NCBI GenBank assembly: GCA_017550285.1
Contig: JAFZPP010000040.1
Span: forward strand, 1-64,000
Direction: 5' to 3'
DNA length: 64,000 nt
Source: Oscillospiraceae bacterium
GTDB taxonomy: Bacteria > Bacillota > Clostridia > Oscillospirales > Ruminococcaceae
Part shown: positions 1 through 64,000 of the stretch, in pieces
Position numbering within the stretch: the first letter of the stretch is position 1
Layout of the letters: every line of letters begins with the position of its first letter
The notes under the pieces: model-generated
The model's database searches: none
What the model was told of the DNA's origin: nothing
What the model saw: the letters and a program-made list of their open reading frames with translations, nothing else
Program-made: the position numbers and the translations under genes

Positions 1-55
1 CAAGCTACATTTCCTCATGCATGATGTGGAAATGCTGATAGATTGAGGTGTATTT

Positions 56-910
56 ATGAGAGACAGAACTCCGGATATTCAGATGTTTGAAGATACAATG
101 CAGATACTGAAACAAGGCTTTTACGAGAAAGATGGCAGAAAAATTCTGCTGAAACTCTCTACCAAGGAGAGGGAAGAGATACAGGTATACCTTCCTGACG
201 ATGTGAAGAACATCTGCTACAACACAGAATTCAAGCCGACTGCCGCTGAGAACGAATGCTGCACCCACAGCTGCGAGAATATAGACTCCTATGCGCTTGC
301 CAGAAAGCGAGTAGCAGAGGGCATATCGAAAGTACTTGTGCTGAATCTTGCAAGTCCCGTGCATCCGGGCGGCGGTGTTCGCAGAGGAGCAAGAGCGCAG
401 GAAGAGGATCTATGCAGAAAAAGCTCGCTGTTGTTGTCGCTTGAAAGCAAAACAGCCCGCAAATACTACGAGTATAACAAGAACCTGCACTCTTTCATGG
501 GTTCAGATGCTCTGATGCTCACACCCAGCGTGGAGATCATCAAGGACGAAAATGGGGAGCTGCTCGGCGATACTGTTGTGGTATCGGTACTCACCTGCGC
601 TGCGCCGAAGGTATCCGGCGGCAAGGAAGGCATGAGCGAAGCCGCATACAGGCAGCTTGTCTATAACCGCATTGTCGGGATGCTGAAAGCAGCGGCATTT
701 TTCGGATACAGAAACCTGATTCTCGGCGCATGGGGCTGCGGTGCCTACGGGAACGATGCGAGTGTGATCTCCGACCTGTTCCGCAGGGCGCTGAACGAGC
801 TGGATTATAACGGGTTCAAGGAGAAGGATCTGTTCAGCAGGATTGACTTCGCCGTGCTGGATCGCACGCCGGCTCAGTTCAATTATAAGCAGTTCAAGCG
901 GAACTTTTGA
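56..910 (+). CDS. TIGR02452-type poly(ADP-ribose) glycohydrolase-like (macro fold) protein
   Basis: A 284-residue soluble protein of the microbial PARG family, expected to hydrolyse ADP-ribose-containing substrates in the cytoplasm. The family signature is visible: a glycine triplet at residues 105-107 (HPGGGVRRGARAQEED) followed by the QEE catalytic element at 115-117, the Glu pair expected to act on the ribosyl bond. A late GAWGCGAYGND segment fits the second phosphate-binding loop of a macro-type fold. The ATG follows GAGGTG at good spacing. The gene is clearly richer in GC than the block starting at 911, so it probably belongs to the host backbone rather than to the acquired island. A link to the ADP-ribose-signalling genes at 6558-8118 is tempting but not shown. 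The family call is firm; the exact substrate is unknown. Confidence 0.85.
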   Translation: MRDRTPDIQMFEDTMQILKQGFYEKDGRKILLKLSTKEREEIQVYLPDDVKNICYNTEFKPTAAENECCTHSCENIDSYALARKRVAEGISKVLVLNLASPVHPGGGVRRGARAQEEDLCRKSSLLLSLESKTARKYYEYNKNLHSFMGSDALMLTPSVEIIKDENGELLGDTVVVSVLTCAAPKVSGGKEGMSEAAYRQLVYNRIVGMLKAAAFFGYRNLILGAWGCGAYGNDASVISDLFRRALNELDYNGFKEKDLFSRIDFAVLDRTPAQFNYKQFKRNF

Positions 911-1054
911 ATATAACTTACGTTCGTGAAATATATACAACATAGGTTTGTTAATACTAATACTACTATAATTAAATCATTGAGCAGAAACCTTATAACT
1001 CATCCAAATCAAGCAGCGATTAGTTGTGCAATATGTCGAAATTTCAAATTGATG

Positions 1055-1083
1055 TTGACATATAATTGATTATGTGCTATACT
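1055..1083 (+). promoter_or_regulatory. Promoter of the RiPP-like cluster
   Basis: TTGACA at 1055-1060, 17 bp, then TATACT at 1078-1083: a near-consensus housekeeping promoter about 40 bp before the first precursor start. It is the only strong promoter seen between 911 and the end of the UvrA-like gene. The rest of 911-1054 is AT-rich and shows nothing else I can name. Confidence 0.8.
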
Positions 1084-1124
1084 ATACATAATAAATCACT
1101 GTATTCAGTAGGAGTGATGTTAAA

Positions 1125-1244
1125 ATGTTCCAGAATATCTCAAAGATTGTTGTTAAGCCCAAGAAATGCAAGAAAGCAGAGTCTATTATTGTTGTTTCGC
1201 AGAGAATGCAATGCAGAACAACTCATAAGCGTAAAGATTGCTGA
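1125..1244 (+). CDS. RiPP precursor peptide A
   Basis: A 39-residue peptide too short for ordinary gene calling. It begins MFQNISKIVVKPKKCKK and ends QCRTTHKRKDC. The ATG follows AGGAGTG at normal spacing. It lies directly downstream of a strong promoter and upstream of a radical SAM maturase. Its paralogue at 1282 shares the MF.N..KIVV start, the KAE..IVV.QR middle and an identical 11-residue C-terminus, the pattern expected of a leader plus a conserved core. The core candidate CRTTHKRKDC is strongly basic, with Cys residues bracketing eight positions, one His and two Thr. This copy has one extra residue and an additional Cys (residue 15) compared with its paralogue. Precursor function is inferred from position, size and conservation; the modification is unknown. 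Confidence 0.8.
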   Translation: MFQNISKIVVKPKKCKKAESIIVVSQRMQCRTTHKRKDC

Positions 1245-1281
1245 CTTGTGTTTTAAATCATTACTTCAGGAGGATTTTACT

Positions 1282-1398
1282 ATGTTCAAAAATGTCAAGA
1301 AAATTGTTGTGACTACGAAGAAAGAAAAGGCTGAAACGGTGATTGTTGTGGGCCAGAGAAGTCAGTGCCGAACCACACATAAGCGCAAGGATTGCTAA
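1282..1398 (+). CDS. RiPP precursor peptide B
   Basis: A 38-residue peptide beginning MFKNVKKIVVTTKKEKAE and ending QCRTTHKRKDC. AGGAGG lies at ideal spacing before the ATG at 1282, so translation should be strong. An in-frame upstream extension to 1066 is open but unlikely, since it would run through peptide A in another frame and lacks a ribosome site as good as this one. Third-position differences between A and B within the shared codons, together with the conserved protein sequence, argue that both copies are under selection as peptides. Only the two tail Cys residues are present here, so these are the likely modification sites. A hairpin terminator follows about 25 bp after the stop. Confidence 0.82.
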   Translation: MFKNVKKIVVTTKKEKAETVIVVGQRSQCRTTHKRKDC

Positions 1399-1423
1399 TA
1401 GAGACATAAGCGATTATGGCATT

Positions 1424-1450
1424 AAAATCCCGATTCATTCGGGATTTTTT
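1424..1450 (+). terminator. Intrinsic terminator/attenuator between precursors and maturase
   Basis: A 10-bp perfect stem (1424-1433 with 1439-1448), loop TTCAT, ending in a T run. It stands between the precursor genes and the maturase, with no second promoter visible. Partial readthrough would give far more precursor than enzyme mRNA, a common layout in RiPP loci. Confidence 0.8.
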
Positions 1451-1475
1451 ATTTTATGAAAGGATTAGATTGTGG

Positions 1476-2801
1476 ATGTCCAGAGAATTCGATTTAGATG
1501 AGATACTTTCTTTCCCAGATCCTTTAGTAGAAAAGTACCTAGAGGGATACCATATAGTTTTGGCTCCGCAGAACCCAAACTGGATTATTTTAAATACTGA
1601 AGAGTATAATATGTTCAAATATCTTCAGGAAGGGAAATCCCTTCGTGAGGCATTAGAAAACTACTATTCTCAGTACTGCGATGATGAAAATGAATGCATT
1701 AGGGTAATGACAAATTTACTAGAACAGATTCACGATGTGGATTTTTCCTCCGATGCCATCATTTCTGAAGAAGAACCAATTGAGACAATTACGAAAAAAG
1801 TGCATATTGGTACTACTAATGGCTGTAATATGCGATGTAAGCACTGCTATATGGCAGCTGGAAAAACTCCGTTAGAAACAATTGACATTGATAATACTAT
1901 TCGAATTATAAAAGGTCTTAATAAGACATATGGCAAGCTCGAAATAGTTGTTTCAGGCGGAGAGCCTTTAACATATAAACATATCTACAATTTACTTGAG
2001 CACATTAAAGATAACTATATTATTCTGTTTACAAATGGGTCTTTGATAACAGAAGATAATGCTGATATCATTGCAGAGTGTTGTAATGAAGTACAGATTA
2101 GTTTCGAGGGCATAACCCCTGAATGCTATGGATTAGTCAGGGATATTGAAAAGTATGATGCTGTTATAAATGCCCTCAGATTGCTGAAAAATCGCAATGT
2201 TAAGATTGTTCTTGCTGTAACCTTGCTGCCTGACACAATGTACGACATTCAGAAAAACCTTATTGATTTTATTAAATCGCTGGATTATAATAACGTCGAG
2301 GTTAGAATCAACGATGATATTGAATTAAGTGGCAATGCTGTATCGATGGATATTACAAAACAGGATCAAATTAACTCAAATGAAATTGTAATTCAAATGA
2401 TAAGAGAATTAGATAGTATTGGATGTTCTGTTCAAAACAATGATATCCGAAACACACGTTTTACCAATTGTGGAATAGGTACTAGTGTTGTAATCAATTA
2501 CGATGGTAACGTATATCCATGCCATAAATTCTCTAGTTATTCAATTGCAAAATCAGCAGATGTAGATCAAATCATTGAAGAGTTCAATGTGTTGAATCGA
2601 CAAACATCAAATAACAATATTGTCAAGTGTCAAAATTGCGATCTGAAATATATATGCTCAGGAGGCTGCAGAATAGATCACTATTTGAAGAGCGGCTCTA
2701 TGACACAAGTATCCTGTGATGAAGAGTTTAAGAATCAGCAATTATTAAAATTAATTCGAGATTATCGTATGTACCGCGAAAAGGTGGAATATGAGCAATG
2801 A
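1476..2801 (+). CDS. Radical SAM/SPASM peptide maturase with N-terminal PqqD-like domain
   Basis: A 441-residue enzyme expected to bind the precursor leader and install a radical-based crosslink. Residues about 20-90 resemble a PqqD-like RiPP recognition element (WIILNTEEYNMFKYLQEGKS). The radical SAM cluster is CNMRCKHC (C117, C121, C124) with GGEP at 161-164. The C-terminus is a SPASM domain: C332, DGNVYPC (C349), then C385-X2-C388-X5-C394-X3-C398, and C414, enough for two auxiliary Fe-S clusters. I chose ATG 1476 because the longer open frame from 1416 runs through the terminator. GAAAGGA at 1458-1464 precedes it, and TTG 1470 is an alternative start. The gene overlaps the methyltransferase by ATGA. 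SPASM peptide enzymes often make thioether or C-C bonds; which one applies here is not readable. Confidence 0.9.
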   Translation: MSREFDLDEILSFPDPLVEKYLEGYHIVLAPQNPNWIILNTEEYNMFKYLQEGKSLREALENYYSQYCDDENECIRVMTNLLEQIHDVDFSSDAIISEEEPIETITKKVHIGTTNGCNMRCKHCYMAAGKTPLETIDIDNTIRIIKGLNKTYGKLEIVVSGGEPLTYKHIYNLLEHIKDNYIILFTNGSLITEDNADIIAECCNEVQISFEGITPECYGLVRDIEKYDAVINALRLLKNRNVKIVLAVTLLPDTMYDIQKNLIDFIKSLDYNNVEVRINDDIELSGNAVSMDITKQDQINSNEIVIQMIRELDSIGCSVQNNDIRNTRFTNCGIGTSVVINYDGNVYPCHKFSSYSIAKSADVDQIIEEFNVLNRQTSNNNIVKCQNCDLKYICSGGCRIDHYLKSGSMTQVSCDEEFKNQQLLKLIRDYRMYREKVEYEQ

Positions 2802-3517
2802 ACAATCTTCAGAGCTATTTAGATAATGAGACTATAGAATACTATAAATGGCTGTCTCAATTCGGATTGTTTACATATGAACAAAGTATAATAGCTTCTT
2901 ATTTTCCTAAAGGGTCACTTGTTTTAGATGTCGGTTGTGGAACAGGTAGAACAACATTAGGTTTAAAATCTCTCGGCTATCGTGTACATGGGATAGACTA
3001 CTCTGATAAGATGATAAGTAAGGCAATAGAGAATCTTCCTAGCACAGCATTTAGTGTGCAAAACGTACTTGCTTTAGAGTTCCCTGATAATTCATTTGAC
3101 TGTGCATTATTTTCATTCAATGGCCTGATGTTGGTAGGATCTTACTCAGATCGATTAAAGGCCATGTCGGAAATCATGAGAGTTGTTCGTAGAGATGGTG
3201 TATTCTTTTTTACCACGCCTTTTCTTGATAATAAAGTAAATGGAGAATACTGGGGTGAAAAAATAGCAAAATTCGGAAAACAGTTATCCGCCTTTTCTGA
3301 AGAAGAGTTATTACTATTAGGCGATGAAATAACTGATGAAGGAAGAATTTCATTTCAGCTACACGTGCCTTTCATAAGTGAAATCCATAAAATGATTGCA
3401 GAATCAAACTGCGAAATCGTATTTGAAGGAAGAAGACTAAATCTGTTTCCTGAAGAGACGGCAGAAGATGAACTAGATGACAATTATATATGGGTGGTGA
3501 AACATGGAAAAGTATAG
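2798..3517 (+). CDS. Class I SAM-dependent methyltransferase of the RiPP cluster
   Basis: A 239-residue Rossmann methyltransferase. Motif I is VLDVGCGTGRTTLGL (residues about 43-57), followed by the acidic strand HGIDYSDKMI that binds the SAM ribose, and a LEFPDNSFDCALF motif. There is no membrane segment. It is translationally coupled to the maturase (ATGA overlap) and overlaps the next gene by 14 bp, so the three enzymes form one transcription unit. The likely target is the modified peptide (His, Lys, Arg, Cys or C-terminal carboxylate), by position only. It resembles the Methyltransf_11/25 type, which does not reveal a substrate. Confidence 0.85.
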   Translation: MNNLQSYLDNETIEYYKWLSQFGLFTYEQSIIASYFPKGSLVLDVGCGTGRTTLGLKSLGYRVHGIDYSDKMISKAIENLPSTAFSVQNVLALEFPDNSFDCALFSFNGLMLVGSYSDRLKAMSEIMRVVRRDGVFFFTTPFLDNKVNGEYWGEKIAKFGKQLSAFSEEELLLLGDEITDEGRISFQLHVPFISEIHKMIAESNCEIVFEGRRLNLFPEETAEDELDDNYIWVVKHGKV

Positions 3518-5636
3518 TTATATTGGAATCACAACCAATAACCTAAAAGACATTTCAGTCGGATTTAATGATTATGAAATAATATACATCGGTGGCGCGA
3601 GTGGAAGCGGTAAATCAAGCCTTGCATTCGATACTATTGCATCAATTAGTGAGAATGAATATGGTAGTCTGACAAGCGACAATAAAGTTTCTGTTAAATT
3701 CAAAATAAAAGAATATAGTACTGTTTTAGTTCCAGCTACGCTGAAACAATTGAATTTCAATGTTAATCCACGTTCAATAATAATGACTTATTTTGGACTG
3801 TTCCCGCATATATCGAGCATTCTTTCAATATGTACAGGTATTCCGGCTGATAGCTTTTCTCTGAATGGGCAAGAACGATGCAGATACTGTAATGGGATTG
3901 GTTATGTCGATAAAATTGACGAGAAACTAATTGTGGACCCGGATAGACCAATTATTAACGGCCCGTTTAAGTGTTGGAATTCTTCATATTCCGATTTCTT
4001 TTCCCAATTGCTACATCTTTTTTGCACTGACAATGGGATTAACGAGAATAAACGCTTCTATGATTTAAGTCAAGCCGAAAGAGAAATGCTGCTTCGCTCA
4101 AAAGGCAACATTAAGTATACAATTCAGTATAAAGCTGGCGGTAGAACTAGAAGCAAGACAAGTGTATATATTGGTCCCATACTGGGATTAGAATTGCAAA
4201 AAAAAGATATGTTCGGATTGAATGCTGAAAAGTATTCAAAACCATGTCTTTGTCCTATGTGTCAGGGATCTCGCTTGTCGCACGATATAGGAATGATAAA
4301 TATACTCAAAGGCGTTACAGTAAATGATTTTTTTACAGCACATTTAGATGATGTAGAAAAAATAGTAAAAAAGATTCCTATAGAAAAGGCAAGTGCATAT
4401 TCGCGTGATTTGATCTTAAGGTTTATTAATGCTTGTAAGCAATTGAATATTTCATATCTCAGTTTATCTAGAGCTATTGGCACACTTTCCGGTGGAGAGC
4501 TACAGCGTTTACGAATGGTGCAGTTGATTTTAGGACGCTTAACAAATCTTCTGGTTATTTTGGATGAACCAACAAGTTCACTCGATCCACGTGAAGCAGA
4601 TGCAGTGATAAAGATAATCAAACAGTTAAGCAAAAACAACACCATTATTGTAGTTGATCATAATGATAAATTACGAAGAATAGCTCATCGCTCTTATTTC
4701 CTTGGTCCTAAAAGCGGTATTAACGGTGGATACCTAATTGATGAATCTGAATATAAAGCATCGCAGAAAAAGAGCAAGCCTAAAATCCCATCTTTAAGTG
4801 GAAGAAAAATAAAAGTTCAATTATTCTCAGACTATATAAAATATGGTGATCCATTAGTGATTACTGAAAATGCCTTGAATGGAATATGCGGGCGCTCGGG
4901 AATTGGTAAAACGACAATACTAAGAGACATATTACCTTATCAGATGGAAGGCTATAAGTATATTACACAAAAACCTATTAAAGCAGGCCGAAATTCTACA
5001 GTAGCTTCTTTTTCTGACATATTGGATTCAGTAAAAGCCTTTTATGCTCGCAAAACTCGCGCCGATAAAAAACTGTTTTCTTTAGCCCAAGATGGTGCAT
5101 GCCCTAAATGTCAAGGAAAGGGTTGTATTTTGATTGGCGACTATTATGATGAACAGTTATATATAGACTGTGAGTACTGTGAAGGAACTGGCTATTCAAC
5201 CAAGACTTTATCTCTCAAGGTGGACGGGATGAACATTTATGAGTTTTTAGATCAAAATATTGATACTATAATCCAAAACGGAATAAGCATATCTAAGAAG
5301 TTTGATTCAACCATCCGTTTATTGGCTAGTCTTGGATTAGGGCATTTAGTATTAAACCAGAAAACAAACACTTTATCTGGTGGAGAGAATCAAAGACTAA
5401 AACTGTCACAGGCACTTGGAGAAAGTTCCACAAAGATTTATGGTCTAGATGAGCCGTCAAAAGGACTTGGCCGAAGCGAGATGATTAGCCTAATTCAAGT
5501 GATATATGATAATATTGAAAGACAAGGCAAAACATTTATTGTATCAGAACATAATCCAGAATTTCTTGAATTGTGTTCATGCGTCAATGAACTCGTTTCT
5601 GACAAAAACATTGTACGCATACAAAGTAAAGTGTAA
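3504..5636 (+). CDS. Shortened UvrA-like twin ABC ATPase of the RiPP cluster
   Basis: A 710-residue paralogue of UvrA (true UvrA is about 940). Both ATPase halves are present. The first Walker A is GASGSGKSS (31-39), with signature LSGGELQRLRM near 328 and Walker B VILDEPTSSLDP. The second Walker A, GRSGIGKTT, lies near 462, with signature LSGGENQRLKL near 623. The UvrA zinc-finger pairs are recognisable (CRYCNGIGY, CLCPMCQGS, CPKCQGKG, CEYCEGTGY). The missing length falls mainly after the first Walker A, where UvrA carries its UvrB-binding region. Drug-producer UvrA-like proteins such as DrrC of daunorubicin producers confer self-resistance; by analogy this may protect DNA from, or bind, the peptide. 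It has no transmembrane domains, so it is not an exporter by itself. Confidence 0.88.
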   Translation: MEKYSYIGITTNNLKDISVGFNDYEIIYIGGASGSGKSSLAFDTIASISENEYGSLTSDNKVSVKFKIKEYSTVLVPATLKQLNFNVNPRSIIMTYFGLFPHISSILSICTGIPADSFSLNGQERCRYCNGIGYVDKIDEKLIVDPDRPIINGPFKCWNSSYSDFFSQLLHLFCTDNGINENKRFYDLSQAEREMLLRSKGNIKYTIQYKAGGRTRSKTSVYIGPILGLELQKKDMFGLNAEKYSKPCLCPMCQGSRLSHDIGMINILKGVTVNDFFTAHLDDVEKIVKKIPIEKASAYSRDLILRFINACKQLNISYLSLSRAIGTLSGGELQRLRMVQLILGRLTNLLVILDEPTSSLDPREADAVIKIIKQLSKNNTIIVVDHNDKLRRIAHRSYFLGPKSGINGGYLIDESEYKASQKKSKPKIPSLSGRKIKVQLFSDYIKYGDPLVITENALNGICGRSGIGKTTILRDILPYQMEGYKYITQKPIKAGRNSTVASFSDILDSVKAFYARKTRADKKLFSLAQDGACPKCQGKGCILIGDYYDEQLYIDCEYCEGTGYSTKTLSLKVDGMNIYEFLDQNIDTIIQNGISISKKFDSTIRLLASLGLGHLVLNQKTNTLSGGENQRLKLSQALGESSTKIYGLDEPSKGLGRSEMISLIQVIYDNIERQGKTFIVSEHNPEFLELCSCVNELVSDKNIVRIQSKV

Positions 5637-5643
5637 GTAACTG

Positions 5644-5663
5644 ATATCATACTTAAATGATAT
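5644..5663. repeat. Inverted repeat after the UvrA-like gene
   Basis: ATATCAT and ATGATAT arms of 7 bp around a 6-base spacer, just after the UvrA-like stop. There is no T run on the plus strand, so it is at best a weak terminator or mRNA end structure. Confidence 0.4.
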
Positions 5664-5721
5664 TGGCACGAAACAGAAAAAAACAATATGCAGCGCATAC
5701 AGTTGTAAAGTTTCTGAACAT

Positions 5722-5744
5722 CTGATATGATATAATGGTATCAG
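5722..5744. repeat. Operator-like inverted repeat over a TATAAT
   Basis: CTGATA and TATCAG arms separated by 11 bp, with TATAAT (5731-5736) in the middle. This could be a repressor site over a -10 box for the gene at 5885, but no good -35 box is present at the right distance. The remainder of 5637-5884 is AT-rich and otherwise unremarkable. Confidence 0.3.
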
Positions 5745-5884
5745 AAAAGCAAAGGCGCCGTTTTTCTAAATATGGCATAAGCACTAATGTATACACGAAT
5801 TAATAATGTTCTTGGAAAATGAAAAGAACAATTGTCGCTTCTGAAGGATAAACATTAATTTGTTATAATCGAAAGGAGAAGATA

Positions 5885-6385
5885 ATGAGACTTCATGATG
5901 AAAAAAGCAGGTTCTATTCGGAATTGTATCACAAAATTGATACAAAAAAAATCACAGCAGATGAATTTATAATCTTTGCAAACAAGTATAGAACTGATGA
6001 TTCAGATGACAATCATTCGGGATTCTTTGAGCTGTGTGCAAAATTTGTAGATATCAGCTTAAACGCAAAGAAATTTCCTGACCCAACAACTTGTGACGTC
6101 CCTGCCGTATTTTTATATGCGGATGTCAATGCAGCAAAAGCAGCATTCAAAGAATATGTAACTAATCATAAGTTAAGTGATATAGATGGAGTTCTTGAGG
6201 CAATAAGAATTATGCATATGTATGCTATTTTAGATGATGACACAAGAACTAAAAGTGCAACAATTACGCCGAAGAAACCCACTTCTAATACACAAGTCGG
6301 ATATGTAGGTAAATTTCATAATTTCCGTATGATACCTAATGAAATGTGGATAGAAATATGCCAGCAGATAAAAACGGAAATCTGA
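5885..6385 (+). CDS. Protein of unknown function in the acquired block
   Basis: A 166-residue acidic, soluble protein with no signal peptide or membrane helix. The ATG follows AAAGGAGAAG at good spacing. I do not recognise a family. The first 60 residues are rich in Asp, Glu and Lys and probably helical. A short Thr/Lys/Pro-rich linker (about 125-138) precedes a final 28-residue segment containing VGYVGKFHNFRMIPNEMW. It sits between the UvrA-like gene and the TIR-like gene and shares their low GC. A strong separate promoter downstream suggests it is not transcribed with the TIR gene. Whether it belongs to the RiPP locus, the defence locus or neither is open. Confidence 0.6.
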   Translation: MRLHDEKSRFYSELYHKIDTKKITADEFIIFANKYRTDDSDDNHSGFFELCAKFVDISLNAKKFPDPTTCDVPAVFLYADVNAAKAAFKEYVTNHKLSDIDGVLEAIRIMHMYAILDDDTRTKSATITPKKPTSNTQVGYVGKFHNFRMIPNEMWIEICQQIKTEI

Positions 6386-6422
6386 TGTTTTGATATTCCG
6401 TATCTTCGCTTCAACGAAGATC

Positions 6423-6451
6423 TTGACATTCATAGCGATTTATGCTATACT
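6423..6451 (+). promoter_or_regulatory. Promoter of the TIR/macro operon
   Basis: TTGACA at 6423-6428, 17 bp, TATACT at 6446-6451. Transcription would begin near 6458, giving a leader of about 100 nt before the TIR-like start. Confidence 0.8.
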
Positions 6452-6462
6452 ATTTTCATAGT

Positions 6463-6516
6463 TAGGCTATTAGTCAGCCCCATAGAATTAGCGCTCTATA
6501 GCCTATTCTGGGGCTG
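6463..6516 (+). promoter_or_regulatory. Structured leader RNA with two competing hairpins
   Basis: Two stems cannot form together. TAGGCTAT (6463-6470) pairs with ATAGCCTA (6498-6505). CAGCCCC (6475-6481) pairs with GGGGCTG (6510-6516), with AGAAT/ATTCT extending it inside. The second is followed by a weak U-containing stretch (CTATTTGTTT). This is the layout of an attenuator, or of a small RNA ending in an imperfect terminator, ahead of the TIR gene. No known riboswitch class was recognised. Confidence 0.5.
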
Positions 6517-6557
6517 CTATTTGTTTACATGGGATAATATATTTGAGGAGGACTTGT

Positions 6558-7157
6558 ATGAGCAAACGAGTTTATATCAGCGCAGATTATGCGCCCTATA
6601 ATGGAGATCGAGATGTTGTAGATGAACTTCATGCATGGGGTAAAGACTCTAAGCACATGGTTGACTATATTGATACAGCATCTGTAGTTTCCGGAAGTGT
6701 TTCGGATGATCCTGACTGTCGCCCGTGTGATTTGAAAAAAGAGTTCAATGAACAAATCAATGTTTCATCGGCTGTTATTTTCGTTATTGGTGATAAAACT
6801 GCCTCTAGAACAGCTGGTAGTTCATGTAACAGAAATAGTAAAGGAATGTTCTGCTCATGTACTCCCTATAAGCAGAATGCAAATGGTACTGGCCAATGTA
6901 AGGTTTTTTATACTCCAGATGATAATAATAATGTGAATTATGTTAACACATATTCCTATCTTAAACATGAGTTTATGCAAGCTGAAAAGAAAGGAAAGAC
7001 AATTATTATTGTGTACAACTCGTTTTATCATCAGCCAAGCTGGTTGCCGTCTTATATGAAAGCCTATGAAGACATTGCTCACCCGTTTTGGAAAAAGAAT
7101 GCACTTGGTCAGAAAATTGGAGATTATCAGTATATAAAAGAAGCACTGGGATATTAA
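6558..7157 (+). CDS. TIR-like protein (DUF1863/ThsB type), candidate Thoeris sensor
   Basis: A 199-residue cytoplasmic protein. It begins MSKRVYISADYAPYNGDRD, matching the first strand of the TIR-like (MTH538/DUF1863) fold. It continues with a VSSAVIFVIGDKT strand (69-81) and a YSYLKHEFMQAEKKGKTIII helix-strand (132-151), in which E138 is the probable catalytic Glu of an NAD-cleaving TIR. The middle holds a Cys-rich insert (C90, C99, C101, C114). ATG 6558 is preferred over 6543 because GAGGAGG stands at the right distance. The next gene encodes a membrane macro protein, the partner expected in type II Thoeris, where the TIR makes histidine-ADP-ribose on infection. Family call from motif reading; system assignment from gene pairing. 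Confidence 0.78.
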   Translation: MSKRVYISADYAPYNGDRDVVDELHAWGKDSKHMVDYIDTASVVSGSVSDDPDCRPCDLKKEFNEQINVSSAVIFVIGDKTASRTAGSSCNRNSKGMFCSCTPYKQNANGTGQCKVFYTPDDNNNVNYVNTYSYLKHEFMQAEKKGKTIIIVYNSFYHQPSWLPSYMKAYEDIAHPFWKKNALGQKIGDYQYIKEALGY

Positions 7158-7212
7158 TAGTATTATGTTTTAATAGGGCTCAATTGATATATTACCAAGA
7201 GGAGTTTTCAAT

Positions 7213-8118
7213 TTGCTTAAATATAGGATACATACGATCTGGAAATCTTTAACAGGGGAAAAAACCACCTTAAAAGCCTTTACTAAGCTCATTCTTACTG
7301 CAATCGGGTGTATTTCTTCAGTGTTTACATTTGCCGTATTAATCAAAGATTGGGTAGGATTTGACAAGTTTGAACTATTGTGTAAAAAATATTGGCTTGC
7401 ACTGATACTTATAGGTTTCGTCGCTTCATTAATTATCAATCATGAAAAGATCTCATGCCATGGTTCAAAAGAAGATGATGATCTAATCATTGATGTTAAA
7501 ATTAATAGTCTATTTAAGATTGCAGCCTCCAGCTATGTCATTCCTACAAATACTTATTTTAGAACTATTATGGATGACGAGTATATTAGTCCTAACAGTG
7601 TCCAAGGTGCTTTTCAAACCAAATACTATAAAAAGTCACTTGATGAATTGAATGCCAAGATAGCTCAAAGTTTAGCTGATCAAGGCATTGTAGGTGTTGC
7701 AAGTCGAGACAATTATGGAAATGTTAAGAAATACCCGATTGGAACTGTAGCAAAAGTAACTCGTAAAAAGAAACACTATTATTTTGTTGCAATCTGTGAT
7801 GTAAATGAGTTTGGAAAGCCCATACGTCAGAATTATGGTAATGTTACAGATGCTCTTAACGGACTAATTGCAACAATTAATAGATGTGGTCACTGTGATG
7901 ATTTAGCAATACCACTTATCGGAACAGGAAGAGCAGCTATTAGAGAAGCAACCATTGATAAGGTAGTTCAGGACACAATAGACTTCTTTTTGGATTCAAA
8001 TGATAAAATTGCTAGGAAACTAGTAATATGCATTAGTCCTAAAGATTATTGTGATGGCAAAGTCAATATCAAAAAAATAGCCAATTACCTTGAATTCAAA
8101 TGTGAATTTGATAAGTGA
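7213..8118 (+). CDS. Two-helix membrane protein with macro domain, candidate Thoeris effector
   Basis: A 301-residue protein starting at TTG 7213 (no ATG nearby; AGAGGAG 8 bp upstream). Two transmembrane helices (about 24-47 and 60-78) are followed by a cytoplasmic macro-type domain (about 90-295). That domain includes YPIGTVAKVTRKKKHYYFVA and the phosphate-binding strand-loop LAIPLIGTGRAAI (231-243). In type II Thoeris the macro domain of such TM-macro effectors senses a TIR-made ADP-ribose conjugate and the membrane part disrupts the cell. The gene lies 55 bp after the TIR-like gene with the same low GC. A free-standing macro hydrolase is an alternative, but the membrane anchor argues for an effector. 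Confidence 0.78.
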   Translation: MLKYRIHTIWKSLTGEKTTLKAFTKLILTAIGCISSVFTFAVLIKDWVGFDKFELLCKKYWLALILIGFVASLIINHEKISCHGSKEDDDLIIDVKINSLFKIAASSYVIPTNTYFRTIMDDEYISPNSVQGAFQTKYYKKSLDELNAKIAQSLADQGIVGVASRDNYGNVKKYPIGTVAKVTRKKKHYYFVAICDVNEFGKPIRQNYGNVTDALNGLIATINRCGHCDDLAIPLIGTGRAAIREATIDKVVQDTIDFFLDSNDKIARKLVICISPKDYCDGKVNIKKIANYLEFKCEFDK

Positions 8119-8219
8119 TATTGAAAACGAAAAAAAAACGATAGCTTTAGGCAACCTAAAATGCACCCCCTGACCGTCCAGAGGGTGCATTGTATCAAAA
8201 TTGGAGTCTTTAGCCAAGC

Positions 8220-8260
8220 AAAAACCTCGTAGATACGTAATTCTACGAGGTTTTTAATTT
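8220..8260 (+). terminator. Strong hairpin terminator (copy 1 of a 36-bp repeat)
   Basis: A 14-bp perfect stem (8220-8233 with 8242-8255) with loop TACGTAAT and flanking A and T runs, so it can work in both directions. It closes the Thoeris-like operon. A smaller hairpin at 8160-8191 (AATGCACCC/GGGTGCATT) precedes it. An almost identical copy stands at 24637-24672. Confidence 0.8.
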
Positions 8261-8323
8261 TAACGAAATACGATCTCATTGAGATTTTGCAGCTATTTTG
8301 CAGCTACGCGATATTTTTATAGT

Positions 8324-8353
8324 CAGAGGGAGCCGTTTGGCTCCCTCTGTTTT
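8324..8353. terminator. Hairpin terminator
   Basis: CAGAGGGAGCC, loop GTTT, GGCTCCCTCTG, then TTTTA. It follows a tandem 11-bp repeat (ATTTTGCAGCT twice, 8284-8305). No gene is recognised between this and the preceding terminator, so it probably ends a deleted gene or serves the region to its left. Confidence 0.65.
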
Positions 8354-8469
8354 ACTATATGCTGTAAATTTTGTATGTATGCCCAAAACAGATATTATAT
8401 CTTGTCCATCGGTTTATCTATTTTTATTCATCCCTCAACTGCTTCACTTTTCCACGGATCGGATACTGA

Positions 8470-8745
8470 ACAAGCAGCTCCGAGCCGCTGCCGTGGTCGC
8501 TGTACGATAAAAGGTTTTCCAAACCACATTTCATAGCTGCATCCGAACCAAACACCGTCAAACCCGGTGGTATATCCGGAGCACTGACTGGTGTCAGCAT
8601 GGCAAATCAGGAAATGCGTACAGAAAAAGTAAAACCGCTTCCGGATCAGGTATATGAAATCATCAATCCATTGCATCCTGGCAAGGACTCTACACTGCGA
8701 ACAGTCTGTTCACAGTTCATTTTCCGGGTCCTGCACAGCACCTAA
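8470..8745 (+). pseudogene. Open remnant of an unrecognised gene
   Basis: An open frame of about 91 codons without a plausible start. It reads like real protein in its centre (FIAASEPNTVKPGGISGALT, then TEKVKPLPDQVYEIINPLHP) and runs into the 3' end of the opposite LRR gene. I could not name the family. It may be the C-terminal scar of a gene lost when the neighbouring DNA was rearranged. The call rests only on coding-like appearance. Confidence 0.25.
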
Positions 8746-11700
8746 CACGCTTTTCCTGCGGCGGTAAACGCCTGAACGCTGCAGCGTAAGCACACCGAAA
8801 CCAATTAACAGAATTGCAGCGACGGCATACATCCAATCGTTTACCGCATTGGTTCCTGTCTGCGGAAGATCAACTGCTTTATTTGCAGAATCTGTACCCT
8901 TGCCTGTATTCGGGTCAATCGTATAGGTATCAAGAAGATTGCCGTCTTTGTCTTTCAGCTCAATCACACATTTGTTATCAACGATTTTACACACAGCGCT
9001 TGCAGCTGCGGTTTCATTTTTCTTCTGATAATCAGTGATTGCCTGCTCGCAAAGCAGATTCATTTTATCTGCATCCAGTACGAGGCGTTCTTCAACGCTG
9101 ATCGTCAGCACAGCTTCTTTTCCGGTTTCATCCAAAACCGTAATTTTCGTTTCGCCTTCGGATATACCTGTCACAATGCCGTTCTTATCCGCAACTGCGA
9201 TCTTCGGATCAGCAGAAGCATATGACACTGTTTTCTTATTTGCCCTGATCTGATACGTATCCTCCGAGATCAGCTTAACATGATCCTTTTCGAGGATCAG
9301 ATCAGCATAGATATTCCGGATTTCTGCGGAATAAGCGGTCAATGCAGCACCGGTATAGTCAGTCGTTTTGCTGTTCACCGAAAGTGTGAATACTGCCATT
9401 TTGCTGAAATCTCCGGTAATCACAAAGCTGTCCGTACAGCGATCATCAGGTGCATACAGCTGCGGCGTGATTGACATCTTGCCGTTCCAGCCGTCTATGG
9501 AAACAGTTTCACTGTTGACTGTTGCAATATCCATGACCTTTGAAAAACGGATCGTGATCTGATTCTCGCTGAGCACATAATTCGAGACAGAAGGTGCTGT
9601 CTGACTGCTTAAATTAAAATCAAGATCAAATTTCGGCGGCGCAACGTCAAATTCATTGCTCTTGATGAGAGCATATCCTTCTTTTTCACAGGTCACATAG
9701 TATCTTCCTTCTGGAACATCCCATGCATAAGAACCTGCCGCATCCGTGATCATCGGATTCGTCTGATCATAGTCCGCAGCGTTCCAGACCTCCCATTCGC
9801 CGGTATCTTCGTTAAGAACATAGCAGGTCACTTTCGCACCGCTGACCGTTTTGGAACGAATGCCCTCGTATACAATACCGGAAGGATCCAGAATTGTCTG
9901 AACCTGTCCGTCCTCAAGATACGCAGGATCCAGATATTTCAATAGTTCATCATTATGCCGATACTCTTTTTCTATCAGGTCAGGAACCTGCTCATCTACA
10001 CCCTCTGTAGCCGGACCGAGCAGTTCACCGCCGCCCGGAAGCAGATTCACGATTTTTTCGTTGAATGTTGACCAGATATGAAATCCGCTTTGCAGATCAT
10101 CAATTTGTTTCCGGTACGCGTCTCTTTCTTTCGAGCCTGTGCTCGGTGTATCTTCCTTGTTTTTTTCCTCCTCGACTGCATCGTAGATATCCTTGGCGTC
10201 TTTGCCTGTGTCGATGATCTTTTTTATTTTGCTTTTCTTGAACAGCAAATCCAGAAAACTGTTTTTTACGTTGTTTTTCGCTGATTCTGTGGCAGCATCG
10301 GATGACTTTTCACCTTTCGTTTTCTCGTCTGCATCATCTTCTCCGTCTGCTGCTGTGATATGAGCTGAATTGTATCTGAGCTCTATGGTACCTCTGCTGC
10401 GGAACTCGTCCAATTCTTTTCTTAAATCATTTTCCACATACTGCGGTCTGTTCTTCTGCGCCTCTGCCTGTACGCTGATATACATCGGAACGCTTCCGTC
10501 ATCTGCCGCGGCAACCTGTGCGAAAATGAGATAATCCTTCATATCATAGCTTCTTCCGCCGGCTTTGTTATACGCATCGTTTACCTGATCGAGCAGAGAA
10601 CGGTCCAAAGCAGCATCTGTACTGTCGCTGTTCAGATCGACCTCGCTGTACCGGATGATTTTGCCGTAAATTGTATACAGTACGCCTTTTCGCAGCAGTT
10701 TCTTAGTGCACTTGGAAAAGCCGTATGTTTCGGGTGCATCCGCGATTTGCTGCGCAGTCACGCTTTTTCCGTCTATACTGACGGAGGATGCTCCGTAATA
10801 ATAGCAGTCTGTCAGACGTTCTCCGTCTGTATTTCTGTATCCGGAAACCGTACTTTTGTCATCAATCTGCACAAACTCTATTTCGTTTGTATCAAGCTGC
10901 GTCCTGAGCGCATCCAGCTCTGCCTCATCAATTACATCAACGGATTTCTCAAAGATGATGAAATTGAGAGAGCCGGGAACATAGTTATGATTGGATTCAT
11001 CAAAATACTGATTCTCTTTCGTTATAAATGCCTGCTCTGTTTCATCATATCTTGCGACAAGACACTTTGATTCCGAACCCTTCCGGCTTCTGACAACAAT
11101 GCAGGAGATTCTCTCCGGGTGTGTTGCTTCAATCTTGAAGCGCATATTCCCTTTCGGATAATACTGGATGACCGGACGTTCGCCTCTGGTAAAAACGCCC
11201 GTGATATCAAGTGTCTCCATGTAATCATTGGTATCCGAAGGCGCATGTGTGCAGTAAATCAGATCAACCTTCCGGATAGAAGGCTTTGCATCTGTGTACA
11301 CGACGCTGATTTCATCTGTCCGGTCAACGCCGCTTGCCGCATAGATCAGATATGCTGTGTCATCTTTTTTCTCCGGAAGACTGACTGATGCGGTATATTT
11401 TCCGGTGTACGGATTGGATTTAACTGTCGCAACCAGTTCTCCGTCGGAAAATATTTTTACCTTTTTATCCGGTTCCGCAATACCATATATATCACAGTCA
11501 CGGCTGCTGATTGTGCCCTGTGCAGAAATGGTGATCTTCGGGACAGTCAGGGTCATTCCCGGGATACCCTGTACCCAGCTGTAGCCGTGGGACCGGAAAG
11601 AAATCTTCGGGTCAATCTCATAATCGTTTTCAGTATATGCTGTGATTCTCGCAGAAAAACGGAGCGTTCCGGCAGGCTTTGAAAGCGTAACCAGATCATG

Positions 11701-13734
11701 ATTATTTCCGATGAATTTGACCTGATTGTCTGCGGTATCGGTCAGTACAGAGCTTTCAATCAGTTCCAGACCCGACGGCAGCGGCAGTGAAAACCTGATA
11801 TCCGGATTGCTGCTGTCGGCAAAGCCGGAGCGGATCCAGTCATTCAGATCGTACTTGATACTGAAGTTTGCGATTCCGCCGATAATCTTTGCTGCTGTAC
11901 TAACGGTTACAGACGGCGTATCATTTTTGAACACCGTCGCTCTTGCATCGTCCAGTACGGTACAGCCTGTGAAAGCCTTTTCAGCAAACTTGAAATATCC
12001 CGCTTTTTCTCCGAGATCAAACAGGCTTGTACAGTCTGCAAACGCCTCATTTTTTACCTCGTCAATATTTTTGGGGAGTATCACACTTCTCAGAGAAGTG
12101 CATCCGTGAAAAGCCCGTTCCGGAATCACCCTGATTGCATCCGGAAGCTCTGCGCTGCGAAGTGAGATACAGCCTTCAAATGCAGCAGTGGATATGGATG
12201 ATACAGTCTCAGGGAGTGTAATCTGCTTCAGCGAAACACAGTTCATGAATGTGTATGCACCGATCGTTGTCAGAGATGCAGGCAGCTGAACCTCCGTAAG
12301 CGAAATGTCATCCGAAAAGGTACCAAGCGTTTGGGAACTGCGCAGTTCTGTGATCTGATCGGACAGATATACCTTTTGCAGCATATCACAGCCCGCCAGC
12401 GCACCGCTGCCAAGCGTTGTAACCGACTCCGGAATCGTCATTTCTGTAAGGCTGTCACAATTATAGAAACAGTTATCTCCGATCAATGCGGTCTTTTCAG
12501 GAATCTCGATATCTTTCAATGACACGCAGTTTTCAAACACACCGCTGCCTATGTATTTGATTTCCCTGTGAAGCGGGATTGCGGAAAGAGATTCACACCC
12601 GCTGAACAGTTCGTCCTCGAGCCGGCTGACCGTTTCAGGCAAATCAACATTTTCAAGAGCAGTGCAGCCCTTAAACACTGCTGCACCGACTTTTGTGACT
12701 GTTTCCGGCAATGCAATATTTTTCAGTGCGCTGCATCCGGAAAAAGTATAAGCCTCAAGTTCGCTGAGTTCCGCAGGAAATGTGATCTGTTCCAGTGAAA
12801 TACAGCCTGAAAACGTACCCGCTCTGTCGGCGGATTTTAATTTTGTAATATATTTCGGAAGAGTGATCTCTTTCAGTGACTTACAATCAGAAAAGACTGC
12901 GCTGCCAAGTGAAGTCACCGTGTCCGGAATGGTCAGAGTGACAATACCGCTGCCTGAAAAAGCCATATTTCCGATCGCAGTTACAGAATCGGGTATAACT
13001 GCGCTGCACAGTGAAACACAGCCTGCAAACGCGCTTTTACCGATATAATCAATATTGGTATTGAGTGAGATTTCAGAAATCTGTGCACAGCCGCTGAATG
13101 TATTGTCTTCAATTCTTGTTACAGACTCCGGCAGTACAACTGTCCGCAGACTGCTGCATCCGGCAAACGCACCGTCCTGAATACTTGTGATGCTTTCAGG
13201 CAGTACTGCGGATACCAGCGAAATGCATCCGTGAAATGCATCGTGATTGATGCGCGTAACTGTGTCGGGTATTGTGACTTCTGTCAGCTTATGATTGCCG
13301 GAAAAAGCAGCATATCCGATCTCTTTGACCGGTAAGCCGCCAAGCGTTTCCGGAATGGAAACAGCCGCTTCATCCCCGATGTAGCTGTCAATAACAGTAT
13401 TTCCGGCGGAGATATAGTATCTGAAACCATTTTCTTCTGCCATGGATACTGCTTTTTTCGGTACAGCTTTTGCGGCTTCATATGTTCCCGTTGTCGTCGT
13501 ACCGGTTGCTGTTCCTGCTGCGGGAATGTCCGTAACGGCAGTCTCTTCCGCGATAAACGCGATGCTCCCTTCTGAACAGGACATGTCCGGCAATACGTCC
13601 GCTGATTCCAATACATCTGAAGCCTCATCAGATAAGGCTTTTGCTGATAAAACAATCGGCGCATTCGTACATATCACCGTTAAAGCCAGAGCTCCGCTGA
13701 TCAGTGATTTGCATAATTGTTTGATGTGTTTCAT
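8710..13734 (-). CDS. LPXTG-anchored surface protein with BspA-type leucine-rich repeats
   Basis: A 1674-residue cell-wall protein. It has a signal peptide (1-31, ending VLSAKA), then about 20 LRR_5/BspA repeats from roughly 115 to 610 with the recurring pattern AF.GC.SL..I.LPE.V. Ig-like and mixed beta domains follow, with a helical charged region around 1160-1230. Next come a carboxypeptidase-regulatory-like strand unit (YAWDVPEGRYYVTCEKEGYA), a Big_2-like bacterial Ig domain (DKNGIVTGISEGETKITV), and a sortase signal LPQTG at about 1623 with a hydrophobic segment and an RRRK tail. BspA repeats usually mediate adhesion to host or other cells. The ATG follows AAAGGAG. A related LRR fragment lies upstream at 14328. 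The ligand cannot be inferred. Confidence 0.9.
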   Translation of the reverse strand: MKHIKQLCKSLISGALALTVICTNAPIVLSAKALSDEASDVLESADVLPDMSCSEGSIAFIAEETAVTDIPAAGTATGTTTTGTYEAAKAVPKKAVSMAEENGFRYYISAGNTVIDSYIGDEAAVSIPETLGGLPVKEIGYAAFSGNHKLTEVTIPDTVTRINHDAFHGCISLVSAVLPESITSIQDGAFAGCSSLRTVVLPESVTRIEDNTFSGCAQISEISLNTNIDYIGKSAFAGCVSLCSAVIPDSVTAIGNMAFSGSGIVTLTIPDTVTSLGSAVFSDCKSLKEITLPKYITKLKSADRAGTFSGCISLEQITFPAELSELEAYTFSGCSALKNIALPETVTKVGAAVFKGCTALENVDLPETVSRLEDELFSGCESLSAIPLHREIKYIGSGVFENCVSLKDIEIPEKTALIGDNCFYNCDSLTEMTIPESVTTLGSGALAGCDMLQKVYLSDQITELRSSQTLGTFSDDISLTEVQLPASLTTIGAYTFMNCVSLKQITLPETVSSISTAAFEGCISLRSAELPDAIRVIPERAFHGCTSLRSVILPKNIDEVKNEAFADCTSLFDLGEKAGYFKFAEKAFTGCTVLDDARATVFKNDTPSVTVSTAAKIIGGIANFSIKYDLNDWIRSGFADSSNPDIRFSLPLPSGLELIESSVLTDTADNQVKFIGNNHDLVTLSKPAGTLRFSARITAYTENDYEIDPKISFRSHGYSWVQGIPGMTLTVPKITISAQGTISSRDCDIYGIAEPDKKVKIFSDGELVATVKSNPYTGKYTASVSLPEKKDDTAYLIYAASGVDRTDEISVVYTDAKPSIRKVDLIYCTHAPSDTNDYMETLDITGVFTRGERPVIQYYPKGNMRFKIEATHPERISCIVVRSRKGSESKCLVARYDETEQAFITKENQYFDESNHNYVPGSLNFIIFEKSVDVIDEAELDALRTQLDTNEIEFVQIDDKSTVSGYRNTDGERLTDCYYYGASSVSIDGKSVTAQQIADAPETYGFSKCTKKLLRKGVLYTIYGKIIRYSEVDLNSDSTDAALDRSLLDQVNDAYNKAGGRSYDMKDYLIFAQVAAADDGSVPMYISVQAEAQKNRPQYVENDLRKELDEFRSRGTIELRYNSAHITAADGEDDADEKTKGEKSSDAATESAKNNVKNSFLDLLFKKSKIKKIIDTGKDAKDIYDAVEEEKNKEDTPSTGSKERDAYRKQIDDLQSGFHIWSTFNEKIVNLLPGGGELLGPATEGVDEQVPDLIEKEYRHNDELLKYLDPAYLEDGQVQTILDPSGIVYEGIRSKTVSGAKVTCYVLNEDTGEWEVWNAADYDQTNPMITDAAGSYAWDVPEGRYYVTCEKEGYALIKSNEFDVAPPKFDLDFNLSSQTAPSVSNYVLSENQITIRFSKVMDIATVNSETVSIDGWNGKMSITPQLYAPDDRCTDSFVITGDFSKMAVFTLSVNSKTTDYTGAALTAYSAEIRNIYADLILEKDHVKLISEDTYQIRANKKTVSYASADPKIAVADKNGIVTGISEGETKITVLDETGKEAVLTISVEERLVLDADKMNLLCEQAITDYQKKNETAAASAVCKIVDNKCVIELKDKDGNLLDTYTIDPNTGKGTDSANKAVDLPQTGTNAVNDWMYAVAAILLIGFGVLTLQRSGVYRRRKSVLGAVQDPENEL

Positions 13735-14327
13735 GTAAAACTCCTTTTGTACTTATTTGAATGCTGCAAATACGGAAATAATCTGGTACGGTAAAACACA
13801 TATGAACGAAAAAAGGTTCCGAAATCATATTCAGCAATACGGACATGCAGTTACAAATTTGCACAGCTGTTTGCGTCAATACAAGCGGATGCGGATTCAC
13901 CTCCCATTGAAACACTGATTTGAATTACCGAGTGCAATATGTGCTGTTATTTCATAAAAATCTGCGCATTACCACCTAATTATACATAAATCAATATATG
14001 GAGTCTACTCATTTATTGCTTAAATAATTAGATGTGATGTCAATTTGAGACCGTGGCTTGGCATACCGGATACTTCTATGGTACGTCCAATCTTTGCTTA
14101 GTTATCAAATAACTCGAATTCTCCGTTCAGGACAAATTTCTGCTGGTGCGCATACATAAACTGGGTCAACTGTTCCAGGCTCTGGTCGGAGAAAGTTGAT
14201 CACATACTGCTGATGACCTCCGTTGCAGGAATATGTCTGTACGCGGGATCAATAACTGCATACCCCCTTCACAAACGAATGCTTTCTAACTGTGAAGTGG
14301 ATTTTTTCAAATTCCCTGTACAATGCT

Positions 14328-14555
14328 TCAGGTCTTTTTCTGTTCAAGCGGTGTCCCGGCAAAAACATTGTGCGCACGGATATCCTTCGGGTCACGATCC
14401 ATGATCACTTCGGTCCGTTTGCCGCAAAACACAAATGCTTCATCTCCGAATATAATACTCCTGTTACCGATATCCACACGTTCCAGATTCGGACAGCTGA
14501 AAAATGCCTGTGCATCGATCCTGTCACATGGTACCGGCAGAACAATGACACGCAT
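14328..14555 (-). pseudogene. Decayed LRR_5 (BspA-like) gene fragment
   Basis: The minus strand encodes an LRR_5-like piece (DAQAFFSCPNLERVDIGNRS, then GDEAFVFCGKR) that matches the repeat style of the neighbouring surface protein. It runs into stops and frame changes on both sides (about 14100-14330 is degenerate). It is probably the remains of a second LRR surface gene. The rest of 13735-14327 shows no gene I can support. Confidence 0.55.
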
Positions 14556-14712
14556 ATTGAACCCTGCAAGACTACGTTATACGAGTTTTTGCATATATGG
14601 TTAGAGACATACGAACAATCCGTCTGATGAACTGAAAAGTGCTGAGATTGGTTTATTAGAAAACCTGCTTTAATTGATATGTAGTTGCCAAGCAATGCTG
14701 ATCGTTGTTTTC

Positions 14713-14741
14713 TTGCATTTTCGCGGAATATATGATATACT
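14713..14741 (+). promoter_or_regulatory. Promoter of the beta-helix dockerin gene
   Basis: TTGCAT at 14713-14718, 17 bp, TATACT at 14736-14741, about 30 bp before the start codon. Confidence 0.75.
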
Positions 14742-14771
14742 GAACATAACATTGCCGAAAGGAGTGATGAG

Positions 14772-16322
14772 ATGAAGCGAAGGTACAAAGCATTACTGGC
14801 ATCCGCCATCATGCTGTGTGGTATTTCTGTTATGTACTCCCCTGCTGTTCAGGCATCTGCACAGCAGATTCATGTTTCCGATCCCGCAGAATTGCTGGAT
14901 GCACTTGAGAATGCAAAGGCAGGCGATGAGATCATCCTGAAAGAGGGAAACTATCAAAATGACAAATGGACGGGCAAATGGGCTGCATTCTGGGCAGAAG
15001 CTGACGGTACGCCTGAGCAGCATATCATTCTGCGCAGCGAAGATGCCGAACATCCCGCAACGATCTGCGGTGTCACGCAGGAAAACAAATATGCACTGAA
15101 TATCATCGGCTCCTACTGGGAAATCCGCGATCTCAGGGTTTGCGAAGCGCAAAAGGGCATCTTTCTCGCTAAATCAGAGCACAGCATCATTTCCGGCTGC
15201 GAGGTTTACAATACCGGCTCCGAGGGCATCCACATTATCGACGACAGCAGCTATAATCTCGTGGAAAACTGCTATGTGCATGATACCGGTACGGTCACGG
15301 CGAAATACGGCGAGGGCGTATATATCGGCAGCGCGAAAAACGCAACGGATTACGGCTTTGAATGCCACTACAACACCGTCCGCGGATGCAGATTCGGGCC
15401 GAATATCGCCGCAGATCATGTGGATATCAAGGAATACACGATCGGGAATGTGGTCGAATACTGCACCTTTGACGGCACCGGCATACAGGGTGAAAACGGC
15501 GGCGACAGCTTTGTTGAGGCAAAGGGTAACAACGCTGTGATCCGCTATAACACGGGCTATCGCAACGGGTGCGAGAAACAGCTTTACGCATTTGATATGA
15601 ATGTTCAGCTTGACGGCTGGGGACAGAACACCAAAATCTACGGAAATACGCTGTATCTCGACACGCCGGACTGCTATGTTGTTAAGGGCTGGAATTGCTC
15701 AGCACAGGTCAGCAACAATACCGTTGAGCCGGCAGAATGCTCCTGCAACGGCAACCGTGTCATGCAGGTCGAGCATTATTTTTTGGGCGGCGACGCAACA
15801 GAAGACGGCGTTTTGAATATCGACGATGCGCAGTTTTTAAGCAAATATCTGAAATCGGAGCAGCTGCCGCATATCTCCGGTCAGAATGCTGATATGAATG
15901 GTGACGGAATTCTGAATGCAGTCGATCTCACACTTTTGAAACGAAAATTGCTGCAAGGTGATACACAGGAACAGCCGGTCATTTCTCTTTCATTCACAAA
16001 AGAATCCGCCGGAAAATGGCGCTTGACGGACGGGCTCGGCAGCAGAACAGTTACTTTTCATGTCAAGGCTGAAACCGGCAGCACCCTCAATATGGGATGG
16101 GGCTACTGGGATCCGAATGCGCCCTCAGATACCGAAGGCAAAACAGGAAAATGGTTCACACTAGCACTTGGCGAGCAACAACCTGATGAAAACGGTATCG
16201 TTGAAATCACAGTTGAAATGCCGGAGGATGCAACACGCATGGCGCTGGAGGTCTGGGATTTTGAAAACGGCGGCGGTGATCTGGATAAAGATACCGTCAA
16301 ACTGGTCGAGGTTCTGACATAA
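14772..16322 (+). CDS. Secreted right-handed beta-helix protein with type I dockerin
   Basis: A 516-residue secreted protein. The signal peptide ends about residue 29 (VQASA). Residues about 31-330 form a parallel beta-helix: the repeating short strands (ISGCEVYNTGSEGIHIIDDS, VENCYVHDTG, VRGCRFG, VEYCTFDGTGIQ) and the DPAELLDALENAKAGDEIIL start are typical of pectate-lyase-like or chondroitinase-B-like folds. A dockerin follows at about 336-395, with two calcium-loop repeats (GDATEDGVLNIDD and NADMNGDGILNAVD). This would dock the protein on a cohesin scaffold. The C-terminal 115 residues look like a beta-sandwich carbohydrate-binding module (WGYWDPNAP, VEVLT). It may be a polysaccharide lyase or related hydrolase; I cannot point to the catalytic residues. 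GAAAGGAG supports the start. Confidence 0.82.
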   Translation: MKRRYKALLASAIMLCGISVMYSPAVQASAQQIHVSDPAELLDALENAKAGDEIILKEGNYQNDKWTGKWAAFWAEADGTPEQHIILRSEDAEHPATICGVTQENKYALNIIGSYWEIRDLRVCEAQKGIFLAKSEHSIISGCEVYNTGSEGIHIIDDSSYNLVENCYVHDTGTVTAKYGEGVYIGSAKNATDYGFECHYNTVRGCRFGPNIAADHVDIKEYTIGNVVEYCTFDGTGIQGENGGDSFVEAKGNNAVIRYNTGYRNGCEKQLYAFDMNVQLDGWGQNTKIYGNTLYLDTPDCYVVKGWNCSAQVSNNTVEPAECSCNGNRVMQVEHYFLGGDATEDGVLNIDDAQFLSKYLKSEQLPHISGQNADMNGDGILNAVDLTLLKRKLLQGDTQEQPVISLSFTKESAGKWRLTDGLGSRTVTFHVKAETGSTLNMGWGYWDPNAPSDTEGKTGKWFTLALGEQQPDENGIVEITVEMPEDATRMALEVWDFENGGGDLDKDTVKLVEVLT

Positions 16323-16338
16323 TATCAATCAAAGAGAA

Positions 16339-16606
16339 ATGAAAATGAAACCAATCATATCTATGCTTACTGCTGCAATGATTCTGACTGCAAGTGTTGC
16401 CTGATTCCAGCGGAACCGCCCTGCCGTTTTATGATCAACCGTCAGATATATGCCGGGACTTCCCAGAGAAACCGGATAGCGCGTACACAAGTAAGGGAAA
16501 TAGGTGTTCATATATTATAAGCAAGCTGATAGGCATCACAGTTCACACTGTATCTGATTGCGGCAATCTGCACGCTGCCTCCGTGCTGTGCTGCATGGCT
16601 GTCTGA
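16339..16606 (+). pseudogene. Frameshifted lipoprotein gene remnant
   Basis: ATG 16339 starts a clean secretion signal (MKMKPIISMLTAAMILTASV) that stops at TGA after 21 codons. One base insertion at 16402-16403 would read ...TASVACDSSGTALPFYD, a normal lipobox followed by a mature start. The downstream frame stays open to 16606 but soon loses protein character. It is therefore a broken and mostly deleted lipoprotein gene. From 16607 to 16990 I see only the upstream region of the next gene. Confidence 0.55.
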
Positions 16607-16992
16607 ACGGGTGCTATGTGCTATTGCGAGCAGGCTGCACGCAGCAACGAAAGGGCAAACAGAACAGAAGTCATCCTGATTTCTTTCATGGATGTTTCCT
16701 CTAGTTGCAGACGCGGCATACGGAGCAGTGTCTTTGCCGTCATGCAAGAGTTTCTTGAAACATCAATAGCAAACTTTAGTGAAGAAATACCTTTGCAGAT
16801 TTCTCGCAGACAGATTTGTTTTATTCTGCTGGTTTCCATATGTCCGTATGAACGGACTGCGTCACTGCTATGGTGCTTTGTTGAAAAATCATTGCAAGAT
16901 CGCAAAAAAAGCGCAGACATAATGATTATTTTGTGTTAGAATAAAAATAGTAATGTACGGAATGTACCTTTGAATCTGTTGCGGGGAGGGAC

Positions 16993-19383
16993 ATGATGAA
17001 ACGACAGTTATTCAGATTGATTAGTGCAGCAGTACTGGCATTCACATCTGCGCCGCTTGCATTCGCTGCGGAAGATGCAACTGTCAGCTATCCGATTACC
17101 GGCAAAACGCCGGACGGCAGCTATGACTACGAGGTTACCAAAGACGGCGATGAGGGAGACATCTTCTTTGACGGTGCAGAAACGGACGGCGGCGCGTTCT
17201 CCTGCAAATGGGACAGCGTCAGTGACTGCACATTCAGTAAGGGCCATGATTACCGCGATGCCGGACAATCGTACAAAGAGTTCGGTTTCATAACCTGTGA
17301 ATACGAAATGGAGTACGCACCGAAGGGAATTTCGCAGTATGGTGTTCACGGCTGGGTCGAAAGCAAGGAATCCTATGACTGCGGATATGCGGAATTCATC
17401 ATTGCAGACGGCTACAATGAATGGAGACCGTATGAGGGCACTGTTCGGGATTCGGAACAGCTCGGAAAGGTCACGATTGATGGCTGTACCTACGATATCT
17501 ACCGTATCTGCCATACAGGCGGACTGGATGCACCGACAAGCCGCAGTCAGGTTTTGTATCAGTATCTGAGTGTCGTAACGCCCGAAAGCAATCCGGTCAG
17601 CGCAAAGGGCATTACATCTGTCAGCCGACGGATCAGCATAGATGAGCATTTCAAAGCATGGGAGCAAGCCGGCATTGACATGAGCGGCGTTCTCTGCGAG
17701 GTATCATTCTGGATTGTAGGCGCAAGGTCCTCCGGCGAAGCAAAGGTCACAAAGAATGAGATCACTGCCTGCAAGGACACTGAACCGCCGTTTTACACTT
17801 CGAGCGGAAAATCACCTGACGGCACTTATGACTGTGCGTTCTATCGGGATGACAAGAGCGGGACTGCATCCTTTGACGGAATGCAGCAGAACGGCGGTGT
17901 ATTCTCCTGCGAATGGGAGAATATGCAGGAAAGCCTGTTTCTCAAGGGACATAACATCGCACAATCCGGCATTACTTACAAAGCACTCGGAGATACTGCA
18001 TGTGATTATACGATAGACTTTTCCGCTGACGGCATTTCTTATTTCGGCATTCACGGCTGGATCAAGGGAATGATGCCGAACGGCAGCTTCAGACGGCTTG
18101 TGGAATATTATATCATAGACGGCTACAACAAGTGGAAACCGACAGGACAACCGCTCGGAACAGTTGTTGACAACGGCCGCACCTATGATATCTTCTGCAT
18201 CTGTCAGACATGGGCTGAGTGGACACAGCCGGAACAGTATATTTACAAGTATTACAGTGTCATTTCCGACGAAGACAATCCGGTGAACGCAGAAGGTGTT
18301 GCATCTGTCAGCCGTCATATCGACATCAGCAAGCATTTCAGCGCATGGGACAGCGCAGGCATAGATATGAGCGGTCAGATCAGCGAGGTTGCTTTTTTTG
18401 TTGAGAACTGGGATTGTTCCGGCAAAGCTAGTGTTTCACAAAATGAAATCACGATCAGCAGCCTGACACAGCCGGCAGTCACTGAAATTGCGGAATATAC
18501 AAAGCCGCCGCGCCTGACAGAGATTTCCGGTCATTCCGAAAATATCAGTTATCAGAAATCCGGCAAAACACCGGACGGCCGCTTTGCCTACTACGGAGAA
18601 GCATGGAACGATTCCGGCGTCGGAGAAGTGGCGCTGGAAGGCGCAGAAAACAGCAGCGGCGCATTTTCCTGTATTTGGAACGATGTCGAGAACTGCTTCT
18701 TTCAGAAGGGACCCGTGCTGCCGCAGGAACAGCCGTACAAGTCACTCGGCGGGCTTGATTGCGATTACAAAATCGAATTGAATCCGCAGGGCATTGCCTG
18801 TTTCGGCATACACGGCTGGGTAGAAAACAACCTGCCCGGCAGTTGTCAAAAAGCAGAATTCTATATTGTTGACGGTTTCAGCGAATGGAGACCGAACGAA
18901 AGTGCGGAACCGCTTGGTACAGTCACAGCAGATGGCTGTATCTATGATATATATCAAACGAAACTGTCAGGGACGGGAGCGCCGATCTGCCAGTATTGGA
19001 GTGTGATTCACAGTAGAAACAATCGTTTCCAATCAATGCCTGCTGATGATGCTCTGCACCATATCAGCATCACCGACCATTTCAAAGCATGGGAACAGGC
19101 AGGCATAAATCTAAGCGGAAAGCTGTATGAAATCACATTTTTTGTGGAAGGCTGGTATTCCTCCGGCAAAGCGGATATCATACAGAGCGATATCGCGATC
19201 GGCAATAAGAAGGGCGACATCGACGGCAACGGCATATTGGAGCACAAAGATGCCAGATTGCTGAAAGCCTATCTTCTGGGTGAATCTGAGTTTCCTGATA
19301 ACCGGCAACGTGCTGATCTCAACAGCGACGGCATTCTGAATGCAGCCGACCTCTCACTGCTCAAGCAGAAATTGCTCGGCTGA
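16993..19383 (+). CDS. Secreted protein with three tandem GH11-like domains and a dockerin
   Basis: 796 residues with a signal peptide (1-25). Three repeats of about 220 residues (33-258, 270-488, 518-735) each show the GH11 xylanase order: GGAFSC.W, KG, Y..LG, GIHGW, EFYIVDG...WRP, YDIY, YWSV, HFKAWE.AGI, then VEG..SSGKA. A dockerin closes the protein (about 740-796). The nucleophile Glu is visible in all three (E134, E371, E622). The acid/base Glu is present in domains 2 and 3 (E471, E719), but domain 1 has V242 at that place (FWIVGARSSG), so it is probably inactive and perhaps binding. The expected role is xylan hydrolysis on a cellulosome. Start by GGGGAGGG; ATG 16996 is equally possible. 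Confidence 0.85.
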   Translation: MMKRQLFRLISAAVLAFTSAPLAFAAEDATVSYPITGKTPDGSYDYEVTKDGDEGDIFFDGAETDGGAFSCKWDSVSDCTFSKGHDYRDAGQSYKEFGFITCEYEMEYAPKGISQYGVHGWVESKESYDCGYAEFIIADGYNEWRPYEGTVRDSEQLGKVTIDGCTYDIYRICHTGGLDAPTSRSQVLYQYLSVVTPESNPVSAKGITSVSRRISIDEHFKAWEQAGIDMSGVLCEVSFWIVGARSSGEAKVTKNEITACKDTEPPFYTSSGKSPDGTYDCAFYRDDKSGTASFDGMQQNGGVFSCEWENMQESLFLKGHNIAQSGITYKALGDTACDYTIDFSADGISYFGIHGWIKGMMPNGSFRRLVEYYIIDGYNKWKPTGQPLGTVVDNGRTYDIFCICQTWAEWTQPEQYIYKYYSVISDEDNPVNAEGVASVSRHIDISKHFSAWDSAGIDMSGQISEVAFFVENWDCSGKASVSQNEITISSLTQPAVTEIAEYTKPPRLTEISGHSENISYQKSGKTPDGRFAYYGEAWNDSGVGEVALEGAENSSGAFSCIWNDVENCFFQKGPVLPQEQPYKSLGGLDCDYKIELNPQGIACFGIHGWVENNLPGSCQKAEFYIVDGFSEWRPNESAEPLGTVTADGCIYDIYQTKLSGTGAPICQYWSVIHSRNNRFQSMPADDALHHISITDHFKAWEQAGINLSGKLYEITFFVEGWYSSGKADIIQSDIAIGNKKGDIDGNGILEHKDARLLKAYLLGESEFPDNRQRADLNSDGILNAADLSLLKQKLLG

Positions 19384-19418
19384 CCGTTCAGCTTCGCTGT
19401 AACTGAATCCAATCTCAA

Positions 19419-19452
19419 AGAACCCCTCTGCAATCACTGGCAGAGGGGTTCT
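19419..19452 (+). terminator. Hairpin after the GH11 gene
   Basis: A 13-bp perfect stem (19419-19431 with 19440-19452) about 35 bp after the stop. The T run is poor, so it may be an mRNA-stabilising end rather than a strong terminator. 19453-19632 shows no gene. Confidence 0.6.
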
Positions 19453-19632
19453 GGATATAAGTGAAAGGATTTGATTTAATTAGTCTGCTTTGTGCTAATT
19501 ATTATAGAATTCCATATCCTGAAACGAACGATCAGTTTGAAACGTCACTGTAAAGGAACTAAATTCCGAACAACGTCGAAGGAGAGATAGTTACTCAGCC
19601 TGTCAAAAAAGGCTAGCCATCGCTAGGCATTT

Positions 19633-19790
19633 TCACATTTCTGTGTATAATATATCTGAGTAGATAGAAGCCTGAATGATGCTGTCGAATTCGTCCAGCC
19701 AGTCATCCGCCGGTATCGTCATTCCGATACAGCAGAGCGAGCAGGACAGCACTGCAGCTGTGAGTTTGAAAAAAATGATGTGTGTTTCAT
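19633..19790 (-). pseudogene. Frameshifted short secreted-peptide gene
   Basis: A start at 19790 with GGGAGGG upstream reads MKHTSFF, then breaks in a T run. Adding one base restores FKLTAAVLSCSLCCIGMTIP followed by ADDWLDEFDSIIQ to a stop at 19633. The signal sequence closely resembles that of the fragment at 25015-25116 (ITAAVLSCTLCFCGTTP), so both belong to one small secreted or lipoprotein family. An intact promoter precedes it, and a weak U-run hairpin near 19605-19630 may terminate it. Function unknown. Confidence 0.5.
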
Positions 19791-19860
19791 AGCCAGAAAC
19801 CCTCCCCGTTTTCTGATAAACCTTTTGCGTTCACCTTTGAAGTATTGTACGTTTTTTTCA

Positions 19861-19889
19861 TTATACCACAGGGAGTGGCAGAAAGCAAG
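19861..19889 (-). promoter_or_regulatory. Promoter, shared cassette copy 1
   Basis: Minus strand: TTGCTT (19889-19884), 17 bp, TATAAT (19866-19861). The leader after it (acaatac, then gcaaaaggt and aaacgg) resembles that of the GH9 gene. Confidence 0.65.
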
Positions 19890-19940
19890 AAGGAATTTGC
19901 TTGCAGATTATATTTTCTAATGCTCATTATTATCTGCTTT

Positions 19941-20085
19941 TCAGTAGATGTCGCCCTGCATATCGAGGTCGGCGATGTCGTGCGCATAGAGCTCGTCCAG
20001 TTACGCTCTCGAAAATCTCACGGCTGTCGAGGTTTTCGAGCTGTTCGGTCTCGGTTTCCTTCTCGTCCAGCGACCGGATAAACAT
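19941..20085 (-). pseudogene. Frameshifted gene tail, family not recognised
   Basis: The minus strand reads MFIRSLDEKETETEQLENLD to ...REIFESV and, after a one-base shift, LDELYAHDIADLDMQGDIY and stop. Both halves look like the same acidic helical protein, so this is probably a decayed gene. It ends next to the promoter of the MoxR operon. I do not recognise the family. Confidence 0.35.
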
Positions 20086-20092
20086 ACGGATG

Positions 20093-20121
20093 TTGACTTT
20101 TTATTTTTTGTTTGCTATAAT
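20093..20121 (+). promoter_or_regulatory. Promoter of the MoxR/DUF58/transglutaminase operon
   Basis: TTGACT at 20093-20098, 17 bp, TATAAT at 20116-20121, 65 bp before the MoxR start. Confidence 0.8.
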
Positions 20122-20185
20122 GAAAACAGATCATTCTTATGAAAAGCGCAGCTTTTCCGGTCATGATCGCAGGAAGGAGCATACA

Positions 20186-21103
20186 ATGATCAACAAACTG
20201 AAGCAGCACATAAGCGAATACTTCGTCGGAAAAGAAGACACCATCGAGAATCTGCTGATCTGCCTGTTTTCGGGCGGACATATTCTGCTGGAGGGTATCC
20301 CGGGCGTTGGAAAAACCACGCTCGCTTCGACACTTGCAAAGTCTGTGGATTGTGACTTCGGACGGATCCAGTTCACGCCTGATACCCTGCCGACCGATGT
20401 AGTGGGGACAGAAATATACAATATGAAAACCGGTAAATTTGAGTACCGCGAGGGCGCCGTCATGCACCAGATCGTCCTTGCGGATGAGATCAACCGCACC
20501 TCGCCCAAAACGCAGGCAAGCCTTCTGGAAGCAATGGCAGAGGGGCAGACCACAGTCAGCGGCGTCAAGCACAGGCTCCCGCAGCCATTCATGGTCATTG
20601 CCACGCAGAATCCGGTTGAATTTATGGGTACCTATCCCCTGCCCGAAGCGCAGATCGACCGGTTCATGATGAAGCTGACGCTGGATTATCCCGATGAAGC
20701 CGAGGAGCTTCGGATGACGAAAAACATGCTTGCAGGAAAAAACGCCGATACCGTGAAAAGTGTGATCACAGCTGAGGATGTGCTCCGGATCAAAGAACAA
20801 GTGGCAAAGGCTGTGATCAAGGACGAAGTGATCCGTTACGCCAGAGCCATTGCCGAAATGACACGCAATGAGCAGCGGTTCGTGCTCGGTGCAAGCCCGC
20901 GTGCCGTGCTTGCACTCGTCAAGGCTTCTCAGTCAAAGGCGTTTCTCGAAGGCAGAGATTATGTTAAGCCCGATGATGTCAAGGCCGTTGCGCCGTATAT
21001 TCTGGAGCACAGACTGACACTGACCTCCGAAGCAAAGATCGCGAAGGAGGACAAACACGACATCATCAGAAGGCTCATCAGCAAGACAAAGATTCCGCTT
21101 TGA
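20186..21103 (+). CDS. MoxR-family AAA+ ATPase
   Basis: A 305-residue cytoplasmic chaperone-like ATPase. Walker A is GIPGVGKT (37-44), Walker B VLADEINRTSPKTQASLLEAM, sensor 1 MVIATQNPVEFMGTYPLPEAQIDRF, and sensor 2 GASPRAVLALVKASQ. The frame is open upstream to 19901, but that part lies over the promoter and a decayed gene. ATG 20186 follows GGAAGGAG. It is the first gene of a three-gene operon with a DUF58 protein and a membrane transglutaminase, the standard set in which MoxR is thought to act on a von Willebrand A-like partner. The physiological role in this organism is unknown. Confidence 0.92.
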   Translation: MINKLKQHISEYFVGKEDTIENLLICLFSGGHILLEGIPGVGKTTLASTLAKSVDCDFGRIQFTPDTLPTDVVGTEIYNMKTGKFEYREGAVMHQIVLADEINRTSPKTQASLLEAMAEGQTTVSGVKHRLPQPFMVIATQNPVEFMGTYPLPEAQIDRFMMKLTLDYPDEAEELRMTKNMLAGKNADTVKSVITAEDVLRIKEQVAKAVIKDEVIRYARAIAEMTRNEQRFVLGASPRAVLALVKASQSKAFLEGRDYVKPDDVKAVAPYILEHRLTLTSEAKIAKEDKHDIIRRLISKTKIPL

Positions 21104-21146
21104 ATATCCGACCTGTTTCAAAACGAAACGCTGCAGAGGATGAAAT

Positions 21147-22313
21147 ATGAAACGAAACAGATATCTCTGGTTTTGTCTTTGGGTACTGTCTGTCATCGGG
21201 ATCAGCCTGAAGGGCGGCGCAGTGACCTACGGCTGTTTTGCTGTACTGACGCTGATCCCGCTCCTTTCCCTGCTGTATCTGCTGGCAGTCTATATCCTGT
21301 TCCATATCTATCAGGAACTGGAACAGCGCTTTGTTTCAGTCAATGAACCCGTCCATTACCGCTTTGCACTGGTAAACGAATATCCGCTGCAGTTTGTCGG
21401 TATCAGAGCGCGGTTTTTCTCATCGTTTTCCTCTATCACAGATCTGGACGATGCAGCGGAATACGAGCTGAAGCCCAATACCAGAATCGAAAAGGAAACA
21501 AGACTGATCTGCAAATACAGAGGCGAATACGAGATCGGCATAAAGGAGATCGAGATACAGGACTATTTTCGTCTGTTCCGGATCAGATACAGGAACAAAG
21601 AGTGCATTCACGCTGTTGTAAAGCCGCAGCTCGTGAAAATTGATGCGCTGGGCGGCATCACGCTTTCCGAAGCGGTCAGAGAATGCCGGAGCAGAAAAAA
21701 CGAACCGGATATTATCAGCCGTGCTTATATTCCCGGAGATGACTCCCGGTTCATCAACTGGAGCCAGTCTGCCAGAACAGCGGCGCTGATGACACGAAAT
21801 ATGACAGGCTCGGATCATCAGGAAATCGCAATTATTACGGACACCTTCCGATACAGCCGGCATCAGACGGAATTTCTGCCCGCAGAAAACAAAATACTCG
21901 AAACAGCACTTGCGCTTGCGTACTATTTCAGCCGCAGCAATATCTGTGCCGCCGAATATCATCTCGGACAGCGGCTCGAACGGCTGACAGTCGAAGGTAC
22001 ATGGAAATTCGAGGCGTTCTATGAACAGATCTCAGAGATCCGGTTCAGCAGCCTGCATACGCATGGGATCCTCTATGAATCGGCATTGCAGCAAAAGGAT
22101 ATCTCTGACAGCTCGATGGCGTTTCTAATCCTGTCGCTGTGGGATGCCGCGATCGACACATTGCTGCGGGAATTGGAACACAACGGTCTGTTTGTTGTGA
22201 TATGTTTGATCAGCAGCAATGAACAGGACAGCCCCGATCTCTCCGGACATAAAAACTGTACGCTCATCCGCATTTCTCCGTTTGAGGAGCTCACGAAGGA
22301 GCTGGGAGTATGA
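21147..22313 (+). CDS. DUF58 membrane protein
   Basis: 388 residues with two adjacent N-terminal membrane helices (about 7-26 and 28-53). An extracellular or interfacial beta part precedes the DUF58 core. The diagnostic motif is AYIPGDDSRFINWSQSARTA (about 193-212), and the following VWA-like strand reads EIAIITDTF. It is the usual partner of MoxR ATPases. It overlaps the next gene by 4 bp and follows MoxR by 43 bp, so the three are co-transcribed. The start ATG has GCAGAGGATG upstream, a moderate ribosome site. Confidence 0.88.
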   Translation: MKRNRYLWFCLWVLSVIGISLKGGAVTYGCFAVLTLIPLLSLLYLLAVYILFHIYQELEQRFVSVNEPVHYRFALVNEYPLQFVGIRARFFSSFSSITDLDDAAEYELKPNTRIEKETRLICKYRGEYEIGIKEIEIQDYFRLFRIRYRNKECIHAVVKPQLVKIDALGGITLSEAVRECRSRKNEPDIISRAYIPGDDSRFINWSQSARTAALMTRNMTGSDHQEIAIITDTFRYSRHQTEFLPAENKILETALALAYYFSRSNICAAEYHLGQRLERLTVEGTWKFEAFYEQISEIRFSSLHTHGILYESALQQKDISDSSMAFLILSLWDAAIDTLLRELEHNGLFVVICLISSNEQDSPDLSGHKNCTLIRISPFEELTKELGV

Positions 22314-24538
22314 GCATATTAAGCACAATATATGATATCATCCATATTCTGCCGGTTTCCTTGCTCGCAATCATGCTGTTCGGCGGATATGCCGGCATCC
22401 CGCAGGACAGCAAACTGAGTTATCTGCTCTGTCTGGTTGTTTCGCTCTGGTTTATCATGCTCCGGAACATGAAGAAACAGACCAGACTGCGCAGCATCGG
22501 AATTGTACTGTTCTTTTTTGCAGGACTGGCTATTACGCTCAGAGAAGAATCCCGGCAGACCATCGCCGCAGAATACTTCTGGGTTGTCTGGATCGTCTGT
22601 TTTTCTGCTGTGTCGGTGATTGCAGGCATTCTGGCGGACAGGAGCATCTGGCTGAAGAGAGCTGCTGCCGCTGCGCTGCTTCTGTACTGCACAGTCGGAA
22701 CCGTTCTGAAGCAGAACATCAGCAAGGAAGCCTTTGTGCTGATCTGCTTTCTTCTTCTGATCCATGCGGCAGAAGAAATACAGCGGAAATGGCAGAAGAG
22801 CGGCTGTCCTGATATGAAGGAGCATATCACACGGATCGCGCCCATACTGCTGGCAGGATGCCTGACCGTCTATCTGATGCCTGCGCCGGAAAAGCCCTAT
22901 GACTGGCAGTGGGTGAAGACGCTCTGCGAAAGCGCCGTGACCGGCTTTCATAAGGTTTACGGTATCATGACACATCCCACGGATGATTACGGCATGATCG
23001 GTTTTTCGGACCGCAGCAGCTTTCTGACAGGATTGCGCAGCAGCGACGAGGAAGTGATGCATTTTACAGCCGATAACAAAACGGTGAACGAATTCAGGCT
23101 CGTCGGCTGTATCAGCAGCGATTTCAACGGACGCGAATGGGTATTTGATTCTGACAGCAGCGGCTTTTCCAGACAGCTTGATACCATGGAAACCTCCGGC
23201 GCTGTCAAAAAATATGCCCCTTCCTGCCGCACTGATTATCTGCAGAAAACTGATATGAACTGCGAAACATATTTCTATAACACGCAGTATCTTTTTTCGC
23301 CTGCGAAGATCAAGCTGGAGGCAACAAAAGCAGGCAATCGGAAAATCACAGAAAAGAACGGCAGTCTTATTTCGGATAAACGGTTTCATTATAAGGACAA
23401 CTTCTTTGTTTCATGCTTTGTACTGAATTATGACAATCCGGAGCTCGCAGACCTTCTGACCAATGCAGCACCTATCAATGAAGATGAATGGAAAGAGACT
23501 GCGGCTGCGGAAGGCGTGCTGGAGCAAAATGCCTATTCCTATTCGGCTTATCAGAAATACCGCAGGGATGTATATGAACAATGCTGCCATTCCTATGGCG
23601 TATCCGAAAAAGTCACCGCAATCGTGAACAGAATCCGGAACAGCTGTTCAAGCCGCTATGAAGCCATGAAGCAGCTGGAGGCTTATCTCCGGACAATGAC
23701 GTATTCCACGGAATGCGGTTCGCTTCCGGCTGATGTTTCCGATGCGGAGAGCTTTCTGGATTATTTTCTTTTCAATTCGCAGCAGGGATATTGTGTGCAC
23801 TTTGCATCAGCATTTGTTCTGATGGCAAATGAAATGGGCGTACCCTGCCGCTATGTGCAGGGCTATCATGTCACAAAAGACGAAAAAGGCAGGTTCATCG
23901 TCAGACAAAGCGATGCCCACGCATGGCCGGAGGTGTATTTTGACAATGCGGGCTGGGCAGCCTTTGAGCCGACACCCGGCTATTCCGCAGATGCCGGCTG
24001 GGAAACCCGGGAAAGCCACGCCAATCTGTTCGATCAGAAACCGCCGATTTCGATCTCAGACATCACGCCGCTGACGGATAGCGGTGATGATGCAGAGGAA
24101 GCCGGCAAGAACGCCCAGAAGATCAATCTTTTCATCTTCATTATCCCCGTATTGGCAGTTGTCAGCTTCCTGCTGTTGTATTATATGATCAGCCGTTCGG
24201 TTTCCCTGCATAAATATCAGCAAATGAGCAGCGCTGACAAATTCCTGTTTCTTTCACGGCAGCACCTGCGTCTGCTCGGATACCTTGGATTCCGGATGGC
24301 AGATGATGAAACACTTGCAGAATATCAGCGGCGGATCATGGCATCTGAAAGACAGGAACTGTGTGAATTTCTTTGCTTTATCCCGAAATACGAAACAGTG
24401 CTGTATTCTGATAAAGCGATCACTGCGGCAGATGTGACATCCGCGGAGAACAGCTGCTCCACGCTTCGTTCTCTGGTTAGAAAGAGCAAGCTGAAATATC
24501 GGTTCCTGCTTCTGTTCAGCGGAAAGTATTTTCAATAA
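22310..24538 (+). CDS. Membrane transglutaminase-like protein (TgpA type)
   Basis: 742 residues with about six N-terminal membrane helices (to about residue 200). A large extracytoplasmic region contains the transglutaminase core: Cys in GYCVHFASAFVLMANEMG (about 494), His in DAHAWPEVYF, and the following Asp, followed by FEPTPGY. A single helix near 608-630 (LFIFIIPVLAVVSFLLLYYMI) leads to a cytoplasmic DUF4129-like tail. TgpA-type proteins are predicted to crosslink or process surface proteins. Translation is coupled to DUF58 by ATGA. The catalytic Cys and His are both readable, so the enzyme is probably active. Confidence 0.88.
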   Translation: MSILSTIYDIIHILPVSLLAIMLFGGYAGIPQDSKLSYLLCLVVSLWFIMLRNMKKQTRLRSIGIVLFFFAGLAITLREESRQTIAAEYFWVVWIVCFSAVSVIAGILADRSIWLKRAAAAALLLYCTVGTVLKQNISKEAFVLICFLLLIHAAEEIQRKWQKSGCPDMKEHITRIAPILLAGCLTVYLMPAPEKPYDWQWVKTLCESAVTGFHKVYGIMTHPTDDYGMIGFSDRSSFLTGLRSSDEEVMHFTADNKTVNEFRLVGCISSDFNGREWVFDSDSSGFSRQLDTMETSGAVKKYAPSCRTDYLQKTDMNCETYFYNTQYLFSPAKIKLEATKAGNRKITEKNGSLISDKRFHYKDNFFVSCFVLNYDNPELADLLTNAAPINEDEWKETAAAEGVLEQNAYSYSAYQKYRRDVYEQCCHSYGVSEKVTAIVNRIRNSCSSRYEAMKQLEAYLRTMTYSTECGSLPADVSDAESFLDYFLFNSQQGYCVHFASAFVLMANEMGVPCRYVQGYHVTKDEKGRFIVRQSDAHAWPEVYFDNAGWAAFEPTPGYSADAGWETRESHANLFDQKPPISISDITPLTDSGDDAEEAGKNAQKINLFIFIIPVLAVVSFLLLYYMISRSVSLHKYQQMSSADKFLFLSRQHLRLLGYLGFRMADDETLAEYQRRIMASERQELCEFLCFIPKYETVLYSDKAITAADVTSAENSCSTLRSLVRKSKLKYRFLLLFSGKYFQ

Positions 24539-24636
24539 AGAGATCTCAAAAGCGCTATCTGTACAGAATTAAGACAAATCCATGTACAGTCATAACACGA
24601 ATGTCGGTGGTTCAGCCCCGTCCTCCGCAGCCGATC

Positions 24637-24677
24637 AAAAACCTCGTAGATATGTCATTCTACGAGGTTTTTACTTT
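24637..24677 (+). terminator. Strong hairpin terminator (copy 2 of a 36-bp repeat)
   Basis: A 14-bp stem (24637-24650 with 24659-24672), loop TATGTCAT. It is identical in both arms to 8220-8255, and only two loop bases differ. It ends the MoxR operon. On the minus strand just beyond it (about 24710-24800) a short open tail reading KRLMSLMGGEVYADILDECF may be another gene remnant. The rest of 24800-24930 shows nothing. Confidence 0.75.
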
Positions 24678-24934
24678 GTTGGTTGCAAATTTATGCCAAC
24701 CTTGCAACCAATGTAGCACGAAAACATTCATCCAGGATATCAGCATAGACCTCTCCGCCCATAAGTGACATCAGGCGCTTGCAGATATAGCTATATTTAT
24801 GATACAATTATTGTGCAGAGCACCAAACTTTCTGAAACAATAAAAAATAATATGAATCAGATGTAAGATTTGTATTTGAAAGTTGTGTATATAGGTAAGA
24901 GGGCAGATCGTTAATAGAAATGGGGTGCATACCT

Positions 24935-25159
24935 ATGGAAGACAAAGAAATAGTTCAATTATACCTTGATAGGAGCGAATTGGGTATTGTTGAAACATCA
25001 GCAAAGTATGAGAATTATTGTACAATCTCTGTGTCATACGGAGTTGTGCCGCAAAAGCAAAGTGTGCAGGACAACACTGCGGCAGTGATGATACATAATA
25101 CAGATTGCTTTTTCATAACGCAGCCCCTTACTGTTGTATTGTGCTTTTTTTCATTATAG
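24935..25159 (+). pseudogene. Truncated sigma-70-like factor N-terminus
   Basis: Starting at ATG 24935 the frame reads MEDKEIVQLYLDRSELGIVE and then TSAKYENYC, which resembles the first 30 residues of small sigma-70 family factors common in this clade (EIV.LY..R.E.AI.ET...Y). After about residue 33 the frame enters the antisense of the minus-strand peptide gene and loses homology-like character. It is a deletion product, not a functional sigma factor. Confidence 0.5.
25015..25116 (-). pseudogene. Truncated short secreted-peptide gene
   Basis: 33 codons from ATG 25116 (AAGGGG upstream): MKKQSVLCIITAAVLSCTLC, then FCGTTPYDTEIVQ and stop. It has a complete promoter, ribosome site and signal sequence but almost no mature part, and it ends inside the sigma-factor fragment on the other strand. 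It is related to the broken gene at 19633-19790. A real micro-peptide cannot be excluded, but the collision with another broken gene favours truncation. Confidence 0.5.
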
Positions 25160-25181
25160 CATAGCTGTTTCCGGAATGCAA
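25153..25181 (-). promoter_or_regulatory. Promoter, shared cassette copy 2
   Basis: Minus strand: TTGCAT (25181-25176), 17 bp beginning TCCGGAA, then TATAAT (25158-25153). Confidence 0.65.
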
Positions 25182-25270
25182 GCAGTAATTTGCTGAAAAA
25201 ATGAACTCGCCTGATCCTTCAATCAGACGGGTTCTCATTATGGCTGTTTGATTACATAAACAAAATGAAT

Positions 25271-28200
25271 TTATGAACGGATCTCCACGCCGCCCCATTC
25301 GACAACGGTAAAACCGATTCTTTCAAAGGGTTCAAGCGGCTGCGGTTCGATTTCTTCAGCAGCGTCAAGCGGAATATACGCCATGAAGATGCGGCACTCG
25401 CTGTCCGGTGCCGGTGTGACAGTCAGCTTTGCAGAGTTCGTATAGGCATCGCCCTGGAAGGAAATGAGATTGTATGGATTGTGTTCCATTCTCGGCAGCC
25501 AGTATACGATAAACTCATTCATTTCCTCTTCTGTCAGACCCATATAAGTGAGCTTTTCTTTGAGGAACTGTTCGGTATCACTGCCTGCAACACAGAATCC
25601 CTTTGAAAAATCAAATCTTGTCCTGCAATTCACAGCATCCCAGAACAGGTATCTGTGGTAAGAGCCGTCTGCCTTATTCAGCAGCGTGCCGTCCGGAGAT
25701 GCTGTTACATCCCACCCGTCATGATATTTCGGATAGGTCGTGGCAAGCTCGGCTTCGGTCAGCTCCAGCTCCACATGTACATCGGTCTCTTTCTCGGGAT
25801 AGAGGTAAATCACAGGCTTGGCAGGCGCCTGCATATATTCAATCGTCGGTGTCGTGCCGTCATCTGCCACTGTTTTAATCCACCCGAATATTTCATTGTA
25901 TTGCGTAAATATCCATTCTTCATCTTCTTCGTTATATCCGCATTCTCTGATTGTTGCATATCGGGGGATCGTTGTATAAACCTCGAGGTGTTCATCCGGT
26001 CCCCGATACAGCTTCAAACCGTCAGACAGGACCGTAATCGGTGTTCCGCGGTATTCATAATTTCTCGGACGAATATATTTGGAATACACATTTTGCCGGA
26101 GATAATCCTTTTTCATCAGGCTCAGGTCAGCCGCAGTGATTTTTTGATCATTATTGTAATCAGCGGCTTTCCAATCCGCAAGAGTAATACCGGATTTTGT
26201 GAGCAGCCACTTTTGCAGAAGTTCCGCGTCGTCAGCATTGAACGAACCGTCTCCGTTGACATCACCCGGTACGATTGCATCGTTTCCGTAAGCGTCAAGG
26301 AATGCCGTAATCCATGCAAGCGATGCATTGCCTGTGAGGGTTGCTGTATTCGTGGACCATGATTGAACTGAATCTGCATAGCATCTCTGCGAAGGGATTT
26401 TTTTATCGCCCTGCTCCAAACCGAGCCCGCACACATACGAATCCTGAAGCCCTGCGTTCGGACCGCTGACCAGTACGCCGTCCGGTGCCTTCGGCAGAGA
26501 ATGATTCTCCTCATTGCGCCAGTATCTGTGTGCCGGATTTTCGGCATGATACGAGCCGTATCCGGTGATGAACGAATATGCCAGCGGATTGTTGCCGAGC
26601 AGATAGTCCATGCCGGATGCAACACCGTTGATGTACTTACTGTCACCGGTCAGATCGTAGGCATAAGCCATTGCAATCATATTATTGAGTGCATACACAT
26701 TGGAACCGTATTCATAACCGTACAGAATCGTGGATGGCGACAGATTGACCGGATCATTATAGCCGGGACCGTCATACAGATACGGAATGCCGTAGCCCTG
26801 ACCCGATTCTGTTTTGAGGTAGGCGTCTGCGGTCTGAATGAGGGAATCCTCCAGCTTTTCCTGCTGTGAATTCGTGAGCAGATAAGGGTGCATCGAAAGC
26901 GACAGCGAACCGGCAGACGCCATATTGATATTGCTGAATACGGTGTATGTGCCTTCGCCGGCAACGTCGCTGTCGTTGTAGATTCTCGGTCTGACCTGAA
27001 ATGCATTCCGGTAACCGGTCAGCTCTTTCAGATAGAACTGCATCTCCGAATCATCGTCATCCAGAATATATGTGGAAATATACAGCTCGCAGGCTGCCCA
27101 GTAGGCTTCATCCGTTACATCCAGATCGCCGTCTGTCAGGAGCGTTTTTGCCTGAAGCATCGGCGCATACAGCGATGTTTCATTCAGTTCCTCCTTCGGG
27201 CACGCAAAGCCGAGCGGATGAACGGTCGCGGAACGGTCAGCTTCATAATAATATTTCAGGTATGCCTGATAGGCTTCTTTTGCGCTTTTCAGCAGATCAT
27301 CTGCATAGTCAGGATCATACTCCTGCCAGAGTCTGGCGCCCTGTGCCGCGCAGGCTGCATAATTCAGCGTGGCGGCAAACGTCGGCGGATGCACCGCATA
27401 TTTCGCACGATATGCATGCTCATAATCCGGCAGAGCAGGATCGAAGCCGGCACCCTGTGCTCTGTGATAATACAGTCCTGCATATTCGCCCCATGTTTTA
27501 TCATCGGGCTGCACTTTCATTTTCGACATAAAGTCCAGCTCGTATCTGCATTCATCGAGAATATCCGGAATCCGATTGCCCGATTCCGGCACAACGACCG
27601 TACCGGAGCCGTCTGCAAATATGCCGCTGTCAGCTTGATTCGTCAGGTAATGCTCATACATATTCTGGAGCGTCCAGAGCGCGGCGCCGCCTTCTGTCAT
27701 ATTCTTATCGAAATTCAGACCGGTATACCAGCCGCCGCTCGTGTCGATGCGCCCTAAGCCGTGCGTCTCGACATCATCTGCCGTAAGCAGTAAGTCATCG
27801 TACCAGCCCGTCTGGAGTACGCCGACCCCGTCATCTTTTTTACCCGTATGTGCAAGCTCCTCGGTGTTACCGGATGTGACAAACTTTGCCGCAATATCCG
27901 AGCCGGCGCGGCTCTGATAGAAATAGTTGAGCGAATCGGTCAGCAGATCCTGACCTTGCTTCCTGTATAAATCGTATCCGATTGTAAACGGGAAGGATCG
28001 CCATTCCTTACCCTTAATGCGGATATAGAATTCGCCGCGCTGATTGAAACCGGTAAAGTCGATTTTGCAGACGGTATCACCTGAATCCCTGTCAGAAACC
28101 GCAGAAGCAGTTTTGCCGGTATAGACGACCTTTTCTGTTGCTGTACTGACGATTTCATAGTCATAGCTGCCGGTCAGCTCGATTCCGGATGAGCCGTAGG

Positions 28201-28972
28201 AGACGTCGCCCTCATTGCTGCCCAGTGTCGCATACTTTGCAAGCTCCGGATAATATCCGAGCTGATTGACTGAGATATAATTCTGATCCAGTCCGCTGAA
28301 CCGGCGCGAAGCCTGACCGTAGTTCTCATCCGGCGAAGGCTCCAGTACCTCCCAATCGCAGACGGACATATCGTCAAACCAGAGCTCATCACCCGCAACT
28401 GCATTGCCGCCGTGACCATTGCTGTCATTGGCATACCAGAACTCCCACACAGCGTCCTCAATATCTCTGTCCGGTTTGAATATGCCGGAAAATTCCTGAT
28501 ACTCGTCCGTCAGCGTGACACACTTGCCCCACTGACCGCCCATATCCGGTCCCAAATGCATTTCGCCGGTATCGCCGTCCAGCTCAAAATACCGCTCCCG
28601 ACCGTCCGGCAGCCCGATGAAAGTCATGAGCTCCATGCCTTCGCGCAGCGCCTTCACTTTGAATCTGATCCTGTATGTTTTTCCTTTCTGGAAGCACAGT
28701 CCTCGGTGCAGAAACTTGAGATCCCACAGCGCACGGTCTCTGCCGTCCGGTCTGAGAATGATCAGGTGTACAGCGCCGTCCGCAATTTCAAAATCCTGCT
28801 TTGCCGGACTGCTCTCAGCAGTCACCCACGGAATCATCTTGTAGTCAAAGCTCGTCTCACCCAGAAGCTCACGCGCGGAAACGGACAGCGGTTCAGCCAG
28901 ACTGACAGTCATCGGAAAAATCAATGCAGCTGTCAGCAACCCTGCAATGATCTTCTTCACATAACGATACAT
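25271..28972 (-). CDS. GH9-like dockerin protein with CBM4/9-type module, probably non-catalytic
   Basis: 1233 residues. ATG 28972 is chosen because AAAAGGAGGGG stands before it and a signal peptide follows (1-26). In order: a CBM4/9-like beta-sandwich (about 35-215), a CelD_N Ig-like domain (about 230-335), a GH9 (alpha/alpha)6 domain (about 340-895), a dockerin (about 901-960; VPGDVNGDGSFNADD and KAADYNNDQKITAAD), an SH3-like segment (about 975-1035), and an unassigned C-terminal domain (KPVIYLYPEKETDV from 1052). The GH9 DAGD motif reads T417-G-L-N (SGGWYTGLNFDK), and the acid Glu of the WSTNE motif is T876 (WSTNTATLTGNAS). Both catalytic elements are therefore missing. It may be a cellulose-binding or structural cellulosome part. 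Confidence 0.85.
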   Translation of the reverse strand: MYRYVKKIIAGLLTAALIFPMTVSLAEPLSVSARELLGETSFDYKMIPWVTAESSPAKQDFEIADGAVHLIILRPDGRDRALWDLKFLHRGLCFQKGKTYRIRFKVKALREGMELMTFIGLPDGRERYFELDGDTGEMHLGPDMGGQWGKCVTLTDEYQEFSGIFKPDRDIEDAVWEFWYANDSNGHGGNAVAGDELWFDDMSVCDWEVLEPSPDENYGQASRRFSGLDQNYISVNQLGYYPELAKYATLGSNEGDVSYGSSGIELTGSYDYEIVSTATEKVVYTGKTASAVSDRDSGDTVCKIDFTGFNQRGEFYIRIKGKEWRSFPFTIGYDLYRKQGQDLLTDSLNYFYQSRAGSDIAAKFVTSGNTEELAHTGKKDDGVGVLQTGWYDDLLLTADDVETHGLGRIDTSGGWYTGLNFDKNMTEGGAALWTLQNMYEHYLTNQADSGIFADGSGTVVVPESGNRIPDILDECRYELDFMSKMKVQPDDKTWGEYAGLYYHRAQGAGFDPALPDYEHAYRAKYAVHPPTFAATLNYAACAAQGARLWQEYDPDYADDLLKSAKEAYQAYLKYYYEADRSATVHPLGFACPKEELNETSLYAPMLQAKTLLTDGDLDVTDEAYWAACELYISTYILDDDDSEMQFYLKELTGYRNAFQVRPRIYNDSDVAGEGTYTVFSNINMASAGSLSLSMHPYLLTNSQQEKLEDSLIQTADAYLKTESGQGYGIPYLYDGPGYNDPVNLSPSTILYGYEYGSNVYALNNMIAMAYAYDLTGDSKYINGVASGMDYLLGNNPLAYSFITGYGSYHAENPAHRYWRNEENHSLPKAPDGVLVSGPNAGLQDSYVCGLGLEQGDKKIPSQRCYADSVQSWSTNTATLTGNASLAWITAFLDAYGNDAIVPGDVNGDGSFNADDAELLQKWLLTKSGITLADWKAADYNNDQKITAADLSLMKKDYLRQNVYSKYIRPRNYEYRGTPITVLSDGLKLYRGPDEHLEVYTTIPRYATIRECGYNEEDEEWIFTQYNEIFGWIKTVADDGTTPTIEYMQAPAKPVIYLYPEKETDVHVELELTEAELATTYPKYHDGWDVTASPDGTLLNKADGSYHRYLFWDAVNCRTRFDFSKGFCVAGSDTEQFLKEKLTYMGLTEEEMNEFIVYWLPRMEHNPYNLISFQGDAYTNSAKLTVTPAPDSECRIFMAYIPLDAAEEIEPQPLEPFERIGFTVVEWGGVEIRS

Positions 28973-29101
28973 GAAATTCCCCTCCTTTTTGCAGATTGCA
29001 GCCGCCGGTACGATACCGGCGATGTGCATTCCATAAGCTAAGATTCGCGCCGTTTACTGTATACCTTTTGCATTCGCCCCTAAAGTTGTATTGTTTCTTT
29101 T

Positions 29102-29130
29102 ATTATAACATAACGAATTCCGGAAAGCAA
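29102..29130 (-). promoter_or_regulatory. Promoter of the GH9-like gene, shared cassette copy 3
   Basis: Minus strand: TTGCTT (29130-29125), 17 bp beginning TCCGGAA, then TATAAT (29107-29102). It is followed by a leader of about 130 nt that resembles the leaders of the broken genes at 19790 and 25116. Confidence 0.7.
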
Positions 29131-29302
29131 GCAAAAAAAAGCTATCAGGGTAATTTTTTTTCCGGTTTTCCAACAGATCGGCGGCGATTACGGGAATGCC
29201 TCTGTCAAAGAGACAGCAAGCCGCTTTTCAGTGAGAGGGATTGCTTCCCTGTAAGAAGCATTTTTCAGCGGGTAAGTTGCATTTTCAGGTATGTCAGTTG
29301 CA

Positions 29303-29331
29303 TTGACATCAGACATTCTTTATGCTATCAT
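29303..29331 (+). promoter_or_regulatory. Promoter of the sensor-domain gene
   Basis: TTGACA at 29303-29308, 17 bp, TATCAT at 29326-29331, 85 bp before the start at 29416. The stretch 29131-29300 holds no gene. Confidence 0.75.
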
Positions 29332-29415
29332 GAATATAAAGTATTGACGGGAAAAGGGTTCTTCATAAGAGCGGGAGCCTGACAATGATTGATCTTCATG
29401 AAAGGATGCGTCATA

Positions 29416-30288
29416 ATGGCAGAAAACAAGAAAAAATCAAAGTTTCCTTTTGCTGTCTTAGCAGGAGCCATATTGATCGTACTTGCAGGAGCTGCAATGC
29501 GAACTGTTGCGGTGTCTGAAAGGAAGAATACTTTGAACACCATGACCGAACTGGCAGATCAACGGGTGCAGCTGATAGACAGCTTCATCAAAGATGCCAA
29601 AGAGACGCTGCGTATTTATGCCGATGCACCGGAGATCAAGAAGATGCTGGTAGACACGGAGAATGAAAGTACTGCCGCAGCGGCGCAGGAATTCACAGAG
29701 AATTACGCAGAGCAAATAGACAACCTTGAGGGTATCTATGCAAGTGAACTCAGTACGCTTGTGCGTACCCATAATAACAGTAAGGTTGTGGGAATGATAA
29801 CAAGATCGGATCCTGATTCTGCAAACAAACTTGTGCAGTCCATGCTGGATGCCGAAGACGGAATCTGCAATAACGGAATCGTCCGGTCGCCCGCATCAGG
29901 TATACCGATCGTTTCGCTGTATAAGCTCATCTCCAATGAGGATGAGAACTATATCGGGTTTGCAGGTCTCGGTTTGAAGGCAGATTCACTTTTCAAAAAC
30001 GATATCCCCTCATTAAAGAGTGTAGAAAATGCATCCTATATGATAATCAGCGTCAGTTCTCATATGTATATCTTCGACGGTGATCCGGATGCGGTCGATA
30101 AAAAAGTTACAAATGACAGCCTGCTTTCTCTGTGCAGCGATCTCAACGGGACTGATGCATCTGCGAAGGGAAACATGAAATATACAGATGAAAACGGCAG
30201 ACATATCGCCGCATATTCGTATATGCCTGAGTACGGCATGCTGGTTATGCTGGAAGGAACGACGCGCAGCATATTCCCTTTTGGCTGA
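29416..30288 (+). CDS. Membrane-anchored Cache-type sensor domain lacking an output domain
   Basis: 290 residues. One N-terminal helix (about 10-33, FPFAVLAGAILIVLAGAAMR) is followed by a long helix (LADQRVQLIDSFIKDAKETL) and a mixed alpha/beta extracellular region with a GFAGLGLKADSLF strand. This is the shape of a double-Cache ligand-sensing domain in chemoreceptors and diguanylate cyclases. The protein ends at EGTTRSIFPFG, where a second membrane helix, HAMP and signalling domain would normally follow. It is therefore either a truncated receptor or a stand-alone sensor. ATG 29416 is preferred to 29389 because GAAAGGA precedes it. The ligand is unknown. Confidence 0.65.
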   Translation: MAENKKKSKFPFAVLAGAILIVLAGAAMRTVAVSERKNTLNTMTELADQRVQLIDSFIKDAKETLRIYADAPEIKKMLVDTENESTAAAAQEFTENYAEQIDNLEGIYASELSTLVRTHNNSKVVGMITRSDPDSANKLVQSMLDAEDGICNNGIVRSPASGIPIVSLYKLISNEDENYIGFAGLGLKADSLFKNDIPSLKSVENASYMIISVSSHMYIFDGDPDAVDKKVTNDSLLSLCSDLNGTDASAKGNMKYTDENGRHIAAYSYMPEYGMLVMLEGTTRSIFPFG

Positions 30289-30364
30289 GCTGCTTATCCA
30301 TAGAGAAATACACTCCTATCTTCATGCTGTGCTGAATTCTTTGCTGCATTGAGGCTGTCTGCTG

Positions 30365-32335
30365 TCATTTCATTTCGGTTTCTGTTCGTTTTTTGTATCG
30401 CTCCATCAGTGACATCAGATCATATTTGCACATTTCAGGCTGTTCCTGCATCAGCTTCTGCTGCGGTACAAGACACGGATTCCGGCGGAACTGGTCGCTT
30501 CGTTCTCCGGGGCGCCAGCCGATTGAAGCCATATAACAGCACCAACGGCGGTGTTCGAGAGAAGCAAGTCCGTAGGCAAAGCTGTCCTTCCTGATCTTTT
30601 TCAGAACCGCCTCTTCTGTACCGTGCATCTGCCATGCGGAGCCTGTATACCTCATGAGGGAACCGCTGACTCCGATCAATTCTTCCAGCTTCTGATCAAG
30701 GCTGACGCCGTTTTCAGCAGCGAGCTTCGGAATGATATCGTTCTTCACTTCATCATGATATGCGGCAGCCTTGCTGGACGAACGGCGGAAAAGCCGAAGT
30801 CTGTTCCATTCAATCTCCGGATCCTCCGCAGAGTTGTCTACAGTACCCGTTTCATCTGCTGTGATGAGCTTGATATTATTGTAGAAATGGTTGTAATCCT
30901 TTGCAATCCGGTCAATCTCGCGGTTGATAATCATTTCCAGTGTGATGACAATACTTCTGTCATCTATCAGGCTGACATCGCCGAGAGATTTTTTGTCGGC
31001 GGAGATATATCCTGCAAGTCTTCTGTCGGTATCCATGCGCATAAGAATCGGCGGATTCAGTCCGCGCTCATCAAACAGTTCTTCAAGCTGTATCGCGCAG
31101 TTCACAGACAGATCAATATTTTCCAGTGCAATGACAGCATAGGTATACGGCTCTGTATCAAGCTGGCTTCGTATGGTATCATAAAAGTTGAGATGTGAGA
31201 TATTCAGCTCATGAAAGTTGATTTCAAGAAGACCGTCTGCCGCCTCGCTTTTGAGCGTCACGCGGCTGTCGGTCATATCAAATGTATCATGGCTGAGCTG
31301 ATTGAGGAACACTGCTTTCTTCATTTTGATATTGCTGTCAAAAACATCAATGATGATTCGATTGCGCTCAGAGACCACGCCGAGATTCATCGCCTGCAAT
31401 ACAGCCTGCTGCCCGAGCTGACCAAAGCCTGCCACCAGCAGGTGAACCGTCCAGTCCTTCAGCGGTGTATCCGTATCCTTATAAACGGTATGGAGCGGAT
31501 GCTCAGAATACATTTTGTGAATCTGCATCTCCGGAATTCCCACCAGTTCAAGATCGTAGTAGGCATCCGTACCGGCTGCGCTGTTATAGTATTCTGCGAT
31601 CAGTCTGCCGATGCCTTCCTCCTCGCATCGGCAGGATATCTTTGCACCCTCCGCCAGTTTGATGCGGTCGGCGGAATCTTTTTCGTTGAGGCGAAAGAGT
31701 TGCAGCAGTGAGAAATTCCGTATTGACGAGCTCTCAAACAGGATGATGTTTGATGCAATCTCAATGCGCGTCTTGACAAGCAGCGCGTGCAGCTCCGATT
31801 CGGCTGCTTTCAGGATATCCGCATAATGTACAATATAGCCTGACTTATTGAGCCGGTATATTTCCTCATTGTCAATCAGTTCTGTCGCTACAATGTGGAT
31901 GCAGTTCTTCTTCGGGTCTGACTTGTTGTTGTTCAGCATCGCCTTCACATCGCTGTTATAGCCGAAGATCACAATATGCCGGCAATGCTTGTCCCTGCGA
32001 AAGAATATGATGAAACGGAGAAGTCTCTGTAAAATCTTGTAAACAAACGAGATCGTACAGTATGGTGCGGTGAATACGGCGATACAGTAGGCATATCCGA
32101 TACATTTGTTCAATGCTGACGGATTATCTTCCATAAAGGCGACGGTATCCTTGATCGTTACCGAAGCCTTGAAGCCGAATGCATTGATACTGTTTTGCAG
32201 CACCAGAAGATACTTGAAGAAAGACTCATATTCTCTGTAGTATATGATGCCCTGCGCAGTCGCAATCAGAAAAGAAAGGATTGCCAGCAGTAAGATCAGT
32301 CTCGTCGGGTTTTTACGGTTTGTTTGATTACTCAT
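30365..32335 (-). CDS. Two-helix membrane protein with Rossmann/RCK-like domains and C-terminal RyR domain
   Basis: 656 residues. Membrane helices lie at about 12-33 and 78-102. A first nucleotide-binding-like Rossmann unit begins HIVIFGYNSDV (120-130), and a second HLLVAGFGQLGQQAV (298-312), as in TrkA_N/RCK proteins of potassium channels. The last 65 residues form an RyR domain (LEHRRWCCYMASIGWRPGER, then LVPQQKLM), a module found in bacterial conflict and nucleotide-signal systems and in ryanodine receptors. It starts 13 bp after the TIR-propeller gene with AAAGGAC as ribosome site, so the two are one operon. Sensing of a TIR-made nucleotide by this membrane protein is an inference. Confidence 0.78.
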   Translation of the reverse strand: MSNQTNRKNPTRLILLLAILSFLIATAQGIIYYREYESFFKYLLVLQNSINAFGFKASVTIKDTVAFMEDNPSALNKCIGYAYCIAVFTAPYCTISFVYKILQRLLRFIIFFRRDKHCRHIVIFGYNSDVKAMLNNNKSDPKKNCIHIVATELIDNEEIYRLNKSGYIVHYADILKAAESELHALLVKTRIEIASNIILFESSSIRNFSLLQLFRLNEKDSADRIKLAEGAKISCRCEEEGIGRLIAEYYNSAAGTDAYYDLELVGIPEMQIHKMYSEHPLHTVYKDTDTPLKDWTVHLLVAGFGQLGQQAVLQAMNLGVVSERNRIIIDVFDSNIKMKKAVFLNQLSHDTFDMTDSRVTLKSEAADGLLEINFHELNISHLNFYDTIRSQLDTEPYTYAVIALENIDLSVNCAIQLEELFDERGLNPPILMRMDTDRRLAGYISADKKSLGDVSLIDDRSIVITLEMIINREIDRIAKDYNHFYNNIKLITADETGTVDNSAEDPEIEWNRLRLFRRSSSKAAAYHDEVKNDIIPKLAAENGVSLDQKLEELIGVSGSLMRYTGSAWQMHGTEEAVLKKIRKDSFAYGLASLEHRRWCCYMASIGWRPGERSDQFRRNPCLVPQQKLMQEQPEMCKYDLMSLMERYKKRTETEMK

Positions 32336-32348
32336 CAGTCATGTCCTT

Positions 32349-35300
32349 TCATGCTTCGCCCAATGCCGAAAGGTAAGCCTTGGCGGCATCCAGAAGCTGC
32401 TGCGTCGTGTATATGGGGAACAGACCTGTTTTGTTCCAGTCGGAGTCACTGATATACACCGTATCGCCTTCGGGCGGCGCAGCAGCAAAGCTGTCGATCC
32501 GATAGCGGACGGAAAATCCTGACGTATCCAGCATCCATGCCTGAGATTTGTTCCATACAGCGTAAATGCGGCTTTTGTCGGCTGAACGCATTGTTTCAAA
32601 AAGCGATGCGGAAGAAGCGGCCGACTCAAAGATATCATTATCCTTGTCACTTGCAAAATCAAGCCGGCAGCTTCTGCCCGTGAAGCCTTCGGCATTCATC
32701 TCGTAGAGATGAGAGTCACGGCAAAGTACGGCAAAGGTATCATCGCTGACTGCTGCAACGGAAACCGGCTCCTGACTGGTTCCGTCAAGGGAGACAGTGC
32801 TTTTGAGACTGCCTGTATCAGCATCAAAGAGAGAAACGGTACGGTCGTTGAAGAATACGCCGACTGTGCCGGCATTCTGCCAGAATATCCGCTGAATTTC
32901 ACGTTTTGCGCTGCTGCCTGTATCGCAGTCAAGCGTGATATCCCGATCTGCGGAAAAATCGTGAACCATCAGCGCTGTTTTGCCTTCTCCGTCACTGAAC
33001 TGCGCATACACCGCAGCCTTGCTGCCGGAAACGGCAAACATCTCATTCAATAATTCCCTGTCTGCATGAATGGCGCCTTCTGATTTGGACGCCCATGCCT
33101 TTGCGGTTCCGTCAGAGGACACAAATACGATATTTTTACCGGTATTCTCCAAACAGAAAGCGCCGCCTGCTGACGGAATCAGCCCCACATCTGCGCGCAC
33201 TGACGCCGGTGCGCCCTTCACATCTTCGACTTTCCCGTCCGCGAGGTTTACGCACATGGTTTGATCTGTAAAGCTACCGGACGCACTCGAATTTACAATG
33301 AGCGTATTGCTGTCCGTAAAAGCCGCACAGATCACCTTGTAATTCGCAAGCGAAGTGACCTCTTTGCATTCGCCTGTCGCTGAATCAAATATGAACAGGT
33401 GATATGTAAGACCTTCGCCGGAATGATACGAATTGTCGGGATAGTATGTGGATACTACAGCAGCTTTTGCGCCGTCATTTGTAACAGCAAGGATATCACG
33501 GCTGTACATGAATTCGCCTGTGTCTATCTCTCTGAACATCTCATTTTGCTTCGGATACTGAATATACGCAGTGTTAGAGAAATTCTCGGCAGTGGCATAC
33601 TTTCCGAGACTGTAGCTGCATAGTGAAACATTCGTGCTGAATGTCTGCACTCTGTATGCGGAATGATCGGAATCATCCGCTGTTGTATAGCTGTTGGCAC
33701 TGACAACATATTCCTCACCGCTTTTCAGTGTGAACATCACAAGGCCGTTTCTGCTGAATGATACATCTGTCATCTCTCCGTCAATGGGGAGATTTTTGAT
33801 CAGTTCGCCGGTTTCATAATCCACAAATGAGATCGTGCGGTTCGTTGTTACAGCGAGAACATCATGCTCAAAGTCGATTTGAGCCGCAGGCATGAGGAAT
33901 GTCTTTCCGTTGTTCTGATAATTGATTGGAAGAGAAACATGCCATTTCTTCTCCGTCATATCCTTGTTGAAACGGGTCAGATCAGTAGTCGAATTGAACG
34001 CAAGAATACTGCACGCAGCAAGCAGCGGTTCGCCGTCGAAGAATTGCAGGCAGCAGTTGTTTATCGCAGGCGGAATGGGATAATCCACGCCGGTTTCATG
34101 AATCAGTTTCAAAGCGTGGTCTTGTATCTCATATGCTTTCAGAGTATCGTCATCTGTATAAGTATAGATCACGCCGTCATGTATCGCTTTGATTTGAAAA
34201 TCAAGGAGCAAACCGAGTGAATCACCGTCGAAATCCATTTCTACGGTATCTGTGATCCTGCCTGTCTCGCTGTCGATGATCTCAAGATAACAATCATCGT
34301 TCATGATCACGGAGCCGTCGGTAAGCACCTTCTTTTCCCGATACATGCGCAGAACATTCTTCTCAGATACGATGATATCATAATAAGAAAATGCGTGTTC
34401 CGATTTCGGGACACTCCACTTCACCTCACCGGTCGCGCCGTCAATCCGCCACAGGTCATTGTCAGAATTGTATATGTATACATCGCCGCCGGTACCGGGC
34501 TCACCTTCATCCACGGAGTGAATGAAGCTGGTATAAACCCGATTAAAAACGGGGGTGTTTTCATATCTGATACTGTCCGGAGCACATGTTTTCGTGAATT
34601 TCGTACCTGTCTTATCGGTGTTGATATCGAAATAAGCCGTCAGCTTGTTTGCACTTCCTGCATCCGATGCAAATTCTGCGTCATCGGCAGAGATTTTCCG
34701 GATCAGCTCGCCTGTCTCAGAAACCCAGAAATAGACGCCTGTCGCATCTGTGGATACGATAGACTTGCCGCCGCCCATAAACGATAGCTGTTCTACGGCA
34801 CAATCATGTTTCAGAGAAAGCTGCGGTGCAAGCTGTGTATGACGGAACATACCGAGTTCACGGGAAAGCGCGTATTCAGCCTCCGGCAGAACAGGCTTCT
34901 CCTCTCCTGCTGCGGGCAATGCCTCCACTGCCTTTTTAATTGCAGGGATCAGATCGTTCTCCTTGAAAAGATTTTCGGATTCTACGGCAAGGTGTCCGGC
35001 ATTTTCTACGAGGAGCGCATCGTTCTTGCTCTCGATCTCGGCATTCTGCGCCTTGATTTGATCGTTCTGCTCCATAATCTGATCGTTCTGTTTCTGAATT
35101 TGCTTATTCTTGCCGTTAATCGTCACAGCAGAAGCGACGCTGATAATCGAAATAAGGGAGAGAATACCTGACACACCGCCGAATACCAGCCGTCTTCTTG
35201 CAGCCTCACGACGCTTTTCCCGCTGAAAAAGATCATTGAAATCACACCCGAGCAAAGGCGCAGCAATCCGAAGGGACTCGGTTTTGAGCTTCTTCATCGA

Positions 35301-35771
35301 ATCCTTGAGCGTATCCGCAACGATATTTGCGGCAAGCGGCTCAACATCCTCTCTGACGGTGACCGTTTCACCTTTCTCGTTTACAGTTGTCACTTCGGTA
35401 TAGGTGAGCGCTTCCGGAAATGCCGTCCGCGGATCACCGCTTACCAGCAGCGTAATGATGTTTGTATTCTTGTTATCGTGAAGCTCACGGAAACGGGTAA
35501 GCTCCTGCAAACACCACTTGGATTCGGTATACTGCGGCGAGCAGATTACGATGAGAAACTCCGAAGATTCAATCGCATTCTTAATGATCTCACTCAGATC
35601 ACTGCTGGATTGCAGTTCCGAAACATCACGAAAGATACGCCAGTTTTCTTTTTTTATGCCCAGAGACTTTGGCGGCTTGTATGCCTCAAGAATCCTTTGC
35701 AGTTTTTCAGCAGCCTGCATATCGGGCGCAATATGCCGGTAGCTGATAAAAGCCTTGTATTTGTATTCCAT
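32349..35771 (-). CDS. TIR-transmembrane-coiled coil-beta propeller protein
   Basis: 1140 residues. An N-terminal TIR domain (about 3-155) begins YKAFISYRHIAPDMQAAEKL, and WCLQEL carries the probable NADase Glu (E90). A membrane helix is at about 195-217, followed by a short coiled coil with an N-D/Q-I repeat (KQNDQIMEQNDQI, 227-258). The remaining 800 residues are WD40-like or quinoprotein-like blades (DATGVYFWVSETGELIRKI, IYNSDNDLWRIDGATGEVKW). ATG 35771 is preferred to 35813 because GAAGGAG lies before it. The topology suggests a cytoplasmic TIR and an outside propeller sensing a ligand. TIR-SYRH proteins of this kind are frequent in Firmicutes; an antiphage or signalling role is unproven. 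Confidence 0.85.
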   Translation of the reverse strand: MEYKYKAFISYRHIAPDMQAAEKLQRILEAYKPPKSLGIKKENWRIFRDVSELQSSSDLSEIIKNAIESSEFLIVICSPQYTESKWCLQELTRFRELHDNKNTNIITLLVSGDPRTAFPEALTYTEVTTVNEKGETVTVREDVEPLAANIVADTLKDSMKKLKTESLRIAAPLLGCDFNDLFQREKRREAARRRLVFGGVSGILSLISIISVASAVTINGKNKQIQKQNDQIMEQNDQIKAQNAEIESKNDALLVENAGHLAVESENLFKENDLIPAIKKAVEALPAAGEEKPVLPEAEYALSRELGMFRHTQLAPQLSLKHDCAVEQLSFMGGGKSIVSTDATGVYFWVSETGELIRKISADDAEFASDAGSANKLTAYFDINTDKTGTKFTKTCAPDSIRYENTPVFNRVYTSFIHSVDEGEPGTGGDVYIYNSDNDLWRIDGATGEVKWSVPKSEHAFSYYDIIVSEKNVLRMYREKKVLTDGSVIMNDDCYLEIIDSETGRITDTVEMDFDGDSLGLLLDFQIKAIHDGVIYTYTDDDTLKAYEIQDHALKLIHETGVDYPIPPAINNCCLQFFDGEPLLAACSILAFNSTTDLTRFNKDMTEKKWHVSLPINYQNNGKTFLMPAAQIDFEHDVLAVTTNRTISFVDYETGELIKNLPIDGEMTDVSFSRNGLVMFTLKSGEEYVVSANSYTTADDSDHSAYRVQTFSTNVSLCSYSLGKYATAENFSNTAYIQYPKQNEMFREIDTGEFMYSRDILAVTNDGAKAAVVSTYYPDNSYHSGEGLTYHLFIFDSATGECKEVTSLANYKVICAAFTDSNTLIVNSSASGSFTDQTMCVNLADGKVEDVKGAPASVRADVGLIPSAGGAFCLENTGKNIVFVSSDGTAKAWASKSEGAIHADRELLNEMFAVSGSKAAVYAQFSDGEGKTALMVHDFSADRDITLDCDTGSSAKREIQRIFWQNAGTVGVFFNDRTVSLFDADTGSLKSTVSLDGTSQEPVSVAAVSDDTFAVLCRDSHLYEMNAEGFTGRSCRLDFASDKDNDIFESAASSASLFETMRSADKSRIYAVWNKSQAWMLDTSGFSVRYRIDSFAAAPPEGDTVYISDSDWNKTGLFPIYTTQQLLDAAKAYLSALGEA

Positions 35772-35803
35772 TTTAACTCCTTCATCCTGTTTTAGATAAA
35801 GAT

Positions 35804-35832
35804 ATTGTAACACATTATGCTTATTTCGTCAA
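35804..35832 (-). promoter_or_regulatory. Promoter of the TIR-propeller/RyR operon
   Basis: Minus strand: TTGACG (35832-35827), 17 bp, TACAAT (35809-35804), 33 bp before the start. Confidence 0.75.
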
Positions 35833-35926
35833 TGCTATTTTCTATCCATTCTGAAATGATGCTGCGGCAAAGAAATCAGTGCAGCTCCCGCAGGACAATG
35901 TCATGCAAAATAGAAGAAAATGCGCA

Positions 35927-35969
35927 GCGAAAATAGAAACACCGCCTGATGAATAAAATCAGGCGGTGC
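35927..35969 (-). terminator. Terminator of the cobalamin uptake operon
   Basis: An 11-bp stem (CACCGCCTGAT at 35940-35950 with 35958-35968), followed on the minus strand by TTTCTATTTT. Confidence 0.7.
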
Positions 35970-35975
35970 TTTCAT

Positions 35976-37076
35976 TTAAGAGCATAATATCCCCAGTGCA
36001 TCTGCTTGCTCTTTCAGCGTCCGGTTGCCCTGATTCATCGCTCTGAAAGATTCTGTACAGCAGATGACCTCACGGCACTGCTTCATCACAGCAGCCGCCT
36101 GACGAACCGCGTCTTCGCCAATCGGCTCAAATGCCTTTTCGGTTATCACAACGGATGCAAGCGCCGATGCAACAGGATATTCCACATCATTTTCATGCAG
36201 GATACCCGCCGCAAACGGAATGCGCATGCGATGCAGCCTCCGGTAAACAGGGATGCCCGCACCGCCGCCGCCGATCACAAATATCTCCGGCTCACCCGAC
36301 GCAGCAGAGGGCTCCGCCGCTCCAAACCGCGGATCATATGCGCCGTCCCGTATCTCATACAGCGCAGAAATGTAGTCACCGGTAAAAATCTCCTCCGGCG
36401 TGCCGGTGCGCTCCGCCCTGCCGTTATGAATGCAGATGACCGTATCCGAAAACTTCTGTGCGAGATCAAGCTCGTGCAGCGATTGTATCACCGCAATCTG
36501 CTGCTCTTTTGCGAGTTTCCGGAGCAGGGAAAGAATATGCAGCTTATGACCGATATCGAGATATGACGTCGGCTCATCCAGCAGCATAATCTTCGGCTGC
36601 TGCGCGATTGCACGGGCAAGCATGACGCACTGTCGCTGCCCGTCGCTGATCTGCCGAAAATCCGTATCATACAGATGTGCTGCGCCGGTCAGAGACATTG
36701 CTTCATGCACAATTCTCTTGTCTTCATCCGTAAGTATGCCGAATGTTCCGGTATAGGGATACCTTCCTGTTTCTGCAACATCGCCGCAGGTCATGCGCTC
36801 TGCGGTGATTTTCTGTGTCAGCAGGACGGAAAGCCGCTTCGAGATATCCTTTTCGCGCAGCGTATCCAACCGGTCGCCGCAGAGCGCGACATTGCCCGAA
36901 ATCAAGGGCAACTGCGCAGCGATTGTTTTCAGCACGGTCGATTTGCCGGCACCGTTCGGTCCGATCAGTGTGCAGATTTCTCCGGCGGATACGGAAACAG
37001 TCAGTCCGTCAACGATCATTTTTTTGCTGTAGCCGACGGAAAGCGACTCAGCCTGCAATACTGTTTTCTGATTCAT
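35976..37076 (-). CDS. BtuD/FecE-type ABC ATPase with extra C-terminal domain
   Basis: 366 residues. The first about 255 form a complete ABC ATPase: Walker A GPNGAGKST, signature ISDGQRQCVMLARAIAQ (an ISDGQ variant of LSGGQ), Walker B IMLLDEPTSYLD, switch His in IQSLHELD. The last about 105 residues (EIFVIGGGGAGIPVYRRLHR to the end) are an added domain starting with a glycine-rich strand-turn and containing VASALASVVITEKAFEPIGE and EVICCTES; its job is unknown. ATG 37076 overlaps the permease stop and follows AAAGGA. Cytoplasmic ATPase of the uptake system encoded by the neighbouring genes. Confidence 0.88.
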   Translation of the reverse strand: MNQKTVLQAESLSVGYSKKMIVDGLTVSVSAGEICTLIGPNGAGKSTVLKTIAAQLPLISGNVALCGDRLDTLREKDISKRLSVLLTQKITAERMTCGDVAETGRYPYTGTFGILTDEDKRIVHEAMSLTGAAHLYDTDFRQISDGQRQCVMLARAIAQQPKIMLLDEPTSYLDIGHKLHILSLLRKLAKEQQIAVIQSLHELDLAQKFSDTVICIHNGRAERTGTPEEIFTGDYISALYEIRDGAYDPRFGAAEPSAASGEPEIFVIGGGGAGIPVYRRLHRMRIPFAAGILHENDVEYPVASALASVVITEKAFEPIGEDAVRQAAAVMKQCREVICCTESFRAMNQGNRTLKEQADALGILCS

Positions 37077-38098
37077 GCAGCGTTCCTTTCTCTTGCACGG
37101 TGCAGCATAATCCATATGACAACAGGCGCACCGAAAACGGCAGTCACCGTACTGACACTCAGCTCCTGCGGCGCAAAGAGTGTTCTTGCGATCAGATCGC
37201 AGCCCATGCAGAATACGCCGCCGCCGAAAAATACAGCCGGAATCAGAATCAGCGGCTTTGCCGTGCCGAACATGCCTTTCATCAGATGCGGAACCGCGAT
37301 GCCGACAAACGAGACAGGTCCCGCAAATGCCGTCACGCAGGCAGAAAGTGCACTGGAAAGCAGAATCAGAAGCAGCCGGAAAAGCCTGATATTGACGCCC
37401 ATATTTTCCGCATATGCCTCACCGAGCTGATAGGCACCGATTGACTTGGAAAGCAAAAAAGCGCCGGTCAGTGCGGTAAAAACAAGTACCGTCATTGCGC
37501 GGATATCCTGCCAGTCCGTACCGGAAAAGCTGCCCTTTGACCAGTTATGCAGATTGACAATATTTGCATCATCGGCAAAGGTCACGGCAAGGTCCGTCAG
37601 CGCATTGCAGATATAGCCAATCATGACGCCGGAAATCACAAGCTGCGCCATGTTTTTCACCTTGCCTGAAAACAGCAGCACAGTCAGCATACAGAGCACC
37701 GCACCGACAAATGCCGCCGCAATTATCATGCCGCTGTGCATCACAAAGCCATGCTGCAATGCCGCGATCATCAGCAGCGCAACCGTCAGCTTTGCACCGG
37801 ATGATATACCGAGCACAAACGGTCCTGCAATCGGATTGCGGAAAAAGCTCTGCAATAAAAAGCCGGATACCGACAGTCCGCCGCCGAGGATCATTGCAGC
37901 CAGCGTGCGCGGCAGACGGATATCCGTGATGATTCGGGATGCAGCGGCATCTGTTCGGTGGCCTGTCAGAATATCCCAGACCGCATCCGGCGCAATCTGA
38001 CTGCTGCCGGACATCAGGCTGATACAAAAGAGCAGGCATGCGGTCAGAAGCAAGCCTGCAAAACAAAGAACTGTACGGGTCAAACGCCGTTTTTCCAT
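37073..38098 (-). CDS. FecCD/BtuC-type ABC permease
   Basis: 341 residues with about nine or ten membrane helices. FecCD family landmarks are IRLPRTLAAMILGGGLSVSGFLLQSFFRNPIAGP (seen in two parts), LGISSGAK, and the C-terminal GPVSFVGIAVPHLMKGMFG, the coupling region to the ATPase. It belongs to the group of permeases for cobalamin, haem and siderophores. It lies directly between the binding-protein gene and the ATPase gene with ATGA-type coupling. The cobalamin riboswitch at the head of the operon favours a corrinoid or cobalt-related substrate. Confidence 0.9.
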   Translation of the reverse strand: MEKRRLTRTVLCFAGLLLTACLLFCISLMSGSSQIAPDAVWDILTGHRTDAAASRIITDIRLPRTLAAMILGGGLSVSGFLLQSFFRNPIAGPFVLGISSGAKLTVALLMIAALQHGFVMHSGMIIAAAFVGAVLCMLTVLLFSGKVKNMAQLVISGVMIGYICNALTDLAVTFADDANIVNLHNWSKGSFSGTDWQDIRAMTVLVFTALTGAFLLSKSIGAYQLGEAYAENMGVNIRLFRLLLILLSSALSACVTAFAGPVSFVGIAVPHLMKGMFGTAKPLILIPAVFFGGGVFCMGCDLIARTLFAPQELSVSTVTAVFGAPVVIWIMLHRARERNAA

Positions 38099-38108
38099 AT
38101 GTTTTCCC

Positions 38109-39233
38109 TCAATGAATCCGGTGCAGATAGGTCAGCTTTTCAGGATTCCCCTGCCCCGTAAAAATGCTGTTCAAGTCGGTGATCATATCCGCAGCACCGG
38201 TCGTCTGCTGAAACAGATTCTGCTCCGTACACCAGACACTGTCATTCTGTACTGCACGGAAATCTGCGAAAACAGGAGATTTTTCTTCCAGCTGTGCAAT
38301 CGAATCAAGCTGTCCTTCAATCGTACTGTTATAGATCAGAATGTCCGCATCCTTCGCCGATGCGTAAAAGGTTTCCATTTGAATATTCATTGTCGAGAGC
38401 GCATTTTCTTCAACACTGAGATCGTCAGCGGTAAAAATATAGCGTCCGCCTGCAAGCGAAATCATCTGCGAAATATAATCTCCCGGCTTGCGGATATTCA
38501 CCGCACCGTTTCCGGTAATACTGAAAAAAGCGACGGTTTTCCGCTCTGAGTCGGGAATATCAGGAATCTCCAGCGTGTGAAAACCCGCAGTTTTCTCCGT
38601 AAAGCATTCCGATGCCGCTTCGGTCTTGCCGAGCAGCAGACCGTAGAGCTTCATCCACTCCATACGCCCGAGCGGATGCTGCTCATAGCTCGAACGCTCA
38701 ATGATCACCGGAATGCCGAGTGATTCGATCTGCTCCTTCACCGCCGGACTGTGTGAGATCATGGTATTTTCAATCGCCAGCGGACAGTCCGATTCCGTCA
38801 GTGCTTCGTAATCCGGCGCGCTGTATTTGCCGATGAATACGAGATCGCCGCGCTGCATCGCATCCCGCACATCCGGCAGCGTCCAGCCGTCCGCGTCAGT
38901 CGAGGTCATTGTCACTGCATCCAGCGAGCCGATTGCGTCAAACAAATCCATTGCAGAGGACGATGCAACATAAATATCCCCATGCGGCTGGGAAATCACC
39001 GGCAGATTATTCTGCGCCGGTTCACTGCATCCTTCCGGCACAAACAGGTAATCCTCCGTAGCAATATGAATTACCGCGCAGCCGTCCGCGCAGTAATCAA
39101 CCGAAAACTGTGTCGCGTATTCCAGCGGCATATGTCCCGTAATCTGCATATTTCCGGTATCCGGCTGTGATGCATCTGCACAGCCCGTCAGCAGCATGAC
39201 TGCCGCCGTCAGGGGAAGAATCAGCCTTCTCAT
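38109..39233 (-). CDS. Substrate-binding lipoprotein of the ABC uptake system (BtuF-like)
   Basis: 374 residues. A lipoprotein signal (LTAAVMLLTGC, Cys18) anchors it outside the membrane. The two-lobed periplasmic-binding type III fold is recognisable: SSSAMDLFDAIGSLDAVTMT, the linker helix after LIYNSTIEGQLDSIAQ, and CTEQNLFQQTTGAADMITDL near the end. It overlaps the upstream lipoprotein gene by ATGA and precedes the permease. The substrate is unproven; riboswitch control suggests a corrinoid or a precursor. Confidence 0.85.
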   Translation of the reverse strand: MRRLILPLTAAVMLLTGCADASQPDTGNMQITGHMPLEYATQFSVDYCADGCAVIHIATEDYLFVPEGCSEPAQNNLPVISQPHGDIYVASSSAMDLFDAIGSLDAVTMTSTDADGWTLPDVRDAMQRGDLVFIGKYSAPDYEALTESDCPLAIENTMISHSPAVKEQIESLGIPVIIERSSYEQHPLGRMEWMKLYGLLLGKTEAASECFTEKTAGFHTLEIPDIPDSERKTVAFFSITGNGAVNIRKPGDYISQMISLAGGRYIFTADDLSVEENALSTMNIQMETFYASAKDADILIYNSTIEGQLDSIAQLEEKSPVFADFRAVQNDSVWCTEQNLFQQTTGAADMITDLNSIFTGQGNPEKLTYLHRIH

Positions 39234-40177
39234 TTGATGAAGAGGGAGTCAAAATACAGTGTGTATTCAATCTCATGCGGCGTGCTCATTGCCGTCGTAT
39301 CCGCGAACACCCTGATCTTCCGGTCAAACACCGCAACCGGTATTTCAAATACCGAAAACTCGGTCGTATCGGTCGGAAGAATCTTCTCATCCCCGACGAT
39401 CATATAATCATATTTATTGCTGCTCCAGATGATCTCGGCAGTCGCCTGACCGTTTGCAATCGTCAGCTTTGCCGGAGTCTGCACGCTTGCTTTGCCCGAG
39501 CCACCTTCCAGCTGCACCTCAATCTCATATTCGCCGTCAGCAAGACCGAGCGATTCCACCGTATGCTTTTCGCGTCCGGGAATGCTCTCATCTGCAATCG
39601 AATCGGCACGGAACACCAGCTTCCGGTCATACCAGAGTTGCTTTTTATGGCTCAGTGCGGCGCATTCGATCACCTGATCAAGCGCCTCGACCGGAAATGT
39701 GAATGTATAACCGTTTTCCGTTTCCTCCGGCGCGATATATTCGGAAGCATCTGCTTTCGCAGCCTCCTCTGCCGTACCGGCAAAGAGATAGTCATAGCTT
39801 TTGCTGTTAATAGACAGCTCTGCATTCATTTTGCCGTCCGCGACAATCAGCTTGCAGGATGCAATCTTGAACATCGACGAGCTTGAATCAACCTTGATAT
39901 AATAATCTCCGGCTGTGATTGCCTCCGCCGGAATCGGCTCCATACCCTCGTATCCGACCTCATCTGCGGCAATGACATCATCGCCGGATGCAACGGCAAG
40001 TGAAGATTCATCCGCGGCGCTGCTTTCCTCCGCTGCCGTTGTTTCCGGTACGGTTTCTGTCACCACGGTTTCCGCAATGGGCTCAGATGTACCGTTTGAC
40101 TGTTCCGGCGAAACAGTATTGCCGCAGCCGGTCAGCAGCATACAGAGCAGTGTCAGTGCAAAAATCTTTTGTTTCAT
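39230..40177 (-). CDS. Lipoprotein with two NEAT-like or related beta-sandwich repeats
   Basis: 315 residues. ATG 40177 is favoured because GGGAGAGA precedes it and a lipobox follows (LLCMLLTGC). After a Thr/Ser/Glu-rich linker come two similar domains of about 115 residues. Each begins AGDYYIKVDSSS or DGEYEIEVQLEGGSGKA, continues with CKLIVADGKMNAEL or AKLTIANGQATAEI and then YDYLFAG or YDYMIVG, and ends in a core strand. The pattern resembles haem- or tetrapyrrole-binding NEAT-type sandwiches, but I see no firm haem-ligand motif. Its place between an exported chelatase and a BtuF-like protein suggests a surface shuttle for a tetrapyrrole. Confidence 0.65.
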   Translation of the reverse strand: MKQKIFALTLLCMLLTGCGNTVSPEQSNGTSEPIAETVVTETVPETTAAEESSAADESSLAVASGDDVIAADEVGYEGMEPIPAEAITAGDYYIKVDSSSSMFKIASCKLIVADGKMNAELSINSKSYDYLFAGTAEEAAKADASEYIAPEETENGYTFTFPVEALDQVIECAALSHKKQLWYDRKLVFRADSIADESIPGREKHTVESLGLADGEYEIEVQLEGGSGKASVQTPAKLTIANGQATAEIIWSSNKYDYMIVGDEKILPTDTTEFSVFEIPVAVFDRKIRVFADTTAMSTPHEIEYTLYFDSLFIK

Positions 40178-40200
40178 GTTTCTCTCTCCCGATACAGAAA

Positions 40201-40222
40201 CCGGACAGCCGAAACTGTCCGG
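40201..40222 (-). terminator. Intercistronic hairpin
   Basis: An 8-bp stem CCGGACAG/CTGTCCGG between the chelatase and lipoprotein genes. There is no strong T run, so it probably tunes mRNA stability or causes partial termination. Confidence 0.4.
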
Positions 40223-40233
40223 AATCATAATAT

Positions 40234-41301
40234 TTACTGAATCGAATCAATCGCAGCCTGTGCGTGCTCAACATAGAGCTTGCGAATCTCCTCGTTTTCG
40301 CCGAGACCGCGAATCAGGCACTCGACCTCATAGCCTGCGCCCTCAAAGACGGATTTCCACGAATCTTCCTCGTCGCCTGCCATGTCATTGTTTGCGTGAT
40401 CGCCTGCAACCACCATGAGCGGCTCCAGAATCACGCGCTCATAATCGCCTGCCTGAACCAGTTTCAGCACATCGTCCACCGACGGCGTAGCTTCCACCGT
40501 ACCGACAAAATAATTTGCATAGCCGTCAGCGGTCAGCAGGTCCTGCATCTTCTGATAAACTGCATTGGATTCCGCCTCAGTGCCGTGACCCATGAAGCAG
40601 ATCGCGGTTTTACCGTCGTCATATTCCTTCGTCCAGTCAACGATTGCAGACTCGACGCGCTTAAAATCATCGTCAGAGGTCAGCAGCGGCTTGCCGAATA
40701 CGACCTTGTCAAATGCGTCAGATTTTGCACCGACCTCCTCAATCAGATCATTGTATTCCAGACCGTTCATCAGATGCGTCGGCTGCACAACAAGCGTCTT
40801 GACATTGTTGTCGATTGCACGCTGCAATGCTGCATCCACATCGTCGATCAGGATGCCGTCGCGGCGGTTGACATGATCAATAATGATATTTGCAGTAAAG
40901 CCGCGGCGTACAGAATACTCCGGAAATGCATTGTCCAGCGAATCCTCAATCGCACCGATTGTCAGGCGGCGGCTGTCATTATAGCTTGTGCCGAAGCTCA
41001 GAACCAGCAGCTCCTTCTCGCCGATCTCATCCTGATTGCGGACATTGTCAAGCGATGCATCGCCGGTATCATAGTTTTCCTCGTCCTCTTCTTCCTCCTC
41101 CGGCTCGGACTCCTCCTCAGAGGATTCCGCAGCAGCGGTCGTCTCTGCCTCAGAGGTCTCTTCCGTTGTCTCGGTCGTCGTCTCCGCGACGCTGCTCTCC
41201 GTATCCTGCGTATCGGCAACGGAACCACTCTCACCGCAGCCCGTGACACATGCAAGCATTGCAAGGCTCATAATAACAGCAAGATTCTTCTTCATTTTCA
41301 T
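40234..41301 (-). CDS. cbiK: Exported CbiK-type sirohydrochlorin cobaltochelatase lipoprotein
   Basis: 355 residues. A lipoprotein signal (MSLAMLACVTGC) and a 60-residue linker that turns extremely acidic (EEESEPEEEEEDEE) precede the chelatase domain (about 95-355). The domain shows LLVLSFGTSYNDSRRLTIGAIE at its start, VQPTHLMNGLEYNDL (a metal-ligand His), CFMGHGTEAESNAVY (second His) and LEPLMVVAGDHANNDMAGDEEDSW. Anaerobic cobalamin synthesis uses CbiK to insert cobalt into sirohydrochlorin. An exported CbiK is known in Desulfovibrio (CbiKP). Here it is under a B12 riboswitch and upstream of an ABC importer, which suggests cobalt or tetrapyrrole capture at the surface. Confidence 0.88.
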   Translation of the reverse strand: MKMKKNLAVIMSLAMLACVTGCGESGSVADTQDTESSVAETTTETTEETSEAETTAAAESSEEESEPEEEEEDEENYDTGDASLDNVRNQDEIGEKELLVLSFGTSYNDSRRLTIGAIEDSLDNAFPEYSVRRGFTANIIIDHVNRRDGILIDDVDAALQRAIDNNVKTLVVQPTHLMNGLEYNDLIEEVGAKSDAFDKVVFGKPLLTSDDDFKRVESAIVDWTKEYDDGKTAICFMGHGTEAESNAVYQKMQDLLTADGYANYFVGTVEATPSVDDVLKLVQAGDYERVILEPLMVVAGDHANNDMAGDEEDSWKSVFEGAGYEVECLIRGLGENEEIRKLYVEHAQAAIDSIQ

Positions 41302-41333
41302 ACATTCCTTTCAAATAAAGGGGGTATGAATCG

Positions 41334-41367
41334 CAAAAAAATACTTTCCCTCCGAACGGAAAGAAAG
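41334..41367 (-). terminator. Riboswitch-controlled terminator
   Basis: An 11-bp stem (41367-41357 with 41354-41344, two G-T pairs) followed on the minus strand by TATTTTTTT. It lies between the aptamer and cbiK, the expected expression platform. Confidence 0.8.
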
Positions 41368-41454
41368 CATTGCAAACAGACCCTTCCGAAACCGGAGAGC
41401 CCGCAAACAGTACGATCAATCCCTCGTGATCTGAGCCTTTCGGCTCTGTACCGG

Positions 41455-41646
41455 CAAAACGGCAGGTTTCCTGACTGATGCATCCACACAGTATACCAAG
41501 CCTTCCCGATTGCTCAGTGACCTTTCCGGATACTCCGGAAAACGGCATACCGCTCCGCAAATACAGTGACGAGATCGTGCAGGATTCCGACCTGCTTCCC
41601 TATTATCCGCCGCATCACCCGAAGATGACCGGCGGCACCGTTTGCT
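41455..41646 (-). promoter_or_regulatory. Cobalamin riboswitch
   Basis: On the minus strand the conserved aptamer elements appear in order: P1 5' arm AAACGG, GGGAAGCAGGTCGGAATCCTGC, GTCACTGTATTT, GGTCACTG, ATCGGGAAGGC, and the B12 box AGTCAGGAAACCTGCC, closed by CCGTTT. Binding of adenosylcobalamin would favour the terminator at 41334. It governs the cbiK/uptake operon, not the large cbi operon. Confidence 0.9.
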
Positions 41647-41676
41647 CTTATTCGTTTGTGTTCATGAACAGCATAT

Positions 41677-41705
41677 ATTATAACGCAATCTCCGCCAAAA
41701 TGCAA
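41677..41705 (-). promoter_or_regulatory. Promoter of the riboswitch-controlled uptake operon
   Basis: Minus strand: TTGCAT (41705-41700), 17 bp, TATAAT (41682-41677), only about 27 bp after the cbiC stop. Confidence 0.8.
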
Positions 41706-41731
41706 GCATTCCAGCGCTTTTCTTGCATTAT

Positions 41732-42361
41732 TTACATATTTTCATCTGCAAGATAAAGAAGTGCATTGCAGATTGCCGCCGCAACATTGCTTCCGCCCTT
41801 TCTGCCGCGCGCAGCGATGCACGGAATTCCCGAAGCAATCAGCATTTCTTTTGACTGCACCACATTGACAAATCCGACCGGCACACCGATCACAAGCTCC
41901 GGACGGAAAACGCCCTGTTCGATCAGTTCCGTAAGACGGATCAGCGCGGTCGGTGCATTGCCGACTGCATAGATCACGGGCTTGCCGAGTGCGGCGGCTT
42001 TGTCTACGGAAGCTATCGCTCTGGTCGTACCGTTCGCCTTGGCTTCCGCAGCTATTTCGGGATCAGCCATGAAGCATTCACAGGTACAGCCGTGCCGGCT
42101 GAGTGCGGGCTGATTGATACCCGCTTTTGCCATGTTTGTATCCGTCACAAATATCGCATGCTTTCCGATAGCCTGCATCGCAGTCTGTATAATATGCTGT
42201 GAAAAATACAGAGAATCCAAATAATCAAAATCCGCTGTCGTATGAATCACTCGCATCACGACAGGCTTGATCTCCGGCGGAATTTCGCGGTCAAGCTCGG
42301 ATGCGATGATCTCGAAGCTGCGGCGTTCAATATCCGCCGGAAGCACGTATTCAAGGCTCAT
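41732..42361 (-). CDS. cbiC: Cobalt-precorrin-8 methylmutase
   Basis: 209 residues, the usual length. It moves a methyl group from C-11 to C-12, converting cobalt-precorrin-8 to cobyrinate. Family landmarks: the start PADIERRSFEII, VMRVIHTTADFDY with the catalytic His, VTDTNMAKAGIN, ASVDKAAALGKPVIYAVGNAPTAL, and VGVPVGFVNVVQSKE. It is the last gene of the large cbi operon and overlaps cbiP by 4 bp. Confidence 0.93.
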   Translation of the reverse strand: MSLEYVLPADIERRSFEIIASELDREIPPEIKPVVMRVIHTTADFDYLDSLYFSQHIIQTAMQAIGKHAIFVTDTNMAKAGINQPALSRHGCTCECFMADPEIAAEAKANGTTRAIASVDKAAALGKPVIYAVGNAPTALIRLTELIEQGVFRPELVIGVPVGFVNVVQSKEMLIASGIPCIAARGRKGGSNVAAAICNALLYLADENM

Positions 42362-43827
42362 ACGCCCGCCTCCATGATCTGATAGATTTTCGGGATATCA
42401 AGGCTCTGCCGCACGGTATCCGCGAGGCAGTCAAGCTGCCTATCGCGGTGTGTCCGGCGGTCTTCCGCTGCACCCTGATATTGCAGTCCCTTTGCAGAAT
42501 ACAGCGCCCGAATCAGCGCACCGGAAACCTCCGCGCTGTCAAATATTCCGTGTACATAGCAGCCGCCGATACTGCCGCAGAAGCAGCCGCCGCGGTCAGT
42601 CAGCGGGGAGGCTTCGGTTTCTGTCATGCCCATGTGAACCTCATAACCGTCATACCGCGCATGAGACAGACAGGAGAAGAAGCCTTGTATTTCGCAGAAT
42701 TGACCTTCTGTGCGCGTCTGCGTTTTATCTGAATGAAAAACTGTCTGACAGGGCAGCAAGCCGAGCCCGCGGATGCTGCCGCCGCATTCAGTTTTATCCG
42801 GATCGGCGATTTCCGCGCCGAGCATCTGATATCCGCCGCAGATGCCGAATATCGGAAATCCGCGTCCTGCAAGGGATAAGACCGCCTGTTCCATACCGGT
42901 TTGACGCATCCACTGCATATCCGAAATCGTACTTTTTGTGCCGGGCAATATCAGCAGATCGGGATTGCCGAGCTGTTCCGGTTTGGTGACATACCGGACG
43001 GATACGCCGGAATACTGCAAAAATACGTCAAAATCCGAGAAATTGGAAATCTTCGGAAAGCGAATCACGGCGATGTCGATGATGCCGGTATTCTGTGCTT
43101 TGTCCAGCCGCTGCGAGAGGCTGTCCTCATCCTCAAGATCATGTATCATATACGGCACGACGCCGAGCACCGGCAGACCGCTTTTCTGTTCAAGAATTGA
43201 AATGCCGTCCGTAAACAGTCGGCGGTCGCCGCGAAACCGGTTGACAATCAGCCCTTTGACAAACGCCTGTTCCTCCGGCTCCAACAGCGAAAAAGTGCCG
43301 AGAAGCTGCGCAAATACGCCGCCGCAGTCAATATCTCCGACGAGCAGAACCGGAATCCGCAGCATCTGAGCAAGCCCCATATTGACGATGTCATCCTGCT
43401 TGAGATTCAGCTCGACCGGACTGCCGGCACCCTCGACCGCGATGATGTCATACTGCGCGGAAAGCTGTTCATAGGCGCTGCGAATATCCGGCAGAAAATC
43501 CTTTTTTCGTCGGAAATACTCTGCCGCCCGCATATTGCCGCGCACTTTGCCGTTGACGATCACCTGCGAACCGATGTCCGTTGTCGGTTTCAGCAGAATG
43601 GGGTTCATCAGCGCAGACGGTTCAATGCCCGCCGCCTCTGCCTGCAATGCCTGTGCTCTGCCGATCTCCAGACCGTCCGGCGTGATATAGGAATTCAGCG
43701 CCATATTCTGTGATTTGAACGGCGCGGCACGGTATCCGTCCTGTCGGAAAATGCGGCAAAGTGCGGCTGTCAGCAGACTTTTCCCGACGCCGGACATCGT
43801 TCCCTGAATCATGATCGCTTTGCTCAT
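42358..43827 (-). CDS. cbiP: Cobyric acid synthase
   Basis: 489 residues. It amidates side chains b, d, e and g of adenosylcobyrinate a,c-diamide with glutamine and ATP. The N-terminal dethiobiotin-synthetase-like domain shows IQGTMSGVGKSLLTAALCRIF, then FKSQNMALNSYITPDG and EGAGSPVELNL. The C-terminal type 1 glutaminase-like domain has the Cys nucleophile in GFPIFGICGGYQMLG and the His in GCYVHGIFDS. It is coupled by ATGA overlaps on both sides. Confidence 0.95.
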   Translation of the reverse strand: MSKAIMIQGTMSGVGKSLLTAALCRIFRQDGYRAAPFKSQNMALNSYITPDGLEIGRAQALQAEAAGIEPSALMNPILLKPTTDIGSQVIVNGKVRGNMRAAEYFRRKKDFLPDIRSAYEQLSAQYDIIAVEGAGSPVELNLKQDDIVNMGLAQMLRIPVLLVGDIDCGGVFAQLLGTFSLLEPEEQAFVKGLIVNRFRGDRRLFTDGISILEQKSGLPVLGVVPYMIHDLEDEDSLSQRLDKAQNTGIIDIAVIRFPKISNFSDFDVFLQYSGVSVRYVTKPEQLGNPDLLILPGTKSTISDMQWMRQTGMEQAVLSLAGRGFPIFGICGGYQMLGAEIADPDKTECGGSIRGLGLLPCQTVFHSDKTQTRTEGQFCEIQGFFSCLSHARYDGYEVHMGMTETEASPLTDRGGCFCGSIGGCYVHGIFDSAEVSGALIRALYSAKGLQYQGAAEDRRTHRDRQLDCLADTVRQSLDIPKIYQIMEAGV

Positions 43828-44852
43828 TTGTATTCCTCTCTGACTGCGGAGATCAACGCAGAATTTTCGTTGTGCGTGCGAACCGCAATGCGGAAATGCG
43901 CATCGGTCAGACCGTGAAAATCATCGCATTTACGTATCAAAATGCCGCGCAACTTCATGCGGTCTGCAAAATCAGACGGCGCTTTGACAAGCAAAAAATT
44001 TGCAGCGCTGTCATACACAAACAGACCTGATTTACGCAGTTCATCCGTTAAAAATGCACGCTCTGCTGTAACATATCGCACTGTTTCCGGAATCCAGTCC
44101 GGAACCTGCGATGCAGCGATGCCGGCAGCCTGTGCGGGAACGGATACGCTCCAGTACTGACCGGTTTCGCGCAGCTTTCCGGCAACCGCAGCCGAGCCGC
44201 AAAGCGCATATCCAAGCCGAATCCCCGGCATCGCATAGAGCTTCGTAAACGCATTCAGAATGATGCAATTATCATGCAAATACCGGCGCAAACTGTACTG
44301 TGCAGCATCCGCTGAAAAACGTAAAAAGCATTCATCCGACACAAGCAATGTACCGGTTTCTCTGCATCGGTCGGCAATCCTTTTCAGCAGCGCGGCCGCG
44401 ATGATCTGACCCGTCGGGTTGTTCGGCGTACACAAAAACAAAATGTCCGTTTCCGCGGAGATTGCAGATAAAATGCCGTCATCCAGCTGAAAATTCTGCG
44501 CCGGATTCAGCGGATAATCAGATATTTCGCATCCTACCTCGCGCAGCGCAAATGCATACTCGGAAAAGATCGGCGCACAGAGCAGCGCATGACGCGGATA
44601 AAAAGCGTGTGCAATGCGATATATAAGGTCAGCAGCACCGTTTCCGCAGGCAATCTGCGATGCAGGAATTGCCTCATATTTTGCAAGCGCATGCACCAGC
44701 GCCGTACATTCCGGATCCGGATAATGTACACAATTCTGCGCAGAATCCATGAGTGCTTTCCGAACTGCATCCGGCATTCCAAGCGGGTTGATATTCGCTG
44801 AAAAATCAAGTATGTTCGATGATTGATAGATATTTCCGCCGTGTGTTCTCAT
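43824..44852 (-). CDS. cobD: Threonine-phosphate decarboxylase-like PLP aminotransferase
   Basis: 342 residues of the class I/II aminotransferase fold. It would make (R)-1-amino-2-propanol phosphate for the nucleotide loop. Markers: the start MRTHGGNIYQSS and LDFSANINPLGMP, typical of CobD; CTPNNPTGQ; VSDECFLRFS; and the PLP-lysine region LNAFTKLYAMPGIRLGYALC. This is the Salmonella-style CobD (decarboxylase), not the synthase also called CobD. It lies between cbiB, whose product uses this compound, and cbiP. Confidence 0.9.
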   Translation of the reverse strand: MRTHGGNIYQSSNILDFSANINPLGMPDAVRKALMDSAQNCVHYPDPECTALVHALAKYEAIPASQIACGNGAADLIYRIAHAFYPRHALLCAPIFSEYAFALREVGCEISDYPLNPAQNFQLDDGILSAISAETDILFLCTPNNPTGQIIAAALLKRIADRCRETGTLLVSDECFLRFSADAAQYSLRRYLHDNCIILNAFTKLYAMPGIRLGYALCGSAAVAGKLRETGQYWSVSVPAQAAGIAASQVPDWIPETVRYVTAERAFLTDELRKSGLFVYDSAANFLLVKAPSDFADRMKLRGILIRKCDDFHGLTDAHFRIAVRTHNENSALISAVREEYK

Positions 44853-45817
44853 AAAAATAAAACTCCAATGATCAGACAGCGCACAGCCGCCGCGATCAGC
44901 AGCATCAGGACGGATGTACCGTACATCAGCCGGTTCGCGCGCCGGATATCCGCCGGTTCAATCGGTCGGTCATCATCGCCGATATACGGTTTTTTGTGAA
45001 GCACCCCGAAATACCACGCATCACCCGCAAGCCGCAGATGCAACGCGCCGGCACAGGCGGATTCGGTCTGTGCAGAATTCGGACTAGCGTGCTTTCTGCG
45101 ATCACGCCGCCAGATACGGAACGCATTTTTTGCATCCAGACGCAGCACCGGACAAACCGCGATCATCAGCAAAGCCGACAGACGCGACGGAATAAAATTC
45201 AGCACATCATCAAGCCTTGCTGCGCATTTTCCAAGCTCTTCATACGTTTCATTTCGATAACCGATCATGGAATCCATTGTGTTCGCCGCTTTATAAAAGA
45301 ACCCGCCGGCAGCACCGCCGAGCGCAATATAAAACAAAGGAGCCGTCACGCCGTCGGAGGTGTTTTCGGCAACTGTTTCGACTGCCGCACGAATGATTCC
45401 GTCACGGTCCAGCACTGCCGTATCCCGACCGACAATCATCGAGACAGCCTTTCTCGCGGCTTCTGTATCACCGGTTTCGACAGCGCGGCAGACCTTCATG
45501 CTCTCATCACGAAGATTGCGGGCTGCCAGCAGATAACAGATCAGAATGCTCTCTGCAATGATACCGAAAATCAGATGAAACCGATAGCAAAGCAGCAAAA
45601 GTGCAAGCGGAATCAATGCAGATACGAGCAGAACAATCAGCACAAGAATCAATCCGCCTCTGCGCAGTCTGCTGCATTTCTTACGTATGATGCGCTCCAA
45701 TCCTGCAATCATTCTGCCGATCAGGCGAATCGGATGCGGAAAATTGTAAGGGTCACCGATGCAGGCATCGAGCAGAAAACCGATGAGCAGCGGCAGTGCA
45801 GGTATCAGATATTTCAT
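44849..45817 (-). CDS. cbiB: Adenosylcobinamide-phosphate synthase
   Basis: A 322-residue inner-membrane protein with several helices. It joins the aminopropanol side chain to cobyric acid. Landmarks: the start LIGFLLDACIGDPYNFPHPI, then AAVETVAENTSDGVTAPLFY, NTMDSMIGYRNETYEELGKC and RLDDVLNFIPSRLSALLM. The tail is slightly variable, ending in a C-terminal membrane helix. It overlaps the aminotransferase gene by 4 bp. Confidence 0.95.
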   Translation of the reverse strand: MKYLIPALPLLIGFLLDACIGDPYNFPHPIRLIGRMIAGLERIIRKKCSRLRRGGLILVLIVLLVSALIPLALLLLCYRFHLIFGIIAESILICYLLAARNLRDESMKVCRAVETGDTEAARKAVSMIVGRDTAVLDRDGIIRAAVETVAENTSDGVTAPLFYIALGGAAGGFFYKAANTMDSMIGYRNETYEELGKCAARLDDVLNFIPSRLSALLMIAVCPVLRLDAKNAFRIWRRDRRKHASPNSAQTESACAGALHLRLAGDAWYFGVLHKKPYIGDDDRPIEPADIRRANRLMYGTSVLMLLIAAAVRCLIIGVLFL

Positions 45818-45818
45818 G

Positions 45819-46379
45819 CTACAGCTTCTCCGGATTCGTCAGATTTGTTCCGTCAAATGCACACAGCCAGCCATGCGCATTGTCTGTCATCCAGCCAAAA
45901 TAATCACGGTGCGGCAGGGAGAATTGTGACAATATTGCCATAATCGTGCCGCCGTGCACAACCAGTGCAATGCTGTCTGCATCCGCATATTCGCTGACGG
46001 TCTGCCGGAAACCGTTGCAGCATCTCAAACGGAAATCATCCGGTGATTCACCGTTCGGAAACGGCATTGTCCCGCCGCTGTCAATCCAAGCCTGATACAG
46101 CGGATCTCCATTGAGCGCAGCATAATTCTTTCCCTCAAAGTCCCCGAAATCGCATTCACGAAATGCATCTTGAATGTGTATTTTTTGTTCGGGGAACAAG
46201 ATCGCAGATGTTTGCAGACAACGCTGCATCGGGCTGCTGACAAGTACGCTGCACCGCGGATAAGCGCAATGCTGCAATGATGCGATACCCTCCGGACAAA
46301 GCGGTTCATCCGTGCGTCCGATATAGCTTTTTTCCAGATTGCCGGCTGTCTTTCCGTGCCGAATCAGAAGTATTTTCAC
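45819..46379 (-). CDS. cobC: Histidine phosphatase, probable alpha-ribazole phosphatase
   Basis: 186 residues. The GTG at 46379 is chosen because AAGGGAG precedes it and the histidine phosphatase core begins at once (VKILLIRHGKTAGN). The longer open frame to 46589 only runs antisense-like through the neighbouring gene. Catalytic pieces: RHG with the phospho-accepting His, E in FRECDFGDFEGKNY, and the second His in IALVVHGGTIMAIL. It is placed between cbiB and a cobU-like gene and overlaps the latter by about 74 bp, so a role in the nucleotide loop is likely. Confidence 0.88.
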   Translation of the reverse strand: MKILLIRHGKTAGNLEKSYIGRTDEPLCPEGIASLQHCAYPRCSVLVSSPMQRCLQTSAILFPEQKIHIQDAFRECDFGDFEGKNYAALNGDPLYQAWIDSGGTMPFPNGESPDDFRLRCCNGFRQTVSEYADADSIALVVHGGTIMAILSQFSLPHRDYFGWMTDNAHGWLCAFDGTNLTNPEKL

Positions 46380-46758
46380 GTAATTCTCCCTTGAGTGCAA
46401 TCGGAATCCCGCACACCAGCCAAATGACAGTTTTCGCGTTTTCTGCCAGAATGCAGCCTGCCCGTCCGACCGTTTCGCGCCATATCCGTTCTGATTTGTC
46501 CATGGGTATGATGCCGCTCCCAATCTCATCCAGCAGCACGATACACGCCGGATTCTCCCTGCAAAGCGCTGCTGTGAAGACTTCTGCATCTCTGCCGGAC
46601 GTCATAAGCCGCCGCACAAGAATATGATAATTTGTCAGTATCTTCGCGGATTTTGCAGCATCAAATTCACAGTCTGCACCGTCCGTGACTGTATATGGGA
46701 AATGCGCCTGCGCATATGCCGTTTTCCCCTGATATGCACCGCCCGTTATCAGAATCAT
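46306..46758 (-). CDS. Second CobU-like P-loop protein
   Basis: 150 residues, related to adenosylcobinamide kinase/guanylyltransferase but divergent. The P-loop is GGAYQGKTAYAQ and there is a C-terminal IWLVCGIPIALKGE strand as in CobU, but the middle is shorter than in the true cobU at 47530. ILTNYHILVRRLMTSGRD and IVLLDEIGSGIIPMDKSER stand where CobU has its GMP-carrying and DEG-type residues. The 3' end overlaps the cobC start. It may be a second kinase or a corrinoid-remodelling variant; activity is uncertain. Confidence 0.7.
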   Translation of the reverse strand: MILITGGAYQGKTAYAQAHFPYTVTDGADCEFDAAKSAKILTNYHILVRRLMTSGRDAEVFTAALCRENPACIVLLDEIGSGIIPMDKSERIWRETVGRAGCILAENAKTVIWLVCGIPIALKGELRENTSDSARKDSRQSGKKLYRTHG

Positions 46759-47525
46759 GTCAATCCCTCCGTGAGGATTCCGGTCAGAACAGCTGCCGCA
46801 AGCATTGCGATCTCACTAAGCTGTAAAAACCAGCCGCAGAGGTCGCCGGTTGTTCCGCCGAAATCCTTGTATGCGATATAGCGGTAATACAGGAAGCACA
46901 GAACGGCACTTCCAAGCGCCGCACAGCCCTGCGCATAGCCTGCATAAATCATAACCGCGAATGCCGCGGCAGCAAATACACTGACCATGCCGACCGTAAC
47001 AGAACGATGCGACGGCTTGACAAAATCCTGCAAGGTTCCGTTCTTTTTGGCACAGCGAAAGGTAACCGCGGACAATCCGCTGAATGCACGGGAAAGCACA
47101 TATCCGCACGCAATGACTGTTGTGTTTCGGATATCGGAAATCTGCGTAAACAGGGCTGTTTGCAGGATCAGATACAGGCAGACGCGAATCACGGCAAAGG
47201 AACCGATATGCGGATCAGACATGATTTTGAGCCGCTTTTCTTTGTCCGCATAGGACGCGCGCGCATCTGTCACATCGCAGAAACCGTCAAGGTGGATGCC
47301 GCCCGTAATCAGTACCGGCAGCAGCACGGCAACCGCAGCAAACAGCATTTGTCCGCATTGAAACCGCGTGCAGAACATCCGCCAAAGCAGCAGCAAGCCG
47401 CCGATCACCGCGCCGATCAGCGGGAACCAGCCGAGAGCATAACGGCGGTTTTCCTCTTTCCATTTAACCTGCGGCATGGGAATCCGCGAGTACATCAGAA
47501 ACGCGGAAATCAGTGATTTCAGCAT
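46755..47525 (-). CDS. cobS: Adenosylcobinamide-GDP ribazoletransferase (cobalamin synthase)
   Basis: A 256-residue membrane protein with about six helices. It joins alpha-ribazole to adenosylcobinamide-GDP. Landmarks: LISAFLMYSRIPMP at the start, the LDGFCDVTDA motif with catalytic Asp residues, KIMSDPHIGSFAVI, and YKDFGGTTGDLCGW near the end. It sits between the two cobU-type genes with tight spacing. Confidence 0.95.
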   Translation of the reverse strand: MLKSLISAFLMYSRIPMPQVKWKEENRRYALGWFPLIGAVIGGLLLLWRMFCTRFQCGQMLFAAVAVLLPVLITGGIHLDGFCDVTDARASYADKEKRLKIMSDPHIGSFAVIRVCLYLILQTALFTQISDIRNTTVIACGYVLSRAFSGLSAVTFRCAKKNGTLQDFVKPSHRSVTVGMVSVFAAAAFAVMIYAGYAQGCAALGSAVLCFLYYRYIAYKDFGGTTGDLCGWFLQLSEIAMLAAAVLTGILTEGLT

Positions 47526-47529
47526 GAAT

Positions 47530-48039
47530 TCACCCCTTTACCATGACCGGAATGCCGTATACGCATTCGATCACTTTATCAGCATTTGCTGCGATTTTCT
47601 GATTGATGATCCCCAGCGCGGCAAGATAAGCAGCCGTTGCTGCATCATACGCGATGCCGTCGCTCCCGACCTGATTGGTCACAATCACTAGCAGATTGAT
47701 TCTCCGGTGCAGGCGCAGGATATCAGAAACAATTTTGTCCGTGCAATCGGTGATTTTGCTGCCTTGAAACATCTCATTTGCAAGGAGATTGCCCATGCAT
47801 TCCAGCAGAACCGCACTGCGCTCCGGTATTTCGGCACGGTCAATATCCCTAAACCGTTCAACTGTTAGAAAGCCTTTATCTGCACGCATTTTACGGTGCC
47901 GTTCGATTGCTGAAAATGCATCATCACCGTATGGCAGCATGGTCGCAAGATATATTTTTTGTTCGCTGCGTTCAGCAAACAGCGACTCAGCATAGCGTGA
48001 TTTGCCGCATTTCGAGCCGCCTGTCACCAGAATCATCAT
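47530..48039 (-). CDS. cobU: Adenosylcobinamide kinase/guanylyltransferase
   Basis: 169 residues, full family length. P-loop GGSKCGKSRYAESL. IYLATMLPYGDDAFSAIERHRKMRADKGF carries the His that forms the GMP intermediate. LLECMGNLLANEMF and VIVTNQVGSDGIAYDAATAAY follow, then VIECVYGIPVMVKG. It overlaps cobT by 4 bp and is the canonical copy of the two cobU-type genes. Confidence 0.93.
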   Translation of the reverse strand: MMILVTGGSKCGKSRYAESLFAERSEQKIYLATMLPYGDDAFSAIERHRKMRADKGFLTVERFRDIDRAEIPERSAVLLECMGNLLANEMFQGSKITDCTDKIVSDILRLHRRINLLVIVTNQVGSDGIAYDAATAAYLAALGIINQKIAANADKVIECVYGIPVMVKG

Positions 48040-49085
48040 GACAGCTCCCGATACCCTTCTATGTTTTCTTCTTCAAATGTATGTGCATGCCGGTACAGCG
48101 CAAGTGCGCCGTCGAGCAGCGGCAGAAGCAGCAGTCCGCCCGTACCTTCGCCGAGCCGCAGTCCGGCGTCAATCACCGGTTTCAGACGCATCATATGCAG
48201 CAGACCGCTTGCCGCAGGCTCGCCGGAGCAGTGGCTTGCAAGCATATATTCCGCACAGACAGGTCTGATCTGATATGCAATCGCCGCCGCAGCCGCAGAA
48301 ATCACACCGTCAATAATGACAGGCACATGATACACCGCTCCGCCGAGAAACATTCCTGTCATGCCGGCAATCTCCAGACCGCCGAGCGTTTGCAGCAGAT
48401 GCAGCGGACGGTCTGCTGACGGCTGATGCAATTCGATGCCGCGCCGGATCACACTGATTTTTCGACGCAAGCCTTCATCAGTCAGACCGGAGCCTCTGCC
48501 CGTGACCGTTTCCGGCATCATTTCGAGCAATACCGATGCAATCGCGGAAGCAGGCGTCGTATTGCCGATGCCCATTTCTCCGGATACGATGATCTGCGTA
48601 CCGGATGCTTTGAGTTCCCGCACAATATCCATGCCGGTGATGATCGACGATGTCATCTGTTCTTCGGTCATGGCGGGCTCTATTGTAAAATTCCGCGTGC
48701 CGCATGCCGTTTTCTTTTGTGTGATTTTATTTGTATCTGCGTCTGTTTTCATGCCGATATCCACTGCGGTGACATCGGCATGAACTGTATTCGCTACCGC
48801 ATTGACATTGGAAGTTCCCTCCGCAATCGCTTTCGCACAGACCGCAGTCACCTCACTGCCGCACTGCGTCACGCCCTCCGCAACAATGCCGTGATCGGCA
48901 CAGAAAATCACCGCAGTCCGGTTTGTAATATCGACCGCAGCAGTACCTTGTATCGCTGCGATCTTTTGTATCATTTCTTCCAGCACGCCGAAGCTGCCGA
49001 GCGGTTTTGCAATGCTGTCCCAATATGATTTTGCTGCAAGATATGCAGTATGATCCGGTGCTTTAATCTGCTGAATACGATTCAT
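48036..49085 (-). CDS. cobT: Nicotinate-nucleotide-dimethylbenzimidazole phosphoribosyltransferase
   Basis: 349 residues. It activates the lower ligand base as alpha-ribazole phosphate. ATG 49085 with GGAGG upstream is preferred to 49118. Landmarks: KPLGSFGVLEE, VIFCADHGIVAEGVTQCGSEVT, GEMGIGNTTPASAIASVLL, GSGLTDEGLRRK, EIAGMTGMFLGG, and EGTGGLLLLPLLDGAL with the catalytic Glu region. It overlaps cbiA by 23 bp. Confidence 0.95.
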   Translation of the reverse strand: MNRIQQIKAPDHTAYLAAKSYWDSIAKPLGSFGVLEEMIQKIAAIQGTAAVDITNRTAVIFCADHGIVAEGVTQCGSEVTAVCAKAIAEGTSNVNAVANTVHADVTAVDIGMKTDADTNKITQKKTACGTRNFTIEPAMTEEQMTSSIITGMDIVRELKASGTQIIVSGEMGIGNTTPASAIASVLLEMMPETVTGRGSGLTDEGLRRKISVIRRGIELHQPSADRPLHLLQTLGGLEIAGMTGMFLGGAVYHVPVIIDGVISAAAAAIAYQIRPVCAEYMLASHCSGEPAASGLLHMMRLKPVIDAGLRLGEGTGGLLLLPLLDGALALYRHAHTFEEENIEGYRELS

Positions 49086-50409
49086 CTTTTCCTCCGTATT
49101 TTGCGCAGGCGGCTGCAAATTTCAGTGCAGCGCGGATATCCGACATGAAATACAGATGCGGAAATCCTGCATACATTGTATCGCTGACATGACAGCATTC
49201 CCATGTTCTGCCGTCCGCTTTGGATGCGGTAAAGCCCGTACCCGCATTCGGGCAGTCCCAGTAATGAAATTCATGTGCTTTCAGCAAATCTCCGGCATTG
49301 CAGAGCAGGTTATCCGAATGCGCCTGCATGGTCACATAGCCAAAGCGCTGCAATTTTTTTGTCGGATAAGCTGTCCCGTCTATGACGCCTGCCATTTCAT
49401 AATTCGTGCCGGATTCGATCTGTATCGTATCATGCAGATACATAAATCCGCCGCACTCCGCAATGACCGGCATTCCTGCATGCACTGCATTTCGGATATC
49501 GGCAAGCATGGTTTGATTTTCCGAAAGCTGCGCTGCGTAAAGCTCCGGATATCCGCCGCAGAGCAGCAGCCCGTCCGCTTCCGGCAGATGCGCATCGGCA
49601 AGGGGCGAAAAATACCGCAGCGCACATCCGATCTCGCGCAGCAGCGAAAGATTTTCCTCATACAGAAAACAGAATGCCTTGTCTCGCGCAACCGCGATCA
49701 CAGGTTCGGATTTCAGCTTCGGGACTGCCGTTTTCCGGTATTCCGGCAAAGCGCCGCATTCGGTTTCCAGCATTTTATCAAGCAGAATATGCTGTGCAGC
49801 AAGAAAACCGAGCGCATTCATTTTCTCCTGAATTCCGGCAATCTCAGACACCGTGACAAGCCCTAAATGCCTGCTTTCAAGGGTATATTCATGTGCCGGA
49901 AGACAGCCGAAATATGCCGTATGCAGTTTTCTGCAAAGTTCCTCTGCAAACGGAACAAGCCGCAGCGGGAGCTTATTGAATATGAATCCGGCAATGCGGT
50001 TCGGCGTCTGATAACGTAAAAATCCCTGCATCACCGCGCCGATCGACTCCTTCATGCCGCGACAGTTCAGCACGAGAACCACCGGTGTTTCCGTCATTTC
50101 GGAGATTCGGTAAGCAGAACCCTCGCCGCCGTCGTAGAATCCCATGACGCCTTCGATCACGGCAATTTCCGCTTTCAGATTGCCTCTTTCAAGCACATGA
50201 CAAAGCATATCGCGGTCACAGAAAAAGCTGTCGAGATTGTGCGAGGGCGTACCGAGAATTTCACGGTAAAACATCGGGTCAATGTAATCCGGTCCGCATT
50301 TGAACGCCGAAGCCTTGACGCCCCGCTGTCGAAGCGCGGACAGCACCGCACAGGTCACAGTTGTTTTCCCGCAGCCGCTGCCGATTCCTGCAATCATAAT
50401 CCGTTGCAT
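49063..50409 (-). CDS. cbiA: Cobyrinic acid a,c-diamide synthase
   Basis: 448 residues. It amidates the a and c side chains of cobyrinate. The N-terminal ATP-binding domain begins IMIAGIGSGCGKTTVTCAVL, with KCGPDYIDPMFY and VIEGVMGFYDGGEG. The C-terminal glutamine amidotransferase-like domain has LPEADGLLLCGGYPELYAAQ, the nucleophile Cys in PVIAECGGFMYL, and HEFHYWD. It overlaps cbiET by 16 bp. Confidence 0.94.
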   Translation of the reverse strand: MQRIMIAGIGSGCGKTTVTCAVLSALRQRGVKASAFKCGPDYIDPMFYREILGTPSHNLDSFFCDRDMLCHVLERGNLKAEIAVIEGVMGFYDGGEGSAYRISEMTETPVVLVLNCRGMKESIGAVMQGFLRYQTPNRIAGFIFNKLPLRLVPFAEELCRKLHTAYFGCLPAHEYTLESRHLGLVTVSEIAGIQEKMNALGFLAAQHILLDKMLETECGALPEYRKTAVPKLKSEPVIAVARDKAFCFLYEENLSLLREIGCALRYFSPLADAHLPEADGLLLCGGYPELYAAQLSENQTMLADIRNAVHAGMPVIAECGGFMYLHDTIQIESGTNYEMAGVIDGTAYPTKKLQRFGYVTMQAHSDNLLCNAGDLLKAHEFHYWDCPNAGTGFTASKADGRTWECCHVSDTMYAGFPHLYFMSDIRAALKFAAACAKYGGKDESYSAD

Positions 50410-51596
50410 TTGAAACCTCCCGAAAGCAGATAAACCGGATTCTGCGCGTCAAACATTGTGTGCGAACCGACCTTTTTCGTTCGTGTCACAGCAATCTGCA
50501 CAGCATCAAATTCATCACAAAACTGCGAAAAAAGATTCGTCGCCTGTGAAAGCGTTTCCAGAGATACCGCAGTCATTACGACCTTTGCATGCGGATTTTT
50601 ATGCATGACCGCAGCAAAAATCTCCGGCAGATTTCCGCGTGAACCCCCGATAAAAACGGCATTCGGTGCAGGATAATCATGCAGGATATCCGGACAGATT
50701 CCGGCAGCCGCCGTGATATTGTCGCAGGAGAATTTCTGCGCATTCTGCATTGTCAGACGCACGGCATCCGCATTCTGATCGAATGCAAAAACCTGCCCGT
50801 CCGGACAGCAGAACGCCGCTTCAATCGAAACCGAGCCTGTTCCGCAGCCGATATCCCAGCAGATGCCGCCGCGGTGAATCTGCATGGCTGCAACCGCATT
50901 GCAGCGCACCTCTGCTTTCGTCATCGGAATATTCCCTCGGATAAAATCAGCATCCGGAATTGCAGACGGAATGTACCGTAAATGATCCGGATTCACGGCA
51001 ATCAGAACAGACAGTGTTTCGTCAGGTAATGCGAGAAAATCAGACGGATTCCCGTGCATGATTGTTTCATTTTTGTAACCGAGATTCATCCCGATATGCA
51101 CCTGAATATCAGCCAGACCGTACTCACAGAGCCGCTGACAAACCTGTGCAGCAGTCATATCTCCGCCAAGCAGAAAAAAACAGTACGGATTCATTTTTGC
51201 ATGAACTGCGATATTGGATTTTACGCCGTGCAGAGAGAAAAACTGCATATTTTCGTATGAAATCCCGCATTTGGCGCTGAATGCCGACATGGACGAAACA
51301 CCGGGCAGCACCGTCACATCCATATCATCAAGCAGCGGAAGGAGATTTCTTGCACCGCTGAAAAATCCGCTGTCACCCGAAAACAGCACGGCAGCACACG
51401 CCGCCGGACTGTTCCGCAGCGCCTCGGCAATGCGTTCCGCCTGATACAGATATACAAGCTGTTTGCCGGAATCCGCATACGGTTCCAGCATCCGCTTCGC
51501 ACCGATCAGCAGCTCCGCCCGACCGATTGCTTCGGCAGCCTCAGCGGTCAGAGTACGGCAGCCGTCCGTGCCGGTTCCCGTCAGATAAACCTTCAT
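50394..51596 (-). CDS. cbiET: Fused cobalt-precorrin-7 (C5)- and C15-methyltransferase
   Basis: 400 residues combining CbiE (about 1-200) and CbiT (about 205-395). The CbiE part starts VYLTGTGTDGCRTLTAEAAE and has VLFSGDSGFFSGA and VLPGVSSMSAFSAKCG. The CbiT part begins IRGNIPMTKAEVRCNAV and has the SAM-binding ICWDIGCGTGSVSIEAAF and decarboxylase-associated FIGGSRGNLPEIF. The fusion matches CobL of the aerobic pathway in layout. Coupled by ATGA to the cbiJ stop. Confidence 0.93.
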   Translation of the reverse strand: MKVYLTGTGTDGCRTLTAEAAEAIGRAELLIGAKRMLEPYADSGKQLVYLYQAERIAEALRNSPAACAAVLFSGDSGFFSGARNLLPLLDDMDVTVLPGVSSMSAFSAKCGISYENMQFFSLHGVKSNIAVHAKMNPYCFFLLGGDMTAAQVCQRLCEYGLADIQVHIGMNLGYKNETIMHGNPSDFLALPDETLSVLIAVNPDHLRYIPSAIPDADFIRGNIPMTKAEVRCNAVAAMQIHRGGICWDIGCGTGSVSIEAAFCCPDGQVFAFDQNADAVRLTMQNAQKFSCDNITAAAGICPDILHDYPAPNAVFIGGSRGNLPEIFAAVMHKNPHAKVVMTAVSLETLSQATNLFSQFCDEFDAVQIAVTRTKKVGSHTMFDAQNPVYLLSGGFKCNGL

Positions 51597-52351
51597 AGCA
51601 AATGATTCTCCTTCATGTGCAGCAGCATTTTTTCGAGTGCAGCTTCATCATATCCGCATTCGGACTCGGCGGGTCTGCAAAGAGTAATCATGCGTATCTG
51701 CGCGATTTTTACAGCCTCCGATTTTTCCGGATACCCGCCGACCGTACCGCTTTCCTTGGTCAGCAGAATCTGCGCGCCGCTGAATCGGATATGCGCAAGA
51801 TTCTGCTCCGTGCTGAACGGTCCCTTTTCCAGAATCAGCTTTTCGGGATCAAATCCGAGCCGTTCGCACTCCGCCGACACGGTATCCGAGGGCAGCAGAC
51901 GCAGCCAGATCCGTTCCCGAAACGCACAAACATCTGTCAGCAATGCGGCAGATTTGCTGCCGAGTGTACTCAAAACGATTTCATTTGTTTGATTGAGCAT
52001 CGCAATCACCTGTTCCATTGAATGAACCGACTCGCCGGTCACTGGAAGCGACTGGCGCAGCAGCCGCCGGTACGGAACCGCCAGAAAATGACAGGCAGAC
52101 CGGATATTCTCTGTCGCATCCTTTGCGTAAGGATGCGTCGCGTCAATGACTGCCGCATACTGTTCTCTGCGCAATAAAGTGCAAATTTCGTTTGCATCCA
52201 GTCTGCCGGACAGTACACCGATTCCTGCGGGCAAGAGAGATGAGCCGTATTCCGTTGCCGTCGATACATCCGCAGAAATTCCGTGTGCAGCGCAGAATTC
52301 TGCAAGCTCTCTGCCTTCTGTCGTCCCGGCAAATATCAGAATTTTACGCAT
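51593..52351 (-). CDS. cbiJ: Cobalt-precorrin-6A reductase
   Basis: 252 residues. It uses NADPH to reduce the corrin ring. ATG 52351 is chosen because the family start (ILIFAGTTEGRELAEFC) follows immediately and cbiH overlaps just here; the long open frame to 52486 runs inside cbiH. Other markers: SGRLDANEI, VIDATHPYAKDATENI, TLGSKSAA, LLTKESGTVGGYPEK. Cytoplasmic. Confidence 0.92.
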   Translation of the reverse strand: MRKILIFAGTTEGRELAEFCAAHGISADVSTATEYGSSLLPAGIGVLSGRLDANEICTLLRREQYAAVIDATHPYAKDATENIRSACHFLAVPYRRLLRQSLPVTGESVHSMEQVIAMLNQTNEIVLSTLGSKSAALLTDVCAFRERIWLRLLPSDTVSAECERLGFDPEKLILEKGPFSTEQNLAHIRFSGAQILLTKESGTVGGYPEKSEAVKIAQIRMITLCRPAESECGYDEAALEKMLLHMKENHLL

Positions 52352-53066
52352 GATGATAACCGCGCGGCGTGACCATTTTTCCGGAAATGATCTTTGTTTC
52401 AGAGTTGCCGATATAGACGGTTGTGAACATATCGACCTGCGTATCCCGCAATTCAGAAAGCGTACAAATTCTGGAAAATTCGCCATCGCGCCCGATGTTG
52501 TTCACATACCCGCAGACGGTTTCCGGCATGCGGAATTGCAGAACAATGTCACATGCTTTTTGCAGATAATCCGCACGCTGCTTCGATGACGGATTATACA
52601 GAACAATGACAAAATCACCCTCTGCCGCACAACGCAGGCGCGTTTCAATTTTCTGCATCGGCGTCATCAGATCGGATAAACTGATGATCGCCGTGTCATG
52701 CGTCAGCGGTGCACCGAGCACTGCACCGCCGCTGAATGCCGCCGTGATGCCCGGTACAATCTCAATATCCGTATCCGGATATTCCGCAAGATATTCATAA
52801 GCCAGTGCTGCCATGCCGTAGAGTTCCGGGTCTCCGCTGCAAATCAGCGAAACCGTCTGCGACTGCGCATATTCCAGTGCCAGCCGGACACGCTCTGTCT
52901 CCTGACGCATGCCGTTTTCGAGAAACTTATTCCCCGCAAAAAACGGTTTCATCAGCGCCGTATAGGTCTTGTAGCCGATAATGATATCACTTTTCAGCAA
53001 TGCCTGCTCGGCGGCGGCGGTCATGCAGTCCCGCGCACCGCTCCCGAATCCGACAACATACAGCAT
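52344..53066 (-). CDS. cbiH: Cobalt-precorrin-3 C17-methyltransferase
   Basis: 240 residues of the tetrapyrrole methyltransferase fold. It carries out the ring-contraction step. ATG 53066 with AAAGAGG upstream is chosen over 53090. Markers: YVVGFGSGARDCMTAAAEQAL, LICSGDPELYGMA, EIVPGITAAFSGGAVLGAPL, VIVLYNPSSKQR, and MFTTVYIGNSET. The 5' end overlaps the 3' end of cbiG by 80 bp. Confidence 0.93.
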   Translation of the reverse strand: MLYVVGFGSGARDCMTAAAEQALLKSDIIIGYKTYTALMKPFFAGNKFLENGMRQETERVRLALEYAQSQTVSLICSGDPELYGMAALAYEYLAEYPDTDIEIVPGITAAFSGGAVLGAPLTHDTAIISLSDLMTPMQKIETRLRCAAEGDFVIVLYNPSSKQRADYLQKACDIVLQFRMPETVCGYVNNIGRDGEFSRICTLSELRDTQVDMFTTVYIGNSETKIISGKMVTPRGYHHA

Positions 53067-54102
53067 CAGAGTATCCTCTTTCAAAATCAATTTGGGTAGG
53101 TATTTCAGCCGCCGCGACAGTCACGCCGCTAATCGCAGTCTTACGGATGACGAGTGCACCGCCGCTGCACAGCACCGCGCTTCGCTCACAGATATTATCT
53201 GCGCCGGTCACTTTTTCTGCAAATTCCGAATGCGAAAAATCACCCGATATCTGCATCATTTTATCCGCAGAATACGTGTGAAGCTGTATATTGAAATCGG
53301 CACAGAATTGCAGCAATCCGGCTTCATTCGCTTTCAGATTTATGCTTGCCGCCTTGCAGATTCGTTCAGAAGATACGCCGTTTTCATCGAACACTTCCCG
53401 CACGGCATCCTTGATCTGCTGCACGGCTGTCCCCTTTTTGCAGCCGATCCCGACAACAATATTATGCGGAATCAAATGCAGCGTGACCGAATACGACGAA
53501 ACCTCCGCAGTATCCGCGATCACAATGCCGTACTCCGCATCATCGGTCACAGTCAGTTCCGGCGGCAGATTCCGGCATGGATATGCGCAGTGCAGCCCGA
53601 TTGTCTCGCCGTTCAGGACTGCGGCAGCGATATCCTTTGCCGCGCTGAAATCACGAATCAGCAGATCATTCGCTTTCGCAAAGCTGTCTGGCGAAAACTG
53701 CCCGCCGATATCCGTAGCTGTTGTAAGAACGGCTTCCGTACCGATGCGTTCCGAGAGCAGCCGCGCAAGCGCATTGGCACCGCCGAGATGTCCCGAAAGC
53801 AACGGGATCACATATTTTCCACAGTCATCCGCCGCAAGCACTGCGGGATCGGTTTGCTTGGAGCGCAGATGCGGCGCAATTATGCGAACAGCGATCCCGC
53901 ATGCGCAAACAAAAATCAGTGCATCATATTTTGAAAAAAGCGTCCCTGCAAGCTGCGCCAGATCATCATACGCGACCGCATTTTGATCCGTATGCGTATG
54001 AAAGCAAAAGCGCCGGATGTCATATTCCGGCAGTGCATCGGCAATTCGCACTGACAGTATTCTGCCGCGCTCCGTCAGGGAAATCACAGCAATAATTTTC
54101 AT
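52987..54102 (-). CDS. cbiG: Cobalt-precorrin-5A hydrolase
   Basis: 371 residues. It opens the delta-lactone and releases the C2 fragment as acetaldehyde. Markers: FVCACGIAVRIIAPHL, the LLSGHLGGANALARLL motif, the linker VGIGCKKGTAVQQI, and AVLCSGGALVIRKTAISGVTVA. The final about 30 residues (after the conserved ISGVTVA strand) overlap cbiH in another frame and are unlike the family, so the stop codon may have drifted downstream without harm. Coupled to cbiF by ATGA. Confidence 0.92.
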   Translation of the reverse strand: MKIIAVISLTERGRILSVRIADALPEYDIRRFCFHTHTDQNAVAYDDLAQLAGTLFSKYDALIFVCACGIAVRIIAPHLRSKQTDPAVLAADDCGKYVIPLLSGHLGGANALARLLSERIGTEAVLTTATDIGGQFSPDSFAKANDLLIRDFSAAKDIAAAVLNGETIGLHCAYPCRNLPPELTVTDDAEYGIVIADTAEVSSYSVTLHLIPHNIVVGIGCKKGTAVQQIKDAVREVFDENGVSSERICKAASINLKANEAGLLQFCADFNIQLHTYSADKMMQISGDFSHSEFAEKVTGADNICERSAVLCSGGALVIRKTAISGVTVAAAEIPTQIDFERGYSDAVCCRIRERCAGLHDRRRRAGIAEK

Positions 54103-54854
54103 ACCTTTGCCTCGCGGAATTCTGTTTCAAACGTCGGATCATAGAGCTTGGAAAGCGCATAATCGTTGCCGAGAAAATTGCCGACCGTAATCAGCGCGGT
54201 CTTGTGAATTCCGTATTTCTGCGCATTTTCCGCAAGTGTCCCGACTGTACAGCGGCAAATTTTTTCGTCCTGCCAACTTGCCTTGTAAACAATCGCAGCA
54301 GGCGTATCGGGTTCATATCCGCCGGCAATCAGCTCTGAAGAAAGCACTTCTGTCATGCCGGCGCTGAGAAAGATCACCATTGTTGCATGATGCGCAGCCA
54401 AAGCACGTATCTGCTCGCGTTCCGGAACGGGTGTACGTCCTGCCATGCGCGTCAGAATCACAGTCTGCGAAACCTCCGGCAGCGTGTATTCCGCTCTGAG
54501 TGCCGCCGCCGCACCGCAAAATGAGCTGACGCCGGGACAGATATCATAAGCAATCCCGAGCGCATCGAGCCTGTCCGCCTGCTCACGGATCGCACCGAAA
54601 ATGCTCGGATCACCGGTATGCAGCCGGACAACCGTTTTCGATTCCGCCTCTGCCCGCTGCATGACTGCAATCACCTCGTCCAGTGTCATTTTTGCGCTGT
54701 TGAAAATCTCGCAGCCGTCCTTTGCATTTTGCAGCAGCTCCGGATTGACCAGCGAACCTGCATAAATTATGACATCCGCCTGCTCAAGCAGCCGCATTCC
54801 GCGGACGGTAATCAGATCGGGCGCACCGCAGCCCGCCCCGACAAAATGTATCAT
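54099..54854 (-). CDS. cbiF: Cobalt-precorrin-4 C11-methyltransferase
   Basis: 251 residues, tetrapyrrole methyltransferase fold. It starts IHFVGAGCGAPDLITVRGMR and shows YAGSLVNPELL, VRLHTGDPSIFGAIREQ, YDICPGVSSFCGAAAALRAEYTLPEV, ILTRMAGRTPVPE and VYKASWQDEKI, all typical of CbiF/CobM. It overlaps cbiD and cbiG by 4 bp each. Confidence 0.95.
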   Translation of the reverse strand: MIHFVGAGCGAPDLITVRGMRLLEQADVIIYAGSLVNPELLQNAKDGCEIFNSAKMTLDEVIAVMQRAEAESKTVVRLHTGDPSIFGAIREQADRLDALGIAYDICPGVSSFCGAAAALRAEYTLPEVSQTVILTRMAGRTPVPEREQIRALAAHHATMVIFLSAGMTEVLSSELIAGGYEPDTPAAIVYKASWQDEKICRCTVGTLAENAQKYGIHKTALITVGNFLGNDYALSKLYDPTFETEFREAKV

Positions 54855-55984
54855 ATCGCTTCCTCCGTCATTGCCGCAATGATTGCCTCTGCATCAGCAG
54901 TTTCCAGCAGAAGCTCATGCTGATTCGAGAAAATGACCGCACCGGTCTGCACCTGCTCCTTGACGCGCGCTGCAAGATAATACGCAATTCGCTCTGTCAG
55001 GATTTGCAGCATTTTCTGCACATTCGGATGCTGATACAGAATATCGAGCGCCGCATCTGTCGTGATGCAATCCGGTATCTGCAACAAGAATCGGCGCGGT
55101 ATTCCGGCAAGCGCACCGCAGGCAATCAGTGTTTCCATTCTTCCGTCTGCATACGAAGAATGTGTATTCATAATGCCGGCGCCGAGCTTCACGAGCTTGC
55201 CGATATGCCCGATCAGCAGAATGCGGCGAAATCCGAGTGTCACGCCGATATCCAGCGCATCTCCGATAAAATTGCTGCACATGACGGCGCGTCCTGCAAG
55301 CTCCGGTCTGAAATCCTGCAAAAATGTGTCGCTGTAATTTCCGACTGTCAGCAGCAGATTTTCGTGTCCGGCAGCCCGCCGCAAATTCGCTTCTGCCCGT
55401 ATTGTCTCAACGATTGCCGCATTGCTCATCGGCTCAACGATGCCCGTTGTCCCGATGATCGAAATGCCGCCCGTTATACCCATGCGCGGATTGAAGGTCT
55501 TTTGCGCAAGTGCGGTACCCTCCGGCGCCGAGATGATTATATGAAAGCCGCCGGAATATCCGTACTGCGCAGCAATTTCCGTGAGTGCATCAATTATCAT
55601 GCGGCGCGGCGTACTGTTGATCGCAGGCGCGCCGACCGGCTGATCGAGTCCCGGCTTTGTCACCGTGCCGATGCCCTCGCCGCCGTCAATCACGATTCCG
55701 CCTGCACATCTGGAAACTGCCGCATAGAACAGAATCCCGTTTGTGATGTCGGGATCGTCTCCGCTGTCCTTGCGTATCGCACAGGAGGCGGATTCATCGG
55801 TCAGCAGCGGTTCCAGAATATCCAGCGTCAGCGGGATGCCGGCAGGTGTCATGAGTGTGATCTGCGGGACCGTTTCACCGGAAAGCAGCATTTTTGCTGC
55901 CGCCTTTGCCGCACCCGCCGCACAGGAGCCGGACGTATATCCACAGCGCTTTTTTTTCGTCCCGCGATAAATATAGCTGTTCAA
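54851..55984 (-). CDS. cbiD: Cobalt-precorrin-5B C1-methyltransferase
   Basis: 377 residues, first gene of the 16-gene cbi operon. The start is TTG at 55984 (reading MNSYIYRGTKKKRCGYTSG), with GGGAAGGA upstream. Markers: the family start LRRGYTSGSCAAGAAKAA (here CGYTSGSCAAGAAKAA), DSGDDPDITNG, VTKPGLDQPVGAPAINSTPR, NPRMGITGGISIIGTTGIVEPMS (seen in parts), and HIGKLVKLGAGIMNTHSSYADGR. The leader of about 155 nt shows no cobalamin aptamer. It contains a 30-codon open frame starting ATGAACGGACAC whose meaning is unclear. Confidence 0.94.
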   Translation of the reverse strand: MNSYIYRGTKKKRCGYTSGSCAAGAAKAAAKMLLSGETVPQITLMTPAGIPLTLDILEPLLTDESASCAIRKDSGDDPDITNGILFYAAVSRCAGGIVIDGGEGIGTVTKPGLDQPVGAPAINSTPRRMIIDALTEIAAQYGYSGGFHIIISAPEGTALAQKTFNPRMGITGGISIIGTTGIVEPMSNAAIVETIRAEANLRRAAGHENLLLTVGNYSDTFLQDFRPELAGRAVMCSNFIGDALDIGVTLGFRRILLIGHIGKLVKLGAGIMNTHSSYADGRMETLIACGALAGIPRRFLLQIPDCITTDAALDILYQHPNVQKMLQILTERIAYYLAARVKEQVQTGAVIFSNQHELLLETADAEAIIAAMTEEAI

Positions 55985-56141
55985 AATTCAAATCCTTCCC
56001 GTGCTATGATTTCTTTATGATTTGGATGTGCGATACATTGAAAAAACGTGATAATCTGCGCTGCATAAACCGTTCCGCGCATTTGTGTCCGTTCATCACG
56101 ATTTCTGTATCCGGCACAATCGAACTGTTCAGAATATATAT

Positions 56142-56170
56142 ATTATAACAGAAAAGCGCAATTTCGTCAA
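56142..56170 (-). promoter_or_regulatory. Promoter of the cbi operon
   Basis: Minus strand: TTGACG (56170-56165), 17 bp, TATAAT (56147-56142). Confidence 0.8.
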
Positions 56171-56225
56171 TCTGCAAAACAAAGTTGACCTGCACCTTAT
56201 GAAATGCTGCGTCGTCAGCGAAGTA

Positions 56226-56254
56226 TTGCCTTTTCGACAATATTGTGATATAAT
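56226..56254 (+). promoter_or_regulatory. Promoter of the nitroreductase operon
   Basis: TTGCCT at 56226-56231, 17 bp, TATAAT at 56249-56254. It diverges from the cbi promoter with about 55 bp between the -35 boxes. Confidence 0.7.
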
Positions 56255-56364
56255 AGGCATACAGCACAAGCGCAGATGCGCACGGGCAAACGCGGCATTG
56301 ACCGCGGTCCGTTCAGTGAACGCAGGAAAAACATTCAGCAATATAATCAAAGGAGTATAAAATC

Positions 56365-56883
56365 ATGGAAGCAATCGAAAACCTCATCACAAGAAGAAGC
56401 GTGCGGCAGTATAAGACGGACGCCGTCCCGAAGGAGATCATTGAAAAGATCATCGAAGCCGGCACCTATGCGCCGACCGGTATGAACTGGCAGGCACCCG
56501 TCATCATTGCGGTGACGAACAAAGCGCTGCGTGACCGTGTTTCCGCATGGAATGCAAAAATCATCGGCGGAGATTCCGACCCGTTCTACGGTGCACCTGT
56601 CGTGCTGATCGTGCTCGCGGACAAATCCAGACCGACCTATCTCTATGACGGCAGCCTCGTCATGGGAAACTTGATGAATGCAGCACATGCTTACGGCATC
56701 GCAAGCTGCTGGATTCACCGCGCAAAAGAGGAATTTGAATCGGAGGAAGGCAAAGCGCTGCTCAATGAGCTTGGCATCAAGGGCGATTATGAGGGCATCG
56801 GGCACTGTATCCTCGGCTATGCCGCAGCCGATCCTGCGCCGGCGCGTCCGCGCAAGGAACACTACGTCTACTGGGCTGAATAA
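56365..56883 (+). CDS. Nitroreductase-family flavoprotein
   Basis: 172 residues, FMN-dependent NAD(P)H oxidoreductase fold. The start IENLITRRSVRQYKTDAVPKE (seen in two pieces) is the FMN phosphate site, APTGMNWQAPVIIAV follows, and YGIASCWIHRAKEEF and CILGYAAADPAPARPRKEHYVYW close the protein. The ATG follows AAAGGAG. It precedes an aldo/keto reductase by 11 bp, so the two form an operon. The physiological electron acceptor is unknown. BluB-like lower-ligand synthesis is unlikely, since BluB needs oxygen and typical residues are not seen. Confidence 0.88.
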   Translation: MEAIENLITRRSVRQYKTDAVPKEIIEKIIEAGTYAPTGMNWQAPVIIAVTNKALRDRVSAWNAKIIGGDSDPFYGAPVVLIVLADKSRPTYLYDGSLVMGNLMNAAHAYGIASCWIHRAKEEFESEEGKALLNELGIKGDYEGIGHCILGYAAADPAPARPRKEHYVYWAE

Positions 56884-56894
56884 GGAGACCAGCC

Positions 56895-57824
56895 ATGAAA
56901 TATCTCAATATTCAAAACGGACCGCAGCAGGTCTCTGCGATCATTCAGGGCTGTATGCGAATGCCGGCGCTTTCCGCATCAGACGCTGCAAAGGTCATCC
57001 GCACCGCATTCGACTGCGGCATCAATTTCTTTGACCATGCAACCTGCTACGGACATGAGGGCGAAGCGGAAACACGCTTTTCCGAGGCATTTCCGCTGAC
57101 CGGCATCCGGCGTGAGGATGTGATCATCCAGAGCAAATGCGGTATCTGTCCGGAGCGGCAGGAATTTGACTGGACAAAGAAAAATATCCTTTCCAGCGTC
57201 GATGACAGTCTCCGCAGGCTCGGCGTCGATTATCTTGATACGCTGCTGCTGCACCGTCCTGATCTGCTTTTTGATCCGGCTGAGGTCGCGGAGGCATTCG
57301 ATACGCTGGAACAGTCGGGTAAGGTGCGTTTTTTCGGTGTCAGCAATCTGATACCGATGCAGCTTGAACTGCTGAAAAAGTACGTAAAACAGCCGCTGTG
57401 CATCAATCAGCTACAGTTCTCGCTCGAACAGTCGCAGCTGATCGACCAGCCGCTCTACATGAACAATAAGACAACAGAGTTCTCGGTGAACCGTGACGGC
57501 AGTGCGCTGGATTACTGCCGCCTGCATGATATCACCGTACAGGCATGGTCGCCGCTGCAAATCGGAATGTTCGGCGGCACGTTCATCGACAATCCCGATT
57601 ATCCCGCGCTGAACGAGGCGCTCAATACGCTCGCAGATCGGGAGCATGTCTCAAAGGCTGCTGTCGCAATCGCATGGATCCTGCGGCATCCGGCACATAT
57701 GCAGGCAATCATCGGCACAATGAACCCTGCGCATATTCAGGATATCTGCGCAGCATGTGACGTCACGCTTTCGCATCATGACTGGTATGCGCTGTATCTG
57801 GCATCCGGTAAGTTCCTGCCGTAA
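56895..57824 (+). CDS. Aldo/keto reductase
   Basis: 309 residues, a TIM-barrel NADPH reductase of the YdhF-like group. Catalytic tetrad region: FDCGINFFDHATCYGHEGEAE (Asp and Tyr, seen in parts), QSKCGI with Lys, and LLHRPDLLFDPAEVAEAF with His. The NADPH site shows ALNTLADREHVSKAAVAIAW and IIGTMNPAHI. AAGGAG supports the ATG. The substrate is unknown. Confidence 0.9.
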   Translation: MKYLNIQNGPQQVSAIIQGCMRMPALSASDAAKVIRTAFDCGINFFDHATCYGHEGEAETRFSEAFPLTGIRREDVIIQSKCGICPERQEFDWTKKNILSSVDDSLRRLGVDYLDTLLLHRPDLLFDPAEVAEAFDTLEQSGKVRFFGVSNLIPMQLELLKKYVKQPLCINQLQFSLEQSQLIDQPLYMNNKTTEFSVNRDGSALDYCRLHDITVQAWSPLQIGMFGGTFIDNPDYPALNEALNTLADREHVSKAAVAIAWILRHPAHMQAIIGTMNPAHIQDICAACDVTLSHHDWYALYLASGKFLP

Positions 57825-57844
57825 CAGAGCATCCGTCTAAACCG

Positions 57845-57886
57845 ATACCGCCGTCTGAAACCAGATCAGACGGCGGTATTTTGTTT
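57845..57886. terminator. Terminator between convergent genes
   Basis: A 14-bp perfect stem (57845-57858 with 57866-57879), then TTTTGTTT on the plus strand. It separates the aldo/keto reductase and flavoprotein genes and may act in both directions. Confidence 0.8.
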
Positions 57887-57917
57887 GATAATTTGCTTTT
57901 ATAGAAAAAATCTGTCG

Positions 57918-59564
57918 TCAGAGCCTGCCGAGCGCATGCTTCGCGGCAATCATGCCGAATGTATAGCATCTGCCGAGCGAAAGACCTGTCTGGTGGAACG
58001 GATAATCCGCACCGCCGAAAAACGGTCCGCCCAGATTGCCGGCACAGTACAGTCCCGCAACCGGCTTGCCGTCCGCACCGAGCGCCTGCGCATATGCATT
58101 TGTCCGGATACCGGATACCTCCGCAGACACGCGGATATGCTTGCGGGCACCCCAGAACGGCGGCTGCATGATCGGATGCAGATACTGTGCAGGCTTTCCG
58201 AAGTCCGTATCACAGCCCTGCACACAGAGCTGATTATACCTTGCAACAGAAGCAAGCATCGTCTCGCAGGGAAGATCAAGCTCTGCTGCAAGCTGCTCCA
58301 GTGTATCGCATCTGTGCAGGTCGATCAGATTCCTGAATACGCCCTGCGGATTCTCGACAGCACCGGGAATAAACTTTTCCATGACAAACGGCGGAACAGG
58401 ACCGTCCACAAACGAAGCCTTGTCCCAGTCCATATAGCTGCTGTCATAGATTGCGCAGTACCAGCCCTTTGAACCGTCCGGATGATCTGCGTCGAGCATA
58501 CTGCCCTTATAAGCAGGCTGATCGCGCAAAAGATTTCCCATATACACAAAGCCGGTATACTCATTTGTGAACCGCTCACCGTGCATATTCAGATAAAGAA
58601 ACGGCTCCTCAAACATCAGCGCAGAATCAAAATCATGCATCATTTTCGTATGACCGACCGGCTCCATCTGCGCGCCCGCACTGACGGCGAGCACATGACC
58701 GTCGCCGGTTTTGCCGAACTGTTTTTTGTCAAATTCCGCAATATCCGGACACCAGCGCGCAACCATTGCCGGATTGTTTGTATAGTCACCGGTCGCAAGG
58801 ATCACCGCCTTCGCCGCGCGAAACAGTGTATAGCAGCCGTCACGGTCTTTGCCGATTACGCCGGTCACTCTGCCGTTTTCCGTCACAAGCTGCACTGCCG
58901 GTGTCGAGAAGAACACCTCGAGATTCGGATGTTCCTTCCGGACATTGTCCACAATATTACGCAGCGCATTTCCGACATTCAGCGGCTTCGGTCCGATCCA
59001 GGGCGCCCAGAAATAGCAGTGATCGTCACCGTAATCATATGTACTGCCGCGGTCCTGCCAAAGACCGGTGAAATCTCCGCTGGTGCTGCGGAATGCACAG
59101 AGCTTTCCGCCGTCATTGAGGAGTTTGGCACTTTCGGTATTGCTGTCCACGCGGCTGCCGTCGCCGTATTCGGTTTCTGCGGTCAGACCGGCACGGTTCA
59201 GAATCCACATCATCGCTTCTTCGGAATGCTCGGCATATGCGCGAAGCTGTGCAGTATCCGCGCGCCAGTTGCAGAGACTGTTCGTATGGTGAATCCACCT
59301 TGCAATGCCCGCCTCAGTCGAACGGGAACGGATGATTGCGGAGCCGCAGTTGCCCTGCGAGACAACATTTGACTCTTTTTGCAGCAGAGCAGTCTTTGCA
59401 CCAAGCTCTGCCGCCCAGCCTGCCGCCGGCACACCGGATGCGCCTGCACCGACAACCACGATATCATAATCCACGGTGCGGTGCGGCTGGATTGCTTCGG
59501 TTTCGCAGACGGATGCTGCAATTTCCTGCGGCGTCAGCTGCGTTTGATTGATAGAAAAGTTCAT
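57918..59564 (-). CDS. Fumarate-reductase-like FAD flavoprotein
   Basis: 548 residues of the succinate dehydrogenase/flavocytochrome c reductase family. The FAD site is YDIVVVGAGASGVPAAGWAAELGA (about 39-62, seen in parts), with KAVILATGDYTNNPAMV and the C-terminal GLYCAGNLGGPFFGG. The capping domain carries HRCDTLEQLAAEL and MHGERFTNEYTGF. There is no signal peptide, haem-binding CXXCH or FMN-binding domain, so an electron donor must come from elsewhere. It may reduce fumarate, urocanate or another unsaturated acid, or be a ketosteroid-type dehydrogenase; the substrate cannot be read. Confidence 0.82.
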   Translation of the reverse strand: MNFSINQTQLTPQEIAASVCETEAIQPHRTVDYDIVVVGAGASGVPAAGWAAELGAKTALLQKESNVVSQGNCGSAIIRSRSTEAGIARWIHHTNSLCNWRADTAQLRAYAEHSEEAMMWILNRAGLTAETEYGDGSRVDSNTESAKLLNDGGKLCAFRSTSGDFTGLWQDRGSTYDYGDDHCYFWAPWIGPKPLNVGNALRNIVDNVRKEHPNLEVFFSTPAVQLVTENGRVTGVIGKDRDGCYTLFRAAKAVILATGDYTNNPAMVARWCPDIAEFDKKQFGKTGDGHVLAVSAGAQMEPVGHTKMMHDFDSALMFEEPFLYLNMHGERFTNEYTGFVYMGNLLRDQPAYKGSMLDADHPDGSKGWYCAIYDSSYMDWDKASFVDGPVPPFVMEKFIPGAVENPQGVFRNLIDLHRCDTLEQLAAELDLPCETMLASVARYNQLCVQGCDTDFGKPAQYLHPIMQPPFWGARKHIRVSAEVSGIRTNAYAQALGADGKPVAGLYCAGNLGGPFFGGADYPFHQTGLSLGRCYTFGMIAAKHALGRL

Positions 59565-59600
59565 GATAACACCCTTTCAGATATGATTGCGAATATATGT

Positions 59601-59629
59601 ATTATATCACTTTCTGCGACGAATTGCAA
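59601..59629 (-). promoter_or_regulatory. Promoter of the flavoprotein gene
   Basis: Minus strand: TTGCAA (59629-59624), 17 bp, TATAAT (59606-59601). Confidence 0.75.
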
Positions 59630-59698
59630 TATGAGTGTGATAAAATCAGAGTCTGAGATCAATGGCAGGGGCAATTCCGGCATCGGATGGATTAGAAA

Positions 59699-61036
59699 TC
59701 AGGCAGGAGTACCCTTCATTCTGCCGTGACCGCCGAACATGCCGCTGCTCATACCGTCTTCCGTATCATCGGGCATTCCGCCGTTCATTCTGCCGCGGCC
59801 GCCGAACATGCCGCCTCCGCCCATCATGCTTTGCGGAATCTCGGTTACTTCGGTACCGTTGATGATAATTGTACCGCCGTTAAACTCGGCAGTTCGGTCA
59901 TAATCAAACGAGGACATCTGTGCCGTAATATCAATCGTACCACCGTTGACATAAATCGAGCCGTTCGCATCAATCGCGTCGGTATCGCCCTGACCGACCG
60001 CAATCGTCAGATAACCGCCGTTGATTTCAACCGCCGTTTCATATGCGCTGGTACCGGTCGATGCGTTGATACCGTCATCACTTGCCTGAATGCTGATTGT
60101 TCCGTCATTGATGCGGATATAGGTTGCTTCCAGACCCTCTGCGCCGGTAATATTCATCGTACCGCTGTTAATTTCAAGCAGCGCACAAGCCTGCATGCCG
60201 TCGCTGCCGCCCTGAATCTCGAAGGTACCGCCGTAGACAGTGATCGTACCCTCGGCATTGTCATTTTCGCAGTGGAAACCGTCTTTTTCCGACTTGACCG
60301 TAAAGGTTCCGTCATTCACGGAAATGGAATCATTCGCTTCAAACGCATCCAGCGCACAGCAGACATTATATGTACCGCCGGTGATTTTCAGATCATCCTT
60401 GCAGGTAATGCCGTTGCCGTAATCAGATGTCACATTCAGCGTACCTGTTCCGTTCAGCACAAGATCGTCCTTCGAGAAAATCACTGCGTCGGTATTGGTA
60501 TCGCCGTCCGCTCTGAACTGACCGCTGACTGTCAGCGTATTTTCCGAATCCGTCGTTGTGATGAACACCTTATCCGCGGATACCGCATAAATCGCCGGAA
60601 AATCACTGTTTGTGATGCTGACGCCGTCCAGTACGAGCTGCACCTTGGCACTGTCATCTGCCTCAATTCTGATCGTGCATTCCGTTGCAGTTCCGCGGAT
60701 GATATAGACGCCTTCATTTGTAATAGAGATCGTCTGCCCGTCGGAAACGGTAATGATTTCTGCACCGTCGGTATCGGCAGTCTGCGCCAGATCCCGTTCG
60801 GTGAACACATCGTCTGTATTGACCGGATTGGAAAGCTGTGTGACAGAAGCCGCTTCCACAATGACGGCATGCTCTGTTTCCGGTGCTGCGGACTGCTCCG
60901 TACTTTCTTCCGCAGAGGATACGCTTTGTGCCGTATTCACAGAGGCAGAATTGCTGATTACTGCATTGCCGCATCCGGTCAGAGCCGCTGCGAGTACCGC
61001 AGTCAGAATCGCTGTATAAATATATGTCTTTTTCAT
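59699..61036 (-). CDS. Secreted lipoprotein with carbohydrate-binding DUF4353-like domain
   Basis: 445 residues counted from the second of two adjacent Met codons (61036). The lipobox is TAVLAAALTGC. After a Ser/Glu linker (about 25-70) comes a long right-handed beta-helix of repeated short strands (LVLNGTGTLNVTSDYGNGIT, ISVNDGTFTVKSEKDGFHCE, LEINSGTMNITGAEGLEATY), the DUF4353 pattern annotated as carbohydrate-binding. The tail is Gly/Met-rich (SMMGGGGMFGGRGRMNGGMP). It is transcribed away from a two-component system and may be its target. No enzyme residues are recognised. Confidence 0.75.
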   Translation of the reverse strand: MKKTYIYTAILTAVLAAALTGCGNAVISNSASVNTAQSVSSAEESTEQSAAPETEHAVIVEAASVTQLSNPVNTDDVFTERDLAQTADTDGAEIITVSDGQTISITNEGVYIIRGTATECTIRIEADDSAKVQLVLDGVSITNSDFPAIYAVSADKVFITTTDSENTLTVSGQFRADGDTNTDAVIFSKDDLVLNGTGTLNVTSDYGNGITCKDDLKITGGTYNVCCALDAFEANDSISVNDGTFTVKSEKDGFHCENDNAEGTITVYGGTFEIQGGSDGMQACALLEINSGTMNITGAEGLEATYIRINDGTISIQASDDGINASTGTSAYETAVEINGGYLTIAVGQGDTDAIDANGSIYVNGGTIDITAQMSSFDYDRTAEFNGGTIIINGTEVTEIPQSMMGGGGMFGGRGRMNGGMPDDTEDGMSSGMFGGHGRMKGTPA

Positions 61037-61125
61037 CATGATCGCTCCTTTTCATTTTCATACGAAAGGTTTTCCCTTCTGTGCTTTCATTCTACCGCAT
61101 GAATTTGAAAAGAGCATGATTCCAT

Positions 61126-61154
61126 TGTGGAATCTCCCCCTGTGAATGTGGAAT
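61126..61154. promoter_or_regulatory. Direct repeats, possible response-regulator site
   Basis: TGTGGAAT at 61126-61133 and again at 61147-61154, exactly 21 bp apart, in the gap between the DUF4353 lipoprotein and the response regulator. The first copy is also part of an inverted repeat GATTCC/GGAATC. Confidence 0.4.
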
Positions 61155-61201
61155 GTGTGAGGAATCTCTGTCACGGAACGGCAAAACATGTCATCGAATA
61201 C

Positions 61202-61230
61202 TTTACAATACACTGTTTTTCGTGTATAAT
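61202..61230 (+). promoter_or_regulatory. Promoter of the two-component operon
   Basis: TTTACA at 61202-61207, 17 bp, TATAAT at 61225-61230, 31 bp before the start. Confidence 0.75.
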
Positions 61231-61260
61231 AATCGTAAAGAACCGATGCGGAGGTGCGCT

Positions 61261-61935
61261 ATGGCAAAGATTCTGATTGCAGACGATGAACCGAATATTG
61301 TAACACTGATCACCCGCTATGCCGAACGCGAGGGGTATGCAGTGACAGGCGTATCTGACGGCAGACAGGCAATCGAAGCCTGCCGTCATGACAGCTTCGA
61401 TGTTATCATTCTGGATGTCATGATGCCCGATACGGACGGCTTTACCGCATGTAAAAAGATCCGTGAGTTTTCGGAAACGCCGGTTATCATGCTTTCTGCC
61501 CGCGGAACGGAATTCGACAAGCTGCACGGCTTTGAGGTCGGTGTCGATGATTATGTCACAAAGCCGTTTTCGCCGATGGAGCTGATGGCACGGATCAGGG
61601 TCGCAATCAAACGCGGAACACCGAAGAATGATGCACCGAAAACAGAAATCCTCACAGCCGGCGGCATTGTCATTGATACGCCCGGCATGACCGTCACGGT
61701 GGACGGCGAAAAACTCGAGCTGACCGCAAAGGAATATGCGATTCTGAAATACCTTTTGGAAAATCAGGGCATCGTGCTGTCCCGTGAGCAGATTCTGAAT
61801 GCTGTCTGGGGATATGACGATTCATTTGTTGACCGGACCGTGGACTGGCAGATCAAGCTGCTGCGCGGCAAACTCGGTGCATACCGTGACTGCATCCGAA
61901 CAATCCGAGGGGTGGGATATAAATTTGAAACGTAA
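61261..61935 (+). CDS. OmpR/PhoB-family response regulator
   Basis: 224 residues. ATG 61261 with GGAGGTG upstream is preferred over the open frame from 61153. The receiver domain has the acidic pair in ILIADDEPN, phospho-acceptor D52 (VIILDVMMPDTDG) and switch Lys in DYVTKPFSPMELM. The C-terminal winged helix (about 130-224) ends DWQIKLLRGKLGAYRDCIRT and VRGVGYKF-like IRGVGYKFET. It overlaps the kinase gene by 11 bp. Confidence 0.95.
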   Translation: MAKILIADDEPNIVTLITRYAEREGYAVTGVSDGRQAIEACRHDSFDVIILDVMMPDTDGFTACKKIREFSETPVIMLSARGTEFDKLHGFEVGVDDYVTKPFSPMELMARIRVAIKRGTPKNDAPKTEILTAGGIVIDTPGMTVTVDGEKLELTAKEYAILKYLLENQGIVLSREQILNAVWGYDDSFVDRTVDWQIKLLRGKLGAYRDCIRTIRGVGYKFET

Positions 61936-63364
61936 TGCGCTCACATTTCAAAAGAAACTCCTCAGCTATTTCATTCTTTTCACGGCGGTGATTTTCACCG
62001 TGCTCTGGCTGCTGCAAACCGTCTTTTTGCAGCAGTTCTATGACGGCATGATCATCCAAAACACGGTTTCCGCTGCGGACAGTATTGTATCACAATTCGG
62101 CAGCGACCGGATCGCCGATTATATTGATGAAATATCCAGAGAAAACTCCATTGTTGTCTATGTGACAGATACAGAGGGCAATCTTCTTTACAGCTCCGAT
62201 GAATTCCGGAAGCTGCAAGGAAAGCATAACGAACGGGAAGACCGCGGCGAAAAGGCGTTCAAAGGCGACCGCCTGCAATACAGGGAACTGCCTGAAAACT
62301 TCGGCACATTTCTGCAAATGCTCCGTACATCAGAGGACGGCACTGCCGAGCTGCGCACGGATGATCTGTATGCTTACGGCAAGTATATCACATTCTGCGG
62401 CGAGGATGCCGTGCTGTATCTCGGTGCAGTGCTGGGAGCCGTCGGTTCAGCGGCGCGCATCATCCGGACGCAGCTGCTCTGGGTGACGCTGCTGTCTGTG
62501 GCTGTCGGGTTTGTGCTGGCATGGTTCCTCTCCCGCAGCTTTGCAAAGCCGATTGCACAGCTCAATGAAAAAGCACATAAGCTCGGCGATCATCAGCAGG
62601 ATTTACCGTTCACAGAGGGCTTCTGTTCAGAACTGGATGATCTGAACGGCACGCTGAACAAAACCGCCGAAAAACTGAAACAGAACAGAGACTTTCAGAA
62701 TGAGTTTCTTGCAAATGTATCCCATGACCTGCGCACACCACTGACCATGATCAAAGGCTATGCGGAGATGATACGCGATATTTCCCGCGAGGATGAACAG
62801 CAGTGTGCGGCGGATGTTGCGGTGATTGTTGAGGAATCCGACCGGCTGACTGCGCTTGTCAATGAGATTCTGGAATACTCCGAATTACAGATGACCGATA
62901 AAGAGCCGGTCGCGGAACAGGTCGATCTCAGCGAGATCGTCACCTCTGTCACAGACAGCTTCGAGAATCTGTATGCAAAGGACGGATTCCGTTTTGTGCG
63001 CAGCATTGCAGAAGGCTTGCAAATCAGCGGCAATGCGTCCCGACTGCAAAGAGCCGTCTATAATCTGCTCGACAATGCAGTTCGTCATGCCGGAGAAGAC
63101 AAATGGATCGGCGTCACGATCAACTCCGACGGACAGACTGCGGCGGTAGAGATTTCCGATCACGGCAGCGGCATTGCGCCGGAGGAAATCGAGCGCATCT
63201 GGGAGAAATACTATACAAACCGCCAGCGGCGCGGCAAGGGCGTTTCCGGTCTGGGGCTTGCAATCGTGAAGCAGACTGTCACAATGCAGGGCGGCAGATG
63301 CGAAGTCACGTCGGAACCGGACAAAGGCAGTACATTCCGGATTCTGCTGCCGATCAGCACATAA
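61925..63364 (+). CDS. Membrane sensor histidine kinase
   Basis: 479 residues from TTG 61925, with GGGGTGGG upstream. Later in-frame starts would remove the first membrane helix (about 14-36). An extracellular region of about 130 residues leads to a second helix near 176-198, followed by HAMP (FAKPIAQLNEKAHKLGD). HisKA contains NVSHDLRTPLTMIKGYAEMI with the phospho-His. The ATPase domain shows NLLDNAVRHA, ISDHGSGIAPEEIERIWEKY and GVSGLGLAIVKQTV. The order kinase then HtrA protease recalls CiaRH-HtrA, though relatedness is not shown. Signal unknown. Confidence 0.93.
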   Translation: MKRNALTFQKKLLSYFILFTAVIFTVLWLLQTVFLQQFYDGMIIQNTVSAADSIVSQFGSDRIADYIDEISRENSIVVYVTDTEGNLLYSSDEFRKLQGKHNEREDRGEKAFKGDRLQYRELPENFGTFLQMLRTSEDGTAELRTDDLYAYGKYITFCGEDAVLYLGAVLGAVGSAARIIRTQLLWVTLLSVAVGFVLAWFLSRSFAKPIAQLNEKAHKLGDHQQDLPFTEGFCSELDDLNGTLNKTAEKLKQNRDFQNEFLANVSHDLRTPLTMIKGYAEMIRDISREDEQQCAADVAVIVEESDRLTALVNEILEYSELQMTDKEPVAEQVDLSEIVTSVTDSFENLYAKDGFRFVRSIAEGLQISGNASRLQRAVYNLLDNAVRHAGEDKWIGVTINSDGQTAAVEISDHGSGIAPEEIERIWEKYYTNRQRRGKGVSGLGLAIVKQTVTMQGGRCEVTSEPDKGSTFRILLPIST

Positions 63365-63372
63365 TATCTTTC

Positions 63373-63405
63373 ATGCCTCCGGCGCAATCCGGAGGCATTT
63401 TTTGT
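63373..63405 (+). terminator. Terminator of the two-component operon
   Basis: A 10-bp perfect stem ATGCCTCCGG/CCGGAGGCAT with loop CGCAAT and a T6 tail, 8 bp after the kinase stop. Confidence 0.85.
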
Positions 63406-63573
63406 TTCATCATATTTATATCACAGAATCCACTTGTTTTCCCGAAAGATTCCTCATTTCTCTAACTTTAATTCCAAAATTCATTCATTCTCCTTTCAAA
63501 TTCAACCGTTATAATCATACTTGTAAGAACGAAACACCGCCGAAAACGGCACAATCTGAAAGGATGGTTTATA

Positions 63574-64000
63574 ATGAATCAAAAGAATCACAACGGTCAC
63601 TCTATTATGAAGGTTACTGCGGCACTGGCTGCTATGCTGCTTGTATCGGGCACATCTATCGGGATGTATAAGCTGATTGACGAACTCGGAACGGATATTC
63701 CGGCATACAGCGTATCGGAAAACGCCGCAGAATCAGACAACACCGATCAAACAGAGAAAGCGGATCATACCGCCGTTCAGGCAGAGAATATGAGCTGGGT
63801 AGAGCTTGCCTCCCCTGCCGATGCACTGACGGTTCCGGAAATCGTGGAAAAGGCAATGCCTTCCGCGGTCGGCATCCGTTCAACCTTTACATATACAACC
63901 CAGAGCACCGGTTATTCCGGATTCGGATTCGGCGGAATGCGCGGCAATGCACAGCCCGCAGCACAGGAGGCAACAGCTTCCGGCAGCGGCATCATCATGA
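63574..64000 (+). CDS. HtrA/DegP-like serine protease, N-terminal part
   Basis: 142 residues before the window ends. GAAAGGATGG precedes the ATG. A short cytoplasmic head is followed by one membrane anchor (about 12-31, MKVTAALAAMLLVSGTSI) and a Glu/Asp/Ser-rich linker. The start of the trypsin-like domain is LTVPEIVEKAMPSAVGIRST, then a Gly-rich loop (SGFGFGGMRG) and ASGSGIIM, the strand that precedes the catalytic His in HtrA. The catalytic triad and any PDZ domain lie outside the window. Such proteins degrade or refold misfolded exported proteins. A TATAAT at about 63511 lacks a good -35 box, which may mean activator control. Confidence 0.82.
   Translation, partial: MNQKNHNGHSIMKVTAALAAMLLVSGTSIGMYKLIDELGTDIPAYSVSENAAESDNTDQTEKADHTAVQAENMSWVELASPADALTVPEIVEKAMPSAVGIRSTFTYTTQSTGYSGFGFGGMRGNAQPAAQEATASGSGIIM

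Follow-up and report, generated by a model that had tools for sequence, protein, structure and literature searches.

A probable transporter-less RiPP cassette with a class-II-UvrA-like ATPase that may protect its maker at DNA

Self-resistance by UvrA-like proteins has been described for loci whose small-molecule products bind DNA. What might such an ATPase do behind the genes for a ribosomal peptide? The question is raised by a locus at positions 1055-5636 of the window (the whole stretch of 64,000 nucleotides that was analysed, from an Oscillospiraceae contig), which contained, in this order, a promoter-like site, two short paralogous peptide genes, a radical SAM (rSAM)/SPASM enzyme, a methyltransferase and a UvrA-like ATPase, as the first-pass annotation had claimed. 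The cassette probably makes a chemically modified peptide. The reading that we favor, with a probability of roughly one half, is that of a transporter-less RiPP cassette whose product may act at DNA and whose class-II-UvrA-like ATPase would serve as self-protection.

Precursor peptides, maturase and methyltransferase

The promoter-like site (TTGACA-17-TATACT, positions 1055-1083, + strand, with TG before the second hexamer) had been called strong, and with 11/12 matches it was indeed the best among 21 sites in positions 900-5900, but the number of such sites was not above that in shuffled sequences (22.8). It is followed on the + strand by precursor peptide 1 (39 aa, positions 1125-1244, AGGAG upstream), which ends in the tail QRMQCRTTHKRKDC (codons 1200-1241), and by precursor peptide 2 (P0002, 38 aa, positions 1282-1398, AGGAGG upstream), which ends in QRSQCRTTHKRKDC (codons 1354-1395). 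The two are paralogs, as had been noticed, with a common 14-residue tail (QRxQCRTTHKRKDC) that is basic (computed charge of +3.8 at pH 7) and contains two cysteines. Between them, the last 14 codons comprised 7 identical, 6 silent and 1 replacement, compared to 8 identical, 6 silent and 9 replacement codons plus one gap in the diverged leaders. Because the tail codons differ mostly silently, the peptides look like real genes. A search with P0002 in 291 genomes of the class returned only the window's own copy, a search in phages gave no match, and the tail pattern had 0 matches in viral contigs. A terminator-like hairpin (positions 1424-1448, + strand) separates peptide 2 from the enzyme genes and would hold the peptide level above the enzyme level; three such hairpins were present in the region, a number not above chance (shuffle mean 2.2).

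The putative peptide maturase (P0003, 441 aa, positions 1476-2801, + strand) matched Pfam Radical_SAM with 77.3 bits and the SPASM domain with 51.3 bits in NCBIfam (cut-off 27) and 19.5 bits in Pfam, slightly below the cut-off of 21.5. Its motifs could be read: C117xxxC121xxC124 of the radical SAM 4Fe-4S cluster (CNMRCKHC, codons at positions 1824-1847) and, as previously reported, seven SPASM cysteines (C332, C349, C385, C388, C394, C398 and C414). P0003 thus has the CxxxCxxC motif and the seven SPASM cysteines of radical SAM/SPASM RiPP maturases in general, and it lies beside short precursor genes with a conserved part. A PqqD-like domain, which had also been proposed, was not confirmed, as the P0003 N-terminus had no Pfam match even at E 10 and the predicted structure was too poor for fold use (mean pLDDT 49.0). 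No named maturase family reached its cut-off among the best 25 of 61 families listed, in agreement with the earlier view that no described class is known to fit; the nearest was the StsB sactipeptide maturase (NF045574, 114.1 bits versus a cut-off of 625, residues 11-412). No close relative of P0003 turned up in sets of 297, 30 and 391 genomes (for the two larger sets, scoring covered 4-5 candidates in each genome), and scans of genome contigs and viral contigs for its relatives gave nothing useful. The window locus was the only one found with the exact gene set.

The start of the methyltransferase gene (P0004, 239 aa, positions 2798-3517, + strand) overlaps the stop of the rSAM gene by 4 nt, and its 3' end overlaps the UvrA-like gene by 14 nt, which bears out the reported overlap of the enzyme genes. 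P0004 is a class I SAM-dependent enzyme, as had been annotated, with a DVGCGTG motif and a Pfam Methyltransf_11 match of 71.1 bits. P0004 is peculiar to the window locus, as none of the proteins called in 41 compared loci matched it at E 1e-4. In the pathway that we propose, the radical SAM/SPASM enzyme would modify the basic, two-cysteine tail that both precursors of this self-contained cassette carry behind their diverged leaders, most likely by Cys thioether crosslinking given the nearest named family, and the methyltransferase would methylate it.

The tail QRSQCRTTHKRKDC recurs unchanged on the Moraxella osloensis plasmid pSKB0120-5, in a peptide encoded immediately ahead of an rSAM gene that resembles P0003. 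The 14 tail codons of the window and Moraxella were 3 identical and 11 silent, with 0 replacements. The P0002-Moraxella match alone is weak (E 0.6), and it becomes meaningful because of the adjacent rSAM. The two loci differ in other respects: the Moraxella leader is acidic and barely aligns with that of the window, and the rSAM, whose pieces are 25% and 34% identical to P0003, is broken by an IS5-like element. The plasmid contained neither a UvrA-like nor a methyltransferase gene and no real match to P0004; with the maturase broken and no UvrA-like gene, the ATPase does not everywhere occur together with the tail. The first-pass annotation had asked whether maturase homologs lie beside unrelated substrates, and the outcome was in its favor for the only homolog with a matching peptide, that of Moraxella, which follows a peptide with the identical tail. 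More distant rSAMs of three other loci (L012, L013 and L080, 22-23% identity) had no such tail nearby. The Treponema locus L012 is a distant look-alike, with an rSAM, a SNF2-like helicase (by eye) and a methyltransferase.

A clade of UvrA-like ATPases adjoining RiPP maturases

The last gene (P0005, 710 aa, positions 3504-5636, + strand) encodes a UvrA-like twin ABC ATPase, as predicted, with two copies each of the Walker A, LSGGE and LDEP motifs, four CxxC motifs and a UvrA DNA-binding insertion domain (PF17755, 38.5 bits). Against TIGR00630, the UvrA of nucleotide excision repair, it scored 299.1 bits, below the cut-off of 729.8, and profile positions 52-262 of 924 were unmatched. Only 59 residues lie between the flanking matches, which leaves no room for a UvrB-binding domain. 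We therefore rejected a canonical repair UvrA; the host encodes one elsewhere in its genome (1444 bits). The architecture of P0005 is that of class II UvrA-like proteins (two ABC modules, an insertion domain and no UvrB-binding domain). The earlier comparison with DrrC held for this architecture, as the P0005 model (mean pLDDT 84.9) superposed on the class II protein Ecm16 (7sh1) with a TMt of 0.81 at 3.6 A, but P0005 belongs to a clade separate from the DrrC-like proteins that were included in the tree. In the tree, which took in DrrC-like proteins and left out Ecm16 and DrrC themselves, 25 members of about 700 aa fell on one side of a branch with support of 100/99, in 100% of 200 bootstrap trees; the branch of P0005 itself was long (1.69). 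PF17755 was kept in 23/23 clade members examined. A UvrA search in 391 genomes of the class (E 1e-100; 2 candidates scored per genome) recovered the window and seven DrrC-like proteins in frames of 751-781 aa, and scans of viral contigs with P0005 and A1 gave nothing useful.

A scan by UvrA sequence alone yielded 46 loci: 30 of the window ATPase kind (22 full-length and 8 cut, interrupted or masked), 11 with large UvrA/UvrA2 proteins and 5 with short ABC matches. A RiPP-type maturase adjoined the ATPase in 29 of the 30 loci, including all 22 with a full-length ATPase; the remaining one (L061) was cut by a contig end. The partners in the 29 loci were FibroRumin rSAM enzymes (21), another rSAM (5), ATP-grasp enzymes (2) and a ThiF pair (1), and the maturase lay directly upstream in 27/30 and the ATP-grasp gene directly downstream in 2/30. 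Three plasmid loci agreed with this pattern, a FibroRumin locus in Campylobacter and ThiF pairs in Moraxella and Acinetobacter. In total, the partners span five maturase families and three chemistries (radical SAM, ATP-grasp and ThiF), and the clade occurs in six phyla, with some members on plasmids and some in the vicinity of defense genes. The recurring set of peptide, maturase and UvrA that had been predicted is thus present and wider than expected. An unrelated UvrA paralog that stands behind a true rSAM-RiPP locus by chance or as an operon remnant would agree with the exact set occurring only in the window and with the lack of a close P0003 relative in the searched genomes. However, this reading is already very unlikely in view of the pairing in 29/30 loci, and rSAM matches occurred in only 1/21 control loci (10 DrrC-like and 11 canonical, seven only ~5 kb long). 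That lone control, L015, is itself an rSAM-UvrA-rSAM arrangement.

The maturase and ATPase genes overlapped or were no more than 18 nt apart in 20 of 24 measured pairs (three others had gaps of 95-153 nt, and one had 598 nt at an interrupted frame). Such closeness would suit an ATPase that has no role at DNA and uses ATP on the complex of maturase and peptide, to release or load the product, and a chain of the methyl-coenzyme M reductase activation complex was found as a distant fold relative (8s7v, rank 40, TMq 0.40). Nevertheless, we regard this hand-over role as improbable: the DNA-binding insertion domain is retained throughout the clade members examined, and the partners (rSAM, ATP-grasp and ThiF) are unrelated enzymes, which are unlikely to share an interface.

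Possible roles of the ATPase and the genes around it

Since one clade is paired with five maturase families and three chemistries, the ATPase appears to answer to the action of the product rather than to its route of synthesis. If it protects the maker, it would act on the finished peptide at DNA, sensing product-carrying DNA and using ATP to clear the product from it, as has been suggested for Ecm16 in the case of echinomycin. The clade's precursors do not resemble each other chemically, as two computed FibroRumin precursors were acidic and Cys-rich compared to the basic window tail, and a shared DNA target is therefore not obvious. Further points go against DNA self-protection: invariant cores would suit a constant role inside the cell no less than an antibiotic, proteins could be what UvrA-like ATPases act on, the Moraxella plasmid has the tail without the ATPase, and P0005 sits on a long branch.

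The window locus contained no transporter or peptidase gene, in line with what had been reported. The neighbor pool comprised 152 proteins of at least 130 aa from 29 loci (L063 was not entered, and L057 and L062 had no neighbors passing selection); open-ended frames, proteins of at least 900 aa, three maturase genes (L043 and L049) and four neighbors of L061 were left out, and 56 of 61 proteins served as controls, with one L051 gene left out. Among 134 scanned neighbors from 26/30 loci, no exporter or peptidase family recurred (Pfam families matched by at least two; the commonest was found in 4). An ordinary bacteriocin with an exporter is disfavored, as neither the window locus nor a recurring neighbor family provides a transporter or peptidase.

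A product that stays in the cell would also suit a joint intracellular device, in which the modified peptide and the ATPase are halves of one defense or addiction module and the ATPase is a sensor or effector, not an antidote. The cores of FibroRumin precursors hardly vary from phylum to phylum, two of three ThiF-type cores resemble each other, and Moraxella carries the window tail without a change. Several neighbors were defense genes, including Thoeris next to the window locus (ThsB, 325.8 bits; ThsA, 137.9 bits), Gabija near L042 (GajA, 708; GajB, 444 bits), BrxL next to the locus in Acinetobacter, toxin-antitoxin genes adjoining that in Campylobacter and, at 4.7 kb from the ATPase of L065, a match to PD-T4-6. 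However, the neighbor statistics are weak, as the 163 PADLOC families for 134 neighbors (26 loci) versus 9 for 56 controls count models and not proteins; 6 of 10 selected neighbors had no PADLOC match at 1e-15 on closer examination, mobile-element genes were also present, and P0003-P0005 gave no specific PADLOC defense model, only generic viperin-like, methyltransferase and ABC matches (mad3/mad8 matches of P0005 were read as generic ABC similarity). We consider this device possible, though doubtful. The same tentative standing applies to a broader version, in which the clade and near-invariant modified peptides form chemistry-independent intracellular devices that protect DNA or attack it, as anti-phage or addiction systems, rather than exported antibiotics. 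If so, the invariant part of the window type would be the 14-residue tail, which is the same in a genome of the Clostridia and in a gammaproteobacterium.

Under the self-protection reading, the occurrence of the clade beside unrelated RiPP maturases would predict a hidden set of DNA-acting ribosomal peptides, for which the clade offers a simple gene marker. The unchanged tail makes the question of the target directly testable with a co-expressed 14-mer.

Comparison with known systems

In the openly licensed literature searched, no description of a UvrA/RiPP-maturase pairing was found, and matches for uvra were UVRAG citations or uvrA as a typing gene, unrelated to the pairing. The pairing may have been glimpsed in one study focused on the saccharide class, which lists RiPPs among uvrA-near actinobacterial clusters (PMC10413001). 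According to two papers, class II UvrA-like proteins such as Ecm16 and DrrC are twin ABC ATPases with an insertion domain and no UvrB-binding domain, encoded within biosynthetic loci (PMC10192343, PMC10413001); Ecm16 resistance is described there as independent of UvrABCD, and its insertion domain as required for DNA binding (PMC10192343). P0005 shares these domain features and the position in a biosynthetic locus. In contrast, the window-type ATPase is about 700 aa long and falls in a clade separate from the DrrC-like proteins included, its loci are RiPP loci without a recurring transporter and not polyketide or nonribosomal clusters, and the resistance role is here putative. As for the maturase, StsB sactipeptide maturases (NF045574) are the best NCBIfam match of P0003, yet it falls short of their membership cut-off.

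The window locus is also distinct from the FibroRumin system (TIGR04135 peptides and TIGR04136 maturase): its peptides had no match to TIGR04135, TIGR04136 had no match in the window genome at E 1e-60 (5/8 candidates scored), FibroRumin precursors are Cys-rich, and the maturases are 24% identical over the aligned part. The arrangement is nonetheless alike, as FibroRumin loci likewise combine tandem short precursors and an rSAM/SPASM maturase, followed immediately by a UvrA-like gene from this clade.

Gene content and enzymes of the locus

All genes of the RiPP-like locus lie on the + strand of the window, whose contig belongs to a 3.4-Mb genome. A site search placed a promoter-like site at 1055-1083, upstream of two precursor peptide genes (1125-1244 and 1282-1398), and a terminator-like hairpin was located between the peptide and enzyme genes (1424-1448); counts of both kinds of site in the locus region were not clearly above those in shuffles. 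The hairpin could leave more peptide message than enzyme message. Further downstream are genes for a radical SAM (rSAM)/SPASM enzyme (P0003, 1476-2801; motifs and profile matches), a methyltransferase (P0004, 2798-3517; sequence and profile matches), which overlaps the rSAM gene by 4 nt, and a UvrA-like ATPase (P0005, 3504-5636; motifs, profile matches and structure model), which overlaps the methyltransferase gene by 14 nt. This is the gene set, overlaps included, that the first-pass annotation had listed, and the seven SPASM cysteines it had read in the maturase were all found in P0003, together with a CxxxCxxC motif. The PqqD-like domain that it had also proposed had no Pfam match in P0003, whose structure model was poor (mean pLDDT 49.0). 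Among NCBIfam families, P0003 scored best with the model for StsB sactipeptide maturases (114.1 bits, cut-off 625), and among the best 25 of 61 families only the general SPASM domain model reached its cut-off. P0004 was class I by sequence and had no match at E 1e-4 among the proteins called in 41 loci.

P0005, a relative of UvrA, contains two ABC modules and four CxxC motifs. Its alignment with the UvrA model skipped profile positions 52-262, the place of the UvrB-binding domain in UvrA, and contained 59 residues there instead; the insertion domain (PF17755) was kept. The structure model (mean pLDDT 84.9) fits UvrA structures, with Ecm16 (7sh1) giving the top target-normalised TM-score among the 50 matches listed (0.81 at 3.6 Å). 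A full-length repair UvrA (1444 bits) is encoded elsewhere in the genome. Other genes flank the locus: a microbial PARG-type protein just upstream on the same strand (56-910; TIGR02452, 160.4 bits) and, directly behind the locus, a Thoeris-type pair (6543-8118; TIR-like ThsB, 325.8 bits, and macro-domain ThsA, 137.9 bits).

A peptide tail shared with a Moraxella plasmid

Both peptides end in QRxQCRTTHKRKDC, right at the stop codon. Between them, 7 of the 14 tail codons are identical, 6 differ silently and 1 carries a replacement; in the leaders, 8 codons are identical, 6 differ silently and 9 carry replacements, and there is one gap. When peptide 2 was searched as a protein against 72,556 plasmid records, the only match, in Moraxella osloensis pSKB0120-5, covered its last 14 residues at 100% identity. 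The E value (0.6) would by itself mean little; however, the match is meaningful because the matched 55-aa ORF is directly followed by an rSAM gene that an earlier search had picked up as a P0003 match. This gene is interrupted by an IS5-like element, and its two pieces showed 25% and 34% identity to P0003 (E 2e-20 and 7e-16 in a two-record file). Moraxella and window peptide 2 tails had 3 codons in common and 11 silent differences, with no residue changes, whereas the leaders hardly align, that of Moraxella being acidic (pI 4.3) and the window precursors basic (pI 10.2). Identical residues, silent codon change and diverged leaders indicate that the tail is the functional part. Either it has stayed unchanged between very distant hosts, or it was transferred and its codons then turned over with the residues kept. 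No other sequence came close to the tail's score in 82 sequences (0.9 Mb, overlapping copies counted; runner-up 42 versus 76-81), no further copy was detected in the window genome, and only the window's own copy of peptide 2 in 291 class genomes.

Only the window locus was found to combine this tail and maturase with a methyltransferase and a UvrA-like gene; in the Moraxella relative, only tail and maturase are present. Searches of 297, 30 and 391 genomes, with few candidates scored per genome in the first and last, revealed no close relatives of P0003; one weak match (26%) came from the 30 genomes. Just upstream of the Moraxella peptide (L024:5051-5701) lies a small protein with an RNxxxH motif (RSLRNRIAHH) that by eye is abortive-infection-like. 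A Treponema saccharophilum plasmid (L012:5992-10740) encodes an StsB-like rSAM (146.7 bits, under cut-off), a methyltransferase, Cys-containing small ORFs and a helicase ORF that replaces the UvrA-like gene.

UvrA-like ATPases beside RiPP maturases

A plasmid search with P0005 matched 755 records. Among the 20 listed, a UvrA-like gene of a Campylobacter plasmid ranked first, at 34.0% identity and 335 bits. Identity was 28-30% in the remaining ones, whose scores mostly lay at 184-216 bits, with one of 263 as the sum of two pieces. In the Campylobacter plasmid two FibroRumin precursors and a FibroRumin maturase precede this gene. The same order occurs on a contig from a genome in the window's family, where the contig end cuts the UvrA-like gene. 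On a Moraxella and an Acinetobacter plasmid, a UvrA-like gene of the same kind accompanies a Cys-rich peptide and a pair of ThiF-type enzymes; the precursors of these two loci and of Ignatzschineria (L042) have in common the motif CCTRxCTR and a NAGVLQY ending.

An alignment of three UvrA-like sequences was used to scan 84,980 species genomes; although two of the three seeds had been noticed via RiPP neighbours, the query was UvrA sequence only. The 46 loci obtained were sorted into 30 of this kind (L025-L045, L047, L049, L057, L059, L061-L065), 11 with large UvrA/UvrA2 proteins and 5 with short ABC matches. Twenty-two of the 30 were full-length (707-718 aa) and included in the tree; eight (L045, L047, L049, L057, L061-L064) were interrupted, contig-cut or masked and assigned by partial match only. 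L032 is very probably the locus of seed L022 (identical precursor). The neighbour was a FibroRumin-type rSAM in 21 loci, another rSAM in five (best model PapB, 133-146 bits in three tested, cut-off 340), a ThiF pair in one and a directly downstream ATP-grasp enzyme in two (MvdC/MvdD/SAV_5884 models, 169-205 bits, all under cut-off); no maturase was visible in L061. The first-pass annotation had proposed looking for a recurring peptide/rSAM/methyltransferase/UvrA set; a recurring peptide/maturase/UvrA set was borne out, with a maturase neighbour in 29/30 loci. No description of this pairing was found in the openly licensed literature searched.

Two of these loci (L032:716-913 and L033:5372-5578) seemingly fuse both usual FibroRumin cores in one peptide (CNCTACNSC...C..CISQCTGCK), which suggests that the two products may act as a pair. 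In Treponema relatives (L043:6980-10378, L049:7001-11044), the UvrA-like gene is directly followed by an MvdC/MvdD-kind ATP-grasp enzyme and short peptides ending in GMLVA; a Cys-rich peptide and an rSAM (11760-13305) are further genes of L049.

The phylogenetic analysis combined 10 DrrC-like and 6 canonical sequences with 25 that are RiPP-linked (the window's, two from plasmids and 22 from the scan), and was drawn with a midpoint root for display. A single branch separated the RiPP-linked sequences from all others (100/99; recovered in 100% of 200 bootstrap trees). Among them, the pair of ThiF type lay beside the rest, followed by the window (100/99) and the 22 others, among which FibroRumin, PapB-like and graspetide types grouped together; the P0005 branch is long (1.69), so the window's position is less sure. 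PF17755 was present in 23/23 aligned clade members. No other member was detected in 391 class genomes (2 candidates scored per genome). As a rough control, rSAM, ThiF and ATP-grasp queries were run against 21 DrrC-like and canonical loci, seven only ~5 kb long; only L015 matched (L082:5086-9960, minus strand), with a 478-aa rSAM/SPASM, a 777-aa UvrA-like and a 346-aa rSAM protein in that order. It lies outside the clade and is probably a separate, independent UvrA/rSAM recruitment.

Proposed role and comparison with Ecm16

Modified peptide and ATPase might together form an intracellular defence or addiction device, the main rival, to which we give about half the weight of the reading set out below. 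In its favour are near-fixed cores, which in FibroRumin means two Cys-rich precursor types across host phyla assigned from record titles (Bacillota, Bacteroidota, Spirochaetota, Synergistota, Pseudomonadota and, on a plasmid, Campylobacterota), the lack of a recurring exporter among neighbours, and the presence of defence or toxin-antitoxin genes in the vicinity of several of the loci. PADLOC gave 163 families for 134 neighbours versus 9 for 56 controls, counting models rather than proteins, and matched 4 of 10 neighbours examined singly (6 without match); the comparison is only suggestive.

The reading we prefer, at a probability of about one half, is that the window product acts at DNA and that the UvrA-like ATPase protects its maker. 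The peptide chemistry and the DNA binding of the system are predictions. Since a single ATPase clade serves rSAM, ATP-grasp and ThiF products, a site of action shared by these products would best explain the pattern. Ecm16 is reported to bind DNA via its insertion domain with a preference for DNA carrying echinomycin, to depend on its ATPase and to protect independently of UvrABCD (PMC10192343); DrrC and MtrX are further examples (PMC10413001). The RiPP-linked clade retains the features that an Ecm16-like protein requires.
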